The notes below the pieces were generated by a model. That model saw only the letters and a list, made by a program, of their open reading frames with translations, ran no database searches and had not been told where the DNA came from. A stretch of 64,000 nucleotides of DNA from Ignavibacteria bacterium (GTDB taxonomy: Bacteria; Bacteroidota; Ignavibacteria; Tepidaquicellales; OLB5), in contig JADZAP010000042.1 of NCBI GenBank assembly GCA_020852705.1, forward strand, positions 1-64,000, written 5' to 3'. Each line of letters begins with the position of its first letter. Position 1 is the stretch's first letter. This document shows positions 1 to 64,000 of this stretch, one piece after another. A program made the position numbers and the translations under genes.

Positions 1-687
1 CCATTTGCAAATCTGTTCTATTCATCAACTGCCGAAGAAATGTGTCAGATCAATATTCAGATTTTTGATGTAGCCCCTAACGGAAACGAAAAACTGGTAA
101 CTAGAATAAACTGGACAGACCGTGATTATACCGCAAACCAGGTTAAACAGAAATATATTAACGGACAATCATACAGTCACCTTTTTGCTGCTGGACACAA
201 AATAAGAATAAAACTCACAAACCTGGATAATGTACCATTATATGATTTTAATGGTGATACTACTGATACTTTTTTGAGAACAAACCCCTTTATATTACCA
301 TCTTTAAAAGGTGGAACTAACAAAATATATATTAATAATAATTCAAGGTCGTATATTGAACTGCCTTTAATTAACTTTGTGATTGGTATTCAGCAGATTT
401 CTTCAGAAATTCCCAATTCATTCAGTCTATCGCAAAATTATCCAAATCCGTTTAATCCGGTTACAAAGTTTATATTTTCAGTTCCTTCAACAGGAACGAA
501 TAATTTTGTAAAAATTACGATATTTGATATGAATGGCAAACAGGTTTCAGTATTAGCTAATGATTTTTTTGAACCGGGTATATACGAAACTGAATTTAAC
601 GGTAAATATCTTTCAAGCGGAGTATATTTCTGCAGAATGATTGCTGGCAAATTCTCTGAAATAATAAAAATGATTTTAATAAAATAA
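1..687 (+). CDS. C-terminal part of a T9SS-secreted alpha/beta hydrolase-like protein (partial)
   Basis: The reading frame is open to the left window edge, so the start lies outside; the first internal ATG is codon 14 and need not be the start. The visible ~130 residues before the sorting domain resemble the beta-sandwich C-terminal domain of CocE/X-Pro dipeptidyl-peptidase (S15) hydrolases. They contain a DV-x-PNG strand, an AGHKIRIKL strand and a closing SYIELPL strand. The last ~90 residues are a clear T9SS type A sorting domain (QNYPNPFNP, LSSGVYF, final MILIK), so the protein is exported to the periplasm and then across the outer membrane. The catalytic domain is not visible, so the hydrolase assignment is an inference from the tail alone; the T9SS assignment is firm. 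Confidence 0.7.
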   Translation, partial: PFANLFYSSTAEEMCQINIQIFDVAPNGNEKLVTRINWTDRDYTANQVKQKYINGQSYSHLFAAGHKIRIKLTNLDNVPLYDFNGDTTDTFLRTNPFILPSLKGGTNKIYINNNSRSYIELPLINFVIGIQQISSEIPNSFSLSQNYPNPFNPVTKFIFSVPSTGTNNFVKITIFDMNGKQVSVLANDFFEPGIYETEFNGKYLSSGVYFCRMIAGKFSEIIKMILIK

Positions 688-851
688 TTCAGCAAAAATT
701 AGTGTTTTTTACTATTTTTTTAAATATTTATAATATTTTTAGCTAACTTATTATTTAACTATAAGTTTATTATATATGTTGATAGTATTATTGCTTTATG
801 TTATTATTGCTTTAAATTAATTACATTTAATAAACTACTTAAAAATTCAAA

Positions 852-1841
852 ATGAAAAAAATCGTAACTGTTTTACTAATTTTGTTAATTGCACCTGTGC
901 TGATTTTCTCACAGGGTACAAACAAACTTAATCAATCAAGGAACCCTATTGGTCCCAACAGCATTATTGGCGGCGAACTACCGGTTCCATTTTTAACTAA
1001 TTTCGGTCCTGAATCGTTTGAAGGCGGAACTTTTCCGCCTACTGGATGGACAAAATTGAACCCTATAGGCGGTACCGGATGGGATAGAATTACAAATGGA
1101 ACCCCTGTTCCGGGTTGGACTGGTGTAACAGCTGATTGCCCCCCGGGCGGTGGCAATGCAATTGCTTATGCTACCTATACAAACGGCGGGACATCTGCTA
1201 ATGATATGTGGGTAATTACACCTCAAATCATGAATATAAGCTTAAATGATTCATTGATATTCTGGGTGAAAACTTGGGCTACTGACAGCTATGCAGATAA
1301 TTTAGATATTAAGATATCCACTACAAATAACTCAACTCCGGGGGCATTTTCTTACACAGTAGCAAATCTGGTATATCCTGCTGCAGGTGATACAAGCTGG
1401 ACACGTAAAGCGTACAAGCTTGGTAACGTTGCTGGTTTAAATGAAGGTGCTAATATTTATGTAGGTTTTAGAGAATGGGTTACTGATAATATAACTGATG
1501 GTGCCGTTATTGCAATTGATCTGGTAAGTGTAGCAAGTAATGTTACTGGTATTCATCAAAATGGTTCAGAAGTTCCCGAACAATATAAGCTTGCTCAAAA
1601 CTATCCAAATCCATTTAACCCTTCAACAAAAATAAGTTTTAGCATTCCAAAAGCCGGCAATGTAAAACTTGCCGTTTACGATATGATTGGCAATGAAGTT
1701 GCAATGATAAGTAACGGAGAGCTTGCTGCAGGAAATTATACTGCTGATTTTAATGCTTCAAAACTATCAAGCGGTGTATATTTTTATAAACTTATAACAT
1801 CTGATTTTACAGCAACAAAGAAAATGATGCTTGTAAAATAA
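852..1841 (+). CDS. T9SS cargo with cleaved-adhesin / choice-of-anchor J domain
   Basis: Secreted protein of 329 residues. Residues 1-20 form a signal peptide (KK, hydrophobic core, ending LIFSQ). Residues about 48-230 match the jelly-roll 'cleaved adhesin / choice-of-anchor J' type: ESFEGG-x-FPPTGW near the start, a NDMWVITP strand, LIFWVKTW, and a late strand with VGFREW. Residues about 238-329 are a T9SS type A sorting domain (AQNYPNPFNPSTKI, LSSGVYFYKL, KKMMLVK). This domain type often binds carbohydrate or mediates adhesion at the cell surface, but the ligand cannot be told from sequence. The gene appears monocistronic and is followed by a strong terminator. No catalytic motif was seen. 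Confidence 0.85.
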   Translation: MKKIVTVLLILLIAPVLIFSQGTNKLNQSRNPIGPNSIIGGELPVPFLTNFGPESFEGGTFPPTGWTKLNPIGGTGWDRITNGTPVPGWTGVTADCPPGGGNAIAYATYTNGGTSANDMWVITPQIMNISLNDSLIFWVKTWATDSYADNLDIKISTTNNSTPGAFSYTVANLVYPAAGDTSWTRKAYKLGNVAGLNEGANIYVGFREWVTDNITDGAVIAIDLVSVASNVTGIHQNGSEVPEQYKLAQNYPNPFNPSTKISFSIPKAGNVKLAVYDMIGNEVAMISNGELAAGNYTADFNASKLSSGVYFYKLITSDFTATKKMMLVK

Positions 1842-1906
1842 CTAAATTATTTTTTGAAATCCTAAATTAAGGGATTTTCTAAATATTTTTAAGTTTATTC
1901 AAATTA

Positions 1907-1932
1907 AAACCCGGAGTTAAACCGGGTTTTTT
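1907..1932 (+). terminator. Rho-independent terminator after the adhesin-like cargo gene
   Basis: A 7-bp GC-rich stem (AACCCGG with CCGGGTT, 7-nt loop) is followed directly by a run of T. It lies between two convergent genes and can serve the plus-strand gene; the minus-strand reading has an A/T-rich flank and may also work. Confidence 0.8.
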
Positions 1933-2007
1933 ATTTATTATTTCCCTCGATACATTTAAAAACTATTAAATATTAAAAAAGCTTGTGTTAATCTGTTAAA
2001 ATTATAT

Positions 2008-3186
2008 TCAAATAAATGAGTATTCAGTCTGAATTCCGTAGAATTTTTTCAATATCTCATAAATAAGATAACTCGAGTCACCAAACCCGTAGGTATAATT
2101 ATATTTGGATTGGTGTACTTTGCGGTAATTAATTGCATCAGTTAGGAAACTTGTAACTTCTGATTTTTCTATAGGCAGCAGTTTGGCATTCTTCTTTAAT
2201 ACCTCGGGGCGTTCTGTAGTTTTTCTTAATACACCGCACGGAACATTAAAGAATAGCGATTCTTCCTGCAGCCCGCCTGAATCAGTTAAAATAGAGCCTG
2301 CATTTTTAACATATCCCAGCATTTCAAAATAATCATGTATCGGATTCATTATTTTAAGTTTAGCATGTGCATTTCCATCCATAACTTCATCAAAACTGCG
2401 CTGTATCAATGGATTTGGATGCATTAAATGAAGAATTTCGCTGTATCCATTCACCTCGTTCATTAAAGTATTAAGTATCTTGGCATAATCAGTTACATGT
2501 CCCCAGTTTTCACGCCTGTGAAATGTGGATAATATATAATTTTTTTCATTCGGCTCTTTTATCTTCTTTTCTTTTATAAGTGTAAATATTGCGTCATTTA
2601 TTGTATTACCAATTACAAAAATATTATCAGATTTAATTCCTTCACTAATTAGATTATCTCTGTTAATACCCTTCGGTGCAAAATGAATAGTTGTCATTCT
2701 TGCAACTGCTTCACGCATAAATTCTTCTGGAAAAGGATTCAGTTTATCATAAGTTCGTAAACCTGCCTCTGCATGAAATACCGGTATTTGATTCAAAAAT
2801 CCCCACAAAGCTCCCGTAAATGCGCTTGCAGTATCGCCCTGTACTATAATTCCATCTAGATCAGATTTCTTTATCTGTGATTTTTCATTAAACTTTTCAT
2901 TGAAGTCATTTAATAAATGAGCTATAAGCTCATTTAGGTCACTAGACCTGTTTGGCTTTTCTGTTGCAGTAATATCCGGGTGTATGCCTATTTTTGTAAG
3001 TATATCTCCTGATATTTTCTGTTGTGCTGTATTATATAAAACAGGATAGAATTCTTCAGATCTTTTGAGTATGCGGTAGAGGACAAACAGTTTGATAATC
3101 TCCGGCCGAGTTCCGAATATAATTACGATTACTTTTTTTCCCTTTATATCACCAGGATTAATTCCAATATTCAAATTTTCTGTCAT
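2008..3186 (-). CDS. wecB: UDP-N-acetylglucosamine 2-epimerase (non-hydrolysing)
   Basis: Interconverts UDP-GlcNAc and UDP-ManNAc in the cytoplasm, feeding ManNAc-type sugars to surface polysaccharide synthesis. The 392 residues match the usual family length plus a short N-terminal extension. Diagnostic motifs are GTRPEIIK at residues 25-32, VQGDTASAF, HAEAGLRT, a PEEFMRE segment, TFHRRENWG, DSGGLQEES and TTERPE, which together form the two Rossmann-like lobes and nucleotide site of the GT-B-fold epimerases. It stands alone between a convergent cargo gene and a divergent osmC, with no glycan cluster next to it, so the destination polysaccharide is unknown. No disruption was seen. Confidence 0.93.
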   Translation of the reverse strand: MTENLNIGINPGDIKGKKVIVIIFGTRPEIIKLFVLYRILKRSEEFYPVLYNTAQQKISGDILTKIGIHPDITATEKPNRSSDLNELIAHLLNDFNEKFNEKSQIKKSDLDGIIVQGDTASAFTGALWGFLNQIPVFHAEAGLRTYDKLNPFPEEFMREAVARMTTIHFAPKGINRDNLISEGIKSDNIFVIGNTINDAIFTLIKEKKIKEPNEKNYILSTFHRRENWGHVTDYAKILNTLMNEVNGYSEILHLMHPNPLIQRSFDEVMDGNAHAKLKIMNPIHDYFEMLGYVKNAGSILTDSGGLQEESLFFNVPCGVLRKTTERPEVLKKNAKLLPIEKSEVTSFLTDAINYRKVHQSKYNYTYGFGDSSYLIYEILKKFYGIQTEYSFI

Positions 3187-3458
3187 AATTTCACTTTTTC
3201 GCTTAAAACAAAGATAATTATCATAAAATTCATATAAAACGAATTTTGATACCGTTTAAAGGTGAGAATTAAGTATATTGTTCTAAAGAAATGAACATAC
3301 ATACTGAAAAATTCTGTTATATTTGTAAATTTTTTATATACTTTTCAAATAATACAAATATATAAATTTAAAAATGTTTTTTTTAATTTTTGTAATAACT
3401 TTAAGTTAAATATTTAACTAAATTTGTATAACTAATCTTCCAAGTATAAGGAGGAAAT

Positions 3459-3894
3459 ATGGTTGAAATTAAAACTTCCTACGTAGGCAGTCTGCATTGC
3501 AAAGCAATTCACACGCCCAGCGGAGTAATCATTGAAACAGATGCACCGGTTGATAACCGCGGGAAAGGTGAAAGTTTTTCCCCAACAGATTTATTTGCAA
3601 CTTCTCTTGGTGTTTGTTACTTAACTACAATGGGTATTGCAGCAGAAGATAGAGGTATAAACCTTAATGGTGCTACCTGCAGAATTGAAAAACACATGAG
3701 CACTGTTTCACCGCGAAGAGTTGTAAAACTAGTTGCTGAAATAATTTTCCCCGCTGATATTCCTCTGGAAAAAAGAGGGATTCTTAAAGCTGTAGCACTG
3801 CCCCGTTTCAAAATGCATTCATCCTGATATTGATATTGATCTTATAATGCACTTTCCTGATGGTCAGGATTTGGAAGAACATACACATCATTAA
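3459..3894 (+). pseudogene. OsmC/Ohr-family peroxiredoxin-like gene, frameshifted
   Basis: OsmC-fold proteins reduce organic hydroperoxides with two cysteines. A strong AAGGAGG site sits 5 nt before the ATG. The N-terminal part reads as a normal OsmC protein (SPTDLFATSLGVCYLTTMGI holds the first conserved Cys). Near position 3798 the frame breaks: the original frame stops at 3827 after unrelated residues. Shifting by +1 from 3799 restores the expected continuation, CPVSKCIHPD then FPDGQDLEEHTHH, ending at 3894, only 3 bp before the end of the convergent regulator gene. The second conserved Cys (CPVSK) lies after the break, so the 122-residue product as written would lack it. This is a recent frameshift or a sequencing error. 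Confidence 0.8.
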
Positions 3895-3897
3895 AAA

Positions 3898-6800
3898 TTA
3901 TTGTTTAAAATACGAAATAATTCTTTTTTCCATTTCTAGTGGAATATTTTCATTCAAATCTTCTGAATAAGTTCTCTTTAAATCATCAAATTTATCTTTT
4001 GCAGTATTTTGCTTACCATTACTTAACAAAGAACGAATTAGGATTTCATAACCAATTGAATTTAAAGGCTCTTTATTTATAAGAATTTCAGCATAAATTT
4101 CAGCTTCATTATAAATCTCTTTATCAAATAATATTTTTATCAAATCTTCCAGAACTCTTATATATTTTGTTTTGTATTGTAATCTGATTTCTTCACACCA
4201 TGGTTCATAAAATCCTTCAAGTACATCTCCCGAATATAAATTGATTGCTTCTTTATATAACGCAATGCTATCAGAAGAATTTTCTGCTTGTGAAGCTTTC
4301 TTAATAAGACTGTCAAAATGTCCGGTATCTGAATACACTGAAATACCTGATGCAATTTTTAATTGTTTCCCTTCATAAACAATAAATTGTTTATCACTTT
4401 GCATACCGGTATTTGCAGATGTTAATGAAGCATTATAAGCAGATTTTAGTGCCGTTCTGATATTTGAAACCGCCTGATGAAACATATTATCTGAATTTTC
4501 TATTGAAGTTTCATTGAAAAACAGATCAATTATTTTATCTTTGCTTATTTGTTTCCCTTGATTTAAAATTAGGTAACATAATATTAATTTTCTTTTTTTA
4601 CGTTTCCATTCATTTTCTTTAATCTTTTCATTTTTAACAATAAATTCAAGTCCGCCAAACAACATTACTTTAATATCATAACTTTTCTGAATAAATTCTC
4701 TTAAACTATTTTTATACTCTGCAGCTAACCAGGGAAGTTCTGCAAGATCAAAAATATCTATCCTTATATTTTCTATTTTAGATTTAATTGACTTATCAAG
4801 CTCAGGAAGCTGAAAAATTGCTTCAGAAAAAATATATTCTCTCAATAAAAAAGATCTATATTCTCTCTCTGAAGCCTGGTCAATACTTTTTTCAAAATAT
4901 TTTACTGCTGTCAAAATATTTCCTGCTTTGAGATAATATTTTGCAAGATAAAAGCCGGCAATTGTTTTATCATAATAGGAATTTATAGCATCTAAAAAAG
5001 TAAATGCCCTAAGCAATTTAGTTTCAATGTTTGGAGTATTATCAAACTGAATTTCGCTGATTGAAATTAAAATAGACAGCAAGATTTCATCAGTTTCATT
5101 TGATTCATCTATAAATCTTCCCGCCAGATCATAAAAATCGATAGATTTTTGGGCATTACCTGTATAATAATTACACTCACCCAAAAATTGGTAACTAAGA
5201 AAGATAAAATTACTGTTATTTAATTTTAGTGCTGATTCATTAATTTCTTCAGCTAATTTTAATCCCGATACATAATCTCCAGTTTCAAAATACAGTGAAT
5301 ACTCTGTCATTTTAACAAGAATTTCAAAGATTGGTGTTTTAAATTTATTCAATAAATCTTTAGATTTTATCAATAATTCTCTGGCTTTGGAATATTTTGC
5401 TGAACGTGAATATAATACAGTAAGGTTGCCCATAATAACAATTTTTTTAAACAAACCTTTTGTTTTATTCAGTGCTAATTCATAATAATGATTAGACTGA
5501 ACAAAATCACCATTGGTAATTTTAATATTTCCGAGCAAACTATAAATTTCATGTTCCAGCTCATGATTAGGGTGAACACTGCAAATTTGAAGAGCTTTTT
5601 CCAGAAATGACTCGGAAATTTCAGATTTATGGATATTAAAATATGCATTTCCTAGCAAGAGATAAGTTTTTGCATTAACCACCTCAGCAGTCTCTTCTGT
5701 AAGTATATTATTTAGAAGTTCAATTGCTTCATTAATTCTGCCTTTACCCAAAGTTAATAATATACTTGCTTTAGCCTGTGTACATAAAATCTTAAAATTC
5801 AAATCATTTTCATTTAGGTCTAATGCTGAATTATAACAATTTAGTGCAGTTTCTATTTCACCTTTATAAAATTTTAACAATATACCTTTGTAGTATAACA
5901 GTAATTTATTTTTTTCTGTAAACTCACTCTTAAAAGCAGAAATACTATTCCATAGCTTTTCAAAATTACTTTGCTGAAAATATTCTTCAAAAAAAATACA
6001 TATCTGTTCAAATGCAGATTCATACTTTCCAGCCAGAATATAATAATCAAAAGCAATAGCATGAAGATTTATTTTCAAATACTGTTCAGCGATATTATTA
6101 TATATCTTTGTTAATTCTTCATCAGAAAGTTTACGTGCAAGCTGTCGCAGGAAATTTTTGAATAATTGATTATAGCAGTATTTAACTGAAGGCAGATTAT
6201 TGTTATCAATGCTCCTTATTGTTTCAATAAAAATATTACGCTTGGATAGATTTTCAATTATTTCTCTGCTGTTATTTATACCTAGGAGTTTATCGCAAAA
6301 ATCATTGTCAAAATCTTCCAGAAAAGAAGTTTTGAGCAGAAATTCCTGAATTTTAGCCGAAAGTTTTATAAAAATTTCTGATGCAAAAAAATCAAATAAA
6401 TTTTCAGGCAGTTTATTTTCGTTAAAATAAGCTGCATTCGTATCCTGCTCTGAAACCTGAAGCAGCAAGTGAATACCGGTTACCCATCCACCCATATATT
6501 TAACCAGATTTGATGCTTCTTCATCTGAATAGTAAATATTATATAATTTTTTTGCCAGTTCAGAAAATTCAAGTGCACTTAAAGCAAGATCTTTTTGAGT
6601 TATTTCAAGCATATTCCTTTTTGCTTTTAAAGATGAAATGTTAAGATCGTTTATGTACCTTGTGGTAATTACAATTTTCAAATTATCAGGTGTATCGCAT
6701 AAAAAAATTTCTAAGAAATTTTTAAGCCAGCTTTGTGAAGAAAGTTCGTGAAGATCATCAAACACCAGAGTTATTTCATTATTAAAGAACAAAGAATACT

Positions 6801-7182
6801 CATTACTGAAAGTACTAATAATACTAAGTAAAGCAGATTCTTGTGATAAAATTTTTTTAGGTTCGCTGCCAAGAAGCTCGAGGGTATTAAGAGTTTCTTT
6901 ACCAAACTCATTGTTAATTTTTCTAAGAGCTGTAATTATATATAGAAGTAAAATATAAGATGAATCAATATCTGAATGAAGCCTGATCCATCCAAATGTA
7001 CTTTTATTAATATGAAGATAGGAATTTACAAAAGTAGATTTTCCAAAACCTGCCGGTGCATTAAGCAATACAAGCTTTTTCGACAATCCATCATTAATTT
7101 TTTTAGAAAGTAAATCCCTATTAATTATACCAGTAGGGGCATAAGGCAATGCTATTCTTGTATAATTTATTTGAACTTTCAT
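3898..7182 (-). CDS. MalT/SARP-like large transcriptional regulator (NTPase, TPR, wHTH-BTAD)
   Basis: Cytoplasmic regulator of 1094 residues with an architecture like MalT/LuxR-type ATP-dependent activators but a SARP-type output. The Walker A motif APAGFGKST is at residues 42-50 and a Walker B-like LVFDDLHEL is near 140. Residues about 350-840 are a helical TPR-type array (repeats such as AKTYLLLGNAYFN and ALQICSVHPNHELEHEIYSL). After about residue 855 come an OmpR-like winged helix and a bacterial transcriptional activator (BTAD) domain, with KEAINLYSGDVLEGFYEPW as a typical segment. The ligand sensed by the TPR array and the target genes are unknown. It converges on osmC and diverges from a T9SS cargo gene at 7409, which is a possible target by position only. 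Confidence 0.85.
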   Translation of the reverse strand: MKVQINYTRIALPYAPTGIINRDLLSKKINDGLSKKLVLLNAPAGFGKSTFVNSYLHINKSTFGWIRLHSDIDSSYILLLYIITALRKINNEFGKETLNTLELLGSEPKKILSQESALLSIISTFSNEYSLFFNNEITLVFDDLHELSSQSWLKNFLEIFLCDTPDNLKIVITTRYINDLNISSLKAKRNMLEITQKDLALSALEFSELAKKLYNIYYSDEEASNLVKYMGGWVTGIHLLLQVSEQDTNAAYFNENKLPENLFDFFASEIFIKLSAKIQEFLLKTSFLEDFDNDFCDKLLGINNSREIIENLSKRNIFIETIRSIDNNNLPSVKYCYNQLFKNFLRQLARKLSDEELTKIYNNIAEQYLKINLHAIAFDYYILAGKYESAFEQICIFFEEYFQQSNFEKLWNSISAFKSEFTEKNKLLLYYKGILLKFYKGEIETALNCYNSALDLNENDLNFKILCTQAKASILLTLGKGRINEAIELLNNILTEETAEVVNAKTYLLLGNAYFNIHKSEISESFLEKALQICSVHPNHELEHEIYSLLGNIKITNGDFVQSNHYYELALNKTKGLFKKIVIMGNLTVLYSRSAKYSKARELLIKSKDLLNKFKTPIFEILVKMTEYSLYFETGDYVSGLKLAEEINESALKLNNSNFIFLSYQFLGECNYYTGNAQKSIDFYDLAGRFIDESNETDEILLSILISISEIQFDNTPNIETKLLRAFTFLDAINSYYDKTIAGFYLAKYYLKAGNILTAVKYFEKSIDQASEREYRSFLLREYIFSEAIFQLPELDKSIKSKIENIRIDIFDLAELPWLAAEYKNSLREFIQKSYDIKVMLFGGLEFIVKNEKIKENEWKRKKRKLILCYLILNQGKQISKDKIIDLFFNETSIENSDNMFHQAVSNIRTALKSAYNASLTSANTGMQSDKQFIVYEGKQLKIASGISVYSDTGHFDSLIKKASQAENSSDSIALYKEAINLYSGDVLEGFYEPWCEEIRLQYKTKYIRVLEDLIKILFDKEIYNEAEIYAEILINKEPLNSIGYEILIRSLLSNGKQNTAKDKFDDLKRTYSEDLNENIPLEMEKRIISYFKQ

Positions 7183-7408
7183 TCATTTAAATGTAGAATT
7201 TACATAAATATAACTATTCTAAAATTGAAAATATATAAAATACGGAAAACTCTAGAGTATATCTTTATAAATTTAAGAAAAACAATGAGTAATGATATGA
7301 TAAGGTTTCTAATAAGGTTTTTGTATGCTCTGAATTTAAGTTTGCATAAGAAGTTTTTTTAAATAAACTTAACTATCCCACTAAATAAGTGGAGGGAGAT
7401 CAAAAGAA

Positions 7409-9088
7409 ATGAAAAACATAATATTCAAATTCACAGCATTTGTTTTTTTCTTTATCGTTACAATTCAGGCAGACTCTCAGTATTTTGTAAATACTTATGA
7501 TTATCCGCCATTTGGCAGTAAGACCGATTATGGTTACTCTATTGAGAAAAATTTTGACGGTACCTTGATTGGCAGATGGTCAATAGCAGGGGTTTCTAAC
7601 TCAACACCTAATGCCGGAAGTTTTGACTGGATGTTTCTAAAACTTTCAAATTCAGGTGCAATAAACTGTTCTGTTTTACTTGGATTTACTCAAGCTGATT
7701 CTTGTTTTTCACATGTTCAGTTTTCTTCAGGCGCAAAGAACATAGTACTTGCAGGTTTCTATAGAAACGCCGTAGGAAAGCAGAAAGCTTCATTTTCAAT
7801 GATTGATACTTCTTGCGGACATATTGTATCAAAACAAATTTCCGATTCATTGAGACATGAATACAGACAAGTTGTTAAAAACCCATCTGATATATTTACA
7901 GCTGCGGGTTACATACAGAGTTATATTTCACCCGGAGTATATCAAAATCATATTCTTGCTTCTCAGCACTCACCTTCAGGTACATTGCTATGGGCATATA
8001 ATTATTTACCTCCTTTCCCCTGGGTAGATGAAAAGGCTTATTCAATAGTATATCAACCGGTTGACGGCAGTTATGCAATAACAGGTATAACAAACAGATT
8101 CACAGGTCCTGGCGGGACTTACCAAACATTTATTATGAAAATTTCACCTACAGGTGTTCCAATCTGGTTTTTTGGCTATTCGCCAATACCTGGCATGCAT
8201 TCAGAAGGTAAAAAAATTATTGCACTACCTGATGGCGGTTTTGCAGTAACAGGTAACAGTACAGCATTTGATCCTGCAGGGGATATATATATGCTTAGGG
8301 TTAGTTCTACGGGTATAGTTATTTGGCAAAATGCCTATGGAACTCCAGGAGTAACTGAAAAAGGAGAAAGTTTGATATTTCAGTCATCGGATGCATCATT
8401 GGTTATTACCGGAAGTTTAAAAGCTGCAGCTACAGAAGATGTTATCCTCTCAAAAGTAACATTAGCTGCCGGAGCTCCTGTTTGGATAAAAAGATTTCCC
8501 AATTCTGCAGGAACTGATATTGGTTATGATCTAAAAGAAGCTGGTTCACCTTCAGGCTACACTTTAACTGGAAGATTTTTTAATACTTCAAGTGCAGGGG
8601 AAGATGTACTTTTTATTAAGACAAATTCAGTTGGGAATGTAAGCGCAGTGTGCCAGGATTCATTAATGTACCAATTTATTCCCGGTCAATGGATGGAAAA
8701 TTGTGCTAGACAAATATTAGCATTAAATGAAATTACAGTAACACCTGCAGTAACTCGTCCTGTTCCTGTATTAAAAAGCGTTTGCGGCAGTATTACGGGT
8801 TTAAACGGGAATAGCGAAATTGTTTCTGAATATAAGCTCAATCAAAACTATCCTAATCCGTTCAATCCTTCAACAAAAATTGAGTTTTCTCTTCCAGAAG
8901 GCAATAATGTTTCAGTAAAGGTATATGATATTTCTGGTAAACTGGTAAAAACACTTTTAAATAATTATGTAACCAAAGGTAGTCATAGTGTTGAGTTTAC
9001 TGCAGATGATCTTTCAAGCGGAATATATATTTACGAACTTAAAGCAAATGGTTTTACAGATTCCAAAAAGATGATGCTGATCAAATAA
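7409..9088 (+). CDS. T9SS cargo, repeat-containing secreted protein
   Basis: Secreted protein of 559 residues. The signal peptide is residues 1-24 (MKNIIFKF, hydrophobic core, ADSQ). The body has degenerate ~55-residue beta-rich repeats of the type 'GGFAVTGNS...DIYMLRVSSTGIVIWQNAYG' and 'SLVITGSLK', as in beta-propeller/SBBP-like secreted proteins. Residues about 470-559 are a T9SS type A sorting domain (NQNYPNPFNPSTKI, LSSGIYIYEL, KKMMLIK). A GGAGGGAG site lies about 10 nt before the ATG. It is monocistronic and ends in a terminator. No enzyme motif was seen; it is probably a surface or matrix protein. Confidence 0.82.
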   Translation: MKNIIFKFTAFVFFFIVTIQADSQYFVNTYDYPPFGSKTDYGYSIEKNFDGTLIGRWSIAGVSNSTPNAGSFDWMFLKLSNSGAINCSVLLGFTQADSCFSHVQFSSGAKNIVLAGFYRNAVGKQKASFSMIDTSCGHIVSKQISDSLRHEYRQVVKNPSDIFTAAGYIQSYISPGVYQNHILASQHSPSGTLLWAYNYLPPFPWVDEKAYSIVYQPVDGSYAITGITNRFTGPGGTYQTFIMKISPTGVPIWFFGYSPIPGMHSEGKKIIALPDGGFAVTGNSTAFDPAGDIYMLRVSSTGIVIWQNAYGTPGVTEKGESLIFQSSDASLVITGSLKAAATEDVILSKVTLAAGAPVWIKRFPNSAGTDIGYDLKEAGSPSGYTLTGRFFNTSSAGEDVLFIKTNSVGNVSAVCQDSLMYQFIPGQWMENCARQILALNEITVTPAVTRPVPVLKSVCGSITGLNGNSEIVSEYKLNQNYPNPFNPSTKIEFSLPEGNNVSVKVYDISGKLVKTLLNNYVTKGSHSVEFTADDLSSGIYIYELKANGFTDSKKMMLIK

Positions 9089-9121
9089 TACCTCCGGTTC
9101 ATCATCACTTTTTGCGGTTAA

Positions 9122-9144
9122 AAAAGGGGCTAAATGCCCCTTTT
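9122..9144. terminator. Bidirectional terminator between convergent genes
   Basis: A perfect 9-bp stem (AAAAGGGGC with GCCCCTTTT, 5-nt loop) with A-run on one side and T-run on the other. It overlaps the stop codon of the minus-strand PAP2 gene and can end transcription from both sides. Confidence 0.85.
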
Positions 9145-10041
9145 ATTATTGCATAATTTTGAACTAAACCAGATACTTAATGCAGCAACCGGTATTGAAC
9201 CAACCAGATCAATTAAGTAATGCTGCCTTAAATATAAGGTAGCCACTGCTAATAATGTACCCAGCAGTAACGTGCAAAACCAGAAATATTTTCTTAGGTG
9301 TTTGAAGGCAAAATAGTTTGTAATAAGGATAATACCAAAGTGCATACTTGGAAAAGTATTTCGCACAAACGATTCTTTTAAATATTTTCCTAAGTTTTCA
9401 AGGTATGCATTAGTCAAAGGTGAAAGTCCTTGCAGAGGAACTGTATAATGTTCGGGAAATGCTATATCCGGTCCTGCAGCAGGAAGCAGCAAGTATAGAA
9501 TGAATGCTCCGTACCATCCAATAACAATAGCAAGCAAATAACTCCTGACCTTTTGAAATGATAACGGATCTTTCTTTATGAATAATAATATAAATGTAAG
9601 AGTTGGCAGAATATAATATGAAAAATATGAGAGAGTTAGAATTTCCGTTAACTGTTTACTTATAAAATGTTCAAGCCAAACAGTAATATCAAATCCAAAA
9701 AAAGTATAATCCAATTTAAGAAGCAGGTAATCGAAATCGTTTGGGTTAAGTTTATGAATAAATGCTTGAAAAGCTGAAAAAATTATTCCGTAATATGGTA
9801 TATGAAGATAACTCCTTAAAAACTTAACTGCATTGGAAGAAGTTGAACTTTGATAAACCATAAAAAAAATCAAAATCATTAATGATACAACTGGTGTTAT
9901 AATTACATTTGTATCACTGATATCACCGGTAAACAGAAAATAAACTATAGTTAAAATTATAGCTAAAGAAAAAATAATAGCAATAATATCTTCCGGAAAT
10001 AATTTTAGAGAATTTAAGCGTTTGGTGGATTTAATTTGCAC
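9130..10041 (-). CDS. PAP2-superfamily membrane protein, Aur1/inositol-phosphorylceramide-synthase-like
   Basis: Integral membrane protein of 303 residues with about six hydrophobic segments. The C-terminal half carries the PAP2 active-site motifs in the spacing of the PAP2_3/Aur1-type subgroup: LLPAAGP (C1-like), RNTFPSMHFG (C2, with the catalytic-type His) and LRQHYLIDLVGSIPVAAL (C3, with H and D). Such enzymes dephosphorylate lipid phosphates or transfer phosphoryl head groups at the outer face of the inner membrane. It is the last gene of the long porX operon, 4 bp behind the GlmU-like nucleotidyltransferase, which suggests a joint role in polar lipid or glycolipid synthesis. The substrate is not readable from sequence. 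Confidence 0.8.
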   Translation of the reverse strand: MQIKSTKRLNSLKLFPEDIIAIIFSLAIILTIVYFLFTGDISDTNVIITPVVSLMILIFFMVYQSSTSSNAVKFLRSYLHIPYYGIIFSAFQAFIHKLNPNDFDYLLLKLDYTFFGFDITVWLEHFISKQLTEILTLSYFSYYILPTLTFILLFIKKDPLSFQKVRSYLLAIVIGWYGAFILYLLLPAAGPDIAFPEHYTVPLQGLSPLTNAYLENLGKYLKESFVRNTFPSMHFGIILITNYFAFKHLRKYFWFCTLLLGTLLAVATLYLRQHYLIDLVGSIPVAALSIWFSSKLCNNKRGI

Positions 10042-10045
10042 TTTT

Positions 10046-10891
10046 TTAACGTGAATTCAAAGCTTCTTCCATTTGTTTAAGCTGCTCAACTGAATTCACA
10101 CCCGTTACCTCTAATTCATCATTGGTAACTACTGTGCCGGTCTTTCCTTTGGGGATGAAATTGAATATATCTGTCAGATAATACTCTTTCTGATTGTTTT
10201 CTGGTGATATTTTGGATAATGTTTCAAATAATAATTCAGCATTTACAATATAAATTGCCGGATTTATTTCCTTAATCATTTTCTCTTCATCAGTTGCATC
10301 TTTTTCTTCAACAATTTTGCTGAATCTGCCATCTTCATCACGAACTATCCTCCCATAGCCAAATGAATCTTTAAAAACTGTAGTAAGCAGTGTTGCCATG
10401 TTCCCTGAGCTTATATGTTCTTCAATTAATTTTTTAATTGTTTCATATTTCAACAGAGGCACATCTCCCGATAAAATAAGAATATCTCCATTGAAATCCT
10501 TTAACAAATCTTTAGTCTGAATCACTGCATGTCCCGTTCCAAGCTGTTCAGCTTGAACTACGTACTTAATATCTTTTCCTTTAAATTTATCATCTAAGTA
10601 ATTTATTACCTGCTCACGATGATAACCAACAATTGGAACAACCAAGTCAGCATTTATTTTAAAAGCAAGCTCAACAACATATTCTATCATGGGTTTGTTA
10701 TTGATCTCAAACATTACTTTCGGTTTATCAGCACTTTTCATCCGCTTGCCTAATCCGGCTGCAAGAATTACAACAGCAAGCTTTCTTCCCGTATCCCTTT
10801 CGGTTTCCTTAACTCTTTTCATCAGTTCTGCTAATTGATTTTCTAAAAATGCAGAATTTTTATTGTTAAAATCAGTATCTGTTATCGGCAT
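10046..10891 (-). CDS. GlmU-type nucleotidyltransferase (uridyltransferase domain only)
   Basis: Sugar-phosphate nucleotidyltransferase of 281 residues. Motif LAAGLGKRM at 43-51 with a following KPK, QAEQLGTGHAV, ILSGDVPLL, a YGRIVRD strand, VEEKDAT and NPAIYIV all match the GlmU N-terminal domain that makes UDP-GlcNAc from GlcNAc-1-P and UTP. The left-handed beta-helix acetyltransferase half of normal ~450-residue GlmU is absent, with no remnant downstream, so the acetyl step must come from another protein or the substrate differs. An N-terminal extension of ~36 charged residues precedes the Rossmann core. It is in the porX operon directly upstream of PAP2. Family assignment is firm; the exact substrate is inferred. 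Confidence 0.83.
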   Translation of the reverse strand: MPITDTDFNNKNSAFLENQLAELMKRVKETERDTGRKLAVVILAAGLGKRMKSADKPKVMFEINNKPMIEYVVELAFKINADLVVPIVGYHREQVINYLDDKFKGKDIKYVVQAEQLGTGHAVIQTKDLLKDFNGDILILSGDVPLLKYETIKKLIEEHISSGNMATLLTTVFKDSFGYGRIVRDEDGRFSKIVEEKDATDEEKMIKEINPAIYIVNAELLFETLSKISPENNQKEYYLTDIFNFIPKGKTGTVVTNDELEVTGVNSVEQLKQMEEALNSR

Positions 10892-10927
10892 TTTAAATTA
10901 AAGTAATGTACAGGGTTCTTTTTTGTA

Positions 10928-11278
10928 CTATTGGTTTTTAAATTTCAGAAGATACTCTTTTGATTTGTCTTTCCAGCCTGCCTGTGATTCGTAGTCAACA
11001 AAATATATTTTCAAATCAGCTTGTGATTCGTAATTGACAAAATACAGTTTAAAATCTGCCTGACTTTCATAACTAACGTTATACCATAAACCGTCTTTAT
11101 TTGCCTGTGATTCATAATCAACCATGTAAACCTTCAGGTCAGCTTGAGATTCATACGAAACAACATAAACCTTCAAATCAGCCTGCGATTCATATTGAAC
11201 TTTATACATCTTTTGTGTATAAAGAGATGTTGTGAAAATAAAAGAGAATATAAAAAAAATTGAAATGGTTTTTTTCAT
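10928..11278 (-). CDS. Small exported protein with six YESQA repeats (DUF6150-like)
   Basis: A 116-residue protein with a signal peptide (residues 1-22) and then an almost pure repeat. The pentapeptide YESQA occurs six times between residues 29 and 101 in ~11-residue units of the form YESQADLKVY-x-V. One longer unit in the middle is interrupted by NKDGLWYNVS. The regular alternation of polar and hydrophobic residues suggests short beta strands stacked as a solenoid or sheet. It resembles proteins annotated DUF6150; I know no function for them. It lies 9 bp after panD in a housekeeping operon, but nothing in it suggests a role in pantothenate synthesis. The ORF is certain from repeat conservation; the function is unknown. 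Confidence 0.8.
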   Translation of the reverse strand: MKKTISIFFIFSFIFTTSLYTQKMYKVQYESQADLKVYVVSYESQADLKVYMVDYESQANKDGLWYNVSYESQADFKLYFVNYESQADLKIYFVDYESQAGWKDKSKEYLLKFKNQ

Positions 11279-11287
11279 AATGTTTTT

Positions 11288-11668
11288 CTAAACTTCAATA
11301 ATTTCATTTGTGTGTTTAATATCTTTTACTTTGTTATCCTTATCAAGCAGAATAATTGTTGGTTTAAAGGTCTTTAGTTCTTCTTCTTTAAAATTCCCAT
11401 AAGTTATAATTATAATATGATCACCAACTGCTGCGTTTCTTGCGGCGGCACCATTAATGCAAATAACCCCGCTTCTGCGTTTTCCTTCAATAGCATAGCT
11501 TTCAAACCTTGATCCATTATTGATATTTACTACCTGTATTTTTTCATACGGCATTATATCTGCTGCATCCATCAGGTCAGCATCTATAGTAACACTGCCT
11601 TCATAGTATAGCTCTGCCTGGGTAACTACCGCCCTATGAAGCTTTGATTTACACATTATTCTTTCCAT
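11288..11668 (-). CDS. panD: Aspartate 1-decarboxylase
   Basis: Pyruvoyl enzyme that makes beta-alanine from L-aspartate for pantothenate synthesis. The 126 residues match the family length. The self-cleavage site Gly24-Ser25 in YYEGSVTID aligns exactly with the E. coli numbering, which supports the chosen start MERIM. Further motifs are [10 protein letters not shown] at the N-terminus, [13 protein letters not shown] and a late strand YGNF. The gene follows panC by about 50 bp in the same operon, so two of the pantothenate genes are together; panB is not in the window. Confidence 0.96.
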
Positions 11669-11720
11669 ATTTTTGCCTTTCTATACCACTAACTATAAAT
11701 ATTAAATGCTTTTTGCAAAA

Positions 11721-12587
11721 TTAACGCTTAATTATAATATTATCAATTAACCGTACTTTGCCAAATCTAACTGCTAAACTTATCAAAATTGATTTTTTTT
11801 TGTTGTTTTTAAATGATTTTATCTCCTCAAGCGTATTGTAATCATTAAACGAAATATAATCTATTTTTGTTGCCGTTTTTCTTGATTTTATAAGTTTGCT
11901 CATTTGTGAGCGAAGGAAATCTATATCTTTATTATAATTATCTAATTGTATTTTGCGTTTCGCATATTCAAGCGCTTTATTCAGATAAGGTGCATCCGCT
12001 CTTTGTTCTTTTGTAAGATAAATATTTCTTGAACTCATTGCTAAACCATCTGTTTCCCGGATTGTTGGTGAGATAATTATCTTTGTATTAATATTAAGAT
12101 CTTCTGTCATCTTTTTAATTACAGCAGCTTGCTGTGCATCTTTCTGTCCAAATACCGAATAGTGGGGCTGAATTATATTAAGCAGCTTAAGCACAATTGT
12201 AGTAACTCCTTTAAAATGTCCGGGTCTAAATTTTCCTTCTAGCCCTCTCGTTAGGTTTTCAACAACCGCATAAGTTGAGTATCCTTCTGGGTACATTATT
12301 TTATCTTCAGGATAAAAAATATAATCAACACCTGCCCTACGGCAAAGCATTTCATCGCGTTTTAAATTCCGCGGGTATCTTGATAGATCTTCTTTGGGTC
12401 CAAATTGCAGGGGATTTACATAGATACTCAAAAAAACTATATCCGATTTTTTTTTAGCTTCCTTTATTAGAGATAAATGTCCTTTATGAAGGTAGCCCAT
12501 AGTAGGAACAAAGCCGATAATTTTTTTCTGCTCCCTAAGTTTTGTTGTTAGCTTTTGAGCATAGTTTATAGTTCGTATAATTTTCAT
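11721..12587 (-). CDS. panC: Pantothenate synthetase
   Basis: ATP-dependent ligase joining pantoate and beta-alanine. The 288-residue product carries the nucleotidyltransferase HxGH-type motif HKGH at residues 34-37, preceded by VPTMGYL and followed by SIYVNPLQFGPKEDLSRYPR. Further motifs are FRPGHFKGVTTIVLKLLNI, FGQKDAQQ, the REXDGLAMSSRN signature (RETDGLAMSSRN here) and a C-terminal domain with KIDYISF. All active-site segments are present. It is located between accD and panD on the minus strand with short spacers, consistent with co-transcription. Confidence 0.96.
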   Translation of the reverse strand: MKIIRTINYAQKLTTKLREQKKIIGFVPTMGYLHKGHLSLIKEAKKKSDIVFLSIYVNPLQFGPKEDLSRYPRNLKRDEMLCRRAGVDYIFYPEDKIMYPEGYSTYAVVENLTRGLEGKFRPGHFKGVTTIVLKLLNIIQPHYSVFGQKDAQQAAVIKKMTEDLNINTKIIISPTIRETDGLAMSSRNIYLTKEQRADAPYLNKALEYAKRKIQLDNYNKDIDFLRSQMSKLIKSRKTATKIDYISFNDYNTLEEIKSFKNNKKKSILISLAVRFGKVRLIDNIIIKR

Positions 12588-12620
12588 AAATAGCTGGAAT
12601 TTATTTTATTGTTATTCCGG

Positions 12621-13463
12621 TTATTTACCATGCATATAAACCATAAACTGGTAAAGTTTATCTTTCAGGTCTTTTCTGTTAACTACACTGTCAAGAAAAC
12701 CATGCTCCTGAACGAATTCAGCATGCTGAAAACCTTTGGGTAGATCTTTGCCCGTAGCTTGCCTAACAACCCTTGGACCTGCAAAACCTATTAGCGCATC
12801 AGGTTCAGCAATATTTATATCCCCAAGCATTGAAAAGCTTGCCGACGCTCCGCCTGTTGTTGGATCGGTTAAAACTGAAATATACGGCAGTTTATACTCG
12901 GCAAGCCGGGCAAGCCATGCAGAAGTTTTTGCAAGCTGCATCAAAGAAATTGCCGCTTCCATCATTCTGGCTCCGCCTGATTTAGAAATTATTATAAATG
13001 GACATTTTTCCTTTATAGCTTTTTGAATTCCGCGTGCTATCTTTTCTCCGACAACAGAGCCCATTGAGCCGCCAATAAAATTAAAATCCATTGCACATAT
13101 TACACATTTCTTGCCGTTAATTTCACCTATACCGTTTCTTATTGCGTCAAATAACCCGGTTTTCTTTATTGTATCATTAATACGGTCTTTATATTTTTTG
13201 GTATCAACAAAATCCAGCGGATCTTTGGAAATAACCTTACGGTCTAATTCTTTAAACTCTCCGTTATCAAAAAGTATCTTAAAATATTCTTCGCTGCCTA
13301 TCCTGAAATGAAAATCACACTTTGTGCAAAGGTAAAAATTATTTTCCCATTGCTTCTTGTGCATAATTTCATCACACTTCGGACATTTAACCCAATGTCC
13401 TTCTTCAAGCTCCTTTTTTTCCTGAGTTTCTATGTTTTGTTTTGTTCGTTTAAACCACGACAT
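12621..13463 (-). CDS. accD: Acetyl-CoA carboxylase carboxyltransferase subunit beta
   Basis: Beta half of the carboxyltransferase that makes malonyl-CoA for fatty acid synthesis. Residues 27-49 hold the four-cysteine zinc ribbon (CPKC at 27-30, CTKC at 46-49) typical of AccD. The crotonase-like fold follows with [23 protein letters not shown], a [18 protein letters not shown] loop and [13 protein letters not shown]. The 280 residues are normal length. The partner accA is not in this window. It lies in the minus-strand operon between tsaB and panC. Confidence 0.96.
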
Positions 13464-13493
13464 CTTTATTTTACCCTGATATTTTTATTGTTT

Positions 13494-14162
13494 TTAAGGT
13501 TTCCTGAAATTGAAATCTTTAATATAAAGCGGTTTTACCGCTGCAGAATCTTCTGTTTTACCTTTGGTATATCTTTTTTCTGCAAGGTCAATAAACGAAA
13601 CAAGCTCACTTTTGCAGTTTTTAACATTAATATATTTAAAATAATAATGTTTTAATTGAGTTTCATCGTTAAAATCTCCCACAACTACAGCATCATTAAT
13701 GACAATTTTTTTAATATTTTCAAGATTTACTGTTCCATTTTTGATAGCTTTCAAATTTTCGTATTCAGCAAAATAATATTCAGGTAACTTAGCTTCAATA
13801 ATCGGAATATAAGATACGGTATTATTTCTTTCATTCAGCCGGTTTAACAATATATCAAAATTGTTTATTGGAATTAATTGTTTACCTGAACCGAATGCAA
13901 TTCCTTTAGCAAGAGCTAAACCAACTCTAATACCTGTAAAAGAACCGGGACCAATTGTAACTGCAATTGCATCTGCATTGTTAAAATTATGGCTCTTCGA
14001 AAGTTTGTTAAGGCAGTGAACCAGCTTATCGGGTTTTTTAGAAGTTGGTGAATCTTCAACATTATAAAATTCTGATGAATACACAACATCTGCAATACTT
14101 CCGCTGCAGTAAAAAGCAGCAAATGCATTTTTATCAGATGAATTTATTAAAAGGAGATTCAC
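13494..14162 (-). CDS. tsaB: tRNA threonylcarbamoyladenosine biosynthesis protein TsaB
   Basis: Pseudo-ASKHA partner of TsaD and TsaE in making t6A37 on ANN-decoding tRNAs. The 222-residue protein starts with MNLLLINSSD (beta strand plus loop of the ASKHA fold) and carries the hallmark VTIGPGSFTGIRVGLALAKG. The C-terminal half is poorly conserved, as usual for TsaB, and ends with PLYIKDFNF. It is preceded 10 bp upstream by tsaE, so two of the three t6A complex genes are adjacent; tsaD is elsewhere. Confidence 0.9.
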   Translation of the reverse strand: MNLLLINSSDKNAFAAFYCSGSIADVVYSSEFYNVEDSPTSKKPDKLVHCLNKLSKSHNFNNADAIAVTIGPGSFTGIRVGLALAKGIAFGSGKQLIPINNFDILLNRLNERNNTVSYIPIIEAKLPEYYFAEYENLKAIKNGTVNLENIKKIVINDAVVVGDFNDETQLKHYYFKYINVKNCKSELVSFIDLAEKRYTKGKTEDSAAVKPLYIKDFNFRKP

Positions 14163-14172
14163 GGTAAGTATA

Positions 14173-14610
14173 TTATGGTCTTTCTATTTTTATCCAGCGG
14201 CAATCTTCACATTCATCAGAGTGTGATAGGTGTATTTTAATTATATTTTCAGGAAGCATTCTTTCAGCATGTTCGGGCCATTCAATAAGTACAATTCCGC
14301 GGTTTTCCATATAATCATCATAACCCATTTGCAGAACTTCTGCTTCAGATTTCATTCTGTAAAGATCAAAATGGTAAATAATACCTGCAGATTTTGAGTG
14401 ATACTCGTTTACTATCATAAAGGTTGGAGAGTTTACCATATCATTAACTCCCAGTCCCCTGCATATTCCCTTTGCTAAGCGTGTCTTTCCTGAGCCCAAA
14501 TCTCCGTATAATGCAACAACATCACCATCCATTAAACTTGAAGCAAGTTTTACACCAAGCAAAATGGTTTCATCTTCATTTTTTGTTGTTACAGAAAAAT
14601 CCCGCTCCAT
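14173..14610 (-). CDS. tsaE: tRNA threonylcarbamoyladenosine biosynthesis ATPase TsaE
   Basis: Small P-loop ATPase of the t6A complex (145 residues). Walker A GDLGSGKT is at residues 36-43, with NSPTFMIVNEY and YHFDLYR downstream (switch and Walker B-like segments) and LIEWPEHAE near the end, the usual TsaE order. It lies between porX (6 bp upstream) and tsaB (10 bp downstream), so its translation is likely coupled to that of its neighbours. Confidence 0.95.
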   Translation of the reverse strand: MERDFSVTTKNEDETILLGVKLASSLMDGDVVALYGDLGSGKTRLAKGICRGLGVNDMVNSPTFMIVNEYHSKSAGIIYHFDLYRMKSEAEVLQMGYDDYMENRGIVLIEWPEHAERMLPENIIKIHLSHSDECEDCRWIKIERP

Positions 14611-14616
14611 TATTTT

Positions 14617-16185
14617 CTAAACTTTGGGTTCCATAGTTATAATCGGCAATATAAGTTCTTCCATTGAAATACCGCCATGCTGGAACGTATTTTTATAATG
14701 ACTCAAGTAATAATGATAATCAGTTGGATAAACAAAATAAAAATCTTCTTTTGTAACAACATAATTAACAATGCCGCCGCGTTTTGGAAGCTTGTAATCC
14801 TGCGGATTGCGGATAAATATTGCCTGACGGTCATCAATTTTAACATTTCTGCCATATTTATATCGCAGGTTGGTGGATGTTTCCCTATCTCCAATTACTT
14901 TAGAACCTCTCAAACATCTTATACTGCCATGATCGGTAGTGATAATAATCTTTATATCCTTTTGCTGTGAAAGAATTTTAAACATATTAAACAAAGAAGA
15001 ATGTTCAAACCATGATTGCGTTAATGAGCGGTAAGCTGATTCATCGGGAGCAATTTCCTTTAACACTGCATTATCTGAACGGTTATGTGCAAGTATATCA
15101 ACAAAATTCACAACTATTGCATTAAGATGTGTATTTGTAAAACTTGCAATTTTATGTTCAATATTTTTGCCAAAATCTGCATCAAGAATTTTTACATAGC
15201 GGAGCTCGTTTTTCAGTTTAATCCTTTTACGGTCAATTAACTTTTGCAGAAATTCTTTTTCGTAGTTGTTTTTGCTGTTCTCATCATCTTCTCCCTTTGC
15301 AAAGAGTTCAGGGTAATATTTTTCTATTTCACTTGGAAAAAGTCCGCTGAATATAGAATTCCTAGCGTATGGAGTAGCTGAGGGAATAATTCCATAATGG
15401 AAATCTTTTGATATTTTAAAATTATCATAAAGCATTTTTTCCATAAGCATCCATTGATCTAGCCTAAGGCAATCAATAACAAAAAAGAAAACTGATTTAT
15501 TAGATTCAAGTTCAGGGAAAACATATTTTTCAACTATTCCGTTTGAAAATACCGGACCTTCTTTCTTTCCGTGTATCCACTCAAGGTAATTGCGTTCAAA
15601 AAAACGGCAGAACTCTGCATTACACTCTTTGCGTGTAGCAAGAACTGTATCTTTTAATCCAAGTTCCGGATGTTCATCAAGCTCCATTTCCCATTGGGTA
15701 AGATCACTGTTTATCTTTATCCAGTCATTATAGTTCAGCGGCTCCATCATAGCCATATTGATCTTGTTCAGCTCCTGAATATAATCTCTTGAAACCGTTT
15801 CACTCTTTATTCGCTTGCCTTCCAGAAATTTTTTACATACTAATAGTATCTGGTTTGGGTTAACGGGTTTTAAAAGATAGTCTGAGATTTTTGCTCCAAT
15901 GGCATCTTCCATCAGAGTTTCAGTTTCATTTTTTGTAACCATAACTACGGGGATGTTTGGCTGTGCTTCTTTAATAGAGGCAAGGGTTTTTAATCCACCC
16001 ATCCCTGCCATCATTTCATCAAGAAATATCAGGTCAAAATCTTTTGCATTTACCAAATCAACCGCATCTTCGCCATTGGTAGCTTTTTCAACATAATAGC
16101 CCTTATCTTCCAGAAAGAGGATGTTAGAGCGTAAAAGCTCTATTTCATCATCAACCCAAAGGATTCTGTTTTTCAATTTTTCCAT
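14617..16185 (-). CDS. porX: PorX-type response regulator with PglZ/alkaline-phosphatase domain (T9SS regulator)
   Basis: The two-domain organisation is that of PorX, the response regulator that controls type IX secretion genes and motility in Bacteroidota. Residues 1-125 are a receiver domain: acidic pair D12-D13, phospho-acceptor D56 in LIFLDEMM, T/S at VMVTKNE and K in LLKPVNP. Residues about 200-522 form a PglZ/alkaline-phosphatase-superfamily domain with metal-site segments FFVIDCLRLDQW, SIFSGLFPSE, VNFVDILAHNRSDN and ITTDHGS. The 522-residue length matches PorX. It is the first gene of the nine-gene minus-strand operon and diverges from rpsT. Its presence agrees with the many sorting-domain proteins in the window. 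The PorY kinase is not seen here. Confidence 0.9.
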   Translation of the reverse strand: MEKLKNRILWVDDEIELLRSNILFLEDKGYYVEKATNGEDAVDLVNAKDFDLIFLDEMMAGMGGLKTLASIKEAQPNIPVVMVTKNETETLMEDAIGAKISDYLLKPVNPNQILLVCKKFLEGKRIKSETVSRDYIQELNKINMAMMEPLNYNDWIKINSDLTQWEMELDEHPELGLKDTVLATRKECNAEFCRFFERNYLEWIHGKKEGPVFSNGIVEKYVFPELESNKSVFFFVIDCLRLDQWMLMEKMLYDNFKISKDFHYGIIPSATPYARNSIFSGLFPSEIEKYYPELFAKGEDDENSKNNYEKEFLQKLIDRKRIKLKNELRYVKILDADFGKNIEHKIASFTNTHLNAIVVNFVDILAHNRSDNAVLKEIAPDESAYRSLTQSWFEHSSLFNMFKILSQQKDIKIIITTDHGSIRCLRGSKVIGDRETSTNLRYKYGRNVKIDDRQAIFIRNPQDYKLPKRGGIVNYVVTKEDFYFVYPTDYHYYLSHYKNTFQHGGISMEELILPIITMEPKV

Positions 16186-16333
16186 TTTTATGTTTTTTAT
16201 TAAAAATCAGCTAATTAAAGCACTGTTTAAAATAGTAAATTGATTTTCTTATAATATATGGCTATTTTTGAAATTACGTTTGAATAAAACAATAATAAAC
16301 CTATAATTTTAGTATAAAAAGGACAAAAATTAG

Positions 16334-16591
16334 ATGCCATTAAGACATAAATCAGCTCAAAAAAGAGCCAGGCAGACACCTAAGAGAACTGAATATAATA
16401 AACACTTTAAAGCCAAAATAAAATCCGCTTTAAAAAATGTTTCTTCGGCTAAAGATAAAGATACTGCAAACAGCGAACTTAAAAAAGCTGTAAAAGTACT
16501 TGATAGAGCTGCCGTTAAAGGCATAATCCACAAAAATAACGCAGCAAATAAAAAATCTAAACTTACAAAAGCTGTTAATAAACTGAAATAA
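16334..16591 (+). CDS. rpsT: 30S ribosomal protein S20
   Basis: A basic helical protein of 85 residues that binds 16S rRNA. Typical features are the start MPLRHKSAQKRARQ, a long KSALKNV helix, the KAVKVLDRAAVKGIIHKNNAANKKS segment and a Lys-rich end. Length is normal. It is monocistronic and divergent from porX with a 148-bp spacer. A TACGTTTG sequence at 16275-16282 fits the Bacteroidota -7 element, but no good -33 partner was found. A perfect palindromic terminator follows. Confidence 0.96.
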   Translation: MPLRHKSAQKRARQTPKRTEYNKHFKAKIKSALKNVSSAKDKDTANSELKKAVKVLDRAAVKGIIHKNNAANKKSKLTKAVNKLK

Positions 16592-16640
16592 TTTCAACTG
16601 ATCCGATGATTTTGAGACATCGGATGAATATACAAAGTAT

Positions 16641-16676
16641 AATACAAAAAGGAGCTACTTGGCTCCTTTTTGTATT
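16641..16676. terminator. Perfect 15-bp bidirectional terminator
   Basis: AATACAAAAAGGAGC pairs without mismatch with GCTCCTTTTTGTATT across a 6-nt loop. It separates rpsT from the convergent family gene and overlaps the stop codon of the latter. A smaller stem (ATCCGATG with CATCGGAT) lies just upstream, near 16602-16624. Confidence 0.85.
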
Positions 16677-18115
16677 TCATCTATTTTTTCTGTAATCCAT
16701 ATTCCATTGGCTATGGTTTTATCACTTTTTACCAGTTTCCTGATCTTCTCCATTTCAAAATCATCGTTTGATCCCATTGCCTTTAAAAGACGACTCATGC
16801 AGCTTACAAATTTGATATTGTTGCTCCTTAATATATTGCTTACATGAGAGTTCTTTTCGTAAAAATGTCTGGTTGTATCTAGAAAGCTCTGCAAAGTTTC
16901 AAATTCTTTCATTTCGAAATACGTTCTTATATATAGTGTCTTTACGTATATTTTATCAAGTGTATCTATGAACTCTACTTTGCTGAGATATTCAAGAACT
17001 TTTCCGTATTCTTTCTGAAGATAATACAGATGGGCATAACAAAGCATTTTTGTCGGTTTTTGATAGGATGGCTTAAGCTTTGGAGCATACTCTTCTATAT
17101 ATTTTACAGCCCAATCATATTCCTTTAAATAAAGCGCATTACCAAGTATCTGCATAAATGTAACCTTTGGCAAAATTCGGCTTATTAAAACAATTTCCTG
17201 TTTAAGCTTAAGCTTATCTAGCTCAAAGTTTGCATGCCTTAAAGAAGCATCCCCTTCATTCACTTTCTGTACACAATAATTTGTAAGCTCTGCTGCTACC
17301 AAATGTTTTTCTTCTTTGGTGAAAAGATGATGGTTTTGTTCAAATAGCTCCATAAGTCTGAAAAAATGTTCCTTATTATTGTATTCCAGAGATAGCATTA
17401 TAGTTTCATGGTATATATCCAGTACTGCTGCATATTTAAATTTAGTTTTATAAGCATACTCAACAATTTTATCAAGTTTAAGATTTGTAATAAATTTATA
17501 AGGCATTAATTCTTCATACGGTTTATTGTACATGCTTTTGCTGGTACGCATACTGCCTATAATATCAGAAATTTCCCTCATAAAGTGCAGGATAATGTAA
17601 TTCCCCTTTTTTTCGACCAGCTCAGGAAGAAATTTCTGTGTATCTTCAATAAAATGGTATGCCATTCTGCCTTCCTCCAGTTCTGCTTTTTGTCTGAAAT
17701 ATGCTGACCCGATCCCAAGGCTGTCAAGCGCAGATTCCATTTCATTCAGCTTTTTTTTATAATATGAAGAAAGCCTCCTTTCAAGGAATTCTTCAGCTAC
17801 CTGCCGCTCCCTTCCGAATTTATCTCTTCCTAAAGAAACATACATTAAAAAGTCCTCGCACATTGCAAGCATGGAAGAGGACATATTCCAGATTATTTGT
17901 TTATTGTACTTTTTGCCCGGGTAAATTTTAGAATAAATGTATTCCGGGGTCATTTTCTCATCATCAAATTTGGGGTGGAATTTCTTGAGCTGGTTAAAAA
18001 AGGGAATGTAATTTCTTCCCCTGTTAAAAAACGGGGATGATATGAATTTTTCGAACTCTTTCATTTCGTTTTTTGAAAAAGTCCTTAATATATTAATGAG
18101 TTTTAAATTATTCAC
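16655..18115 (-). CDS. Unnamed ~480-residue paralogous family, member A
   Basis: I do not recognise a named family. The 486-residue product has no signal peptide or membrane segment and reads as almost entirely helical (alternating Leu/Lys/Glu heptads), like an alpha-solenoid. Its first ~95 residues share a conserved block with four other complete or partial genes in this window: L-x-TFS-xx-EMKEFEKFISSPFFN, then FHPKFD, then EYIYSKIYPGKKY. Later shared segments include KEYDWAVKYIEEY and a helix near residue 360 with an LYYLQKEYGKVLEYLSK pattern, resembling a TPR pair. It converges on rpsT and diverges from a small cluster of exported proteins. The repetitive helical C-terminus suggests protein-protein interaction; that is an inference. 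Confidence 0.85.
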   Translation of the reverse strand: MNNLKLINILRTFSKNEMKEFEKFISSPFFNRGRNYIPFFNQLKKFHPKFDDEKMTPEYIYSKIYPGKKYNKQIIWNMSSSMLAMCEDFLMYVSLGRDKFGRERQVAEEFLERRLSSYYKKKLNEMESALDSLGIGSAYFRQKAELEEGRMAYHFIEDTQKFLPELVEKKGNYIILHFMREISDIIGSMRTSKSMYNKPYEELMPYKFITNLKLDKIVEYAYKTKFKYAAVLDIYHETIMLSLEYNNKEHFFRLMELFEQNHHLFTKEEKHLVAAELTNYCVQKVNEGDASLRHANFELDKLKLKQEIVLISRILPKVTFMQILGNALYLKEYDWAVKYIEEYAPKLKPSYQKPTKMLCYAHLYYLQKEYGKVLEYLSKVEFIDTLDKIYVKTLYIRTYFEMKEFETLQSFLDTTRHFYEKNSHVSNILRSNNIKFVSCMSRLLKAMGSNDDFEMEKIRKLVKSDKTIANGIWITEKIDEIQKGAK

Positions 18116-18495
18116 ATAATTATCCTGTTTAGTCTGATTTCACTAAAAACCTTAAAAATATGCCTAAAATCAACACTTCCAACATCATAGAAGTTAAATT
18201 TACTGATTAGTTTCCATAAATAAATTATTTGCTGAACCTGCATGTTAAAACTATCTTTGATACAGAATTGAAAATTATAAAATGAAAAACAACAGCAGAA
18301 AAAAATTCAGCAAGACTTCAATGCAATCAATGATCAGAATTGCGCAGATAAACGGATACAGTATTAAAGAAATTCTGCCGAAAATATTAAACCGGGAATC
18401 AGAGAATATAAAAAAAATAAAAAAGAAAAAATACTATTATAAAAACACAATTAAACAGAAATATCAATAAAGAATAAAGAAGGGAATACAAAAAA
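18116..18495. other. Divergent intergenic region with a possible 62-codon ORF
   Basis: Apart from one small ORF this AT-rich stretch holds nothing I can name. The ORF (18282-18470, plus strand; MKNNSRKKFSK start, very Lys/Asn/Ile-rich end) begins after an AATTATAAA sequence. It would encode a basic 62-residue peptide without signal sequence. The first ~45 codons look plausible as coding, but the KKIKKKKYYYK tail is what random AT-rich DNA gives. I leave it undecided. Confidence 0.3.
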
Positions 18496-18840
18496 ATGAA
18501 AATCGTAAAATATTTAAAGCTCATGTCACTGCCATTAATTTTACTGGCAGTTATTATTACGGGTTTTTCGCTGAATAAAAGTGATAATAGCAGCTTTGAA
18601 AGGCAACCCGCGGCTGAGTTAAAACAGGTGGAATTTTTATCTGAGTTTTATTATAAACCGGCTGGAGATTCAAGACTGTGGCATGTAATAAACAAATACA
18701 GCAGTGATTCAAACGGAATATATGTGATGAATAATTCAGCTTACACATTTACCGCAGATTCCGTAACAGTAATAAATGAAATAGCTTCAGTGCCTCATTG
18801 GGAGCCATATATATCAGGTTTGATATTTAAAAAGAACTGA
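18496..18840 (+). CDS. Small exported protein of unknown function
   Basis: A 114-residue product with a clear N-terminal signal segment (MKIVKYLKLMSLPLILLAVIITGFS) and a polar remainder. The remainder includes FLSEFYYKPAGDSRLWHVINKYS and HWEPYISGLIF. No cysteine is placed for a lipobox, so it is either anchored by the N-terminal helix or released. I recognise no domain. It is the first of three consecutive plus-strand genes for exported proteins, the second a lipoprotein and the third an outer-membrane barrel, each separated by ~50 nt. This suggests one transcription unit working at the envelope. Confidence 0.6.
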   Translation: MKIVKYLKLMSLPLILLAVIITGFSLNKSDNSSFERQPAAELKQVEFLSEFYYKPAGDSRLWHVINKYSSDSNGIYVMNNSAYTFTADSVTVINEIASVPHWEPYISGLIFKKN

Positions 18841-18887
18841 TTTTAAAATAAATATAATCAATAAAACAAAGAAAGGAATAAAACAAG

Positions 18888-19286
18888 TTGAAACAGGGAA
18901 TAATAAAACTTTTAATTGGGGGATTAATGCTTACATACCTGCTTATCACAGGATGCAGCAACAACGGACCAACTGATCCTTTAAACAATTATAACGTAAC
19001 TTTTCAGATATCACAAAGGATAAATCCCAGCGGCAGTGTGCAGTTTACCTTCCAGCCTTCGGCTGATGCTAAAGTATCTTCAGTAATTTGCAGGTACCGT
19101 GCAGAACAATTTACAGATTCACTAGTATACGGCAATCCGGAATATATATACAGCAAAGACAGTGCATATATAATAAATAATTATACCGGTGTCGTACAGG
19201 GGCAGCAATGGCAGTTTGAGTTCAGCGGGAAAGCACCATCAGCCAATAATACATTTAAGGTTACAACTGATTATACAGTTCAATAA
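18888..19286 (+). CDS. Small lipoprotein of unknown function
   Basis: A 132-residue product starting at TTG with an AAAGGAAT site a few bases upstream. The N-terminus has a lipoprotein signal: hydrophobic run LLIGGLMLTYL then LITGC, with Cys23 as the acylation site. The mature part is beta-rich (VTFQISQRINPSGSVQFTFQPS, later SAYIINNYTGVVQGQQWQFEFSG), reminiscent of small lipoproteins with one immunoglobulin-like or jelly-roll domain. No catalytic residues were identified. It lies between another exported protein and a barrel gene, apparently in one operon. Confidence 0.65.
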   Translation: MKQGIIKLLIGGLMLTYLLITGCSNNGPTDPLNNYNVTFQISQRINPSGSVQFTFQPSADAKVSSVICRYRAEQFTDSLVYGNPEYIYSKDSAYIINNYTGVVQGQQWQFEFSGKAPSANNTFKVTTDYTVQ

Positions 19287-19336
19287 ATAATTAAAAAAAA
19301 ATATATCAATAAAAAATCAAAATTGAAAGAAATAAA

Positions 19337-19957
19337 ATGAAAAATTTAAAAACCGTTTTAACATTAATTTTCGCAGTATTCACAATCACAGCAGCTTCAT
19401 TTTCTCAGCAGGGAGTATCACTTGGACTTGAAGGCGGATTAAACCTTGCAAATGCAAATTTAAAACCAACTTTAAACAACGGTTCAAAAACAGGATTTAT
19501 GATAGGCGGATTTGTGGATATCGGAGTTTCAAAATATGTTTCAATAAAACCTGCTATAAGGTATATCACAAAGGGCTTTGAGTTAAGAAACAATTTTGGA
19601 GTTACATATACAGAAAACTTAAGTTACATTGAATTTCCGATGCTGGTAAATGTAAATCTTCCACTAAACCAGGTTAAGCCATACTTTGAACTGGGACCAA
19701 CACTTGGCATTCAGCTTTCAGCTAACGAAGAAGCTACAGACGGCGTTAACTTCCGGGAAACGGATGTTTCAACAGCTTATGAATCAATTGACTTCTGACT
19801 TTATTTTGGAAGCGGTATGGAATTTAAAGTTGCGGATAAAACCGATCTTTTTACGGGAATTGGATATTCACTTGGTTTTTCAAACATTCTGAAAGGAACA
19901 ATAACTGCTAAAAATAACGGTTTCAGGTTTACTGCCGGTGTAAAGTTTGGTTTATAA
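19337..19957 (+). pseudogene. Outer-membrane beta-barrel (PorT/OmpW-like) gene with an internal TGA
   Basis: Small porin-like barrel of the outer-membrane beta-barrel family common in Bacteroidota. It has a signal peptide (residues 1-24, ending SFSQ) and amphipathic strands such as GVSLGLEGGLNLA, KTGFMIGGFVDIGVS, VSIKPAIRYI and PYFELGPTLGIQLS. The frame meets TGA at 19796-19798, but the same frame continues at once with LYFGSGMEFKV, FTGIGYSLGFSNI and a proper barrel end, FRFTAGVKFGL, to a TAA at 19955-19957. The family usually has 'DFG' at the break, so one G-to-T change (GGA to TGA) explains it. As written it gives a 153-residue, unclosed barrel. Confidence 0.75.
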
Positions 19958-19981
19958 ATATCAGGGAATACTATGTTGCAG

Positions 19982-20014
19982 CAAACAGGGGCTTAAAGTC
20001 CCTGTTTGTATTTT
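19982..20014 (+). terminator. Rho-independent terminator after the barrel gene
   Basis: CAAACAGGG pairs with CCCTGTTTG across a 9-nt loop, followed by TATTTTATT. It lies between the broken barrel gene and the decayed paralogue on the opposite strand. Confidence 0.75.
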
Positions 20015-20015
20015 A

Positions 20016-20767
20016 TTAATGTTTAAAGTAATTTTCTTTAAGCTTAACATAAAATTCTTCTTTTTCTTTAAACTTTAAGAGTATTATATACTGGTACGAA
20101 GTTGTAATAAGATGGTTGTTGACCGGTTTTTTTTCATGTAGCCGGTTATTTTATTTATCATATTAATATCAAATTCTATTTTATTTTCCTTGCAAATATG
20201 TATCATAAGGTTATAATACTGGAACAGGTGAAAAATAAGATACTCAAAGAAACTGTCAAACTCAACAAGAATACCGGAAACATTGCTGGGCTTTTGGAAA
20301 AGGTCAACAATCTGGCTTTCTACAATAAGAAGATAATTGTTGTATAGGAACGGACTATCTTTAAATTCTGTTTTATTGAAGCTTTCCTCAAATGCCCTAA
20401 CCAGTTTTTTATGAAGATTAAACTATTCTCTAAGTCGCAGCTGAACTATCAGGTTGTAATTGGGTACAAAATTGGTGGAGGGGTTTGGTATATATTTTAA
20501 GAATTCCAAACCAAGCCCGTAAAGATCGGATGATATATTTTTTATTTTAAAATAATCAAACTTTTCATCAGGAAAAACCTTACCGAAGATCTGTTCTTCA
20601 GTTAGATTATCAGAATTAAAATCAGGATAAAATTTTAAAATCGATTCTTTAAGATTTTGTACATTCTTATTTTTATTGAAAAAAGGAGGAAGAACAAAAT
20701 CGCGGAATTATTTAATTTCAGCCGGAGAAAATGTATATAAGAAAGAAATTAATTTAATGTTTATCAT
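20016..20767 (-). pseudogene. Decayed, truncated member of the ~480-residue paralogous family
   Basis: Read on the minus strand from ATG at 20767, the translation follows the family closely: KLISFLYTFSPAEIK, stop, FRDFVLPPFFNKNKNV, then KFYPDFNSDNLTEEQIF. The segment FDYFKIKNISSDLY is shared almost exactly with the member at 30862. In-frame stops appear where the intact paralogue has Lys (EIK-stop-F against EIKKF, and LRE-stop-FNLH against MRKLFNLH), and a frameshift follows near residue ~215. The copy ends after the segment equivalent to DNYFKN, about half way along the family length. It is a 5'-half remnant of a recent duplicate. Confidence 0.85.
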
Positions 20768-20916
20768 TAACTTAGTGTTTCTTTATTTTCTAAACCACCG
20801 CATTTTGCCAATTAAATTTTCTAAATATTTTAACTTAAAAAGTTTAAATTGATTAAATATGCAAAGTATTATATATTTTACCCTAAAAAATTTTCTAAAT
20901 TAAAAAAATTTTAGTT

Positions 20917-20947
20917 TTTGAATACATTGCATTACATATTAAGTTTG
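20917..20947 (+). promoter_or_regulatory. Bacteroidota-type promoter (TTTG-N19-TAnnTTTG)
   Basis: TTTG at 20917-20920 and TAAGTTTG at 20940-20947 are separated by exactly 19 nt, a full match to the -33/-7 consensus of the primary sigma factor of Bacteroidota. The predicted start falls near 20951-20955, just before the 5' arm of the inverted repeat described next. It reads toward the cargo gene at 21146. Confidence 0.6.
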
Positions 20948-20957
20948 TATCACTTAA

Positions 20958-21031
20958 GGCGAAACGGTATTATTTAAATCACAATTTATTTTACTCCTGT
21001 CAGCTATCAAATTTGCTGATACTGTTTCGCC
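20958..21031 (+). promoter_or_regulatory. Structured 5' leader: 13-bp long-range stem upstream of a cargo gene
   Basis: GGCGAAACGGTAT at 20958-20970 pairs with ATACTGTTTCGCC at 21019-21031 (12 Watson-Crick pairs and one G-U). A small inner hairpin TCAGC/GCTGA sits at 21000-21019. The stem is much richer in G+C than its surroundings. It begins a few bases after the predicted transcription start and lies ~115 nt before the coding start. No T-run follows, so it is not a simple terminator. Confidence 0.5.
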
Positions 21032-21145
21032 GACACATCATAGCGAATAAGCAGCAAGAGTAATTTTATTTACATTTATTCTGTTTAATTGAAAAAAAAT
21101 ATTTTTAATAAATAATTAATTTTGTGAATTAAAAAAATTAAACCC

Positions 21146-22312
21146 ATGAAAACAAAAATATTACTCATTTTACTTTTTGGAACATTTGTACAAGCAACAT
21201 TTACCCAGTGGCAGCAAGTTAACGGAACTCCGTATGTATATTCGTTAAACTCACACAACGGTAATATCTATTCCGGAACCGGATACGGATTAATTATATC
21301 AACTAACAGCGGAGCAAACTGGTCACAAACATCTTTAACTGCAAGCACTCTTTCATTTGCAGCATCTGAAAATAATTTTTTTGCGGGCACATCAACTGCT
21401 ATATACCGCTCAACAAATGCCGGAGTAAACTGGACAAATATCAATTCCGCGTCGCTTGTCAGGACTATTGTAATTATTGGAGGAAATGTTGTTGCGGGCT
21501 TTTCAGGCGGAGTGAAGGTTTCAACTAATAACGGTGCTAATTGGGTACAATCAAATCTTGCATTTGATGTAATGGCTTTGACTGTGAGCGGAACAGATAT
21601 TTATGCCGGTACATTAAGCATGGGTGTTTACAGATCAACCAACAACGGCTTGAACTGGAATCAAACATCTTTAAATATTGGATATATGCGTTCAATGTCT
21701 TCTTTCGGTAATTATATTTATGCGGGCGCTTTTGGTTCGGGGATTTTTATTTCAACAAACAACGGTGCTAACTGGAGTCAGTCACTTATCGGCAATAATA
21801 TTTATGCACTCGCATCAATAGGCGGCTCTGTTTATGCTGGTTGTGATACCGGCGTTTATGTATCAAATAATAACGGTTCATCATGGGAAAGGAGAAACGA
21901 GGGCTTGGGAAGTTACATACGCATGGGCAGCCTGTGTGTTTTTAACCAGGATCTTTTTGCAGGAAAGGAATCGTTATCTGGTATAGGGATTTACAAACGC
22001 CCTCTTATTGAAATTTCAGTTTTAGAGCAGATATCAAATGAAATCCCATCAGCATTTAAACTAAAACAAAACTACCCCAACCCCTTTAACCCTGCAACCA
22101 TTATTGAATTTTCTGTGCCTAAATCATCTTATGTTAAGCTTGCAGTATATGATATGACCGGCAAAGAGGTTGATGTGCTTGTTAGCCAAAACCTGAACGC
22201 AGGAATATTTAAAACCAATTGGGATGCCTCAAAATATTCAAGCGGGGTTTATTTCTATACAATAAGGGCAGAAGATTACCATGATTCTAAAAAAATGATT
22301 TTAATTAAGTAA
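21146..22312 (+). CDS. T9SS cargo, YCF48/BNR-type beta-propeller
   Basis: Secreted beta-propeller protein of 388 residues. The signal peptide is residues 1-20. Residues about 21-290 consist of ~40-residue blades with the pattern IYSGT-x-YGLIISTNSGANW, YAGTLSMGVYRSTNNGLNW and YAGAFGSGIFISTNNGANW, i.e. the Asp/Asn-box-like STN-x-GANW turn found in YCF48/VPS10/BNR propellers. Residues about 298-388 are a T9SS type A sorting domain (KQNYPNPFNPATII, YSSGVYFYTI, KKMILIK). It is preceded by a promoter and a structured leader and converges on a member of the unnamed family. Such propellers are usually surface or matrix proteins; no ligand is evident. Confidence 0.88.
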   Translation: MKTKILLILLFGTFVQATFTQWQQVNGTPYVYSLNSHNGNIYSGTGYGLIISTNSGANWSQTSLTASTLSFAASENNFFAGTSTAIYRSTNAGVNWTNINSASLVRTIVIIGGNVVAGFSGGVKVSTNNGANWVQSNLAFDVMALTVSGTDIYAGTLSMGVYRSTNNGLNWNQTSLNIGYMRSMSSFGNYIYAGAFGSGIFISTNNGANWSQSLIGNNIYALASIGGSVYAGCDTGVYVSNNNGSSWERRNEGLGSYIRMGSLCVFNQDLFAGKESLSGIGIYKRPLIEISVLEQISNEIPSAFKLKQNYPNPFNPATIIEFSVPKSSYVKLAVYDMTGKEVDVLVSQNLNAGIFKTNWDASKYSSGVYFYTIRAEDYHDSKKMILIK

Positions 22313-22366
22313 ATTATAAAACATGAATTTAATAATAACAGTTTTATAAAGGTTTTAACACTAAAC

Positions 22367-22392
22367 AGCCGGGTCAATTCCGGCTTTTTTTT
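22367..22392. terminator. Terminator between convergent cargo and family genes
   Basis: AGCCGG pairs with CCGGCT (7-nt loop) and is followed by a run of T on the plus strand. It overlaps the stop codon of the minus-strand family gene. Confidence 0.75.
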
Positions 22393-23795
22393 ATTATTTC
22401 TTCAAGTTTAAGTATTATCCATTCTTTATGATAAAAATACTCAGAATCTTCAACTTTATTTTTCAATTCTTCTGCTGCGCGGAAATTTCTGTTTATTTTA
22501 ACACTATTTAATTCCGTAATAAATTTAATGAATCTTTTATTGCCGAAGTTCATTTTTTCCCATGATGCAAGTTCATTGTATATAAAATGTCTGTATGAAT
22601 CAATTTGAAGATACAACTCTACAGAATAATCTAGTTCGTAATAACATTTCAGTATTATTTTTTTAATGTCATTTTTCATATTAAACCATTTAGGATTAAT
22701 ATTTGATAATAATTTAAGTGATTTTGCAAAATTCCCTTTATCAAATTCAATCAATCCCAGGCAATAATTAATTATTGAAACTTTTTGAGTTGGGTGCAAA
22801 TTTACTTTATATTTATTGATAAACTTTTCAGTCCAATCAAATTGTTTGAGATAAGAAGAATTACGCACAATGTTTGTAAATGTGATTGGTTCTGTTGCAT
22901 TGTTATTCATTAGATCTTCCTGAAGTATCTTTTTGGAGAGCTCAAACATGATTTTTCTGAATTCTGATTTACCTTCACCAATATTATATATACACTGATC
23001 TATCAGAATAACCATAGCATTATAATTGTGTTCCTTTTCCACCTTGTCCGAATTATTGTTTCTGAAATTTACAAGTTCATGAAAATAGTTGTTTTCTTTT
23101 GTGGTTAAAAGTTTAATCATTAGATAATAATAATTAATTAAAGGTTTTGCCCTGTATTTAGAATCAGCTAAAAAATTTATTATAAACTTAAAAAACTCAA
23201 TATTTATGGTATCTTCGTAATCTGTCGAATTAATTAAATGACCCAGATGTTCGTTTAAAATTACTGTAAAAAAATATGAGTATATTTTATCCAGAGATTT
23301 AGTATTTTTCTCAAATTGTGAATTCATTCCCTTATAAATTAACCGCTTTACATTTTCAACTTTATAAATGTATTCGTAAATTTCCATTGTCTCAACTGAG
23401 CTTTCAAGAATGTTAATATAATCAGTGTATTTTTTATTGTGAAGGTTAAATAACTTTCTGTTTGTAAGCGCCTCAATCAATTCCAGGTTATAATGCAATT
23501 TGTTTTCATTAATTTTAATATCAACAATAAATTTTTGAAACAACTGTATTGTTAAAGAAAATACCTTTCTCATTTGCACATCACTGTATTTTTTCCCCGG
23601 AAAAACCGTACTGTATATTTTCTCTTCTGTAAAGTTCTCGTTACTGAAGTTGGGATAATACTTTTTTATGGAATCATAAAATCTTATCACTTCGCTTCGA
23701 TTATTGTGGTATGGTGACTTTACGAATTTTCCGAATTCTTTGAACTCAATTTTATCCAATGTGTTAAGTGCTTCAAATAGTTGTTTATTTTTCAT
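22374..23795 (-). CDS. Unnamed ~480-residue paralogous family, member B
   Basis: A 473-residue protein without signal peptide, rich in Lys, Asn and aromatic residues and apparently all-helical. The family N-terminal block is present but diverged: LNTLDKIEFKEFGKFVKSP, an HN in place of FN, then KYYPNFSNE and EEKIYSTVFPGKKY. The later family-typical segment is QFDWTEKFINKYKVNLHPTQK near residue 330. The gene is convergent with the propeller cargo at 21146 and divergent from the cargo pair at 24083/25400, repeating the arrangement of the other members. I know no function for the family. The intact 1.4-kb frame in AT-rich DNA shows it is maintained by selection. Confidence 0.85.
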   Translation of the reverse strand: MKNKQLFEALNTLDKIEFKEFGKFVKSPYHNNRSEVIRFYDSIKKYYPNFSNENFTEEKIYSTVFPGKKYSDVQMRKVFSLTIQLFQKFIVDIKINENKLHYNLELIEALTNRKLFNLHNKKYTDYINILESSVETMEIYEYIYKVENVKRLIYKGMNSQFEKNTKSLDKIYSYFFTVILNEHLGHLINSTDYEDTINIEFFKFIINFLADSKYRAKPLINYYYLMIKLLTTKENNYFHELVNFRNNNSDKVEKEHNYNAMVILIDQCIYNIGEGKSEFRKIMFELSKKILQEDLMNNNATEPITFTNIVRNSSYLKQFDWTEKFINKYKVNLHPTQKVSIINYCLGLIEFDKGNFAKSLKLLSNINPKWFNMKNDIKKIILKCYYELDYSVELYLQIDSYRHFIYNELASWEKMNFGNKRFIKFITELNSVKINRNFRAAEELKNKVEDSEYFYHKEWIILKLEEIIKKSRN

Positions 23796-23925
23796 ATTTA
23801 TTGTGCCACAGAATTTTTATAAACATTGCTGAAATTTATTTAATTTTCAACATATTTTTGATAATATTTTATACTACATGCCACAATTGAATTAAAATTT
23901 CTTTTATATTTTTTTAAATGGTTCT

Positions 23926-24039
23926 TATATTTGTTGCGGTCGTTCTCTATCTCAATATAAATTTAATAAAATATTTAATTTCTCTGTCTAAAACAGAGAG
24001 CGACCAAGGATAGGGGCGCTGTGGGATTTTTCACAGCGC
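23926..24039 (+). promoter_or_regulatory. Promoter -7 element and structured leader with competing stems
   Basis: TATATTTG at 23926-23933 fits the Bacteroidota -7 element; the -33 position holds only TTTT. Starting 5 nt later, GGTCGTTCTCT (23938-23948) can pair with AGAGAGCGACC (23995-24005; 10 pairs plus one G-U). An alternative hairpin TCTCTGT/ACAGAGA (23981-23999) uses the same 3' bases, so the two folds exclude each other. A third stem, GCGCTGTG/CACAGCGC (24016-24039, 8-nt loop), follows. The cargo gene starts 44 nt further on. The architecture resembles an attenuator or riboswitch but matches no class I know. Confidence 0.45.
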
Positions 24040-24082
24040 TTCATCTGATTAACGGATTTCAGTAAATTAATCTAATATTATT

Positions 24083-25387
24083 ATGAAAATCAGATTATTT
24101 GCAGTCTATTTTTTGTTAGTATTTAGTCTTTCGCTGGGATTTGGATCGTGCTCCGAGGATCCAAATGCAGTTCTTATTAATTTTATTCATTATTGCTTAT
24201 CCGGAATGTGGGCACCTGGAGATATGGGTTCGAGTAATATATTCACTATAGCAGTTGGCAATAATGGAGTAATTTTAAAATCCGATGGTACCGACACTAT
24301 ACATTTTTTTCACTGTCCCAGCGTAACCACTCAGAATTTAAACGGTTTAAGAATTCAGCCTACTACCTACCAGCCTTTGGTTATTGCTGTGGGTAACAAC
24401 GGAACTATAACACGCTCATCTGACATTGGTGAAACATGGATTTCATCATCCCCGATAACTTCCGCTAATTTGTATGGTGTGGATTTAAACAATTCATATT
24501 CATATGCAGTCGGTGATAATGGCACAATTCTTTTCGGGCAAAACGGTGGAGCAAACTGGATGCTAGTTACCAGCGGCACAACCAGAAATCTTAAAGCAGT
24601 TAGTATAAGCGGCATAGGGGGAGGAGTGCTAGTTGCAGTCGGCGAAAAAGGAACGATATTAAGAACAACCGACTCAGGATTAAACTGGTCAAATGTCAGT
24701 TTATCAGACACAACAGTTAACTTTTATAGTATAACGCAGAGGACAAGGCAAAATTTTTATATAACAAATTATTTAATTGCAGGTTCACAGGGTAAAATTT
24801 ACAAATCAACAGATAACGGAGTAACCTGGATATTAAAAAACAGCGGAACAACTAATACTCTACGTTCAATATTTTTCAGCGGTAACGATAGTGGAGCAGT
24901 CTCCGGAGATAACGGGACAGTAAGAATGACTACGGATGCGGGTGAAACCTGGTTTTCTGACCCTTACTTTAATAATGTTACAGGAAGTATAACATCAATT
25001 TCACTTATGCCAAGAAGCGCCCGAACATTCACTGCGATATCAAATAATACTAAATTGTATGTAGCAAGCGAAGATACAAATCTGGTAATAATTGGAATAA
25101 AAAATATAAGTAATGCTATTCCGGATAAATTTATTTTAGAGCAAAACTTCCCTAATCCGTTTAATCCAGTTACCAGCATTGTTTTTAAAGTAAAACAAAA
25201 CTCTGATGTTAACATTGTAATTTTTGATGTTAATGGCAGAGAAATTGAAACCATTGTAAATAACAGATTTACAACAGGTACTTACTCTGTAGATTGGAAT
25301 GCTGCTAATTTTTCAAGCGGTGTTTATTTCTATCAAATGACAGCAGGAAATTTTAAAGAAACTAGGAAAATGATATTAACGAAATAA
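24083..25387 (+). CDS. T9SS cargo, YCF48-like propeller with N-terminal Cys (tandem copy 1)
   Basis: Exported 434-residue protein. The N-terminal hydrophobic segment ends in LGFGSC with Cys23, a possible lipobox of the loose Bacteroidota type. Residues about 60-330 are propeller repeats typical of YCF48/photosystem II assembly-like proteins: IAVGNNGTITRSSDIGETW, AVGDNGTILFGQNGGANW, VAVGEKGTILRTTDSGLNW and SGDNGTVRMTTDAGETW. Residues about 345-434 are a T9SS type A sorting domain (EQNFPNPFNPVTSI, FSSGVYFYQM, RKMILTK). The next gene, 12 bp downstream, is a clear duplicate. Combining a possible lipid anchor with a T9SS tail is unusual. The structured leader lies just upstream. Confidence 0.88.
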   Translation: MKIRLFAVYFLLVFSLSLGFGSCSEDPNAVLINFIHYCLSGMWAPGDMGSSNIFTIAVGNNGVILKSDGTDTIHFFHCPSVTTQNLNGLRIQPTTYQPLVIAVGNNGTITRSSDIGETWISSSPITSANLYGVDLNNSYSYAVGDNGTILFGQNGGANWMLVTSGTTRNLKAVSISGIGGGVLVAVGEKGTILRTTDSGLNWSNVSLSDTTVNFYSITQRTRQNFYITNYLIAGSQGKIYKSTDNGVTWILKNSGTTNTLRSIFFSGNDSGAVSGDNGTVRMTTDAGETWFSDPYFNNVTGSITSISLMPRSARTFTAISNNTKLYVASEDTNLVIIGIKNISNAIPDKFILEQNFPNPFNPVTSIVFKVKQNSDVNIVIFDVNGREIETIVNNRFTTGTYSVDWNAANFSSGVYFYQMTAGNFKETRKMILTK

Positions 25388-25399
25388 ATTATAATAATT

Positions 25400-26719
25400 A
25401 TGAAAAAAAAATCAATTCTTTTTATTTTACTCATAGTGAGTTTTACCTCGATGAATTTCAGAGGATGCAATTTTGAGATCGGACCATGGGAAATATTTTG
25501 GGACGTGGTAAGTAGGGGATTTATTTCAAGTTATTCAGTATATCCTCCACCCGGGGATAACCCGGTTGATACGCTGTTTTACTCTTTATCGGTTGGAAGT
25601 AACGGTAAAATTATAAGAGGAACAGGTAAATCTAATTTGATATTTCAATTAATACCAAGCGGTACGACACAGCAATTAAACTGCGTAAGAGTTTCAAATA
25701 ATTCATTTCAGAATAATGTATCAATAGCAGGCAACAATGGCGTCGTACTGGTTTCAAGCAATACCGGGTTAAACTGGGTAACTAAAACTCCTGTTACAAG
25801 CGCAAATCTGAATGCAGTTGACCATAACTATTGGTTGTTTGCTGTTGGTGATAACGGAACAATTCTATATGCCAATGAAATGTTTACGGGTAGTTTAGTT
25901 TCACGTAACAGCGGAACTACCAGAAATCTTAGAGGCGTTGTAATATCATCTGTTAATAACCAAAAAATAATTGTTGTAGGAGATAAGGGCACAATATTAA
26001 GAAGTACGGATACGGGCAATAATTGGGAAAATGTAAGTATTCCCGATACCTCATTTAATTTTTATGCCATAAATCAAAAAAACGCTAATCAACTGAATTC
26101 TGGTGACAGGTTTATAGCAGTAGGCAGCGGAGGCAGGATATATAAATCTACTGATATTGGCGCTACATGGCAGCAAAAAACCAGCGGTACTACAAATACT
26201 CTGCGAAGTGTATATTTTCTAAATCTGGATAGCGGTACCGTTGTAGGTGATAACGGAACAATAAGATTTACTACTAATGGCGGAGAAACATGGTTTACTG
26301 ATCCGTTTTTTAATTCACCATCTTCCAGAAACTATAGATCAGTTTCCTGTATTCACATGCAATCCCGAACATTTTCGGCTATGTCTGATTCAATTTTTAT
26401 TGTTTCAGATGACCCGGTTTATTTAGGAATTAATAACGTATCAACTGAAATACCCAAGGCATTTTCTTTATCACAAAACTATCCTAATCCGTTCAACCCT
26501 GTTACTAATATTAAATTTTCTGTTTCGAAGAATAGTTTTGTAAAACTAACTATCTTTGATATTAACGGCAGGGAGGTTGAAACTATTGTTAACCAAAATA
26601 TGCACGCTGGTACATATAATGCAGACTGGAATGCATCCGGTTTTTCAAGCGGAGTATATTTCTATAAGTTGATTACGGATGATTTTGTTGAGACAAAAAA
26701 GATGATATTGATAAAATGA
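25400..26719 (+). CDS. T9SS cargo, YCF48-like propeller (tandem copy 2)
   Basis: A 439-residue duplicate of the preceding gene, in the same order and probably the same transcript. The N-terminus has a hydrophobic signal ending NFRGC with Cys23, at the same position as in copy 1, though Arg before Gly makes lipidation less likely. The blades VAGNNGVVLVSSNTGLNW, AVGDNGTILYANEM, VVGDKGTILRSTDTGNNW and VVGDNGTIRFTTNGGETW follow the same order. The sorting domain is canonical (SQNYPNPFNPVTNI, FSSGVYFYKL, KKMILIK). It converges on a member of the unnamed family. The two copies have diverged well beyond recent duplication, so both are probably functional. Confidence 0.88.
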   Translation: MKKKSILFILLIVSFTSMNFRGCNFEIGPWEIFWDVVSRGFISSYSVYPPPGDNPVDTLFYSLSVGSNGKIIRGTGKSNLIFQLIPSGTTQQLNCVRVSNNSFQNNVSIAGNNGVVLVSSNTGLNWVTKTPVTSANLNAVDHNYWLFAVGDNGTILYANEMFTGSLVSRNSGTTRNLRGVVISSVNNQKIIVVGDKGTILRSTDTGNNWENVSIPDTSFNFYAINQKNANQLNSGDRFIAVGSGGRIYKSTDIGATWQQKTSGTTNTLRSVYFLNLDSGTVVGDNGTIRFTTNGGETWFTDPFFNSPSSRNYRSVSCIHMQSRTFSAMSDSIFIVSDDPVYLGINNVSTEIPKAFSLSQNYPNPFNPVTNIKFSVSKNSFVKLTIFDINGREVETIVNQNMHAGTYNADWNASGFSSGVYFYKLITDDFVETKKMILIK

Positions 26720-26727
26720 GTTTTTTA

Positions 26728-26838
26728 ACCTCTCCCGTTACGCGCCTAAAACGGCGGTAACTTTATTGGATGTCTCTCCCCTGTCTGCATATTGCAGGCG
26801 CCTGCCTGCTTTGGCAGGCAGGGGGAGAGGAGGGGTAA
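26728..26838. repeat. GC-rich imperfect inverted repeat between convergent genes
   Basis: This stretch is strikingly GC-rich for the window. It contains an exact hairpin CTGCCTGC-TTTG-GCAGGCAG (about 26802-26821) nested in a longer imperfect pairing of TCTCTCCCCTGTCTGC (from 26773) with GCAGGCAGGGGGAGAGG. There is no T-run. It resembles extragenic palindromic repeats in Bacteroidota, but only one copy was seen in this window. It may act as a transcript end for both neighbours. Confidence 0.55.
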
Positions 26839-26852
26839 AAGATTTTATTTTG

Positions 26853-28313
26853 CTATTTGGTTAGTTCATTCGCTTTTTCCAGCAGCCATTCGTTTTCAAG
26901 AACGTTTGGGTGTTTATGGAGAGCAACTACTAAATCATCTAAATCTTCTTTTGAACTGTTCTCTTTTACTTTAAGCAAACGTGCGTAGTATTTCATAAAA
27001 TTGGTTTGCCTCTCATACCGTTCATCTGTATAATCTTCTTTAACAGAGGCAATGAACTTTCTGTGGGAAGAAAGAAGATATTCTGCCTGGTCGTAGTATG
27101 ATAATTCATAATATATCATAAGCATCAGATTTCTGAGCGCTGCTTTCAGGGGAATATTCATAAAAGTTTTAACTTTGCTTACGGTTTCGAGAGCTTTCTC
27201 TAATTCTCCTCGCTCCATATATAACCGCCCTTTGCCGTAAGCCACAACAACTTCCCCGCTGTCTTCGGGCAAATCATTTTCGTATTTTTCAATAAATGAC
27301 TCAGCCCAGTCAAATTCTTTCAAACGAATTGCTACCAAAGAAATGTTACCAAATAATAGTGTATCAAAATAAACGTGGGACTTTAATCTATAAAAACCTT
27401 TTTCCAAAGCAAGCTTATAAAGTTCGTGCCGCTCCCGCAAAAATTGTTTCTCACCGGCCATCATTCTGTCTAGGCAAAATTGTTGGAGAATTGTGTTAAG
27501 AGTGAATTTTTTATTCTGTCCGATTTCCTTGCTTTCTTTGAACAGAATGTCTTTCAGAAGATAAAAATATTTATCAGTCTTTTCTTTAAGAAGCAGGACT
27601 TCATAAAGATGTAGCCGTAAGTTGGTATTTTGAATAAAATCGTTATCTGTGTTTAAAAGAAAAGAAATTACATTTTCAGTAATGCGTTCGTCAAAGGCGA
27701 CTGGCGTTTGCTGCCTTCTTGCAAGAATGCTTCGGTAGGTTATCAATGCATCCTCAAAAAAATAGTGCGCAAGGGAATTGTTTGTATCAGAAAGAGAAAC
27801 GTTGTCAAACTCTTTAAAGTTTTTATTTTTAAACCTGCTCCATTCAATGTAATCAGTCTTAATTTTTTCAAGAAGGTAGTTGTAATAGTAATATTTTTTT
27901 TCACCAACCGCCTTCATCACTTCTATTTCCCTTTTTGCATCCGAAAGATTTTTAATCAGGAGTTTTTCCAGTTTTCTTTCATTTAATTCCCTTGCCGTAA
28001 GCAGAGATTCATAGGCGGGCATTTTCTTTAAGTTTATTAGTTTTAAATATTCTTCACTAAGCTCTGTAAGTATGTGTGTAATTGTTTTCATAAATCCTTC
28101 GCTGTATTCTGCCTTGCCGAAAATTGTTTTGTATATTTTTTCCTTCTCCATTTTTTTGGAGTCAAACTCAGGGTAACATTTCTTCAGGTACCCATATAGT
28201 CTAATTGCTGATTGGTTTTTATTGAAATAAGGAGAGCATACAAGTTCACCAAACTCACGCATTTCTTTTGTCGTGAACGTTTTGAGAGTTGATATTAGGA
28301 TAGAATTAAACAT
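26853..28313 (-). CDS. Unnamed ~480-residue paralogous family, member C
   Basis: A 486-residue protein with no export signal. The N-terminal family block reads LKTFTTKEMREFGELVCSPYFN, then KKCYPEFD and KEKIYKTIF, followed by an amphipathic helix with ILTELSEEYLKLINL. The middle has LKEFDWAESFIEKYENDLPED (the segment shared by all members) and a TPR-like helix pair around GKGRLYMERGELEKALETVSKV. Slightly higher G+C use and more acidic residues than members B and D suggest an older divergence. It converges on the second propeller cargo and diverges from the FN3/propeller pair. Function unknown; the TPR-like C-terminal half suggests a scaffold or adaptor. Confidence 0.85.
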   Translation of the reverse strand: MFNSILISTLKTFTTKEMREFGELVCSPYFNKNQSAIRLYGYLKKCYPEFDSKKMEKEKIYKTIFGKAEYSEGFMKTITHILTELSEEYLKLINLKKMPAYESLLTARELNERKLEKLLIKNLSDAKREIEVMKAVGEKKYYYYNYLLEKIKTDYIEWSRFKNKNFKEFDNVSLSDTNNSLAHYFFEDALITYRSILARRQQTPVAFDERITENVISFLLNTDNDFIQNTNLRLHLYEVLLLKEKTDKYFYLLKDILFKESKEIGQNKKFTLNTILQQFCLDRMMAGEKQFLRERHELYKLALEKGFYRLKSHVYFDTLLFGNISLVAIRLKEFDWAESFIEKYENDLPEDSGEVVVAYGKGRLYMERGELEKALETVSKVKTFMNIPLKAALRNLMLMIYYELSYYDQAEYLLSSHRKFIASVKEDYTDERYERQTNFMKYYARLLKVKENSSKEDLDDLVVALHKHPNVLENEWLLEKANELTK

Positions 28314-28438
28314 TTCTTCTGTAAAAGTAGTTAAAAATTATCAACTAAAATATAACTAAATATTTCATTTTTTGCATATTTTCTAAGTTTTTGACGTGTT
28401 TCAATTACAAAATCATCAACTAATTTAAAAAACCTTAC

Positions 28439-28470
28439 TTGGCAAGCCCGCGTTTGGAATTATATATTTG
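28439..28470 (+). promoter_or_regulatory. Probable promoter directly in front of the FN3 gene
   Basis: TTG at 28439-28441 and TATATTTG at 28463-28470 are 21 nt apart and fit the Bacteroidota -33/-7 pattern except for one -33 base. The -7 element ends only 7 nt before the ATG, so the transcript would be leaderless or nearly so. Confidence 0.4.
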
Positions 28471-28477
28471 AACCATA

Positions 28478-28783
28478 ATGACAAAGACAAAAACAGAAAC
28501 TAATAATTTAGATAATAAAACTGCATTAACGGTATTTGCAACAAAGGGTGATAATTCTGGTGAGATAAATCTTCAATGGGATTCTGTAAAAAACGCCACG
28601 GGTTATACAGTGCAGCTATGTAAAGTTAACGGCAGAAAAAACTGGAAGCACTTCGACATAGTTTCAGAATCTTTTTGCACTATAAACGGACTCAAAACAA
28701 AACAAAAATATTTATTCAGGGTAGCAGCAATTAACAACAGAAGGCAATTTCCCTGGAGCAATGTAACAGAAAAGAAAATTTAA
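28478..28783 (+). CDS. Small single fibronectin type III domain protein
   Basis: A 101-residue protein made of one FN3-like beta sandwich. The core reads GEINLQWDSVKNATGYTVQLCK (strands B-C with the conserved Trp), then FCTINGLKTKQKYLFRVAAINN (the Leu-x-x-x-x-x-Tyr-x-F/Y-R-V strand) and FPWSNVTEKK. It has no signal peptide and no sorting domain, which is odd for an FN3 protein next to exported ones. It precedes the frameshifted propeller gene by 36 bp and is likely cotranscribed. It may be cytoplasmic, or the true start may lie elsewhere, but no upstream in-frame signal was found. Confidence 0.7.
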   Translation: MTKTKTETNNLDNKTALTVFATKGDNSGEINLQWDSVKNATGYTVQLCKVNGRKNWKHFDIVSESFCTINGLKTKQKYLFRVAAINNRRQFPWSNVTEKKI

Positions 28784-28819
28784 CGATATTAACAATTTAA
28801 TTACATAAACAAAACTAAA

Positions 28820-30777
28820 ATGAAAACAATATACTTTTTTATCGCGCTTTTATCTTTATGCGTTTTATCTCCAAGAGAAACTCAATCCCAATGGCTGCAA
28901 ACCAATGGACCATACGGAGGCACTATGAGCTGCTTCGCAGTATCGGGAACTACGCTGTTTGCGGGCACTTTCAACGCAGGTATCTACGTTTCAACCAGCA
29001 ATGGCGAAAACTGGATTGCATCCAACAACGGTCTGACCGATGATGATATCAGGGAGCTGGTTGGTTCCGGCTCAAATATTTTTGCAGGAACATACGGGGG
29101 AGGCGTATTTCTTTCTACTAACAACGGCTCAAGCTGGACGGCAGTAAATTCCGGACTAACCAATCTTTTTATCAATGCAATAGTAGTTTCCGGCTCGAAT
29201 CTTTTTGCAGGAGCATACGAGGGGGGAGTTTTTCGTTCCACCAACAACGGCGCAAGCTGGACGGCAGTTAATTCCGGACTGTCCAATAATAAAGTTCAGA
29301 CATTAGTAGTTTCCGGCTCGAATCTTTTTGCAGGAACATACGGCGGCGGCGTTTTTCGTTCTACCAACGTCGGCGCAAGCTGGACGGCAGTTAATTCAGG
29401 CCTGACTCACACTAATATTTACTGTTTAGCTGTTTCAGGCGTTAATTTATTTGCCGGAACTGCTACCGGCGGCGCATTTCGTTCTACCAACAACGGCGCA
29501 AACTGGACGGCAGTTAATTCCGGACTAAACCATGGTACGGTGGCCGCGCTGATTATTTCAGGTTCTAATATTTTTGCAGGAACAAGCGGTGCTGGTATTT
29601 TTCATTCCACCAACAACGGCGCAAGCTGGATGGCAGTTAACTCAGGCCTGGGGAGCATGCGTGTTCAAGCATTAGGTTTAGATATTTCCGGAAGTATTCT
29701 TGCAGGAACCGACGGCACAGGTATCTTTCGCTCAACTAATAACGGTGGGAGTTGGACAGACATCAACACAGGCATAACAAATATTACTGTCAACGCTTTT
29801 GCGGTTTCGGGCGCGAATCTTTTTGCGGGAACAAACGGCGCGGGAGTTTTTCACTCCGGCGACGGCTCTAACTGGTCGCCCGTCAACTCCGGCTTAACTG
29901 AGAAAGGGTCAGGGCGCTGGTTGTTTCCGGATCGAATCTTTTTGCGGGAACATTCGGAGGCGTTTTTCTATCAACTAACAATGGCTCAAGCTGGACGGCA
30001 GTTAACTCCGGACTTTCCGATGATGATGTTCAGGCATTAGTTGTTTCCGGCTCGAATCTTTTTGCAGGAACATATGGCGGAGGCGTTTTTCTATCAACTA
30101 ACAATGGCGCAAACTGGACGGCAGTTAACTCTGGCTTAACGGACCTTGATATATATTCATTAGTAGTTTCAGGAACAAACCTTTTTGCAGGAACATACGG
30201 CGGAGGCGTTTTTCTATCAACTAACAATGGCTCAAGCTGGACGGTAGTTAACTCTGGCTTAACGAACCTTGTTATATATTCACTTGTAGTTTCAGGAACA
30301 AACCTTTTTGCAGGAACATACGGCGGAGGCGTTTTTCTATCAACTAACAATGGCGCAAACTGGATTGCTGTGAACACAGGGTTAGCTGCTAACAGCAGCG
30401 TATACTCTTTATCTGTTTTTGGTTCTAATCTATTTGCAGGTGTTTTAAACGCCGTTTTTAAGCGTCCTTTGTCTGAGATGTTGGCTGTAACAAATATTTC
30501 CACTGAAATTCCCGAGAAATTCAATCTTAGCCAGAACTATCCTAACCCCTTTAATCCAAGTTCAAAAATCAAAATGCAAATATCAAAGTTAAGTAAGGTG
30601 AAATTGGTGGTCTTTGACATAACCGGACGCGAAGTTGAAACTCTTGTAAACGAGCAGCTAAAACCCGGTACGTATGAAGTTGATTTCAACGGCAGCAAAT
30701 TATCAAGCGGGGTGTATTTTTATAAGATGATTACGGATGATTTTGTTGAGACAAAGAAAATGGTTTTGGTAAAATAA
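28820..30777 (+). pseudogene. T9SS cargo propeller with 12+ tandem repeats, frameshifted
   Basis: Reading from the ATG gives 406 residues to 30040: a signal peptide (ends ETQSQ) and repeats of ~41 residues of the form LVVSGSNLFAGTYGGGVF, then RSTNNGASWTAVNSGL. Near 29902-29915 the frame breaks inside a repeat, in AAAGGGTCAGGG. A -1 shift restores VRALVVSGSNLFAGTFGG and continues through at least four more repeats to a canonical T9SS sorting domain (SQNYPNPFNPSSKI, LSSGVYFYKM, KKMVLVK) ending at 30777. About 12 complete repeats and one partial are present. Adjacent repeats near 30150-30400 are nearly identical at DNA level, so recent repeat expansion is likely. Either the gene is truly broken or one G is missing. 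Confidence 0.85.
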
Positions 30778-30789
30778 TTAATTTGTAAT

Positions 30790-30819
30790 AAAAAAAGGAG
30801 CAATTTAGCTCCTTTTTTT
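30790..30819. terminator. Bidirectional terminator after the frameshifted propeller gene
   Basis: AAAAAAAGGAGC pairs perfectly with GCTCCTTTTTTT across a 6-nt loop. The GGAGC/GCTCC core is the same as in the terminator after rpsT. Confidence 0.85.
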
Positions 30820-30861
30820 ATTTTTAAATTTTTTTCCTTTATAGCAAATTTAATTTTTCAA

Positions 30862-32292
30862 CTAAAACTTTTCAATCATATCATTCAGCCAGAATTTAAT
30901 TCCAAAATGATTTTGCTGATTCATTTCTATTTTTTCTCTGAGAAGGTTTGCATCCTGTTTTTTTTTTTTATTATTTGTTTCAAGATGTAGGTTTAACAAA
31001 TAAAGAGTATTGTATAAAAAATTCATTACCGGATTTTTATAATTATCCGGCAGTGCAGTTTCTTTAAGAAGAGTCTTTTTGAATAATTCAATAATTTCTC
31101 TTGTCTCTTCAAAAAATCCGAGTTCATAATTCAATTGAACCTGCATTATTTTTACCTGTATTTTAAGAATAGCCAGCTGAAAATTAACCAAAGTAAGAAG
31201 TCTTAAAGCTTCTGCAAGTTCACCTTTTTTATGTAAAATAAATGCATTAGAAAAATTTATTGCATTATCTCTTTGCTCCTCTGGAAGCATTGGAGTATAA
31301 TCTTTAATAAATTTTTCAGCAAGCTCAATATCACCTACCCGGGTAAATACTTTTACATAATTTATAAAATCAGGGTAAAGAAGCTCGCCTGAAGTTACTC
31401 TATTGTTCAGAAATGAATGTTTGTAAAGCTCATAGCATTCATTTTCAAATTTGCGGTTTCCGTTAAAATTGTACATATCAGCACAATAACCAAACATATA
31501 CATGTGTATTTTGTATGCTGCAAAATCATCAATGGAAGACAAGTTTTTAAAATAATTATCCTTTAAAATATAATAATATTCTTCTTTTTGTTTAATTTTT
31601 AATAGTATTAGGTACTGGTAGGCAATGGTTGTTGGCTGAGAGCTAACGGGACCCTTTTCAAGATACAGCACAATTTCATCAAGCATTTTAATATTTAATT
31701 GAACATTGTTTCCTTTGCTAATATGCAGAAGTAAATTATACAGCATCAGCAAATTGTTGATAAGGTATTCATAAAAATTATCAAATTCATTTAAAATACC
31801 AGAAATGCTGCTTGGTTTTTCAAAAAGATCAACAAGTTGGCTTTCTGTAGAAAGAAGATATTTATCGTAAAGTAGATATTCATTATTAATATTTTTTTCG
31901 TTTAATGATTTTTCTTTTGATTTAACAAGTTTGCTGTGAAGATTAAACAATTTTCGCATTCGCAATTGTACCATTAAATTATATTCACCGGTAAATTCTG
32001 TAACAGAATTTGAAATTGTACTTAAAAATTCCAATCCAAGCATATATAGATCTGATGATATATTCTTAATTTTGAAGTAATCAAATTTTTCCTCAATAAA
32101 TAATTCGGCAAAGATTTTTTCTTCATTTAGCAATTCAGAATCATAATGAGGATAATACCTCATAAGCACATCATTTAGTTTCTGAACATTTTTATTTTTA
32201 TTGTAAAAAGGCGAATTTACAAAATCTCTGAATTTTTTTATTTCAGAAGGTGTAAATGTTTTTAATAATAAAATTAACTTCGTGTTTTTCAA
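30862..32292 (-). CDS. Unnamed ~480-residue paralogous family, member D
   Basis: A 476-residue, apparently all-helical protein with no signal peptide. The N-terminal block is LLLKTFTPSEIKKFRDFVNSP, FYNKNKNVQKL, YYPHYDSE and EEKIFAELF, followed by FDYFKIKNISSDLYMLGLEFL, which is nearly shared with the decayed copy at 20016. It also has the later segment VGDIELAEKFIKDYTPMLPEEQ. It is convergent with the frameshifted propeller gene; upstream (same strand) lies the secreted subtilase. The near-identity to the decayed copy shows that this branch of the family duplicated recently. No function is known to me. Confidence 0.85.
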   Translation of the reverse strand: MKNTKLILLLKTFTPSEIKKFRDFVNSPFYNKNKNVQKLNDVLMRYYPHYDSELLNEEKIFAELFIEEKFDYFKIKNISSDLYMLGLEFLSTISNSVTEFTGEYNLMVQLRMRKLFNLHSKLVKSKEKSLNEKNINNEYLLYDKYLLSTESQLVDLFEKPSSISGILNEFDNFYEYLINNLLMLYNLLLHISKGNNVQLNIKMLDEIVLYLEKGPVSSQPTTIAYQYLILLKIKQKEEYYYILKDNYFKNLSSIDDFAAYKIHMYMFGYCADMYNFNGNRKFENECYELYKHSFLNNRVTSGELLYPDFINYVKVFTRVGDIELAEKFIKDYTPMLPEEQRDNAINFSNAFILHKKGELAEALRLLTLVNFQLAILKIQVKIMQVQLNYELGFFEETREIIELFKKTLLKETALPDNYKNPVMNFLYNTLYLLNLHLETNNKKKKQDANLLREKIEMNQQNHFGIKFWLNDMIEKF

Positions 32293-32632
32293 TTTACCAA
32301 TACTCTTTGCATGTAAATATTTTATAAAAAGATCTCTGTAAAATGCAATAATTTGTTAAAAATTGCAATTTATTAGTATGATTTAGAAATAAATTTTCTA
32401 AAATTTGGAGCATTTCTTATATTTTAAGAAACTGTATCAATCAGATGATATATTTGCGGATTTGGTGTATTTATTTTGTGAATTTATACTGTGTATTTAT
32501 ATAGTATTGTTTTAAACCGCATTGAAATTAAAAAGTTTAAAGATAAAAAGAAAATTAATTTTATAAAATTACAGGATAATAAAAAAGCTGTCTCATTTGA
32601 GACAGCCGTAATTAATTTTTGATTATCTGTTT
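32293..32632. other. AT-rich intergenic region with a minus-strand terminator
   Basis: The region between the subtilase and family gene D has no coding signal. It holds the terminator listed next, an inverted repeat TTTCTTA/TAAGAAA near 32413, an ATTTTCTAAA motif at 32393-32402 also seen upstream of other family genes, and an isolated TATATTTG at 32449-32456 with no -33 partner and no gene to serve. Confidence 0.5.
32579..32606 (-). terminator. Terminator downstream of the secreted subtilase
   Basis: Read on the minus strand, GCTGTCTCA pairs with TGAGACAGC across a 2-4 nt loop and is followed by TTTTTT. It lies 27 nt after the stop codon of the subtilase gene. Confidence 0.8.
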
Positions 32633-35386
32633 TTATTTAACTAATACCATTTTATTAACCTGTTCAAAATCACCCGCATTTAGCTTATAGAAATAAATAC
32701 CTGAACTTAAATTTAAAGCTGAAGCATCAAATGATACTTTATACATACCTGCATTTTGCAGTTTATTTACTAAAACAGTAACTTCTTTTCCTGTAACATC
32801 AAAAATTGAAAGTTTAACATCACTGTTTTTGGGCAATCCATAAGAAATTAATGTAACGGGATTAAAGGGATTTGGATAATTTTGGCTTAAAATATATTTT
32901 GAAGGTATTGTAATTATCTGTGGAACACCAACAACATTTCCGTAAGAAATTTCTATCATCCAATCGTCAAGTGTACTATTAAAACCGGAAGCTGCATCAT
33001 CAGTGTATCTTAAGATCCACATACCGTTAGGGGACTTACCGTCAAAAACATTAAGCGGTGTTTCCGGTCTAAATCTACCTGTAAAGGGAACAGTTCCAGA
33101 TGTAATTATTATTGATGCCTCATCATCAAATATCGTATTAACGTAGCTGTCACCAGAGCTTCCGTTATCAGTAGTAAGCTCGCTTTGCTGGTTTCCTTTT
33201 AGCAGAAATAAATCCACATCCTGGTCATCTCGATTTGAAATATTTATTTTTACATCAACATCAATTACACTGTCATTTATTCCTGAAACAAAAATTGTAT
33301 CATAAATTGTAGTGTTGTTATTGCATATCTTTGGTGTAGTTAAGCTTGTCTGCACACGATATTTACCAACCTTATAGGTAAAAAAGCTAGGCGGAAAAAC
33401 TGTGCCAGGAGGATTAACGCCTGAACCACCTTTTGGCAGAGTTGAAACATTTGGAGTTAATGCTGTATCCTGAGCAGCAAAATAATATTCAATAACAGAG
33501 CCCTCGGGTTTACCGGGAATTGTAAATTTAAAAGTATCCAGCACAGTTGAAGCTGCAAAAACAGTAGTAAATGAACCTCCATTAACTCTGTAGTACATTC
33601 GCGGTCTGTTTGTGCCTGATGCTAACATTTTATTATCTCTGATAATTGCGGAAATATTTCTGGTAAGGGTATCAGGGCTTGAAAGTGCAGGTTTATCGTG
33701 AAAAATATCCGGTTTTACTCTATCAAACAAACTGTTTATTAACGCAATGGAAAGCCTTGCATTAATACTGCCGTATCCCATTTCATTATTCCAATTACCG
33801 TATTCTTTTAATGTAGTATAACTATAACCGCCAACTTTTTCTGCACTTAAAGATATCAATGCCTCAACTTCTTTGAATGTTAAATTTTGATTTGCAGAAA
33901 TTACCAAAGCACACACGCCTGCTGCGTTTGGTGTTGCACTAGATGTTCCATTAAATGAATTATAATAATCACCCGAAGAATATCCTGGTGCTCCTACCCT
34001 ATCTGTTGTGTAAATTCTGGTACACGGTGCAACAATATCAAGTGTTGGTCCAAAACAAGCACCCCATGATTCACCTGAACAGCCATCTGTCGGACTTTTT
34101 CTTTTATTACACGGAGTTAATCCGCCAACAACAATCATTTCAGCAAGCGGTGATATTGCGGGAAATCTCATAGGGCTTGTGTTTTCATTACCTGAAGCAT
34201 AGCAGCATACTGTTCCCTTTCCGTTCCTGCCATAACGTGCAGCATCATTAATTGCATTTATAAGCAATGAGCTGGCACCGCCGCCAAATCCCCAAGAATT
34301 ACTTAATACTGATGCACCATGCTGGTATGCCCAAATTGTACCAAATGCTGCAACATGGTACCCGGGTATGCTGCCTGCTGAATTAATTATCTTAACAGGC
34401 ATAATTTTGCATTTATATGCTACCCCTGAAACTCCAATTGTATTATTGCCAATTGCAGCTGAAATTCCCGCACAAGCTGTACCATGATTACCATCATCAT
34501 TCGGATTACCATCGTTATTGGCAAAATCGTAACCATAAACCCTGCTAATATCAGGATGAGTAGTATCAACACCAGTATCAAGAATTGCAATAATAACAGT
34601 ACTATCGCCTTTTGTTACATTCCAGGCGCTATCAACATCCATATCTGCATCAGCAATTACATTAGGCGGATTGGTAGGAACATTAGTTCCGGTATTTCTT
34701 AATGCCCATTGCATAGGATAGAACAGGTCGTTTACTGTATCACATAAAACATTTGTAACATATAAACTTGGTTCAGAATAATTTACAAATCCGTTTTCAT
34801 AATATCTGTTTGAAACCTCCATAGCATTAAGGCCGTTGGAATTATTATTCACCCGGGCAAGATATGTTTCACCACCCGTTACATTTATCTTTTCAACAAT
34901 TTCAACTCCATTAATGCTGTTAATATTATCAATCTGTGATTTTGTAAAAGTTGGTTTAAATTGCAGAATCAGAAGATCATTTAATCCGTAAAATGTTTTG
35001 TTATCATTCACTCCTGTAGGCGTGAATGTAAAATTCACATTTTCAAAAATGTTTTCTTTTCTCAGGTCATTCAAAAGTCTGATGTAGTTATCTTCATTGA
35101 GTGGAGATTTAAGTTTTAAGAAGTTTCCGTCCCGTGTTTCAATACCTGTTCTGCTTAAATCAATCTGCGGGTATTTTTGAAATACCTGCTGAGCGCTTTG
35201 CATTGAAACACTTAGTTTTAAATTAACAAAGATAACATCATAGGAGGGCTGAAGAAAAAATTTTTCACCATTAAAATAATAAAAATTGGTAATTTTTCCC
35301 GAATTACTGGGATTATTTGTGTTGAATAAAAACCCAAAGAAACCAATACAAGTAACAATGAAAAGCAGTTTAATAAATTTATTCAT
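32633..35386 (-). CDS. Secreted S8 subtilisin-like protease with P-domain and T9SS sorting domain
   Basis: Serine endopeptidase of 917 residues, exported through T9SS. In order: signal peptide (1-~22), a pro-region of ~200 residues, the S8 catalytic domain with Asp270 (AILDTGVD), His301 (DDGNHGTACAG) and Ser482 (NGTSSATPNAAG), then a linker. Next comes a proprotein-convertase P-like beta domain (about 690-825; DVDLFLLKG, FDGKSPNGMWILRYTDDA, LDDWMIEI). Last is a type A sorting domain (SQNYPNPFNPVTLI, LSSGIYFYKL, NKMVLVK). All three triad residues are present, so it should be active after prodomain removal. It is monocistronic, with its own terminator. A likely role is extracellular protein breakdown or processing of surface proteins. 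Confidence 0.93.
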   Translation of the reverse strand: MNKFIKLLFIVTCIGFFGFLFNTNNPSNSGKITNFYYFNGEKFFLQPSYDVIFVNLKLSVSMQSAQQVFQKYPQIDLSRTGIETRDGNFLKLKSPLNEDNYIRLLNDLRKENIFENVNFTFTPTGVNDNKTFYGLNDLLILQFKPTFTKSQIDNINSINGVEIVEKINVTGGETYLARVNNNSNGLNAMEVSNRYYENGFVNYSEPSLYVTNVLCDTVNDLFYPMQWALRNTGTNVPTNPPNVIADADMDVDSAWNVTKGDSTVIIAILDTGVDTTHPDISRVYGYDFANNDGNPNDDGNHGTACAGISAAIGNNTIGVSGVAYKCKIMPVKIINSAGSIPGYHVAAFGTIWAYQHGASVLSNSWGFGGGASSLLINAINDAARYGRNGKGTVCCYASGNENTSPMRFPAISPLAEMIVVGGLTPCNKRKSPTDGCSGESWGACFGPTLDIVAPCTRIYTTDRVGAPGYSSGDYYNSFNGTSSATPNAAGVCALVISANQNLTFKEVEALISLSAEKVGGYSYTTLKEYGNWNNEMGYGSINARLSIALINSLFDRVKPDIFHDKPALSSPDTLTRNISAIIRDNKMLASGTNRPRMYYRVNGGSFTTVFAASTVLDTFKFTIPGKPEGSVIEYYFAAQDTALTPNVSTLPKGGSGVNPPGTVFPPSFFTYKVGKYRVQTSLTTPKICNNNTTIYDTIFVSGINDSVIDVDVKINISNRDDQDVDLFLLKGNQQSELTTDNGSSGDSYVNTIFDDEASIIITSGTVPFTGRFRPETPLNVFDGKSPNGMWILRYTDDAASGFNSTLDDWMIEISYGNVVGVPQIITIPSKYILSQNYPNPFNPVTLISYGLPKNSDVKLSIFDVTGKEVTVLVNKLQNAGMYKVSFDASALNLSSGIYFYKLNAGDFEQVNKMVLVK

Positions 35387-35437
35387 GGCGGCTAAAATTA
35401 ATTAATAAAATATTTAAATTTTTATTAGTATGTATTT

Positions 35438-36742
35438 TTATTTAAGTTTTCTTAATGCATTTCTCAGGTTTTCAATTACATTTTCAACTTCATCAAGTCT
35501 GCAGGTACCCACAGAAAGCCTGTACCATGTACTGTTTTGGTCATCACCAAATGCGTAAAACGGAACAATTGCAACATGTGCTTCTTCCAGCAGATATTTT
35601 GTAATATCTTTTGTTGTATCTAAAACAGAACCATCCTCTTTAATCTTTCCATGCAGATTAAACTGCACAGTCAGATAAATAGCTGCCTGCGGTGCAATTG
35701 CATCAACTTTATAGCCATCTGATTTTAAAGATAAAAAGCCATTATAAAATCCTTCAAGTCTGGCTTGAATTTCCTTCTTAAATTTCATTAAATAACTATC
35801 AACATCAGCAGTTCTGTCTAGATATTTTGCTGTTGCAGCTTGTTCTGCCTTTGGTGCCCATGCACCTAAATGCGAAAGTATGGATTTCATCTTGCCAATA
35901 ACTCTTGCAGGTCCAGCCGCCCAGCCAACTCTTACACCTGTTGCTGCAAATGCCTTTGAAAGTCCGTCAATGAATATTGTATAGTTCTTCATTTCCGGAA
36001 TAAGTGCAACAGGATTATAATGTTCAGTTTTTCCGTATGTTAAAACCCAATATATCTGATCATACATCAGATAAAGAGGTCTTTCATTTTCTCCTCTGGA
36101 ATTATTTTCTTCAATAATAAGTCTGCATATTTCAGTAAGATCTTTCTTCGAAAACGTTGTGCCGGTTGGATTTAGCGGTGAGCATAAAGCAATCAGGTTG
36201 GCACCTTTTAAATGTTTTTTAAGCTCTGCAGCAGTTGGCATAAAAAGATTTTCGGGTTTTGTTTTTATTTCAATTTTATTTGCGTGTGAAAGATGTGAAT
36301 AATGATTGTTATTCCACGATGGAACCGGAAAAACTACTGTATCACCCTGCTGAACTATTGTTTGATATGCTGCGTATATTAATGGTCTGGCTCCGGCAGC
36401 TATAAGTACCTCGGATGCAGGGTTATAATCAATCCCTTCTTTATCTTTAAGAAATTTTGAAACTGCTTTCCTTGTTTCAAGCAGTCCGTCTGCAGGCGGG
36501 TAATTTGTTTCATGATTATTATATGCTTTAATTATTTCTTCTTCCAGTTCTCGGGGTATTGGAAAAATATTCGGATTAAAATCACCTATGGTTAAATTAT
36601 ATATCTGCTCTCCCTGTTTCATTTTTTCATTTATCTCGCCTGCAAGCTTAATTATTTCAGAAGCTATAAGTGTTTCTGCCATTTTTGATACTTTAAGAGA
36701 TCTATCTGTTATTTGTAATTTATCTGTATTCATAGGATTCAA
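35438..36742 (-). CDS. Pyridoxal-phosphate aminotransferase, class I/II (aspartate aminotransferase-like)
   Basis: Fold-type I PLP enzyme of 434 residues. Motifs: YPPADGLLETRKAVSKFL near the N-terminus, AGARPLIYAAYQ, VPSWNNNHY, LCSPLNPTGT (the NPTG loop), YDQIYWVL, and IDGLSKAFAATGVRVGW with the Schiff-base Lys and following Arg-x-Gly-Trp. The C-terminal substrate Arg is in WYRLSVGTCRLDE. It most resembles aspartate/aromatic-type aminotransferases; the exact amino donor cannot be fixed from sequence. A second Met at codon 4 is an alternative start. It is followed upstream on the same strand by ridA (about 100 bp away), which would detoxify the reactive enamines PLP enzymes make. Confidence 0.9.
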   Translation of the reverse strand: MNPMNTDKLQITDRSLKVSKMAETLIASEIIKLAGEINEKMKQGEQIYNLTIGDFNPNIFPIPRELEEEIIKAYNNHETNYPPADGLLETRKAVSKFLKDKEGIDYNPASEVLIAAGARPLIYAAYQTIVQQGDTVVFPVPSWNNNHYSHLSHANKIEIKTKPENLFMPTAAELKKHLKGANLIALCSPLNPTGTTFSKKDLTEICRLIIEENNSRGENERPLYLMYDQIYWVLTYGKTEHYNPVALIPEMKNYTIFIDGLSKAFAATGVRVGWAAGPARVIGKMKSILSHLGAWAPKAEQAATAKYLDRTADVDSYLMKFKKEIQARLEGFYNGFLSLKSDGYKVDAIAPQAAIYLTVQFNLHGKIKEDGSVLDTTKDITKYLLEEAHVAIVPFYAFGDDQNSTWYRLSVGTCRLDEVENVIENLRNALRKLK

Positions 36743-36843
36743 TTAATATGTTATGTTTGCAAGTTAACAAATTTAATCTATATAGAAAATCCGAAAAAGC
36801 AAAATTAATAATTTAACTATTGTTAATAAAAAATCTTTAAATA

Positions 36844-37236
36844 TTAAATAATTGCAATAAGCTCAATTTCAACAAGTGCATCTTTTGGCAGTCTTGCTGC
36901 TTCTATTGTTGAGCGTGCAGGTTTTGATTCGTTAAAATATTCAGAATATACTTCATTCATAGAACTAAAGTCATTCATGTTTTTTATAAATACTGTTGTT
37001 TTAATAACTTTATTAAAATCAGTATTTGCTTCGTTTAAAATAGCTTTCAAGTTTTGCATTACAAGCAAAGTTTGTTCTTTAATATCCCCATTTTTAAACT
37101 CACCTTTTGCCGAATCAATTGCAATCTGTCCTGATGTATAAAGTAATTTTTCAGTTCCAATATTTAAAATTATTGCCTGGGAGTATGGTCCAATTGGCTC
37201 AGGTGCTTTTGATGTATAAATGATATCTTTTTTCAT
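36844..37236 (-). CDS. ridA: RidA family reactive intermediate deaminase
   Basis: Hydrolyses reactive enamine/imine intermediates made by PLP enzymes. The frame is open further upstream (to 37323), but I choose the internal ATG giving MKKDIIYTSKAPEPIGPYSQA, because this gives ~130 residues, the normal RidA length. The 29 upstream residues are Ile/Lys/Asn-rich and unlike the family. Motifs: PEPIGPYSQAI, LYTSGQIAID, TTVFIKNMNDFSSMNEVYSEYF, and RSTIEAARLPKDALVEIELIAI with the conserved Arg. It probably works with the aminotransferase gene next to it. Confidence 0.93.
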   Translation of the reverse strand: MKKDIIYTSKAPEPIGPYSQAIILNIGTEKLLYTSGQIAIDSAKGEFKNGDIKEQTLLVMQNLKAILNEANTDFNKVIKTTVFIKNMNDFSSMNEVYSEYFNESKPARSTIEAARLPKDALVEIELIAII

Positions 37237-37429
37237 TTTGTATATAATTAGATTAATTGAGTTAATTCGTAAAATCCGATATTTTTTTATAATTTTCAAG
37301 GTATGACAAATTTTCATTTTCAATGTAAATAATGCTTATTTAATGTAATTATATGGCAAAATTGATGTAAATTTGTCAAACAAAAATTCCTGTGATCCTT
37401 AAAATTCAATTCATTTCCATAAAAAACTT

Positions 37430-37445
37430 TGGCACGGTATTTGTA
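37430..37445 (+). promoter_or_regulatory. Sigma-54-like promoter upstream of hsp20
   Basis: TGGCACG-N4-TTGTA matches the sigma-54 -24/-12 consensus TGGCACG-N4-TTGCW except for one base (T for C at -12). It lies 60 bp before the Hsp20 start. I could not see a CIRCE element, nor an upstream enhancer site. Confidence 0.45.
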
Positions 37446-37505
37446 GTTTTATATAGTGTAGATTAGATTATAAATAAATTAAAAAAATATAAGGAGATTA
37501 ATAAA

Positions 37506-37958
37506 ATGACATTAGTAAAGTTTAAACCAACAGCAGAACTTTCAAATATCGATAAAAAAATTAAAAAGTTCTTTGAAGATTTTGATTCACCATTTATGGG
37601 TGATTGGGTAAAACCTTTCAATTCTAACGTTTTTACACCAAGAGTAGATGTTACCGAAGATAATGAAAATTTATATGTGCATGTTGAAGTACCCGGAGTT
37701 GATAAAAACGATATTAAGATAAATCTAGTAGGTGATGTGTTAACAATCAGCGGTGAAAAGAAATCAGAACAGAAGGATGAAAAGAAAAACTATTACAGGA
37801 TTGAAAGAAACTTTGGCGCCTTCTCAAGAAGTTTCACTTTACCGGCAGAAGTAAAGATAGATAAGATTTCAGCTGCATACAACAACGGTGTACTTAATAT
37901 TACCTTACCTAAAACAGAAGAAGCTAAAATAGTTGAAAAACAGATTGAAATTAAGTAA
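37506..37958 (+). CDS. Small heat shock protein, Hsp20/alpha-crystallin family
   Basis: ATP-independent holdase of 150 residues. The alpha-crystallin domain spans about residues 40-135: VDVTEDNENLYVHVEVPGVDK, DIKINLVGDVLTISGEKKSE, YYRIERNFGAFSRSFTLPAEV and the A-x-x-x-NGVLNITLPK motif. The C-terminal VEKQIEIK holds an I-x-I-like anchor. An AAGGAG site lies a few bases before the ATG. It opens a stress cluster with the DUF6483-like gene and dnaK on the same strand. Regulation may be by the sigma-54-like site upstream. Confidence 0.94.
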   Translation: MTLVKFKPTAELSNIDKKIKKFFEDFDSPFMGDWVKPFNSNVFTPRVDVTEDNENLYVHVEVPGVDKNDIKINLVGDVLTISGEKKSEQKDEKKNYYRIERNFGAFSRSFTLPAEVKIDKISAAYNNGVLNITLPKTEEAKIVEKQIEIK

Positions 37959-38054
37959 TTAGCAGTTTTTTATTTGATATGGTTTTAGATGATATTTGAT
38001 AAGGTTAATTGATAAAAAGATAATGCAGATGTTTTGCATTAGCAGAATCAAGCG

Positions 38055-38081
38055 GCGCCGGAGTTGATGGTCCTTCGGCGC
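38055..38081 (+). terminator. GC-rich hairpin between hsp20 and the next gene
   Basis: GCGCCG at 38055-38060 pairs with CGGCGC at 38076-38081, with GGA/TCC-like extra pairing inside the loop. Only TGATTTATTG follows, so it may be a weak terminator or an mRNA stabiliser. Confidence 0.4.
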
Positions 38082-38101
38082 TGATTTATTGTTAAGAAAA
38101 C

Positions 38102-38521
38102 ATGTTCAGAAAAGATTATATAATGAGGATGCTTGAAGAGTTTGTAAGAGTACTTGCAAAAATTGTTCTTTTAAAACAAAGCAATAATTATCCTGATGCT
38201 CTAACTGAACTTGATAGCTTAAGCCGAATGGTAACAGGTTTCAGTATTGAACATCTTAAATCACTTGGACCTGAAGGCATTGATTATGTTTTTGCAAAAA
38301 ACAAGGAATCACATGCAGAAAAACTATTCTGCTCGGCAAAAATACTTAAAGAGGATGGTCTGATATTTGAAGCTCAAGGCAGAATAAATGACAGTCTTGA
38401 AAGTTTTTTTAATGCAAAAGAACTTTTCAGGATGTCTTCTGAAATGGAAATGCCTGAAAGAGATGAAGCATTAACAGAATTTGGGGAGCTTAAAGATAAA
38501 CTATATAAATTTTATAAATAA
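38102..38521 (+). CDS. DUF6483-like helical protein
   Basis: A 139-residue all-helical cytoplasmic protein. The start [21 protein letters not shown] and the following tandem helices ([18 protein letters not shown], then [40 protein letters not shown]) resemble the DUF6483 family, which has TPR-like helix pairs. I rely on memory of the pattern, so the family name is tentative. It sits between hsp20 and dnaK and ends 68 bp before dnaK, so an adaptor role in proteostasis is possible but unproven. Confidence 0.65.
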
Positions 38522-38589
38522 AATTAAAAAAATATAAACAAACGGGTATAAAAATTACCCGGAATATAAAAATAGAAAGAATTAATACT

Positions 38590-40533
38590 ATGGGAAAAAT
38601 TATCGGAATTGATCTTGGAACAACCAACTCGGTAGTTGCCGTAATGGAAGGCAATGACCCTGTTGTAATTCCAAACTCAGAAGGACACAGAACAACTCCT
38701 TCTGTTGTTGCCTTCACAAAAGGCGGTGAGCGACTTGTGGGGCAGGCAGCAAAAAGGCAGTCTGTAACTAATCCGCATAAAACAGTATCTTCAATAAAAA
38801 GATTTATGGGCAGAAGATACAATGAAGTTACAGATGAAATTTCTAAAGTCTCATATAAAGTTGTAAAAGGTGAAAATGATACCGCAAGGGTAGAAATTGA
38901 TGACAGAGTTTACTCACCACCTGAAATTTCAGCAATGGTACTGCAGAAGATGAAACAGACCGCTGAAGATTACCTTGGTCAAAAAGTAACAGAAGCAGTT
39001 ATTACTGTTCCCGCATATTTTAATGATGCACAGCGTCAAGCAACTACAGATGCTGGCAAAATTGCAGGACTTGAAGTAAAAAGAATTATCAACGAACCAA
39101 CTGCTGCAGCACTTGCATACGGTTTGGATAAAAAGAAAAAAGATGAAAAAGTTGCTGTATATGATCTTGGAGGCGGTACTTTTGATATTTCTATATTAGA
39201 GCTTTATGATATTGAAGGTACAGGTAACTTTCAGGTTAAATCAACTAATGGTGATACACACCTTGGCGGTGACGATTTTGATCAGCGCCTTGTTGACTAC
39301 CTTGCTGAAGAATTTAAAAAGCAGGAAAATATCGATTTACGTAAAGACCCAATGGCTCTGCAGAGATTAAAAGTTGAAGCTGAAAGGGTTAAATGCGACC
39401 TCTCTCAGCAAACTCAGGCAGATGTTAAACTTCCATATATTACTGCTATTGATGGTGTACCTAAGCATATTGATATGACTGTTACCCGTGCAAAGTTTGA
39501 ACAGCTTGTAGATGACCTTATTCAAAGAACAATTGAACCTTGCCGCAAAGCATTACAGGACTCAGGTTTCTCGGTTGATCAGATAGATGAAGTAATACTT
39601 GTAGGCGGTTCAACAAGAATTCCTAAAGTTCAGGAAGCAGTTAAGAATTTCTTTAAAAAAGAACCGCATAAAGGTGTAAATCCCGATGAAGTTGTAGCAA
39701 TAGGCGCAGCAATACAGGGTGGTGTTTTAACCGGTGATGTTAAAGATGTTCTTCTGCTTGATGTTACCCCGCTTTCACTTGGTATAGAAACACTTGGCGG
39801 AGTAATGACAAAAATGATAGATGCAAATACAACTATACCAACAAAGAAAACAGAAACATATTCAACTGCTGCTGATAATCAGCCTTCTGTTGAAATACAT
39901 ATTCTTCAGGGCGAGCGTCCTATGGCACAGGATAACAGAACTATCGGAAGGTTCCACCTTGATGGTATTCCCCCCGCACCTAGAGGCATACCGCAGATTG
40001 AAGTTACTTTTGATATTGATGCAAACGGTATTTTACACGTAGCAGCAAAAGATAAGGCTTCCGGCAAGGAACAGTCTATAAAGATAACTCACTCCAGCGG
40101 ATTAAGCGATGCTGAAATTGAAAAGATGAGAAAAGATGCAAAAGAACACGAAGGTGAAGATAAGAAAAGACGTGAAGAAGTTGATACTAAAAACCATGCT
40201 GATAGCCTGATTTTCCAGACTGAAAAACAAATGAAGGAATTTGGCGAAAAGCTGACACCTGATATGAAAGGTAAACTGGAAACTGCACTCGGGCGATTAA
40301 AAGAAGCCGTTAAAGGTACTAACACTGATGAAATAAAATCAGCTATGGAAGCTTTAAATACTGTATGGAATGAAGCATCAACTCAAATGTACAGTCAGGC
40401 ATCCGGAACTCCGGGAGGTGAAAACACTGGTACTCAGCAAAACCAAAATACTGAAGGTAATCAACAGGATGCAAATGATGATAAGAAGGTTGAAAATGCT
40501 GATTTTGAAGTAGTTGATGATGATAAAAAATAA
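38590..40533 (+). CDS. dnaK: Molecular chaperone DnaK (Hsp70)
   Basis: ATP-dependent Hsp70 chaperone, 647 residues. The nucleotide-binding domain starts [17 protein letters not shown] and carries [24 protein letters not shown] and [11 protein letters not shown]. The substrate-binding domain begins at about residue 390 ([20 protein letters not shown]) and includes ILQGERPMA. The helical lid ends in a Gln/Asn/Gly-rich linker and the acidic tail [13 protein letters not shown] that binds partner proteins. grpE and dnaJ are not adjacent. No CIRCE sequence was seen upstream. An 11-bp terminator follows. Confidence 0.97.
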
Positions 40534-40883
40534 AATAATAAAAATTCAAAAAGCAAAAATGATGTAGCCCATAGCTTTAATAACATATATTCTCCATTAA
40601 AGCAAATAAGCCATCCTGACCAACAGGATGGCTTTTTAATTTGCTGTAATTTATTATTTATTTGTTAAGATGTTGAATACAAACCCGATTAAAGCAATAA
40701 TTACTGAAATATTGTAAAATAAAGTATAAAATTACAATCATTTACATAAAATTTTTGCAAATTTCTGCTTATAATACGGTTAATACCGTAATTAGTGTAT
40801 TTAGACTATTGTTTAAATTGAAGCATTAGATTATAATTGTACTGCTTATAAAAATAATACATTTATAAATATAAGTTATGTAA
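40534..40883. other. Intergenic region after dnaK
   Basis: Apart from the dnaK terminator (next entry) this stretch is very AT-rich and shows no coding frame, repeat or clear promoter. A TATAAATATAAG sequence just before the lipoprotein gene could be a promoter but is not distinctive in this context. Confidence 0.5.
40608..40639 (+). terminator. Terminator after dnaK
   Basis: AAGCCATCCTG pairs perfectly with CAGGATGGCTT (11 bp, 5-nt loop), followed by TTTTTAA. Confidence 0.9.
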
Positions 40884-41519
40884 ATGAAAAGACTTCTATT
40901 AATCACGGTATTTACTTCAGCAATCTATTTTACAGGCTGCTTTCCTGCTTCCAGAACTGAAGATGACAGCGAACAAACAACTGAAACTACGGAAGAGAAA
41001 ACCAATGAAGAAAATGTTGAAACTAATGATGTATCCGATGTTGGCGAAGCTAATGGCGCAGCCATTATGAAAATTGCAGCAAGTGAACAGAATAAAAAAA
41101 TGTATTCACCCAAAGTTGACTCAACATTTCTTTATTGGCTTAATAATCAATTAATTGTTTTAAATGGTTCAACAAAGTGTAATATTTTTGCTTTGAATGT
41201 ATTATTTAAATCGGGTTTTAAAACACCGAAGCAGAATGCTTTGTGCCGTGACCTGCACAATACTGATAACTTTACGGATATACTACCTGTTGTTGGGGTT
41301 GGAGATATATCCAACGCCGAAAAAGGTGATTTGATTGTTTGGAAAGGTCATGTAATTATTTTTGAAGCAAATGTTCAGTCAAAAACAGGCACATACTGCA
41401 CAGCTTGGTGGGCAGGTACCAGACAGAAAGATAACGGAGATAATATCCGCAATAATGTTATTTACGGCAAATACAAAATCAGCGGCGATTATGTTGTAAG
41501 GAGACCGGTGAAAAAGTAA
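40884..41519 (+). CDS. Lipoprotein with papain-like (NlpC/CHAP-type) Cys-His domain
   Basis: Exported 211-residue lipoprotein: hydrophobic signal ending YFTGC (Cys19). A Glu/Thr/Asn-rich acidic linker (about 24-58) follows. Then comes a globular part with a putative catalytic Cys99 in GSTKCNIFALNVLF, at the start of a helix, and His156 in DLIVWKGHVIIFE, on a strand. This order and spacing fit NlpC/P60 or CHAP amidase folds that cut peptidoglycan. The third polar residue is not certain. A role as periplasmic cell-wall hydrolase is inferred. It appears to be a single gene between dnaK and asnS. Confidence 0.65.
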   Translation: MKRLLLITVFTSAIYFTGCFPASRTEDDSEQTTETTEEKTNEENVETNDVSDVGEANGAAIMKIAASEQNKKMYSPKVDSTFLYWLNNQLIVLNGSTKCNIFALNVLFKSGFKTPKQNALCRDLHNTDNFTDILPVVGVGDISNAEKGDLIVWKGHVIIFEANVQSKTGTYCTAWWAGTRQKDNGDNIRNNVIYGKYKISGDYVVRRPVKK

Positions 41520-41755
41520 ACTGCAATATTTAAAAGGAAAGATTTAATAATATTCTTTTTTATCTTTTGCATAAAATCAATTATTAAAGCTGAACTTTTA
41601 CTACTCTTACTAGTTTTATCAGAATACATTTTAGATAAACATTACTTTTAAGTTTTTACTTCATTGTTTACTCTGACTTTTCTTCATTGTAACACTCTCA
41701 AATTATAGGTAATTTCCGTAATATTACATAAATACTTTATTTTTTGGAGAATTAC

Positions 41756-43096
41756 GTGAAAAAACGCTATTACATTGATAAAATCGCAGATTTTGTTGGC
41801 GAGGAAGTGATAATCCGCGGCTGGCTGTATAACATTCGTACCTCAGGTAAACTTATGTTTCCTCAGCTCCGCGATGGCACGGGAATTATTCAGGGAGTTG
41901 TATCCCAGAAAGAAGTTTCTGAAAAAGTATGGGAAGATTTTAAAAAGCTTACGCAGGAATCATCATTAATAGTAACCGGTACGGTTGCAAAACATCCTAA
42001 AAAGGATGAATATGAACTTCATGTTAAAGATGTTGAAGTAATTCAGATAGCTGAACCTTATCCCATCACACCTAAGGATCATGGAATTGAATTCCTTTCA
42101 GACCACAGACATTTATGGGTACGCTCGCAAAGGCAAACTGCTATAATTAAAATACGGGAAGAAATTATAAAAGCCTGCCGTGATTATATGTATGATAACG
42201 GCTTTACTTTGTTTGACTCACCCATTTTCACACCAAACGCTGCAGAAGGTACTACAACTCTTTTCTCTTCTGATTATTTTGATCTTGGCAAAGCATATCT
42301 TGCACAAACCGGTCAGCTTTATGCTGAAGCCGGAGCTATGGCTTTAGGTAAGGTTTATGATTTTGGTCCGACTTTCCGGGCTGAAAAATCCAAAACACGA
42401 AGACATTTAACTGAATTCTGGATGATTGAGCCCGAAATGGCTTATTATGATATATACGATGATATGGATCTGATTGAAGATTTTATTGTATATATTGTTG
42501 AACGTGTAATTAAGAACAGAAGAAAAGAGCTTTCTGTTCTTGAGCGTGATATTACAAAATTAGAAGCTGTTAAAAAACCATTTCCAAGAATTACTTATGA
42601 TGAAGCAGTTACAATAATTAACAATAAAAACGTACCATTAATCCGCAAAACATCTTCAGGAGCTGAAGAAGAAATAAGACCATTCCCTTGGGGTGAGGAT
42701 TTTGGTGCCCCGCATGAAGAAGCTGTAGTTGAAGATTATGACCGCCCTGTAATGGTATATAACTGGCCCTCTGAGGCAAAAGCATTTTATATGAAGCGGG
42801 ATCCAGAAAATCCTAAAGTAGTGCGCGGAGTTGATGTACTTGCTCCCGAGGGTTATGGAGAGATTGTAGGAGGAAGTGAGCGTGAAGATAACCTTGAACT
42901 GCTTGAAACCAGAATTAAGGAACATAAACTGCCTCTTGATGCGTTTCAATGGTATCTTGATCTCCGCCGATTCGGCAGCGTTCCGCATAGTGGATTTGGA
43001 ATGGGTATTGAGCGTGTTGTCTGCTGGCTATGCAAACTTGACCATGTAAGAGAGTCTATTCCGTTTCCCAGACTTATGTACAGAAATAAGCCTTAA
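41756..43096 (+). CDS. asnS: Asparaginyl-tRNA synthetase
   Basis: Class IIb aminoacyl-tRNA synthetase charging tRNA-Asn. I place the start at the GTG at 41756, because the sequence TTTTTGGAGA ends six bases before it and the product then begins [13 protein letters not shown]. The TTG at 41744 lies inside that ribosome-binding site and would only add four residues. The OB-fold anticodon domain (about 15-105; [18 protein letters not shown]) is followed by the class II core. Core motifs are [22 protein letters not shown], the motif 2 loop [21 protein letters not shown] (AsnRS rather than AspRS) and motif 3 [12 protein letters not shown]. The end [13 protein letters not shown] is typical. Confidence 0.95.
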
Positions 43097-43288
43097 TAAT
43101 ATACTTTGGATTTCAATTTTAATGGATTCTGGCAGAGCAAGTCAAGATAAGGTGAATTAATTATTAATAGAATTAGATGAGATTTCAAGAATTTTTCGGA
43201 TTAAGCATAATAACATTTAAGAACAATAGATAGCTGTGTAAACATTTAAATATAATTTTTAGTTTTGATTTTTATTGTTTGATAATTC

Positions 43289-43780
43289 ATGGAAACAATA
43301 ATTATTGACGCATATAACCTGATGCATAAAGCTGCTGAACTTCAAATTCTGCTTCAGCAGTCTCAGGATATCTGTGTTGATACTATGGTTACCAAGCTTA
43401 AAAGCCATTACTTTGGCAAAAGTATTAAATGTGTACTTGTATTTGACGGGTTTGGTAAAAATAAACACGATGGAAATATTGATGTTAAATTTTCTAAAAC
43501 CAGTGTTGGACCTGACTATGGTCAGGCAGATGCTTTAATTAAACATCTAATTGAAAAATCCAGAAATCCACGACTGCTTAAAGTAGTTTCATCAGATAGA
43601 GAAGTTACATCATTTGCAAAAGAGTGCGGTTCCAGAATTCTTTCATCAGAAAGCTTTTGGGGAGAAGTAAAAGAAAAACGAATAACCCGAATTGAGGCAA
43701 TAAGAGAATCAAAAGAAAAACCCGATGTTGTAACACAAGGTGAATTTGAATTTTTACTTAAAGAATTTACAAAAAAATAA
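43289..43780 (+). CDS. NYN domain protein, YacP/Rae1-like putative RNase
   Basis: A 163-residue PIN-like NYN domain protein. Start IIIDAYNLMHKA holds the first catalytic Asp and the family Asn. LVFDGFGK supplies the next acidic strand, and QADALIKHLIEKS and VVSSDREVTSFAKECG (SSD motif) the remaining metal-binding residues. YacP/Rae1 proteins are ribosome-associated or free endoribonucleases. It is followed 3 bp later by an ABC transporter ATPase, so the two are probably cotranscribed, though a functional link is not obvious. Confidence 0.85.
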   Translation: METIIIDAYNLMHKAAELQILLQQSQDICVDTMVTKLKSHYFGKSIKCVLVFDGFGKNKHDGNIDVKFSKTSVGPDYGQADALIKHLIEKSRNPRLLKVVSSDREVTSFAKECGSRILSSESFWGEVKEKRITRIEAIRESKEKPDVVTQGEFEFLLKEFTKK

Positions 43781-43783
43781 TAT

Positions 43784-44716
43784 ATGCACGTAATAGAAAC
43801 GCAAAATCTGTATAAAGAATACACCCAAAAGTTTTCAAAACAGAAAGTAAATGCATTAAATGATTTTACTTTTAATGTTGAGCAGGGTGAAATATTCGGT
43901 CTGCTCGGACCAAACGGTGCCGGCAAAACCACCTTAATAAAAATACTGCTGGCAATTACATTTCCTACAAACGGTTCGGCTAAGCTATTTGGAACAGATG
44001 TAAAAAACCACAAAGCTAAAGCTAAAGTTGGATACCTGCCTGAAAATCATAAATTCCCAAGTTACTTAACCGGAGAACAGGTTTTAAGTTATTACGGAGA
44101 GCTTTCCGGTATGAAAGGCGGGAGTGAAATGAACAAGCGTATTGATGAAATGCTTGGACTTATGAATCTTGCTAAATGGCGTAAAACCAAAATAAAAAAA
44201 TATTCAAAAGGCATGATGCAGAAACTAGGGCTTGCACAATCAATGCTTTCAGATCCCGATCTCATTTTCCTTGATGAGCCAACAGACGGCGTTGATCCTA
44301 TTGGCAGAAAAGAAATCCGCGATATCCTTGCTCAAATTAAATCTCGCGGCAAAACTATTTTCCTCAACTCTCATCTTCTTTCAGAAGTTGAAATGATTTG
44401 CGACAGGGTTGCAATACTGAATAAAGGTGACCTTATAAAAGAAGGTAACGTTGAAGATTTAACAAAAACAGAAAATGTTTTCGCTATTCATACCGTTGAA
44501 TCACTTTCATTGGAAATTAAACAAAAGATACTTTTAATTGACAAAAATGCGGGAATTGGCGAGAAAGAAATAAATACAGAAACCGGTTTAGCAAACCTGA
44601 ATAAAATAATAGATATTTTAAGAAGTTCTAATATTAGTATTCAAAGTGTAAACCAAAAAACAAGTACCCTTGAAGAATTATTTATTAACGTAATTAAAAA
44701 AGATAACACAAACTAA
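43784..44716 (+). CDS. ABC transporter ATP-binding protein (ABC-2 exporter type)
   Basis: ATPase subunit of a two-gene exporter. Walker A GPNGAGKTT is at residues 42-50, the Q-loop lies near VGYLPENH, the signature is YSKGMMQKLGLAQ, Walker B with catalytic Glu is LIFLDEPTDGVDP, and the H-loop is LNSHLLSE. A C-terminal ~80-residue extension follows the NBD, as in CcmA/NatA-like ATPases. The permease follows 9 bp downstream. The substrate is unknown. Confidence 0.93.
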   Translation: MHVIETQNLYKEYTQKFSKQKVNALNDFTFNVEQGEIFGLLGPNGAGKTTLIKILLAITFPTNGSAKLFGTDVKNHKAKAKVGYLPENHKFPSYLTGEQVLSYYGELSGMKGGSEMNKRIDEMLGLMNLAKWRKTKIKKYSKGMMQKLGLAQSMLSDPDLIFLDEPTDGVDPIGRKEIRDILAQIKSRGKTIFLNSHLLSEVEMICDRVAILNKGDLIKEGNVEDLTKTENVFAIHTVESLSLEIKQKILLIDKNAGIGEKEINTETGLANLNKIIDILRSSNISIQSVNQKTSTLEELFINVIKKDNTN

Positions 44717-44725
44717 GGATATATA

Positions 44726-45559
44726 ATGCTGACAATAATTCAAAATACTTTTCGCGAAGCATTGGCTAAAAAAATATTTTACGGATATTATATATTCTAT
44801 GCCATTGTTATTTTAATAATGATATTCCTAGTGAATATGGACTCAGTTGAAGGCGTTATGAGCCTAGCTGACTCTAAAATGCTGGTTCAGCAGGTTGAAA
44901 CCGGTTTTTTTACTCTTTCATGGAATCTTATAATTTTCTTTTCTCTTATTTCCACAGCATCTTTTATACCTTCTATGCTTGAAAAGGGTACTATTGACCT
45001 GCTAATTTCAAAACCAATCTCCAGACCAATTATACTTATTTCCAAATTTCTTGGTGCTGTATTGTTTGTTTTCTTAAGTATGGTTTTCCTTTTAGGCTCT
45101 ATTTGGCTTATCCTATCATTAAAATCAGGTTATTGGGATCCAAAATTTCTGCTTTCTATATTATGGATAACGCTGGCATTTGCTTCAATGTACAGTGTTG
45201 TTGTTATTATTGGTCTTACAACACAAAGCACAGTTGTTGCTATTTTGGTCAGTTTCTTTCTGATTTTTGTTTTATGTCCGCTTCTTTCTTTACGAGAAGC
45301 TGTTATTTTCTCTCTGGTAAGCAATGATACAGTTAAGTTCGTTTTTGATTTTTTATACTATGTGCTCCCCAAACCCGGAGAGTTTAAAGATATAGCTAAC
45401 TCTATGATTCTTAGTGAGCAAATCAACATGTGGAAAAATTCTGTAAATACAGAAACAGGGATTTTCACAATCTCTTGGCTCTCACCAATAAGTTCGGTTC
45501 TTTTTATGCTTGCGGTTATGGCTTACTCCATATTTTATTTTTCCAAAAAAGATTACTAA
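44726..45559 (+). CDS. ABC transporter permease (ABC-2 type)
   Basis: Integral membrane protein of 277 residues with about six hydrophobic helices. The N-terminal MLTIIQNTFREALAKKIFYGYYIFYAI is the usual amphipathic-plus-TM1 start of NosY/ABC-2 permeases. The loop STASFIPSMLEKGTIDLLISKPISRPIIL is the hallmark coupling segment. It pairs with the ATPase gene directly upstream and shares its transcript. An exporter role at the inner membrane is well supported by family; the substrate cannot be read. Confidence 0.9.
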   Translation: MLTIIQNTFREALAKKIFYGYYIFYAIVILIMIFLVNMDSVEGVMSLADSKMLVQQVETGFFTLSWNLIIFFSLISTASFIPSMLEKGTIDLLISKPISRPIILISKFLGAVLFVFLSMVFLLGSIWLILSLKSGYWDPKFLLSILWITLAFASMYSVVVIIGLTTQSTVVAILVSFFLIFVLCPLLSLREAVIFSLVSNDTVKFVFDFLYYVLPKPGEFKDIANSMILSEQINMWKNSVNTETGIFTISWLSPISSVLFMLAVMAYSIFYFSKKDY

Positions 45560-45585
45560 TATCAATTATCAATGTGCAATCAGCA

Positions 45586-46674
45586 ATGAACAATAAAAAA
45601 ATATTATCGCGGATTTTAATCTGGGTTTTAATTGTTAATTGTTCATTTCTCACTTTTAATTGCTCAAAAAAGCTTGACCCTGACCCGCTTCCATTAACTG
45701 TTAAACAAAACCTCGCACTTCTTCAAAGCGATCCTCAGTTTGTTATGTATTTTAATTTCAAAAAAATGCGCGATACAAAGTTTTGGGAGCAGTTTCTATC
45801 TGATTCTGTTTTTAGTGCAGAACGCAATTTTGGCGGATTCTTAAGTCTGATAAATCAGGCTTCCGGAGTTAGTATTTCTAATGGTATTGATGAGTTGTAT
45901 TTTGCCAACTCTTGGATTGGAGAAAATTCAATTGTAGTAAAAGGTACTTTTGACCGGAAGCGGGTTAATGATTACATTTCAGCCGATACTTTATATACAA
46001 AGATAGATTACCCAAATGGCACAGTTGTTTATAAACAAATTGATGCAAATTTGAATTTTTATTTTAAAGATGACTTCACTCTGGTAGCAAGCAATTATCT
46101 TAAGCAAATAGAAAATTCTTTTACTGTAACTGATACATCAAATACAGGTTTACTTTCAAATATTAATCTTTTGAAAGAAATTGAAATGATTAAATATAAA
46201 GAAAACCTATGGATGATATCCAACCAAAAACTTTTTATCAGGGGATTATTTGAAAATTTCAGCACCCTGAACAAAAAGAAAAATAATGAACTTAATCAAA
46301 ATTTATCTCCCGGTGGAGAATTACAGGATTCTTTAAACCTTAATGACTCTGCACAAACAAATGAAATGAATGAATTATATTCAATTTATAAAAAAATTAC
46401 TGCTGTTTCATTTTCTGTTAAAATGAGCGGTGAGCTTGAAATTGTAATGCAGAACGAGTGCGAAGATAATAATTCAGCAACCGAACTTAAAAACAGAATG
46501 GAAGCAGTAATTGCTCTTGCAAAACTTTCTTCTACCCTAAGCAATAAAAAACCTCCGGCAGCAATTAAATTGCTCGATAAAGTTGAAACTAATGTTTTTG
46601 ATAAAACAGTTTTGCTTGATGCCAAACTTGATGAGAACGATATAAAAGAAATAAGACTTCAGAAAATATTCTGA
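45586..46674 (+). CDS. Lipoprotein of unknown function (DUF3352-like)
   Basis: The frame is open back to 45430, overlapping the permease. I choose the ATG at 45586 because it starts MNNKKILSRILIWVLIVNC, a proper hydrophobic signal followed by SFLTFNC, a loose lipobox (Cys24). The 362-residue mature region has strands such as FVMYFNFKKMRDTKFWEQF and IDELYFANSW. These resemble periplasmic proteins of the DUF3352 type, which are built of repeated alpha/beta units; the match is weak. A long Asn/Glu-rich linker lies near residue 240. It lies 26 bp after the ABC permease, so it may be an accessory lipoprotein of that exporter, which is an inference from position. Confidence 0.7.
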   Translation: MNNKKILSRILIWVLIVNCSFLTFNCSKKLDPDPLPLTVKQNLALLQSDPQFVMYFNFKKMRDTKFWEQFLSDSVFSAERNFGGFLSLINQASGVSISNGIDELYFANSWIGENSIVVKGTFDRKRVNDYISADTLYTKIDYPNGTVVYKQIDANLNFYFKDDFTLVASNYLKQIENSFTVTDTSNTGLLSNINLLKEIEMIKYKENLWMISNQKLFIRGLFENFSTLNKKKNNELNQNLSPGGELQDSLNLNDSAQTNEMNELYSIYKKITAVSFSVKMSGELEIVMQNECEDNNSATELKNRMEAVIALAKLSSTLSNKKPPAAIKLLDKVETNVFDKTVLLDAKLDENDIKEIRLQKIF

Positions 46675-46715
46675 AATAACCATTCAAACAAATGCCTTTA
46701 TGGCTTAATTAATAT

Positions 46716-48254
46716 ATGATATCACCTATAATTGGTTCAACAACAGTCGGTGTAAATGCATTTAGAGTTACCATTGAAACTCACGTTGAACGATCTTTAC
46801 CGCGGGTTATTATAGTAGGGTTGCCCGATAGTGCTGTAAAAGAATCTGCTGAGCGTGTAAGCGCAGCAATTAAAAACTCTTCATTCCACTTTCCTGTTCA
46901 GAAAATTACAGTAAACCTTGCACCGGCTGATATACGAAAAGAAGGCTCGGGTTTTGATCTGCCTATTGCAATTGGTATCCTTTGCGAATCTGAGCAGATT
47001 GTTCCTGATATGCTTAAAGATTATCTGTTTGCAGGAGAACTTTCTCTTGATGGAAAACTTCGTCCCGTTAAAGGAATACTGCCAATTGCTATTGAAGCCA
47101 GAAAAGCAGGATTAAAAGGAATGATTATTCCCGAAGATAACGCACGCGAAGCCGCAATGGTTGAAGGAATTGATGTTTACCCCATGGGTTCATTGCAGGA
47201 AGTTGTTGATTTTCTGAATAACGGAGGCGGGTTAGAACCATTTAAAGTTGACCTTAAAGAAATTTTTAATATTGATCAGAAAAGTATTGTTGATTTTGCT
47301 GATGTAAAAGGCCAGCATGAGGTAAAACGCGCTATGGAAGTTGCTGCTGCAGGAGGGCATAATATAATTATGATTGGACCCCCGGGTTCGGGTAAAACCA
47401 TGCTTGCAAAAAGAATACCAACAATCCTTCCGCCTATGACTTTTGAAGAAGCACTTGAAACTACAAAGATACATTCTGTTGCTGGACTGCTTCCTTCGAA
47501 TACTGCTCTTGTTTCTGTAAGACCTTACAGATCACCGCATCATACTATCAGTGATGTTGCTCTTGTTGGCGGGGGTCCTGCGGCAAAGCCAGGGGAAATA
47601 TCTTTTGCTCATCATGGAGTATTATTTCTTGATGAACTCCCCGAATTTAAGAAAAATGTGCTCGAGGTTATGCGCCAACCGCTTGAAGATGGAAAGGTAA
47701 CTATTTCACGCTCTAAAATTACAGTTGATTATCCTTGTAACTTCATGCTCGCATCTGCTATGAATCCCTGCCCTTGCGGTAATTTTGGTAACCCAAATCA
47801 GGATTGTTCTTGTCAGCCGCAGCAAATTCAGAGATATATGTCAAAAATTTCGGGTCCGCTGCTTGATAGAATCGATATTCACATTCAGGTACAGGCTGTT
47901 AAGTATAAGGAGCTTTCAAGCAATTCAACAGGTGAACCATCAGCTGCTATCCGCATGCGGGTTATAAAAGCCCGTGACGTTCAGCTTAAACGATTTATGA
48001 ATAAAAGAAATATTTTCAGCAATGCTGATATGCAGTCAAAAGATATCCGTGAGTTTTGCAAAATTGATTCAGCCAGTGAAGAATTGATGAAAATGGCAAT
48101 TACAAAACTCGGACTTTCAGCCCGCGCTTATGACAGGATCCTGAAAGTTGCACGGACTATTGCAGACCTTGCCGGAGATGAGAACATTAATTCTGCTCAC
48201 ATCAGCGAAGCTATTCAATACCGCACGCTTGACAGGACTATGTGGATGGGGTGA
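46716..48254 (+). CDS. YifB/ComM family Mg-chelatase-like AAA+ ATPase
   Basis: A 512-residue ATPase of the ComM/YifB group, which in naturally competent bacteria helps branch migration during DNA uptake. The N-terminal ~180 residues form the S5-like ChlI domain (VIVGLPDSAVKESAERV, KITVNLAPADIRKEGSGFDLPIAIG, FAGELSLDGKLRPVKG). The AAA+ core has Walker A GPPGSGKTM, Walker B VLFLDELPEF, the four-Cys insert CPCGNFGNPNQDCSC and GPLLDRIDIHIQV. A C-terminal Mg_chelatase_C helical domain (LGLSARAYDRILKVARTIADLAG) ends it. It is probably the last gene of the exporter operon. Confidence 0.95.
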   Translation: MISPIIGSTTVGVNAFRVTIETHVERSLPRVIIVGLPDSAVKESAERVSAAIKNSSFHFPVQKITVNLAPADIRKEGSGFDLPIAIGILCESEQIVPDMLKDYLFAGELSLDGKLRPVKGILPIAIEARKAGLKGMIIPEDNAREAAMVEGIDVYPMGSLQEVVDFLNNGGGLEPFKVDLKEIFNIDQKSIVDFADVKGQHEVKRAMEVAAAGGHNIIMIGPPGSGKTMLAKRIPTILPPMTFEEALETTKIHSVAGLLPSNTALVSVRPYRSPHHTISDVALVGGGPAAKPGEISFAHHGVLFLDELPEFKKNVLEVMRQPLEDGKVTISRSKITVDYPCNFMLASAMNPCPCGNFGNPNQDCSCQPQQIQRYMSKISGPLLDRIDIHIQVQAVKYKELSSNSTGEPSAAIRMRVIKARDVQLKRFMNKRNIFSNADMQSKDIREFCKIDSASEELMKMAITKLGLSARAYDRILKVARTIADLAGDENINSAHISEAIQYRTLDRTMWMG

Positions 48255-48303
48255 TATTCAAATATCAAATAATAAATAAAAAAATGTAAATAACAAATTA
48301 AAA

Positions 48304-49105
48304 ATGCCAAACTATTATATTTTTAAAGCAGGTGATTTGACTTATAAAGAATGCATTGAAAAAATGTTAGTGGGACAAAAAGAATCAAACCAATATATAC
48401 CAGTAGATAATGTAAAGAATGGAGATGTTATTTTTATTCATAAGACCTCCAAAATGAACAATATTCAATCTCAATTTATTGAGGGTCCGTTTTTTGCAAT
48501 TTCTGATGGAAAAAAAATATAGATCCAAATGCATGGAATGGAAATTTTCCATGGCAAGTAAAAATAGAAAAGTGAGGTAATACATCCAAAATAAATCAAG
48601 ATTCGTTTGAAAACTTTCTGAATTATTCATTAGATGTAAGATTCTTTAAATTTCAAATCGATACAATAACTGGTAAAAAACTTTTTAAAGGAATTGGGAT
48701 TGGAATACGATGTTGTTGAAAATTCAACAATTTATAATCCAGTTGATAATATTGATATAGATATTCGTCTGAGATATCCGACAAAATGTAGATGTAATGA
48801 TGGTCATTATGTAAGGTCTAAAAATGAGGTTATTGTAGATAACTGGTTGTTTAATAATAATATTGCACATGCATACGAGAAAAAACTTTTAGGAATAAAT
48901 ATCTTATGTGATTTTCAAATTATAAATAAGAATCATAAAGAAGTATATATAGAAATATGGGGTTTAACAGATGATACTTATTTAAAAAGAAAAGGGAGAA
49001 ATTTACAAAAAAAATAATTTAACATTAATTTCTATTACTGAAAAAGAAATTCAAAATATTGATGATTTTTTGAATGAAAAATTAAAAAAGTTAAATTGTA
49101 TTTAA
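48304..49105 (+). pseudogene. Broken gene: EVE/PUA-like domain plus PD-(D/E)XK nuclease-like domain
   Basis: Two short frames and the sequence between them form one disrupted gene. The first part (MPNYYIFKAGDLTYKE, DNVKNGDVIFIHKTS, GPFFAISDGKK) breaks at an A7 run near 48511-48517. A shift restores NIDPNAWNGNFPWQVKIEK, like the end of an EVE/PUA-like domain. An in-frame TGA follows at 48573-48575, then a frame change near 48690. The frame then reads VRSKNEVIVDNWLFNNNIAHAYEKKL, CDFQI and VYIEIWGLTDDTYLKRKG, a pattern typical of PD-(D/E)XK nuclease domains. An A-run near 48990 shifts the frame again before EIYKKNNLTLISITEKEIQNIDDFL. At least four lesions make it non-functional as written. Confidence 0.65.
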
Positions 49106-49129
49106 TATTAGTTTTTATTATTTTGGTCT

Positions 49130-49369
49130 ATGACAAAAACTGAAATAAAACAAAATATACATTCTTTAGTCGAAACTATGGATAACGAGAATATCTTGAT
49201 TCAGGTAAAGGAAATGCTGGAATCAATATCAAATGAATCAATTTCATTCGGCAGCTTGAGTATAGAAGAACAAAGATCTATACAAAAGGGAATTGAACAG
49301 TTAAATAATGGTGAAAAAATAGATTATGAAGATGTAAAGAAAAATTATCCGGAATGGTTAAGAAAATAA
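49130..49369 (+). CDS. Putative type II antitoxin
   Basis: A 79-residue acidic protein with the pattern of addiction-module antitoxins: N-terminal helix (MTKTEIKQNIHSLVETM) and a C-terminal segment IEEQRSIQKGIEQLNNGEKIDYEDVKKNYPEWLRK that would wrap the toxin. It overlaps the toxin gene by 16 bp, the normal coupling for such pairs. No clear DNA-binding domain is visible in the short N-terminus. It would neutralise the downstream ParE-like toxin and autoregulate the pair. Confidence 0.75.
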   Translation: MTKTEIKQNIHSLVETMDNENILIQVKEMLESISNESISFGSLSIEEQRSIQKGIEQLNNGEKIDYEDVKKNYPEWLRK

Positions 49370-49650
49370 CCTTTTCACCGGAAGCAAATGAAAAATTAAA
49401 AGATATTATTCTATACCTTGTTAATGAATGGTCAGTTAAATCTGCAGTTAAATTTATTAAGATACTAGAAGATAAATTAAACCATATAGAGCAATTTCCA
49501 TTATTATATCCTGTATTCAATGTTGAATCTGATATACATTTCTGCGTAATTAATAAACAGATAACCCGGTATTACAGAATTACCGATTTAAATATAGAAA
49601 TCATCACTCTTTTTGATTCAAGAAGCAATCCCACCAGCATAAAACTATAA
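49354..49650 (+). CDS. RelE/ParE family toxin
   Basis: A 98-residue toxin of the ParE/RelE fold: ITFSPEANEKLKDIILYLVNEWSVKSAVKFIKILEDKLNHIEQFPLLYPVF is the helical hairpin. HFCVINKQITRYYRITDLNIEIITLFDSRSNPTSI is the sheet with the usual Arg/Tyr-rich face. ParE toxins poison DNA gyrase and RelE toxins cut mRNA on the ribosome; which one applies is not clear. The overlap with the preceding antitoxin and the broken nuclease next door suggest a small accessory patch. Confidence 0.85.
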   Translation: MVKKITFSPEANEKLKDIILYLVNEWSVKSAVKFIKILEDKLNHIEQFPLLYPVFNVESDIHFCVINKQITRYYRITDLNIEIITLFDSRSNPTSIKL

Positions 49651-49651
49651 A

Positions 49652-50809
49652 TTGAACTACGATGTAATTATTATCGGTGCCGGTGCAGCTGGACTAATGT
49701 GTGCCATAGAAGCAGGTAAACGCGGAAGGAAAGTCCTTGTAATTGAACATGCTGAAAAACCCGGCAAGAAAATACTTATTTCAGGCGGAGGAAGGTGTAA
49801 TTTTACAAATATAAATGTAACTTCCGGTAATTTTATTTCCCAAAACCCTCATTTCTGCAAATCAGCTTTAGCCAGATACACACCACAAAATTTTATTGAA
49901 TTAGTTGAAAAATACGGTATCAAGTATCATGAAAAAAAGCTTGGGCAGCTTTTTTGTAACAGCTCTTCAAAAGAAATTCTTGATATGCTGCTTGCTGAGT
50001 GCAGCAATAACGGTGTTGAAATTCAGTTAAACTGCAAAGTTACAAACATAAATAAACTTGAAAATTTTATTGTAAATTCAACAGATGGCAATTTCAAATG
50101 TGAGTCGTTAGTTATTGCTACAGGAGGCATTTCTATACCGCAAATGGGGGCAACAGATTTTGGTTACAAAATTGCTAATCAATTTGGGTTAAATGTAACC
50201 AAAACTGCACCCGGTTTGGTTCCATTTATATTAAATGAAAATAGTTTTAATGGATTACCGGGAATTTCCATTGAAGCAATAGTTCATTACAATAAAAAAA
50301 GTTTTCAAGAAAATATTCTTTTTACTCATAAAGGGCTAAGCGGTCCTGCAATTTTACAGATTTCAAACTACTGGAGTAAAGGAAATGAAATTACAATTGA
50401 TCTTTTACCAGATGCTGATATTATTTCAAAAATTGAAGTAAATAAACCAATAAAAACAGAGCTTGTTAATCTACTAGCACAAATTTTTCCTAAACGTTTT
50501 GCTGAAAAATGGTGTGAACTTTATTTTCCATCAAAACCTATTAACCAGCTAAATGAAACGGAAATACAAAATTTAAACAATATTCTTCGAAACTGGAAAA
50601 TTATCCCAAACGATACCGAAGGTTTTGGTAAAGCTGAAGTAACAAAGGGTGGGGTTGATACCGGTGAACTTTCAGGCAAAACTATGGAATCTAAAAAAAT
50701 TCAGGGGTTATATTTTATTGGAGAAGTTGTAGATGTAACAGGCTGGCTTGGTGGTTATAATTTCCAGTGGGCATGGTCAAGCGGTTTTGCGGCAGGTCAG
50801 TATATTTAA
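49652..50809 (+). CDS. NAD(P)/FAD-dependent oxidoreductase, HI0933/YhiN family
   Basis: A flavoprotein of 385 residues starting at TTG, 1 bp after the toxin stop. The dinucleotide-binding start is VIIIGAGAAGLMCAIEAGKRG. Family signature GGGRCNFTN, then QLFCNSSS, LVIATGG, FTHKGLSGPAILQIS and the C-terminal GGVDTGELSGKTMESKKIQGLYFIGEVVDVTGWLGGYNFQWAWSSG all fit HI0933-like proteins. The physiological substrate is unknown. It probably ends the transcript that begins upstream at the toxin-antitoxin pair. Confidence 0.92.
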   Translation: MNYDVIIIGAGAAGLMCAIEAGKRGRKVLVIEHAEKPGKKILISGGGRCNFTNINVTSGNFISQNPHFCKSALARYTPQNFIELVEKYGIKYHEKKLGQLFCNSSSKEILDMLLAECSNNGVEIQLNCKVTNINKLENFIVNSTDGNFKCESLVIATGGISIPQMGATDFGYKIANQFGLNVTKTAPGLVPFILNENSFNGLPGISIEAIVHYNKKSFQENILFTHKGLSGPAILQISNYWSKGNEITIDLLPDADIISKIEVNKPIKTELVNLLAQIFPKRFAEKWCELYFPSKPINQLNETEIQNLNNILRNWKIIPNDTEGFGKAEVTKGGVDTGELSGKTMESKKIQGLYFIGEVVDVTGWLGGYNFQWAWSSGFAAGQYI

Positions 50810-51216
50810 TTTCTTTCCGGGTATAACCTTGCATTATCTGTTACCGGAAAAACATATTCATTGTAAACTTTGACCTGAATATTATTATCAGGCTGTAGCT
50901 GGGGGATATAATAGGTATCAACATACCATCTTGCACTCATCATTACAAATTTCCCGGAATTATCCTTTACTTCAAATCTTAAATTAACAAACCTGTTTGA
51001 GGGACTGGTTCCGGATTGACTTTCGGGCATAACACTCATAATTCTTGCTTCCCTGAACTCGGCTTTTTGCTGAAGCTCATTTAACATCTTTAATTTTATC
51101 TGTTCCTGTTCATCGCGTTTCATATTTTTACTGAACAATCTGTAAAAAAACAATGCGAGTAAAATTATCACTGCAAGAGGTACCAGAATTGCAAAATAAA
51201 CCGCAGAACCATCCAT
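50806..51216 (-). CDS. Single-pass membrane protein, DUF3592-like
   Basis: A 136-residue protein with one N-terminal transmembrane helix (AVYFAILVPLAVIILLALFFY). A charged Lys/Glu/Gln-rich stalk follows, then a beta-rich domain: AEFREARIMSVMPESQSGTSPSNRFVNLRFEVKD, WYVDTYYIPQLQPDNNIQVKVYNEY. The strand pattern resembles DUF3592-type soluble domains, but the match is only approximate. The gene is convergent with the flavoprotein gene (4-bp overlap) and lies downstream of trhO. Function unknown. Confidence 0.6.
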   Translation of the reverse strand: MDGSAVYFAILVPLAVIILLALFFYRLFSKNMKRDEQEQIKLKMLNELQQKAEFREARIMSVMPESQSGTSPSNRFVNLRFEVKDNSGKFVMMSARWYVDTYYIPQLQPDNNIQVKVYNEYVFPVTDNARLYPERN

Positions 51217-51289
51217 ATATAAAAATTTTATATTAATTCTATGTTATCATTAATATTCTGCTCCTATGTGCAGAATACCTTAAATTATA

Positions 51290-52189
51290 CTATGCATTTT
51301 GAAGCAATTCGTGTCTTGGTGCATTCATACATTCTTCACTGCAGCTTCTTGCCCACTTTTTTTCGCATTCTTCACACTCAAAATGCTGTTTATGGCAATC
51401 TAAATTAGCACAGTTAACATAACGGTCGGTTGGCAGGCCACAATGATGGCATTTACCCGTAATTGTATAATCATCAGCAAAGTTTACGGGTATTGATATC
51501 CTTTCATCAAATACATAACACTTGCCTTCAAAGAGTTTACCTTTCACATCGGGGTCATGGCTATAATTTACAATTCCTCCGTTTAGCTGATACACTTCTT
51601 TAAAGCCCTGCTGAATTAAATAGCCCGAAAGTTTCTCACACCTTACCCCGCCTGTGCAGTAAGTTAAAATTTTTTTATCTTTAAAAAGATTAAACTCATT
51701 TTTCACCCAGTTGGGAAATTCCCTGAAAGATTTAACAGGAGGTCTAATGGCATTTTTAAAATGACCAAGATCAAACTCGTAATCTGTTCTGCCATCCAGA
51801 ATTACCACATCATCCTGCTGCATCATAGCAAACCACTCATTCGGATCAAGATGTTTTCCTGAAATAACATTGGGGTCAAGGTCTTTTTCAAGTCTGAAAG
51901 TAACAAGTTCCTGTTTAACTCTAACATGCATTTTTTTAAATACATGCCCCTTAACTTCGTCAATTTTAAACCAAAGGTCATTAAATCTTTCATCTAACCG
52001 CATGTGTTCCATATATTTTTCTGTTTGACTGAATGAACCGCTGCATGTTCCGTTAATACCTTCGGGTGAAATTAATATCCTGCCGCTTAGACCTAAATCA
52101 CGGCAATATCCTAAATGTTCTTCTGCAAAAAACTCAGGATTATGAATTTTTACATATTTATAAAATAATAATACTCTGTACATATACAA
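51290..52189 (-). CDS. trhO: tRNA uridine(34) hydroxylase TrhO (YceA-like rhodanese)
   Basis: Rhodanese-fold enzyme of 299 residues that hydroxylates U34 of certain tRNAs on the way to (c)mo5U. The N-terminal domain (VLLFYKYVKIHNPEFFAEEHLGYCRDLGLSGRILISPEGINGTCSG) and the rhodanese active site ILTYCTGGVRCEKLSGYLIQQGF, with the catalytic Cys, are characteristic. A Cys-rich C-terminal segment (CHHCGLP, NCANLDCHKQH, CEECEKKW, CSEECMNAP) can bind zinc. Met1 or Met3 could be the start. It stands alone on the minus strand next to a convergent membrane-protein gene. Confidence 0.93.
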   Translation of the reverse strand: MYMYRVLLFYKYVKIHNPEFFAEEHLGYCRDLGLSGRILISPEGINGTCSGSFSQTEKYMEHMRLDERFNDLWFKIDEVKGHVFKKMHVRVKQELVTFRLEKDLDPNVISGKHLDPNEWFAMMQQDDVVILDGRTDYEFDLGHFKNAIRPPVKSFREFPNWVKNEFNLFKDKKILTYCTGGVRCEKLSGYLIQQGFKEVYQLNGGIVNYSHDPDVKGKLFEGKCYVFDERISIPVNFADDYTITGKCHHCGLPTDRYVNCANLDCHKQHFECEECEKKWARSCSEECMNAPRHELLQNA

Positions 52190-52307
52190 AAATATTAATT
52201 AAATAAGCTAATTAAAATGAAGTAATTTTGAGAACTTATTAAACTTTTATACTGTTTTTATTGATATTTATGGCAATCTTTGTAAATATAATTGCATACT
52301 GATTTTA

Positions 52308-53654
52308 ATGAAGCACCCCGAAGAATCACATGAAAATATAACCAGCAGTAACAACGAAATTAGTCATGAAGTAACATTTGTAGAAAGTGATGAAATAAAA
52401 GCGGAGCTTAGCAGGGGCAACTACACTGCTGAACGCAATTTTAGTATTAAAAAAACCTTTACAGCATTAAAATATCCAAATTACAAGTTATGGTTCTGGG
52501 GACAGATGGTCTCTTTGTTTGGAACATGGATGCAGATAACTGCCCAGGGATTTTTAATATATGATCTAGCTCATTCACCCGCATATTTGGGATATGTTGG
52601 TTTTGCCTCGGGAATACCTACATGGATATTTATGCTTTATGGAGGTGTAATTGCAGATAGACTGCCAAAAAGAAAAATACTTATTTATACGCAAACAACA
52701 ATGATGATACTTGCAGGAATTATTGCAGTATTAACATTTTTTCATATCGTACAGCCCTGGCATGTAATTGTACTTGCATTTTTAACTGGTACTGCAAATG
52801 CTTTTGATGCACCTTCAAGAATTTCACTTGTTAATGAACTGGTTGAAAAAGCTGATCTGACCAATGCTATTGCTCTTAATTCTACTATGTTTAATACTGC
52901 AACAGCTATTGGTCCGGCAGTGGCGGGTTTAGCTTATGCATTTGCCGGTCCTGCATGGTGTTTTACAATTAATGCTGTATCATATATTGGTGTAATTATT
53001 GCCTTAAATAAAATGAAAATGAAAGATAAAATTTTTCATACCTCAAACCGCTCAGCAATAGATGACATTAAGGAAGGATTAAAATATATAGCCGCAAATT
53101 CTGTTATACGGACATTAATTCTATTAGTTGCATCAATAAGTTTGTTTGGATTATCTTTTGCTACTCTTCTGCCTGCATGGGCTGTTAATATTCTTGGAGG
53201 TGATTCCGCAACTAACGGATTTCTGCAATCAGCACGCGGTGCAGGAGCTTTATTAAGCGCACTATTCATTGCCTCTCAGGGCAGATTTGATTACAAAGGT
53301 AAAATTTTAACAATAGGTTCCATTGGATTTCCTGTTCTAATGTTTATTTTTTCATTTGTTCATAAAATCCCATTATCTTTATTTAATATTTTTTTATTAG
53401 GTATTGCCTTAATTTTGGCAATGAATATTGCTAATGCACTAGTACAATCGCTTGTTCCTGATAAACTTCGTGGCAGAGTTATGGCTGTTTATACATTAAC
53501 CTTTTTTGGGTTTCTTCCAATAGGTGCACTTGTTATGGGTATGCTTGCTGAAAAATTTGGAGAGGCTGAAGCTATACTTTTATGTTCTCTTGTTACATTA
53601 TCTATTTCACTTTACATATATTTCTTTATCCCTACCATAAAAAGGTTAAAATAA
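52308..53654 (+). CDS. MFS transporter (MFS_3/EntS type)
   Basis: A multi-pass permease of 448 residues with a ~45-residue acidic cytoplasmic N-terminus. The first helices WFWGQMVSLFGTWMQITAQGFLIYDL and the loop GGVIADRLPKRKILIYTQ are typical of the MFS_3/EntS subgroup (siderophore or drug exporters). A second-half start RTLILLVASISLFGLSFATLLPAWAV follows, and VPDKLRGRVMAVYTLTFFGFLP is the motif A-like loop of the C-half. About 11-12 helices are visible. The exported substrate is not known and no siderophore genes are near. It is probably monocistronic. Confidence 0.92.
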   Translation: MKHPEESHENITSSNNEISHEVTFVESDEIKAELSRGNYTAERNFSIKKTFTALKYPNYKLWFWGQMVSLFGTWMQITAQGFLIYDLAHSPAYLGYVGFASGIPTWIFMLYGGVIADRLPKRKILIYTQTTMMILAGIIAVLTFFHIVQPWHVIVLAFLTGTANAFDAPSRISLVNELVEKADLTNAIALNSTMFNTATAIGPAVAGLAYAFAGPAWCFTINAVSYIGVIIALNKMKMKDKIFHTSNRSAIDDIKEGLKYIAANSVIRTLILLVASISLFGLSFATLLPAWAVNILGGDSATNGFLQSARGAGALLSALFIASQGRFDYKGKILTIGSIGFPVLMFIFSFVHKIPLSLFNIFLLGIALILAMNIANALVQSLVPDKLRGRVMAVYTLTFFGFLPIGALVMGMLAEKFGEAEAILLCSLVTLSISLYIYFFIPTIKRLK

Positions 53655-53752
53655 TATCTAAATACACCTATTTTCTGCAGTTTTTATTTTTTCATAGATT
53701 AAGGAAAAATTTCATCATATTTTTGAGCATATAAAAGAATTGCGCGGACACA

Positions 53753-55243
53753 ATGACAAAAAATCCATTTAAGTCTGAAATTAAGATTGATGAATTCCGG
53801 AAATTCCGGGATAATATTATTGGATATTGCAGAGAATTTATAACTCCGTACGGAATTAAAAAACTGGTTTATGCTGATTGGACAGCAAGCGGCAGACTAT
53901 ATAAGCCTATTGAGGAAAAAATTTCAAATGAATTTGGAACTTTGTTGGGCAATACTCATACAGAAACCAATGTAACTGGTTCTTGTATGACCCTTTCATA
54001 TACAAAAGCAAAAAAAATTATAAGAGATCACGTTAATGCTAATGAAAATGATGTAGTTTTAGGCACAGGCTCAGGTATGACAGGAGCTATACTTAAGCTG
54101 CAGCGAATGCTTGGTTTTAAAGTGCCTTCAAGATTAAAGAAATTTGTTAATATACCCATTGATTTTAAACCGGTTATTTTTGTAACACACATGGAGCATC
54201 ACTCAAACCAAACAACATGGCTTGAATCAATTGCAGATGTTGAAATTATTGATGCTGATGAAGAAGGTCTTGCAGACCTTAAAAGTCTTGAAAAGCTAAT
54301 AAAAAAATATTCTGACCGTAAAATAAAAATAGCATCAATAACATCATGCAGTAATGTTACAGGGATATTTACACCATACCATAAAATTGCAGCAATAATG
54401 CACAAAAATAACGGATGGTGCTTTGTTGATTTTGCATGTTCTGCTCCTTATATAGAAATTAATATGCACCCTAAAGACCCCTTTGAAAAACTTGACGCAA
54501 TATTTTTTTCACCGCATAAATTTCTGGGTGGTCCGGGTTCAAGCGGAATATTGATATTTGACAGAAGTTTGTATGATTCTCATTTTTCCCCCGATCAGCC
54601 GGGCGGAGGTACAGTTAAATGGACAAACCCCTGGGGAGAACACAGTTTTTATGATGATATTGAACTGCGTGAAGATGGCGGAACTCCCCCGTTTCTGCAG
54701 ACAATTAAAGCTGCTTTGGCAATTAAACTAAAAGATGAGTTAGGAGTAGTAAATATTGCTATAAGAGAAAAAGCTATTACCAAAAAAGTATTACAAAGAC
54801 TTAAAAATATTAATGGAGTTCATGTTTTAGCTGATAATATTGAAGAGCGGCTTCCTGTTATTTCATTTTACATTGAAGGGCTACATTATAATCTTGGTGT
54901 TAGGTTGCTGAATGACAGATATGGAATACAGGTACGCGGCGGATGTTCATGTGCCGGTACTTACGGACACTATCTGTTACACGTATCAAAACAGCAATCA
55001 CATAAAATTACAGAAATGATTGAACATCATGACCTTTCAGAAAAACCCGGCTGGATAAGAATTTCTCTGCATCCTGTAATGACAGATGCTGAAATAGATC
55101 TTATTTTAGAAGCAGTTGAAGAAATTTCAATAAATTTTAGGGATTGGGCTAAAGATTATATATATGACCCGCATGAAAATAACTTTTCTCACAAATTAAA
55201 TCCAAATTTTGAAACAAATTCTGTGGATGAGTGGTTTTCCTGA
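53753..55243 (+). CDS. Class V PLP-dependent aminotransferase (cysteine-desulfurase-like)
   Basis: A 496-residue PLP enzyme of the class V/SufS fold. Motifs: YADWTASGRLYKPIEEKI near the start, NTHTETNVTG, GSGMTGAILKLQRM, HMEHHSNQTTWLE, SITSCSNVTGIFTPYHKIA, FVDFACSAPY, and FFSPHKFLGGPGSSGIL with the Schiff-base Lys. GIQVRGGCSCAGTYGHYLL holds the conserved Cys loop of cysteine desulfurases. The protein is longer than SufS (~410) through an extra segment near residues 120-135 and a longer C-terminus. No suf partners are adjacent, so sulfur transfer is possible but unproven. A TATTTTTG sequence at 53718-53725 is a -7-like element. Confidence 0.88.
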   Translation: MTKNPFKSEIKIDEFRKFRDNIIGYCREFITPYGIKKLVYADWTASGRLYKPIEEKISNEFGTLLGNTHTETNVTGSCMTLSYTKAKKIIRDHVNANENDVVLGTGSGMTGAILKLQRMLGFKVPSRLKKFVNIPIDFKPVIFVTHMEHHSNQTTWLESIADVEIIDADEEGLADLKSLEKLIKKYSDRKIKIASITSCSNVTGIFTPYHKIAAIMHKNNGWCFVDFACSAPYIEINMHPKDPFEKLDAIFFSPHKFLGGPGSSGILIFDRSLYDSHFSPDQPGGGTVKWTNPWGEHSFYDDIELREDGGTPPFLQTIKAALAIKLKDELGVVNIAIREKAITKKVLQRLKNINGVHVLADNIEERLPVISFYIEGLHYNLGVRLLNDRYGIQVRGGCSCAGTYGHYLLHVSKQQSHKITEMIEHHDLSEKPGWIRISLHPVMTDAEIDLILEAVEEISINFRDWAKDYIYDPHENNFSHKLNPNFETNSVDEWFS

Positions 55244-55253
55244 AATGTATATA

Positions 55254-56390
55254 TCATATAATATCTTTAATTACTTTATAATATACTTTTTCAATATCGT
55301 CAGCCATTTTATCTGCTGAAAATTTTCTTTCTAACAGGTCACGGCTTTTTTTGCCCATAGTATTTCTAAGTTTTTTATCTCGACACAATTCTGCAAGTTT
55401 ATCTGAGATTCCTTTTACATCCTTTTCATTCAGAATAAATCCGTTAACACCATTATCTGCCATTTCAGACATATCACCAACATTGGTTATTACAAGCGGA
55501 AGTTCATTAGCAAGTGCATAGAGTATTGCAAATGGAAATGCCTCTCCTCCGCCTTCTATAGAGGTATGTGCATATATATCAAATGCTGAATACATTTCTT
55601 TAATATCACTTCTAAAACCTGTGAAAATAACTTTATCATTAATTCCAAGCTCAACTGACAGATTTTTTAAAAAGTCTGAAAGCTCACCGTCACCAACTAT
55701 CATTAGTCTGATGTTAGCTGCCTGTTTATTAACTTCGCAAAATGCTCTTAATAAATATTCCTGTCCTTTAAATGGTACCATACGTGCAGAATTACCGATA
55801 AGTATTTCATCATTTCTGATTCCAAATTCATTTCTTATTTTTTCACGTGTCTCAATATCCATCTTATTCAGCTTGAGGTCAAGCCCCAGAGAAATTGATG
55901 TAATTTTATTTTCGGGGATATTATCTTCCCTCATAAGCAGGTCTCTTACCCTGTTGCCGTCAGCAATAAAATGATGTATAAGATATTTATTTCTGAACCA
56001 GTGTGTAATATTATGAGATGTTTTATGTAGACTGTGCACATTTGAAACATGTTTTATTCCTGCACTTCTTGCAGCAAATGCACCCACAGTTCTGTCATAG
56101 TTTGTATTTGAGTGCACAATATCTATCCTGTTATCTGTAATATATCTAGAAATTAACCCTGAAATTTTTCTCACTTTTCCTGTTCCGGAATTTTCCGGAT
56201 ATTCAACAGGAAAAATATTTATTCCTGCTTGCCTGCATTTGCTGTGCAGCAAATTATCATTTCTGCATGAAACAGTAATAGCATAACCTCTGCTTTTTAG
56301 AATTTTTGCTAGCTGATAAACATAAAACTCTCCTCCACCGTAAATATCCAATGCATTTAGTAACAGAATGCTCAGTTTTCTCATAATCAA
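55254..56390 (-). CDS. Glycosyltransferase family 4
   Basis: GT-B fold glycosyltransferase of 378 residues. The N-terminal domain starts LSILLLNALDIYGGGEFYVYQLAKIL (acceptor side with Gly-rich loop). The C-terminal domain has IGNSARMVPFKGQEYLLRAF, KVIFTGFRSDIKEMYSAFDIYAHTSIEGGGEAFPFAILYALANELPLVIT (the EXFG-like E motif with donor phosphate residues) and GFILNEKD. Such enzymes use UDP- or GDP-sugars in surface polysaccharide or lipid glycosylation. No other glycan genes are adjacent and the sugar is unknown. It converges on the class V aminotransferase. Confidence 0.9.
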   Translation of the reverse strand: MIMRKLSILLLNALDIYGGGEFYVYQLAKILKSRGYAITVSCRNDNLLHSKCRQAGINIFPVEYPENSGTGKVRKISGLISRYITDNRIDIVHSNTNYDRTVGAFAARSAGIKHVSNVHSLHKTSHNITHWFRNKYLIHHFIADGNRVRDLLMREDNIPENKITSISLGLDLKLNKMDIETREKIRNEFGIRNDEILIGNSARMVPFKGQEYLLRAFCEVNKQAANIRLMIVGDGELSDFLKNLSVELGINDKVIFTGFRSDIKEMYSAFDIYAHTSIEGGGEAFPFAILYALANELPLVITNVGDMSEMADNGVNGFILNEKDVKGISDKLAELCRDKKLRNTMGKKSRDLLERKFSADKMADDIEKVYYKVIKDII

Positions 56391-56647
56391 ATAATTTCCA
56401 TTGCAAAATTAATTTATTCTGCATTTATATTATACTGTTAATTTAATCCGTACTATTAAAAACGAATGAAAAAAATATTATTAATTAATATTTTAATCTT
56501 AAATACTTGATAATCCCTAATTTATTTCAATTCATGCAGCACTTTAATAGATTTTGCTAACCTCTTTTATTATATACAGTTGCATTATTAAAAACTTTTT
56601 GTTATGTTTGAATGGTTTTTATTTTAAAACTAATTAGTAGGGGAAAA

Positions 56648-57154
56648 ATGAAGAAAACAGGGCTGTTTTTATTAATTATTTTAACAATTTGTATTATTAA
56701 TGCAAATTCTGTTTACAGCGCATTGCCTGAAAAAGCAGGTGTTTTTAATTTTAAAATTAATGGTGTTCAATATTCTATTGATCTGTTTTCTGAAGTAACA
56801 CCTTATTCCTACGATATATTTGCGGGAAATAAGAATTTTGAAATTCGCATTTCCTGGATGTACATCAACACACCCGATAATATCTTTACAAGCAGTTCTG
56901 AACTAAACGAATCAAATGGTAATATTAAAGTAAAGTATATTGATTTCCTTTCTCCGCTAAATTTTTGGACACATGCTGGCAAAATTGCTGTTACCGGAAA
57001 TGACGGTAAAAAAATTTCTGGAGAGTTTAATTTTATTGCAACAGGTATTCAAAATTATTACTCTTCTTCAAAAAGTAATAACACCTCAGGAAGCAATACT
57101 GAATGCTCAATCACAGACGGAACATTTGAATTTAATTATCTAATTAAGAAGTAA
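56648..57154 (+). CDS. Small exported protein of unknown function
   Basis: I choose the ATG at 56648 (MKKTGLFLLIILTICIINANSVYSA) over the upstream ATG at 56612. The product then begins with a clean signal peptide and is preceded by TAGGGGAAAA. The 168-residue product has no lipobox Cys and no T9SS sorting domain. The mature part looks beta-rich (AGVFNFKINGVQYSIDLFSEVTPYSYDIFAGN, FEIRISWMYINTPDNIF) and ends with CSITDGTFEFNYLIKK. This fits a small periplasmic or surface beta-sandwich. I do not recognise a family. It is a single gene followed by a terminator. Confidence 0.6.
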   Translation: MKKTGLFLLIILTICIINANSVYSALPEKAGVFNFKINGVQYSIDLFSEVTPYSYDIFAGNKNFEIRISWMYINTPDNIFTSSSELNESNGNIKVKYIDFLSPLNFWTHAGKIAVTGNDGKKISGEFNFIATGIQNYYSSSKSNNTSGSNTECSITDGTFEFNYLIKK

Positions 57155-57179
57155 ATACACTTAACAAAATTCAGTAATT

Positions 57180-57217
57180 ACACCTCATCTCTATGCTTGA
57201 GTTGAGGTGTTTTTTTA
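57180..57217 (+). terminator. Terminator after the small exported protein gene
   Basis: ACACCTCA pairs with TGAGGTGT (8 bp, 15-nt loop), then a run of seven T. Confidence 0.8.
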
Positions 57218-57284
57218 TTTATTATACAGAAATTTATATGTTTAAAATTAATTTTTGTATTGCTAAATTTGTTTAACAAATGCG

Positions 57285-57313
57285 TAAAAACAGGGGTTTA
57301 AACCTGTTTTTTT
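57285..57313 (+). terminator. Second terminator just upstream of tRNA-Leu
   Basis: AAAAACAGG pairs with CCTGTTTTT (8-nt loop), then more T. It separates the tRNA from transcription upstream. Confidence 0.6.
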
Positions 57314-57322
57314 TAAAATTTT

Positions 57323-57404
57323 GCGGGAGTGGTGGAATGGCAGACACACCATCTTGAGGGGGTGGCGCTCACAAGGCGTGGGGGTTCAAGTCCCCCCTCC
57401 CGCA
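57323..57404 (+). tRNA. tRNA-Leu(GAG)
   Basis: The acceptor arm GCGGGAG/CTCCCGC with discriminator A is perfect. The D-arm GTGGAATGGCAGAC, anticodon stem CCATC/GGTGG with loop TTGAGGG (anticodon GAG, reading CUU/CUC), long class II variable arm and T-arm GGGGGTTCAAGTCCCCC are all present. The 82-nt length is normal for leucine tRNA. CCA is not encoded. A terminator-like hairpin follows. Confidence 0.95.
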
Positions 57405-57407
57405 CTC

Positions 57408-57440
57408 AAAAAGGGAAGGTTGAAGCTTTCCCTTTTTTAT
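57408..57440 (+). terminator. Terminator after tRNA-Leu
   Basis: AAAAAGGGAA pairs with TTCCCTTTTT (10-nt loop) and is followed by TTAT. A second copy, with minor changes, follows the partial tRNA duplicate. Confidence 0.75.
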
Positions 57441-57483
57441 TTCTAAATTTTATCAAAACCACAAAAGTCGTGAAGTGATTGAT

Positions 57484-57562
57484 TCACAAGGCGTGGGGGT
57501 TTCCCGATAGATCGGGATTTCGTTCGGCAAAATACCAAACTCAACAAGTCCCCCCTCCCGCA
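57484..57562 (+). pseudogene. Partial tRNA-Leu 3' half interrupted by a 43-bp insert
   Basis: The 18 bases from the variable arm into the T-arm (57484-57501) repeat the real tRNA exactly, and the 18 bases from the T-loop to the discriminator (57545-57562) repeat it exactly as well. Between them sits a 43-nt insertion starting with the palindrome CCCGATAGATCGGG. The 5' half of the tRNA is missing, so it cannot be functional. The flanking hairpin terminator is duplicated too. Confidence 0.8.
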
Positions 57563-57565
57563 CAC

Positions 57566-57597
57566 AAAAGGGAAGGTTGAAGCCTTCCCTTTTTTAT
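57566..57597. terminator. Duplicated terminator hairpin
   Basis: AAAAGGGAAGG pairs perfectly with CCTTCCCTTTT (6-nt loop), followed by TT. It can also serve the convergent metallophosphatase gene from the minus strand. Confidence 0.75.
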
Positions 57598-57613
57598 AAA
57601 TGTGAGAATTATT

Positions 57614-58753
57614 TCATTTTAATATTTCTTTTTTTCCATTTTTATCAGCTCTGTATATAATTCCGTTTTCAATTATTAATCCTTCTGTTATACCTTCGGC
57701 ATGATCTACATCTACACCAATAACTTTACCATTATAAAAACTTGTGATATTTTTTACAATAGTGTGTCCAACTATTAATTTCTTTGAATTATATTTGTTC
57801 AAGAGCAATTCAATAAAATCCTCTTTTGCGGTTTCTTTAATAAAACCTCTATACCAAAACGGAGAAGTTTTTCCGCTGAAAATAATTTTCAGTAGACTAT
57901 CACTGCAGTTTTTTGCTTCTTTGCTAGAGAAGTAATATTCTCTGGCTTTGTTGTTTAAATCTTCAATCGATAAATTAAATGATCCTAGTTCTTCTGAAAT
58001 GCCTCCATGAAGAAATAAATAATTACCAACTTTTTCAATAATATTTTTAGTTGCCAGCCACCTGCCAAGCTCTGTATCCGGAGTATAAAGTTCTTTATAC
58101 TCTATACCCATTAGTTCGCAATTTTTAAAATATTTATTTCTAACATATCGCAGGTCATTATTCATATTTAAAATTTCATGGTTACCAAGAATATAATGTA
58201 CAAATCCTCCGTGTTTAATAGCATCCTGCTCGAGCATATAAATAAACCAAAGAGTTTCAGTAACATTTAATCCGCGGTCCATCATATCACCGGTTAAAAC
58301 CAAATGTCCATTGCCAAAGATCCAGTTATTATTGTTATCAATAATATTATTATTGAGCAAAAAATCTCTTAGGGCAAAAAAATTGCCTTCAATATCACTA
58401 ATAACAGCAATTTTTTCAACTTTATCATAAATGCAGGGATATATCTTTAGATTTTTATTTAAAGAAAACTGGAATGAAAATGTATCATTTACATGTGCAC
58501 TAAAAAAATTTTTTGTACCAATATTATAAGTATCAGTTTCACAGTAAACCCTGCCGGATGATCTTAAGATCTGCTTTAGGGTTATGCTGTTATCAGAATA
58601 AAAAATATATGGTCCGTCAAAATCTGCTTTAGATATATCAGAGCTATCGCTGTATAAATTTGTTTTTTCGGGCTGAAAACTGTACATAGTGAAATTGAAA
58701 AATATAAAATTTAATTGAAATAAAATTAGATATTTCAATTTAATATTTTTCAT
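57614..58753 (-). CDS. Exported metallophosphatase (Shelph-like calcineurin superfamily)
   Basis: A 379-residue phosphoesterase with an N-terminal signal peptide (hydrophobic ILFQLNFIFFNFTMYSF). The two-metal calcineurin-type motifs occur in order: VISDIEGN (D), GDMMDRG (GDXXDR), LGNHEILN (GNHE), LFLHGGI (H) and VGHTIV (GHT). The GDXXDRG and GNHE pattern is like Shewanella-like Ser/Thr phosphatases. There is no T9SS domain, so it is probably periplasmic. The M1 peptidase gene lies ~40 bp upstream on the same strand. The substrate is unknown. Confidence 0.88.
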   Translation of the reverse strand: MKNIKLKYLILFQLNFIFFNFTMYSFQPEKTNLYSDSSDISKADFDGPYIFYSDNSITLKQILRSSGRVYCETDTYNIGTKNFFSAHVNDTFSFQFSLNKNLKIYPCIYDKVEKIAVISDIEGNFFALRDFLLNNNIIDNNNNWIFGNGHLVLTGDMMDRGLNVTETLWFIYMLEQDAIKHGGFVHYILGNHEILNMNNDLRYVRNKYFKNCELMGIEYKELYTPDTELGRWLATKNIIEKVGNYLFLHGGISEELGSFNLSIEDLNNKAREYYFSSKEAKNCSDSLLKIIFSGKTSPFWYRGFIKETAKEDFIELLLNKYNSKKLIVGHTIVKNITSFYNGKVIGVDVDHAEGITEGLIIENGIIYRADKNGKKEILK

Positions 58754-58792
58754 TAATTTTTAAAAATTATTTATGCTGAGTAAAATTGAAAT

Positions 58793-60835
58793 TTATTTTA
58801 CTACAACCATCTTTTTAACATTTTTATATAGAACTGATCCGTTTTCTGTTGTTGCAGTAATTGAATAATAATACACCCCGGAAGCAAGTTTAGCTGCATC
58901 AAAATCAGCAGTATATTTTCCTGGTTCGCATAAGCCGCGGTATATCTCTGTAACTTCTTTGCCTGTAACATCATATACTGTTAATATTACATTTGAACGT
59001 TTAGGTATATCAAATTTAATATTAGTAGCTGGATTAAATGGATTTGGAAAATTCTGGCTAAGAGAAAAAACTTTTGGTATATCACCAGTATTTACAGATA
59101 TTCCTAATGTTCCGGGAACTGTACCTGCAACAGTTGTTCCCTGTTTAAGTACAATATCATTTGCGGGATCAAACGCAAAAGCAGTTGGCTGCCTGTTAAA
59201 TGTCCATATCCAAATTTGGTTATTTGAAGTGTTATCAATTCTGAAAGTTGTATCAGGACCTGAGGAAAAAGTAATTCTCACAGTCAACGGCATTCTGTGA
59301 AATGGTGAATTTGATTGTGTTTGCTTTGCCTGAAAACCAACATTCCAGCTGCCGTTACCAAGGTCAGCAAACTGATACAGATTTGCATAAACCGGATGAT
59401 TTGGCTGTTTAACCCACTCATCTATAAACCAGGTTAAATCCTGCCCTGAAACCTGACTTATCTTAGCTGTAAAATCATCTGTTGCTGCATTTTTATATTT
59501 AAAATCTGTTGTATCCATTGTATAACCCCGCAAACAGTTAAAGAAAACATTTGTGTCATTGAGTACATACCTTAACATATGAAGCACACATGCACCTTTA
59601 TAATATGTTATAGCAGTGTTATACAAAGTATTAACATCGGGAGTTACAACTGCCCATTGCGGATTATAAATAGGCCACCCCGGATTACTGTTAAGGTAAC
59701 CTGTAGCTGTACTGTTTATATCATTTTTATAAGCAGTATAACCGCTGGTTTTTTCAAGCCACAATGATTCACAATAAGTTGCAAAACCTTCATTAAGCCA
59801 AACATCAGCCCACGTTGCACAAGTTACCATATCCCCAAACCACTGATGACCAAACTCATGCGATATCAGATTTTCATTCCAGCAGTTTGGGCATAATGTT
59901 GTTAAGGTTTGATTTTCCATACCCGCCCAGCTAAAGCCCGGTGCAGGTGCGGTTGCAAATCCGTTCTTTTCAAATCCATGTTCCCCGAACTTTTGGGAAT
60001 AGTATGTTATCATATTCAACAGCGTATTTTGCATTGCTGCCGGATTTTCACCAGTGTTAAAATAAAATCTCAGCGGAATGCTATCCGAAGGATTTGATAA
60101 TTTATGCCAGTAAGAAATATTCAGATTATAATTCACCTTTCCTGTTAATACCACTAAATACGTTGCAACAGGATCACGGCTTATCCAATGATAGTTAAGA
60201 CTATCGCCGCTAACAGTTGAATCTGCAAGTCTGCCGTTGGAACCAATTTTTACATTAGCCGGGACTTTTACTGTCATATCTACCGTAGCTTTATCATACG
60301 GTTTATCCCAACAAGGAAACCATTTGCGTGCTCCTTCAGGGGGAGCATCTGTAAAAAATCCGCCATTGCCTGTATATATTGCATAATCCACTACATTGTT
60401 ATGCGAATAATTTACCTGTACTTCAGTTACTTCACCCGGATTATACACTCGGTTAAGCACAATATTCAAAATGTTTCCCGTATGTGTAAATGATACACCG
60501 CTTAAACCAACCGAGCTGACTACTATTGATGTATTTATTGCATTCAGATTTATTGAGCTAAGTGCAGTATCTATACGGAATTTTACAATAACACTTCCCG
60601 TAAATGATCTGGGATAAGGTGAGAGAAAACAGCTTCTGATATCAAGATTCAGTTTATAGTCCAAAACATCAAATGTGTGTCTTGGGGTGTTAGGTGAATC
60701 TCCCTGAAAAAATGATCCGGGCAGATTCATTTTTCTGTGTGAGCAAAGCTCACTTCCTTTTTGCATATTGATTTGTGAAAATACAATACCTGCTGAAAAG
60801 AATAATGCTAGCAAAACTGATAAAATTTTATTCAT
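58793..60835 (-). CDS. M1 family aminopeptidase with T9SS sorting domain
   Basis: Zinc metallopeptidase of 680 residues. Signal peptide 1-20. The N-terminal beta domain (about 55-235) is followed by the catalytic domain. That domain has the exopeptidase motif at WAGMENQT (305-310 region, GMEN in place of GAMEN) and HEFGH at 326-330 with the third zinc ligand Glu349 in NEGFATY, i.e. the HEXXH-18-E arrangement. The tail (about 590-680) is a type A sorting domain (SQNFPNPFNPATNI, LASGVYYYSI, KKMVVVK). It lacks the C-terminal helical domain of full M1 enzymes, like other shorter secreted members. It should release N-terminal residues from peptides outside the cell, complementing the secreted subtilase. 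The exported metallophosphatase follows ~40 bp downstream on the same strand. Confidence 0.94.
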   Translation of the reverse strand: MNKILSVLLALFFSAGIVFSQINMQKGSELCSHRKMNLPGSFFQGDSPNTPRHTFDVLDYKLNLDIRSCFLSPYPRSFTGSVIVKFRIDTALSSINLNAINTSIVVSSVGLSGVSFTHTGNILNIVLNRVYNPGEVTEVQVNYSHNNVVDYAIYTGNGGFFTDAPPEGARKWFPCWDKPYDKATVDMTVKVPANVKIGSNGRLADSTVSGDSLNYHWISRDPVATYLVVLTGKVNYNLNISYWHKLSNPSDSIPLRFYFNTGENPAAMQNTLLNMITYYSQKFGEHGFEKNGFATAPAPGFSWAGMENQTLTTLCPNCWNENLISHEFGHQWFGDMVTCATWADVWLNEGFATYCESLWLEKTSGYTAYKNDINSTATGYLNSNPGWPIYNPQWAVVTPDVNTLYNTAITYYKGACVLHMLRYVLNDTNVFFNCLRGYTMDTTDFKYKNAATDDFTAKISQVSGQDLTWFIDEWVKQPNHPVYANLYQFADLGNGSWNVGFQAKQTQSNSPFHRMPLTVRITFSSGPDTTFRIDNTSNNQIWIWTFNRQPTAFAFDPANDIVLKQGTTVAGTVPGTLGISVNTGDIPKVFSLSQNFPNPFNPATNIKFDIPKRSNVILTVYDVTGKEVTEIYRGLCEPGKYTADFDAAKLASGVYYYSITATTENGSVLYKNVKKMVVVK

Positions 60836-61030
60836 AGCAAAAATTAAATATTATTTGAACAATTTATATTAATAAATATGACTTCGTTTTTAGAAAACCG
60901 TTAATTCTAAGCATCACAATGTTTAAACTGTAAGATAATATTTTTGAATTGAAAGATACATAGATTTTTGAGCAATTTATATTAATTTTACGTTATAATC
61001 AATTAATATTTAATTGAAAATCAAAAAAAT

Positions 61031-61417
61031 ATGAAAAGATTTAATCCAATTAAAGCAGATCCAAAAAAGACACGTTTAATTGAAGTTTTTGAAAACTCAT
61101 TTCCAAACCGCAACTATTTAATAGTACATAAAGCCAATGAATTCACATCAATTTGCCCAAAAACCGGACAGCCTGATTTTGGTGTGATAACAATTTCATA
61201 TATTGCAGCAAAAAAGTGTGTTGAGCTTAAATCATTAAAATATTACTTACAATCTTATCGCAATGAAGGGATATTTTATGAAAATGTAACCAACAGAATT
61301 CTTGAGGATCTTGCTGCAATACTTAAGCCAAAATGGATGGAAGTAAAAGGCGAGTTTTCAATAAGAGGCGGGGTAAGCTCAACAATTATTGCCCGATACG
61401 GAAAATTTAAAAACTAA
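61031..61417 (+). CDS. queF: NADPH-dependent 7-cyano-7-deazaguanine (preQ0) reductase
   Basis: Reduces the nitrile of preQ0 to preQ1 in queuosine synthesis. The 128-residue length is that of the short (YkvM-type) QueF. Active site: NEFTSICPKTGQPDFG with the thioimide-forming Cys42 and the general acid Asp49. The QueF motif that follows is ELKSLKYYLQSYRNEGIFYENVTNRIL. SIRGGVSSTIIARYG ends the protein. It stands alone between the divergent M1 gene and a convergent cargo gene. I looked for a preQ1 riboswitch upstream and found none. Confidence 0.96.
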   Translation: MKRFNPIKADPKKTRLIEVFENSFPNRNYLIVHKANEFTSICPKTGQPDFGVITISYIAAKKCVELKSLKYYLQSYRNEGIFYENVTNRILEDLAAILKPKWMEVKGEFSIRGGVSSTIIARYGKFKN

Positions 61418-61554
61418 AACTGCTGATAACATTAATACAGCTGTAAATTTAAGGATTTATTTGAAATAGATTTGGTGAAAAATTTTATCATAATCCTTTA
61501 TGTGTCCAACGCTTTACCTCTTTTGCTACAACTAAAACTACATAAGTAAAATAA

Positions 61555-61582
61555 AAAAGTCCTGTTTCTCAACAGGACTTTT
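61555..61582. terminator. Bidirectional terminator between queF and the convergent cargo gene
   Basis: AAAAGTCCTGTT pairs perfectly with AACAGGACTTTT (12 bp, 4-nt loop), flanked by A-run and T-run. Confidence 0.9.
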
Positions 61583-61603
61583 AATTCACTATTTCACACT
61601 TCT

Positions 61604-63175
61604 CTATTTGATTAACACCATCTTCTTCACATCAATAAACGATTCTGTTTCCAATTTATAAAAATACATTCCGCTCGAAAACTGTGATGCATCAAACGTT
61701 GTTTCATATCTTCCTGCGTTTAATTGTTCATTGAGAAGAACAGCAACCTCTCTTCCAAGCAAATCATACACAACCAATTTTGTAAATGACTGTTTAGGTA
61801 TATCAAACTTAATCAGCGTTGAAGGATTAAACGGATTTGGAAAGTTACTATAAAGTTTATATGTTTCAGGAATTTCACTGTTAATGGGATTTATTCCGAC
61901 CAAACCTGTTCTGAAATTCCATATAGATGAATATGGACTTGTCCCGCCAACATTGGTTGCATTAACACGCCAGTAATACAGGTTGTTATTTTGCAACAAA
62001 CCCGGCGCCACCTGATATTGAGCAATAGAAATGTTTGATGAATCAATTATTGTTGAGCTAAATGTATTTTCTAGTGAAAGCTGAACCCTGTAAGACGTTG
62101 CTGATGATAAGCTATCCCAGTCAAGTAAAGGTGTTAAACTTTGTCCTGTTGAACTATTGGGAGGTGAAATTAAGGTCGGAGCAACCGGTGGTGTCACACC
62201 GCTGCCATTAGATGTTTTTAATATCATTGCTGAATTATCATTAAAATGTCCTACGCACCATCCTGTGTTATTCCCCGAAAACGAAATATCAGAAATCCAG
62301 GGACTCTGCAAGTCGAGATTTTGCTGAACCCAGGTAACTCCGCTGTTAGTAGTTTTGAACAAACCATTATCAACGAATCTACTAACCCAACCTGAGTTTA
62401 CGTCATGAAAAAAAAGTCCGGTACCAAAATAACTTCCCGGAAGTCCAGAGGATACTTGTATCCAGTTAAAACCACCGTTAGTAGTTTTTATTACATCGCT
62501 GCTGTATCCATATCCTATGTTCTCCGACAACATAATCATTTTCCAGGGTCCGCCACCGGAAATAGTTGTCCATGTGAAGCCGCGGTTAGTAGTTTTTGAA
62601 AAAATTCCCGGATAACCGGAAACCCAACCTGTTTGGTCGTTAATAAAGTAAATTGATTCTATATCTGTTTGACCCGGCACGCCAAAAGTGTTCCATGTTC
62701 TTCCGCCGGTTGTTGATACGCTAAAGCCATTGCTGTATCTGTAAGTCATAAAACCAACAGTATCCTGATTCTGGTTTATCATAAACTGCATTCCGGTTAC
62801 TCTTGGCCCACTAGGTCCGGGGAAATAGACCCATGAACCGCCAGAATTTGTAGATTTAAAATATCCTCCTCTCCACCAGATACTTGCATAGCACATTTCA
62901 GTTGTAGGCCATGACCAATGTGAGAACGCTGAATCTCCGTGAGCAACATGATTATGGGTAACGAACCAGTTTGTTCCTCCGTTGGTTGTTTTTATAATCT
63001 GGAAGTCTGTCATCGCATAAACCAGATTAGAGTTTACGGCATATACTTTATGCACGTCTCCAACGGCAGGGCTACTTTGTGATACCCACGTTATTTGCGA
63101 TTTCAGATTTACCGATAGGAAAAAAGATAACAAAGTTAATAAAAAAATAAATACTTTCATTTTTTGTTTCTCCAA
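61604..63175 (-). CDS. T9SS cargo with YCF48-like propeller and FN3 domain
   Basis: A 523-residue exported protein. Signal peptide 1-26 (ends LKSQ). Residues about 30-320 are propeller blades with the TTNGGTNW / TTNRGFTWTTISGG / TTNGGFNW pattern of YCF48/BNR-type proteins. Residues about 335-430 form a fibronectin type III domain (PLLDWDSLSSATSYRVQLSL, LYYWRVNATNVGGTSPYSSIWNF). Residues about 435-523 are a type A sorting domain (YSNFPNPFNPSTLI, FSSGMYFYKL, KKMVLIK). The gene is convergent with queF. It lies divergent from a small RHH-like gene's neighbour, the fifth member of the unnamed family. Confidence 0.9.
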   Translation of the reverse strand: MEKQKMKVFIFLLTLLSFFLSVNLKSQITWVSQSSPAVGDVHKVYAVNSNLVYAMTDFQIIKTTNGGTNWFVTHNHVAHGDSAFSHWSWPTTEMCYASIWWRGGYFKSTNSGGSWVYFPGPSGPRVTGMQFMINQNQDTVGFMTYRYSNGFSVSTTGGRTWNTFGVPGQTDIESIYFINDQTGWVSGYPGIFSKTTNRGFTWTTISGGGPWKMIMLSENIGYGYSSDVIKTTNGGFNWIQVSSGLPGSYFGTGLFFHDVNSGWVSRFVDNGLFKTTNSGVTWVQQNLDLQSPWISDISFSGNNTGWCVGHFNDNSAMILKTSNGSGVTPPVAPTLISPPNSSTGQSLTPLLDWDSLSSATSYRVQLSLENTFSSTIIDSSNISIAQYQVAPGLLQNNNLYYWRVNATNVGGTSPYSSIWNFRTGLVGINPINSEIPETYKLYSNFPNPFNPSTLIKFDIPKQSFTKLVVYDLLGREVAVLLNEQLNAGRYETTFDASQFSSGMYFYKLETESFIDVKKMVLIK

Positions 63176-63238
63176 TATATTTTATAAATTCAAAATTACA
63201 ATATGATTTGTAACATTAATTTTGGTTTTTTTACATTT

Positions 63239-63412
63239 TTAAACTTTACTTTTTTTCAATTCCTTATACAGTTTTTCGCATGCCTTTGTAATTACCGTAT
63301 CCTGGTCCGCGTTCAGGATAATTTGTATTTTATCTATAAGTTTATGAGTGGTATTTTTCAACCTGTAACCCTTGGATGATTTTTTTGTTTTTATTTTTCT
63401 TATTAATACCAT
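63239..63412 (-). CDS. Small basic protein, possibly ribbon-helix-helix type
   Basis: A 57-residue ORF, start MVLIRKIKTKKSS. The second half, THKLIDKIQIILNADQDTVITKACEKLYKELKK, has the spacing of a ribbon-helix-helix or ParD-like helix pair (Leu-x-x-Lys-Ile, then VITKACEKLYKEL). Its hydrophobic positions are regular and codon choice matches neighbouring genes, which favours a real gene. No toxin gene is adjacent. It lies between a cargo gene (same strand, downstream) and the divergent family member at 63626. It is too short for certainty and the fold call is tentative. Confidence 0.5.
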   Translation of the reverse strand: MVLIRKIKTKKSSKGYRLKNTTHKLIDKIQIILNADQDTVITKACEKLYKELKKSKV

Positions 63413-63625
63413 ATTTTTTTAATGCACGTTTAGTTGCTCAAGAACGTGCACAAACATAGCACATTGAAATAAGGTTTTGCAAAGAAAGTTTTTTGTAATT
63501 ATTGACAGGATTTGCAGAATTACAATGTGTTTTAAACCTTTATAATTTATGATTTTACACTAATTTTATCGTTTTTTAATATATTTAAGGTAGGTATATT
63601 GTTGCAGAAAAACCGGAGGTTATAA

Positions 63626-64000
63626 ATGCAAAAAAGTAAACTGATAACTTTACTCAGAACTTTTTCTAATAAAGAAATGAAAGAGTTCGAAAAATTTATT
63701 TCTGCATCTTACTTCAACAAAGGCAGAAATTATTTGCCGCTGTATAATGCATTAAAGCCATTCTACCCAACTTTTGATAATCCAAAATTTACTGAGGCGA
63801 ATATATTTAAGAAAGTATATCCTTCACAAAAATATGATAAACGGAAATTATCAACTTTTCGATCTATGATTTCAAGAATGAACGAAATGACTGAGAAGTT
63901 TATAGTATATAACAAATTCGAATCAGGTAAATTAAGTTATTATTTTAATAGTTGTCTTACTGAAGAATACATACATATTAATCAGTATGTATTTGCTCTT
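63626..64000 (+). CDS. Unnamed ~480-residue paralogous family, member E (cut by the window edge)
   Basis: The first 125 codons of a fifth intact-looking family member, open to the right edge. An excellent ribosome-binding site (CCGGAGG, 8 nt before ATG) is present. The N-terminal block is the closest of all to member A: LITLLRTFSNKEMKEFEKFIS, then SYFNKGRNYLPLYNALK, FYPTFDNPK and NIFKKVYPSQKYD. It is divergent from the small RHH-like gene and from a propeller-type cargo gene, so the link with cargo genes is repeated 30 kb away from the main array. Confidence 0.85.
   Translation, partial: MQKSKLITLLRTFSNKEMKEFEKFISASYFNKGRNYLPLYNALKPFYPTFDNPKFTEANIFKKVYPSQKYDKRKLSTFRSMISRMNEMTEKFIVYNKFESGKLSYYFNSCLTEEYIHINQYVFAL

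Follow-up and report, generated by a model that had tools for sequence, protein, structure and literature searches.

The array and the leader at 23938

The window, by which we mean the whole 64,000-nt stretch of DNA that was analysed, is part of an Ignavibacteria genome and contains an array in which several minus-strand copies of a regulator-like gene each face a secreted-protein gene on the plus strand (Table 1). We are concerned here chiefly with the gap between one of these copies and a pair of genes for secreted propeller proteins, referred to below as cargo. This gap holds predicted promoter and operator-like elements followed by three stems, P1, P2 and P3, which together make up the 23938 leader. 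A second leader, leader 1, lies between a decayed regulator copy and a further propeller gene. Elsewhere in the window, positions 10928-11278 hold a 116-aa reading frame built of VxYESQADLK repeats.

Table 1. Features of the array, in coordinates of the window
Feature	Position	Strand	Remarks
Further regulator-family copies	16655-18115, 26853-28313, 30862-32292	-	
Decayed regulator copy 5' of leader 1	20019-20833	-	internal stops
Leader 1	20958-21031	+	15-bp P1, 20958-20972 / 21017-21031, loop 44
Leader 1 cargo: BNR propeller with Por_Secre_tail	21146-22312	+	domain match
Regulator-like gene, 473 aa, alpha-solenoid	22374-23795	-	multi-copy; no Pfam or NCBIfam match
Operator-like TGCCAC, copy 1	23804-23809	+	adjoins regulator start
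Operator-like TGCCAC, copy 2	23879-23884	+	19 nt 5' of TTTCTTT
TTTCTTT upstream promoter element	23898-23904	+	28 nt 5' of the -7 box
-7 box TATATTTG, Bacteroidota type TAnnTTTG	23926-23933	+	predicted from the box pattern in the sequence
P1 5' arm GGTCGTTCTCT	23938-23948	+	first base is the predicted +1; pair probability 0.83-1.0
Local hairpin P2, TCTCTGT 23981-23987 / ACAGAGA 23993-23999	23981-23999	+	rivals the inner 5 bp of P1 only
P1 3' arm AGAGAGCGACC	23995-24005	+	pair probability 0.83-1.0; kept in 7/7 leaders of the seven-leader family
P3 two-tier hairpin	24008-24046	+	outer GGAT 24008-24011 / ATCT 24043-24046; inner stem within 24013-24042
Cargo 1: YCF48-type propeller with Por_Secre_tail (type IX sorting tail)	24083-25387	+	domain match
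Cargo 2: propeller with Por_Secre_tail	25400-26719	+	domain match

PMC9723704 places the flavobacterial -7 box at -12 to -5 relative to the start. Given the position of the -7 box in the window, this placement predicts a +1 at 23938, which is the first base of P1. A preliminary description of this DNA had put the 5' arm at about +4; it instead begins at the predicted +1 here and at about +7 in leader 1. The promoter elements recur in the clade to which the neighbouring regulator belongs. TTTCTTT is present in all ten members of this clade, and a TAnn[TA]TTG box stands 28 nt after it in all eight members in which a box was found. TGCCAC occurs twice in eight of the ten gaps and once in L018 and L023; the second (or only) copy is followed 19 nt further 3' by TTTCTTT in 9/10, and in L018 that copy is altered. 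TGCCACA itself is found in nine of the ten clade regions, compared with a maximum of three in shuffled sequences. This pair of TGCCACA words at a fixed promoter spacing resembles a clade-specific operator, and other clades have other common words at similar places. On the strength of the promoter boxes, the 23938 leader is a predicted 5' untranslated region and is presumably transcribed.

P1 of this leader comprises 11 bp, including one G-U pair, around a loop of 46 nt, and the strong inner hairpin of P3 has its arms at 24013-24026 and 24029-24042. The segment from 23926 to 24045 folds with an energy of -37.8 kcal/mol (z -5.84), a value matched by none of 200 shuffles. The three stems named in the preliminary description (P1, TCTCTGT/ACAGAGA and the strong hairpin at 24013-24042) are all present in the sequence, and a structured leader does precede the cargo gene, with its transcription predicted. 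That these stems are mutually exclusive, as was also proposed, is true in part. The local hairpin P2 takes the inner 5 bp of P1, but the outer 6 bp of P1 are contained in both alternative folds, and because they are common to both, P2 trades places with one half of P1 and is compatible with the other. The fold with P2 costs +2.0 kcal/mol (+1.9 to 7.5 in six relatives), and its pair probabilities are 0.03-0.13 against 0.83-1.0 for P1, so that the 23938 leader does not offer two exclusive folds of comparable energy. A scan of 23850-24120 found no terminator-like site, and hence no intrinsic terminator of the kind that an attenuator would use, and no significant pairing was detected between the 3' arm of P1 and the cargo start region (shuffle p 0.44). 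With outer P1 present in both folds, the 23938 leader is no global switch, and no terminator lies downstream. A candidate pseudoknot between TCTCTGTCT and GGATAGGGG in this leader (p 0.02) was set aside; it would break the local hairpin, the inner zone of P1 and P3.

Even with the cutoff relaxed to E <= 1, Rfam had no match to 23850-24100. At the gathering score the whole window yielded one tRNA only, with no leader match, and 20 related loci yielded none, so that the search of the leader and these loci returned no known aptamer family.

It had further been suggested that the same architecture occurs twice in the array. This second leader, leader 1, is real and shares its design with the 23938 leader, but the two do not share sequence. 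Sequence 3' of its P1 forms no clear two-tier hairpin, the downstream fold having z -0.5. The fold of its 121 nt is weaker (z -2.66, with 4 of 200 shuffles equally low), and its 3' arm shows no significant pairing with the cargo start region (p 0.47).

Related leaders and compensatory changes

The 23938 leader and six relatives from the same genus form a family, labelled GGTCGT, in which P1 is the most conserved part and the sequences of P2 and P3 drift while their complementarity is kept. The six relatives have a CCTC/GAGG hairpin at the position of P2. Compensatory changes in homologues had been set beforehand as a test of the preliminary description, and they are found in both P1 and P3, as expected of a structured cis-acting leader RNA. 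In the alignment of the seven leaders, which covers 22 pairs, 94.1% of the cells are paired, compared with 31-49% when the partners are slid; these counts use alignment A6 only, since the MAFFT alignments A2 and A3 misplace P1 of the 23938 leader and A4 scatters P3. Three of the 22 pairs are changed on both sides, namely C-G to U-A in P1, and C-G to A-U and G-C to A-U in P3, where the outer and inner tiers have one such pair each. The covariation score was reached by 6 of 500 shuffles. Covariation within the family is modest, the 23938 leader standing only one or two changes from its six relatives, and the counts accordingly depend on a small number of changes. A possible pairing of GGATCT at the 5' end with AGATCC in the loop of P3 was noted by eye; it is intact in L017, L018, L023 and L046, contains a G-U in L020, is broken by one mismatch in L047 and is absent from the 23938 leader.

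Of 44 genomes from the order, five contain the arm pattern GGTCGTCC, at one or two places each, and all five belong to the host's genus; the host genome itself has no match, its P1 being different. The pattern CCTGTGAG was found in 10 of the 44, at one place each. A dispersed repeat or mobile element (REP, MITE) is excluded by these counts of one or two places per genome.

For a wider comparison we used 122 regions upstream of regulator genes, 121 of them long enough, from which L001 (the query) and L016 and L024 (partial or cut) had been dropped. Stems with a long loop (25-110 nt, E <= -20) are present in 27 of the 121 regions, which are the best-scoring among the matches listed and not a random sample, against a shuffle mean of 1.0 and a maximum of 2; the other 94 have no stem at E <= -20. 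In 10/121 the stem starts 0-16 nt after TAnnTTTG, compared with none in 20 shuffles. The thresholds behind these counts, and the classes described below, were fixed after inspection of the data. In a control of 464 kb, consisting of the window and 20 stretches of genome G008, four non-coding stems (E <= -18) lie within 20 nt after TAnnTTTG, and three of these adjoin a regulator, two being in the window and one in L147. The fourth (L155:958-1077) has no adjacent regulator, and its surroundings contain several GTCAAAT and GGGGTC inverted repeats.

Two designs recur among the leaders, whose classes align poorly. The first consists of P1 and, directly after it, a two-tier hairpin whose internal loop is rich in purines. 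The GGTCGT, TGTGAG and TCCGGTGGG families have this design, as do L094 and L120, and their P3 sequences are unrelated. A descriptor of the two-tier hairpin matched 18 of the 121 regions (0.3 in shuffles), with the 23938 leader narrowly below threshold, and is nonspecific when used alone, giving ten non-coding hits in the 464 kb of control, of which no more than two adjoin a regulator. The second design is a pseudoknot (P2) formed by the P1 loop and sequence 3' of the 3' arm, as in L041 (ACTTTCCGGAGTTT / AAATTCCGGAAAGT) and L107 (AAACCTCCGGA / TCCGGAGGTTT), which have near-identical P1. Among 27 automatically chosen leaders the pseudoknot had a shuffle p <= 0.05 in nine, the 23938 leader among them, and p <= 0.01 in four, and a run of at least five T follows P1 within 90 nt in 10 of 13 pseudoknot leaders scanned. 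Nine pseudoknot leaders (L030, L037, L063, L086, L041, L107, L106, L081 and L027) carry an ATG within the 5' arm of P1 or directly behind it; these ATGs open frames of 7-50 codons with no obvious common peptide, and might encode leader peptides. A further leader family is represented by L052 and L176 (AAGGCAGGGCAG / AAGACAAGGCAG), in which a G-C pair of P1 has become A-U by compensatory change.

Inspection of the first long frame in 16 leader-bearing loci suggests, by eye, a secreted N-terminus. Ten of twenty cargo proteins were scanned with Pfam, and Por_Secre_tail was found in three of the nine from leader-bearing loci and in the one leaderless control; some of the remaining scanned proteins have propeller or lectin-like domains.

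The regulator family and its co-inheritance with P1

The regulator has 15 matches in the host genome and was found in 35 of 39 genomes searched, with up to 44 matches each among the matches listed. The related genomes that possess it are Ignavibacteria MAGs, including the UBA2360 lineage, and members of the family were seen also in Chitinophagales and Saprospiraceae MAGs. A scan of the genome contigs with a single regulator protein returned nothing, and the same scan with alignment A7 of the regulator returned 17 loci. In Pfam and NCBIfam the protein has no named match, although its profile makes weak contact with consensus TPR repeats. The AlphaFold model of the 473-aa protein is all-helical, with a pLDDT of 90.9. 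On structure comparison the Rap and NprR rows lead, with Z from 17.6 to 14.2, the next unrelated row scoring 13.9; helical repeats give high Z by chance, and this likeness serves as a lead only. Foldseek returned no match to the regulator at E <= 0.001. For the N-terminal 125 residues it returned none with E below 2, and a second structural comparison gave Z of at most 5.5.

On a tree of 120 regulator proteins, the seven GGTCGT rows and the four GGGACAGTC rows are each accounted for by a single change with respect to the other labelled rows. All five P1 labels together demand eight changes, compared with a shuffled mean of 20.2; the labels were given by eye, and the count omits 83 unlabelled rows, which may fall inside labelled groups. 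As judged from this tree, P1 sequence follows the regulator clade. Four of the eleven rows of the GGTCGT subtree (L019, L021, L022 and L025) are without the GGTCGT stem; L021, L022 and L025 have the operator and no leader stem, and L019 is a tandem second copy. Since unlabelled rows interrupt the group in this way, the leader is gained and lost more freely than the regulator, and the existence of four such rows means that the regulator does not need it.

Interpretation and comparison with known systems

The reading that we favour, with a probability of about 0.6, is that the 23938 leader is a cis-acting 5' leader of the secreted-propeller mRNA, acting most likely after transcription has started, through mRNA lifetime and ribosome access. 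To form P1, the first bases of the mRNA would pair with bases some 57 nt further 3', and the two-tier hairpin P3 would stand directly after it. P1 would lock the 5' end, with P3 between it and the start of the cargo gene; a 5' end held in a helix would set the lifetime of the mRNA, and the structure would set the access of ribosomes. The formation of P1 would be the regulated step. The local hairpin, which trades with the inner half of P1, may tune or nucleate this fold and would not switch it. The sequences themselves show the helices with their conservation and compensatory changes, their position behind a promoter box and their tie to the regulator family; from these we infer transcription, action in cis, an influence on mRNA stability or on translation, and a signal of whatever kind. 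Because the sequence of P1 is conserved, something presumably reads it. The leaders as a whole are best read as a hypervariable set, absent from Rfam, that would control the mRNAs of secreted proteins after the start of transcription. An extension of this reading, on which we would place only small weight, is that matched sets exist by the dozen in Ignavibacteria, each consisting of a regulator with its own operator, promoter and leader of private sequence, and that within a single cell these serve as many parallel channels for the expression of secreted surface proteins. P1 would then be an address read by the matching regulator or by another sequence-specific factor, and the downstream domain an exchangeable output module.

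Of the alternatives, the one that survives best, although we consider it improbable, is that the divergent regulator binds P1 as its RNA target, with every alpha-solenoid paralog acting on the leader of its own cargo mRNA for antitermination, stabilisation or repression. The co-inheritance of P1 with the regulator clade, together with its conservation beside a drifting P2 and P3, is what this idea would predict, and the alpha-solenoid is the shape of some RNA binders. However, L021, L022 and L025 belong to the same clade and retain the operator without the stem, L137 keeps its leader with no regulator detected in its 1.5-kb flanks, and the best structural rows are peptide receptors of the Rap, NprR and AimR type, which are not RNA binders.

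Somewhat less likely is that the leader truly alternates between two exclusive folds, as an attenuator or a translational switch. The attenuator or riboswitch switching claimed in the preliminary description is not supported for the 23938 leader, where outer P1 persists, terminators and Rfam matches are lacking and pairing with the start region is at chance level; it fits six relatives better. We searched 33 rows, which represent 32 places since L100 and L133 are one place, for pairing between the 3' arm and the region of the start codon. In six distinct leaders (L048, L079, L100/L133, L135, L137 and L121) the sequence immediately 5' of the cargo start is a copy of the 5' arm and can pair with the 3' arm (shuffle p <= 0.01 each). 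Matching changes are seen in CCATCTCAC/GTGAGATGG, CTATCTCAC/GTGAGATAG and CATCACAT/ATGTGATG. The p of 0 obtained for L020 was discounted because its downstream sequence is too short. These six relatives, which lie outside the family of the 23938 leader, can thus pair in the manner of a true switch. The frequent T-run after P2 in the pseudoknot leaders, and their ATG at the 5' arm, also accord with switching, but no ATG was found in the P1 loop of the six members of the 23938 family that were scanned.

That the arms are DNA sites, either paired half-sites for a protein or the ends of an invertible segment, and do not act as RNA, we regard as unlikely. Phase-variable promoters are known to have inverted repeats on either side of a short segment, and arm sequences are conserved within a family. 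On the other hand, the spacing of the P1 arms across leaders ranges between 28 and about 100 nt and shows no helical phase, P1 contains G-U pairs, and the P2 and P3 helices covary without conservation of sequence; moreover, the promoter box lies outside the repeats and the loop has the same orientation in 7/7 leaders. A metabolite-binding riboswitch is very improbable: the position and complexity of the leader, the conserved family sequence and the possible GGATCT/AGATCC pairing in four of six relatives are in its favour, but there is no Rfam match, the loci differ in sequence without the common core of an aptamer, and the cargo is secreted and not metabolic.

The favoured reading, a cis-acting leader that controls mRNA lifetime and ribosome access, invites comparison with several known systems. 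The 5'-terminal stem-loop of the ompA type is reportedly a stabiliser of mRNA, according to Emory, Belasco and co-workers. P1 resembles it as a helix at or a few bases from +1, given the predicted start, in the mRNA of an outer-surface protein. P1 differs from it in its long loop, in a helix sequence that is conserved within each regulator clade, and in the second structured domain that comes after it. Attenuators and translational riboswitches use alternative pairings within the leader, and relatives of the 23938 leader share with them the ability of the 3' arm to pair close to the start codon, or a following T-run; the present leaders differ from them in having no common core, and the 23938 copy in having no terminator. 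In Flavobacterium psychrophilum, a relative that has the same type of -7 box, 64 structured 5' regions are listed in PMC9723704. That set was derived from transcripts, and the passages of PMC9723704 consulted show no link to a multi-copy divergent regulator. No description of the present leaders was found in a mainly open-access literature, including the available parts of PMC9723704, PMC7509114 and PMC10075063. The neighbouring regulator may share with the RRNPP receptors (Rap, NprR, AimR) the fold of its C-terminal alpha-solenoid (Z 17.6 and rmsd 5.0 over 287 residues against Rap), but it has no sequence match, the best identity is 8-12%, and its N-terminal 125 residues have no good match among solved folds. 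These findings point to a large regulator family that has no Pfam or NCBIfam entry.

A single conserved core is usual within a family of structured leaders, whereas here the design is constant and the sequence varies by locus, in step with a regulator family of up to about 40 copies per genome. The leaders form a natural series for separating the sequence of a helix from its shape and, if confirmed, would show that many similar surface-protein genes are kept under separate post-transcriptional control.
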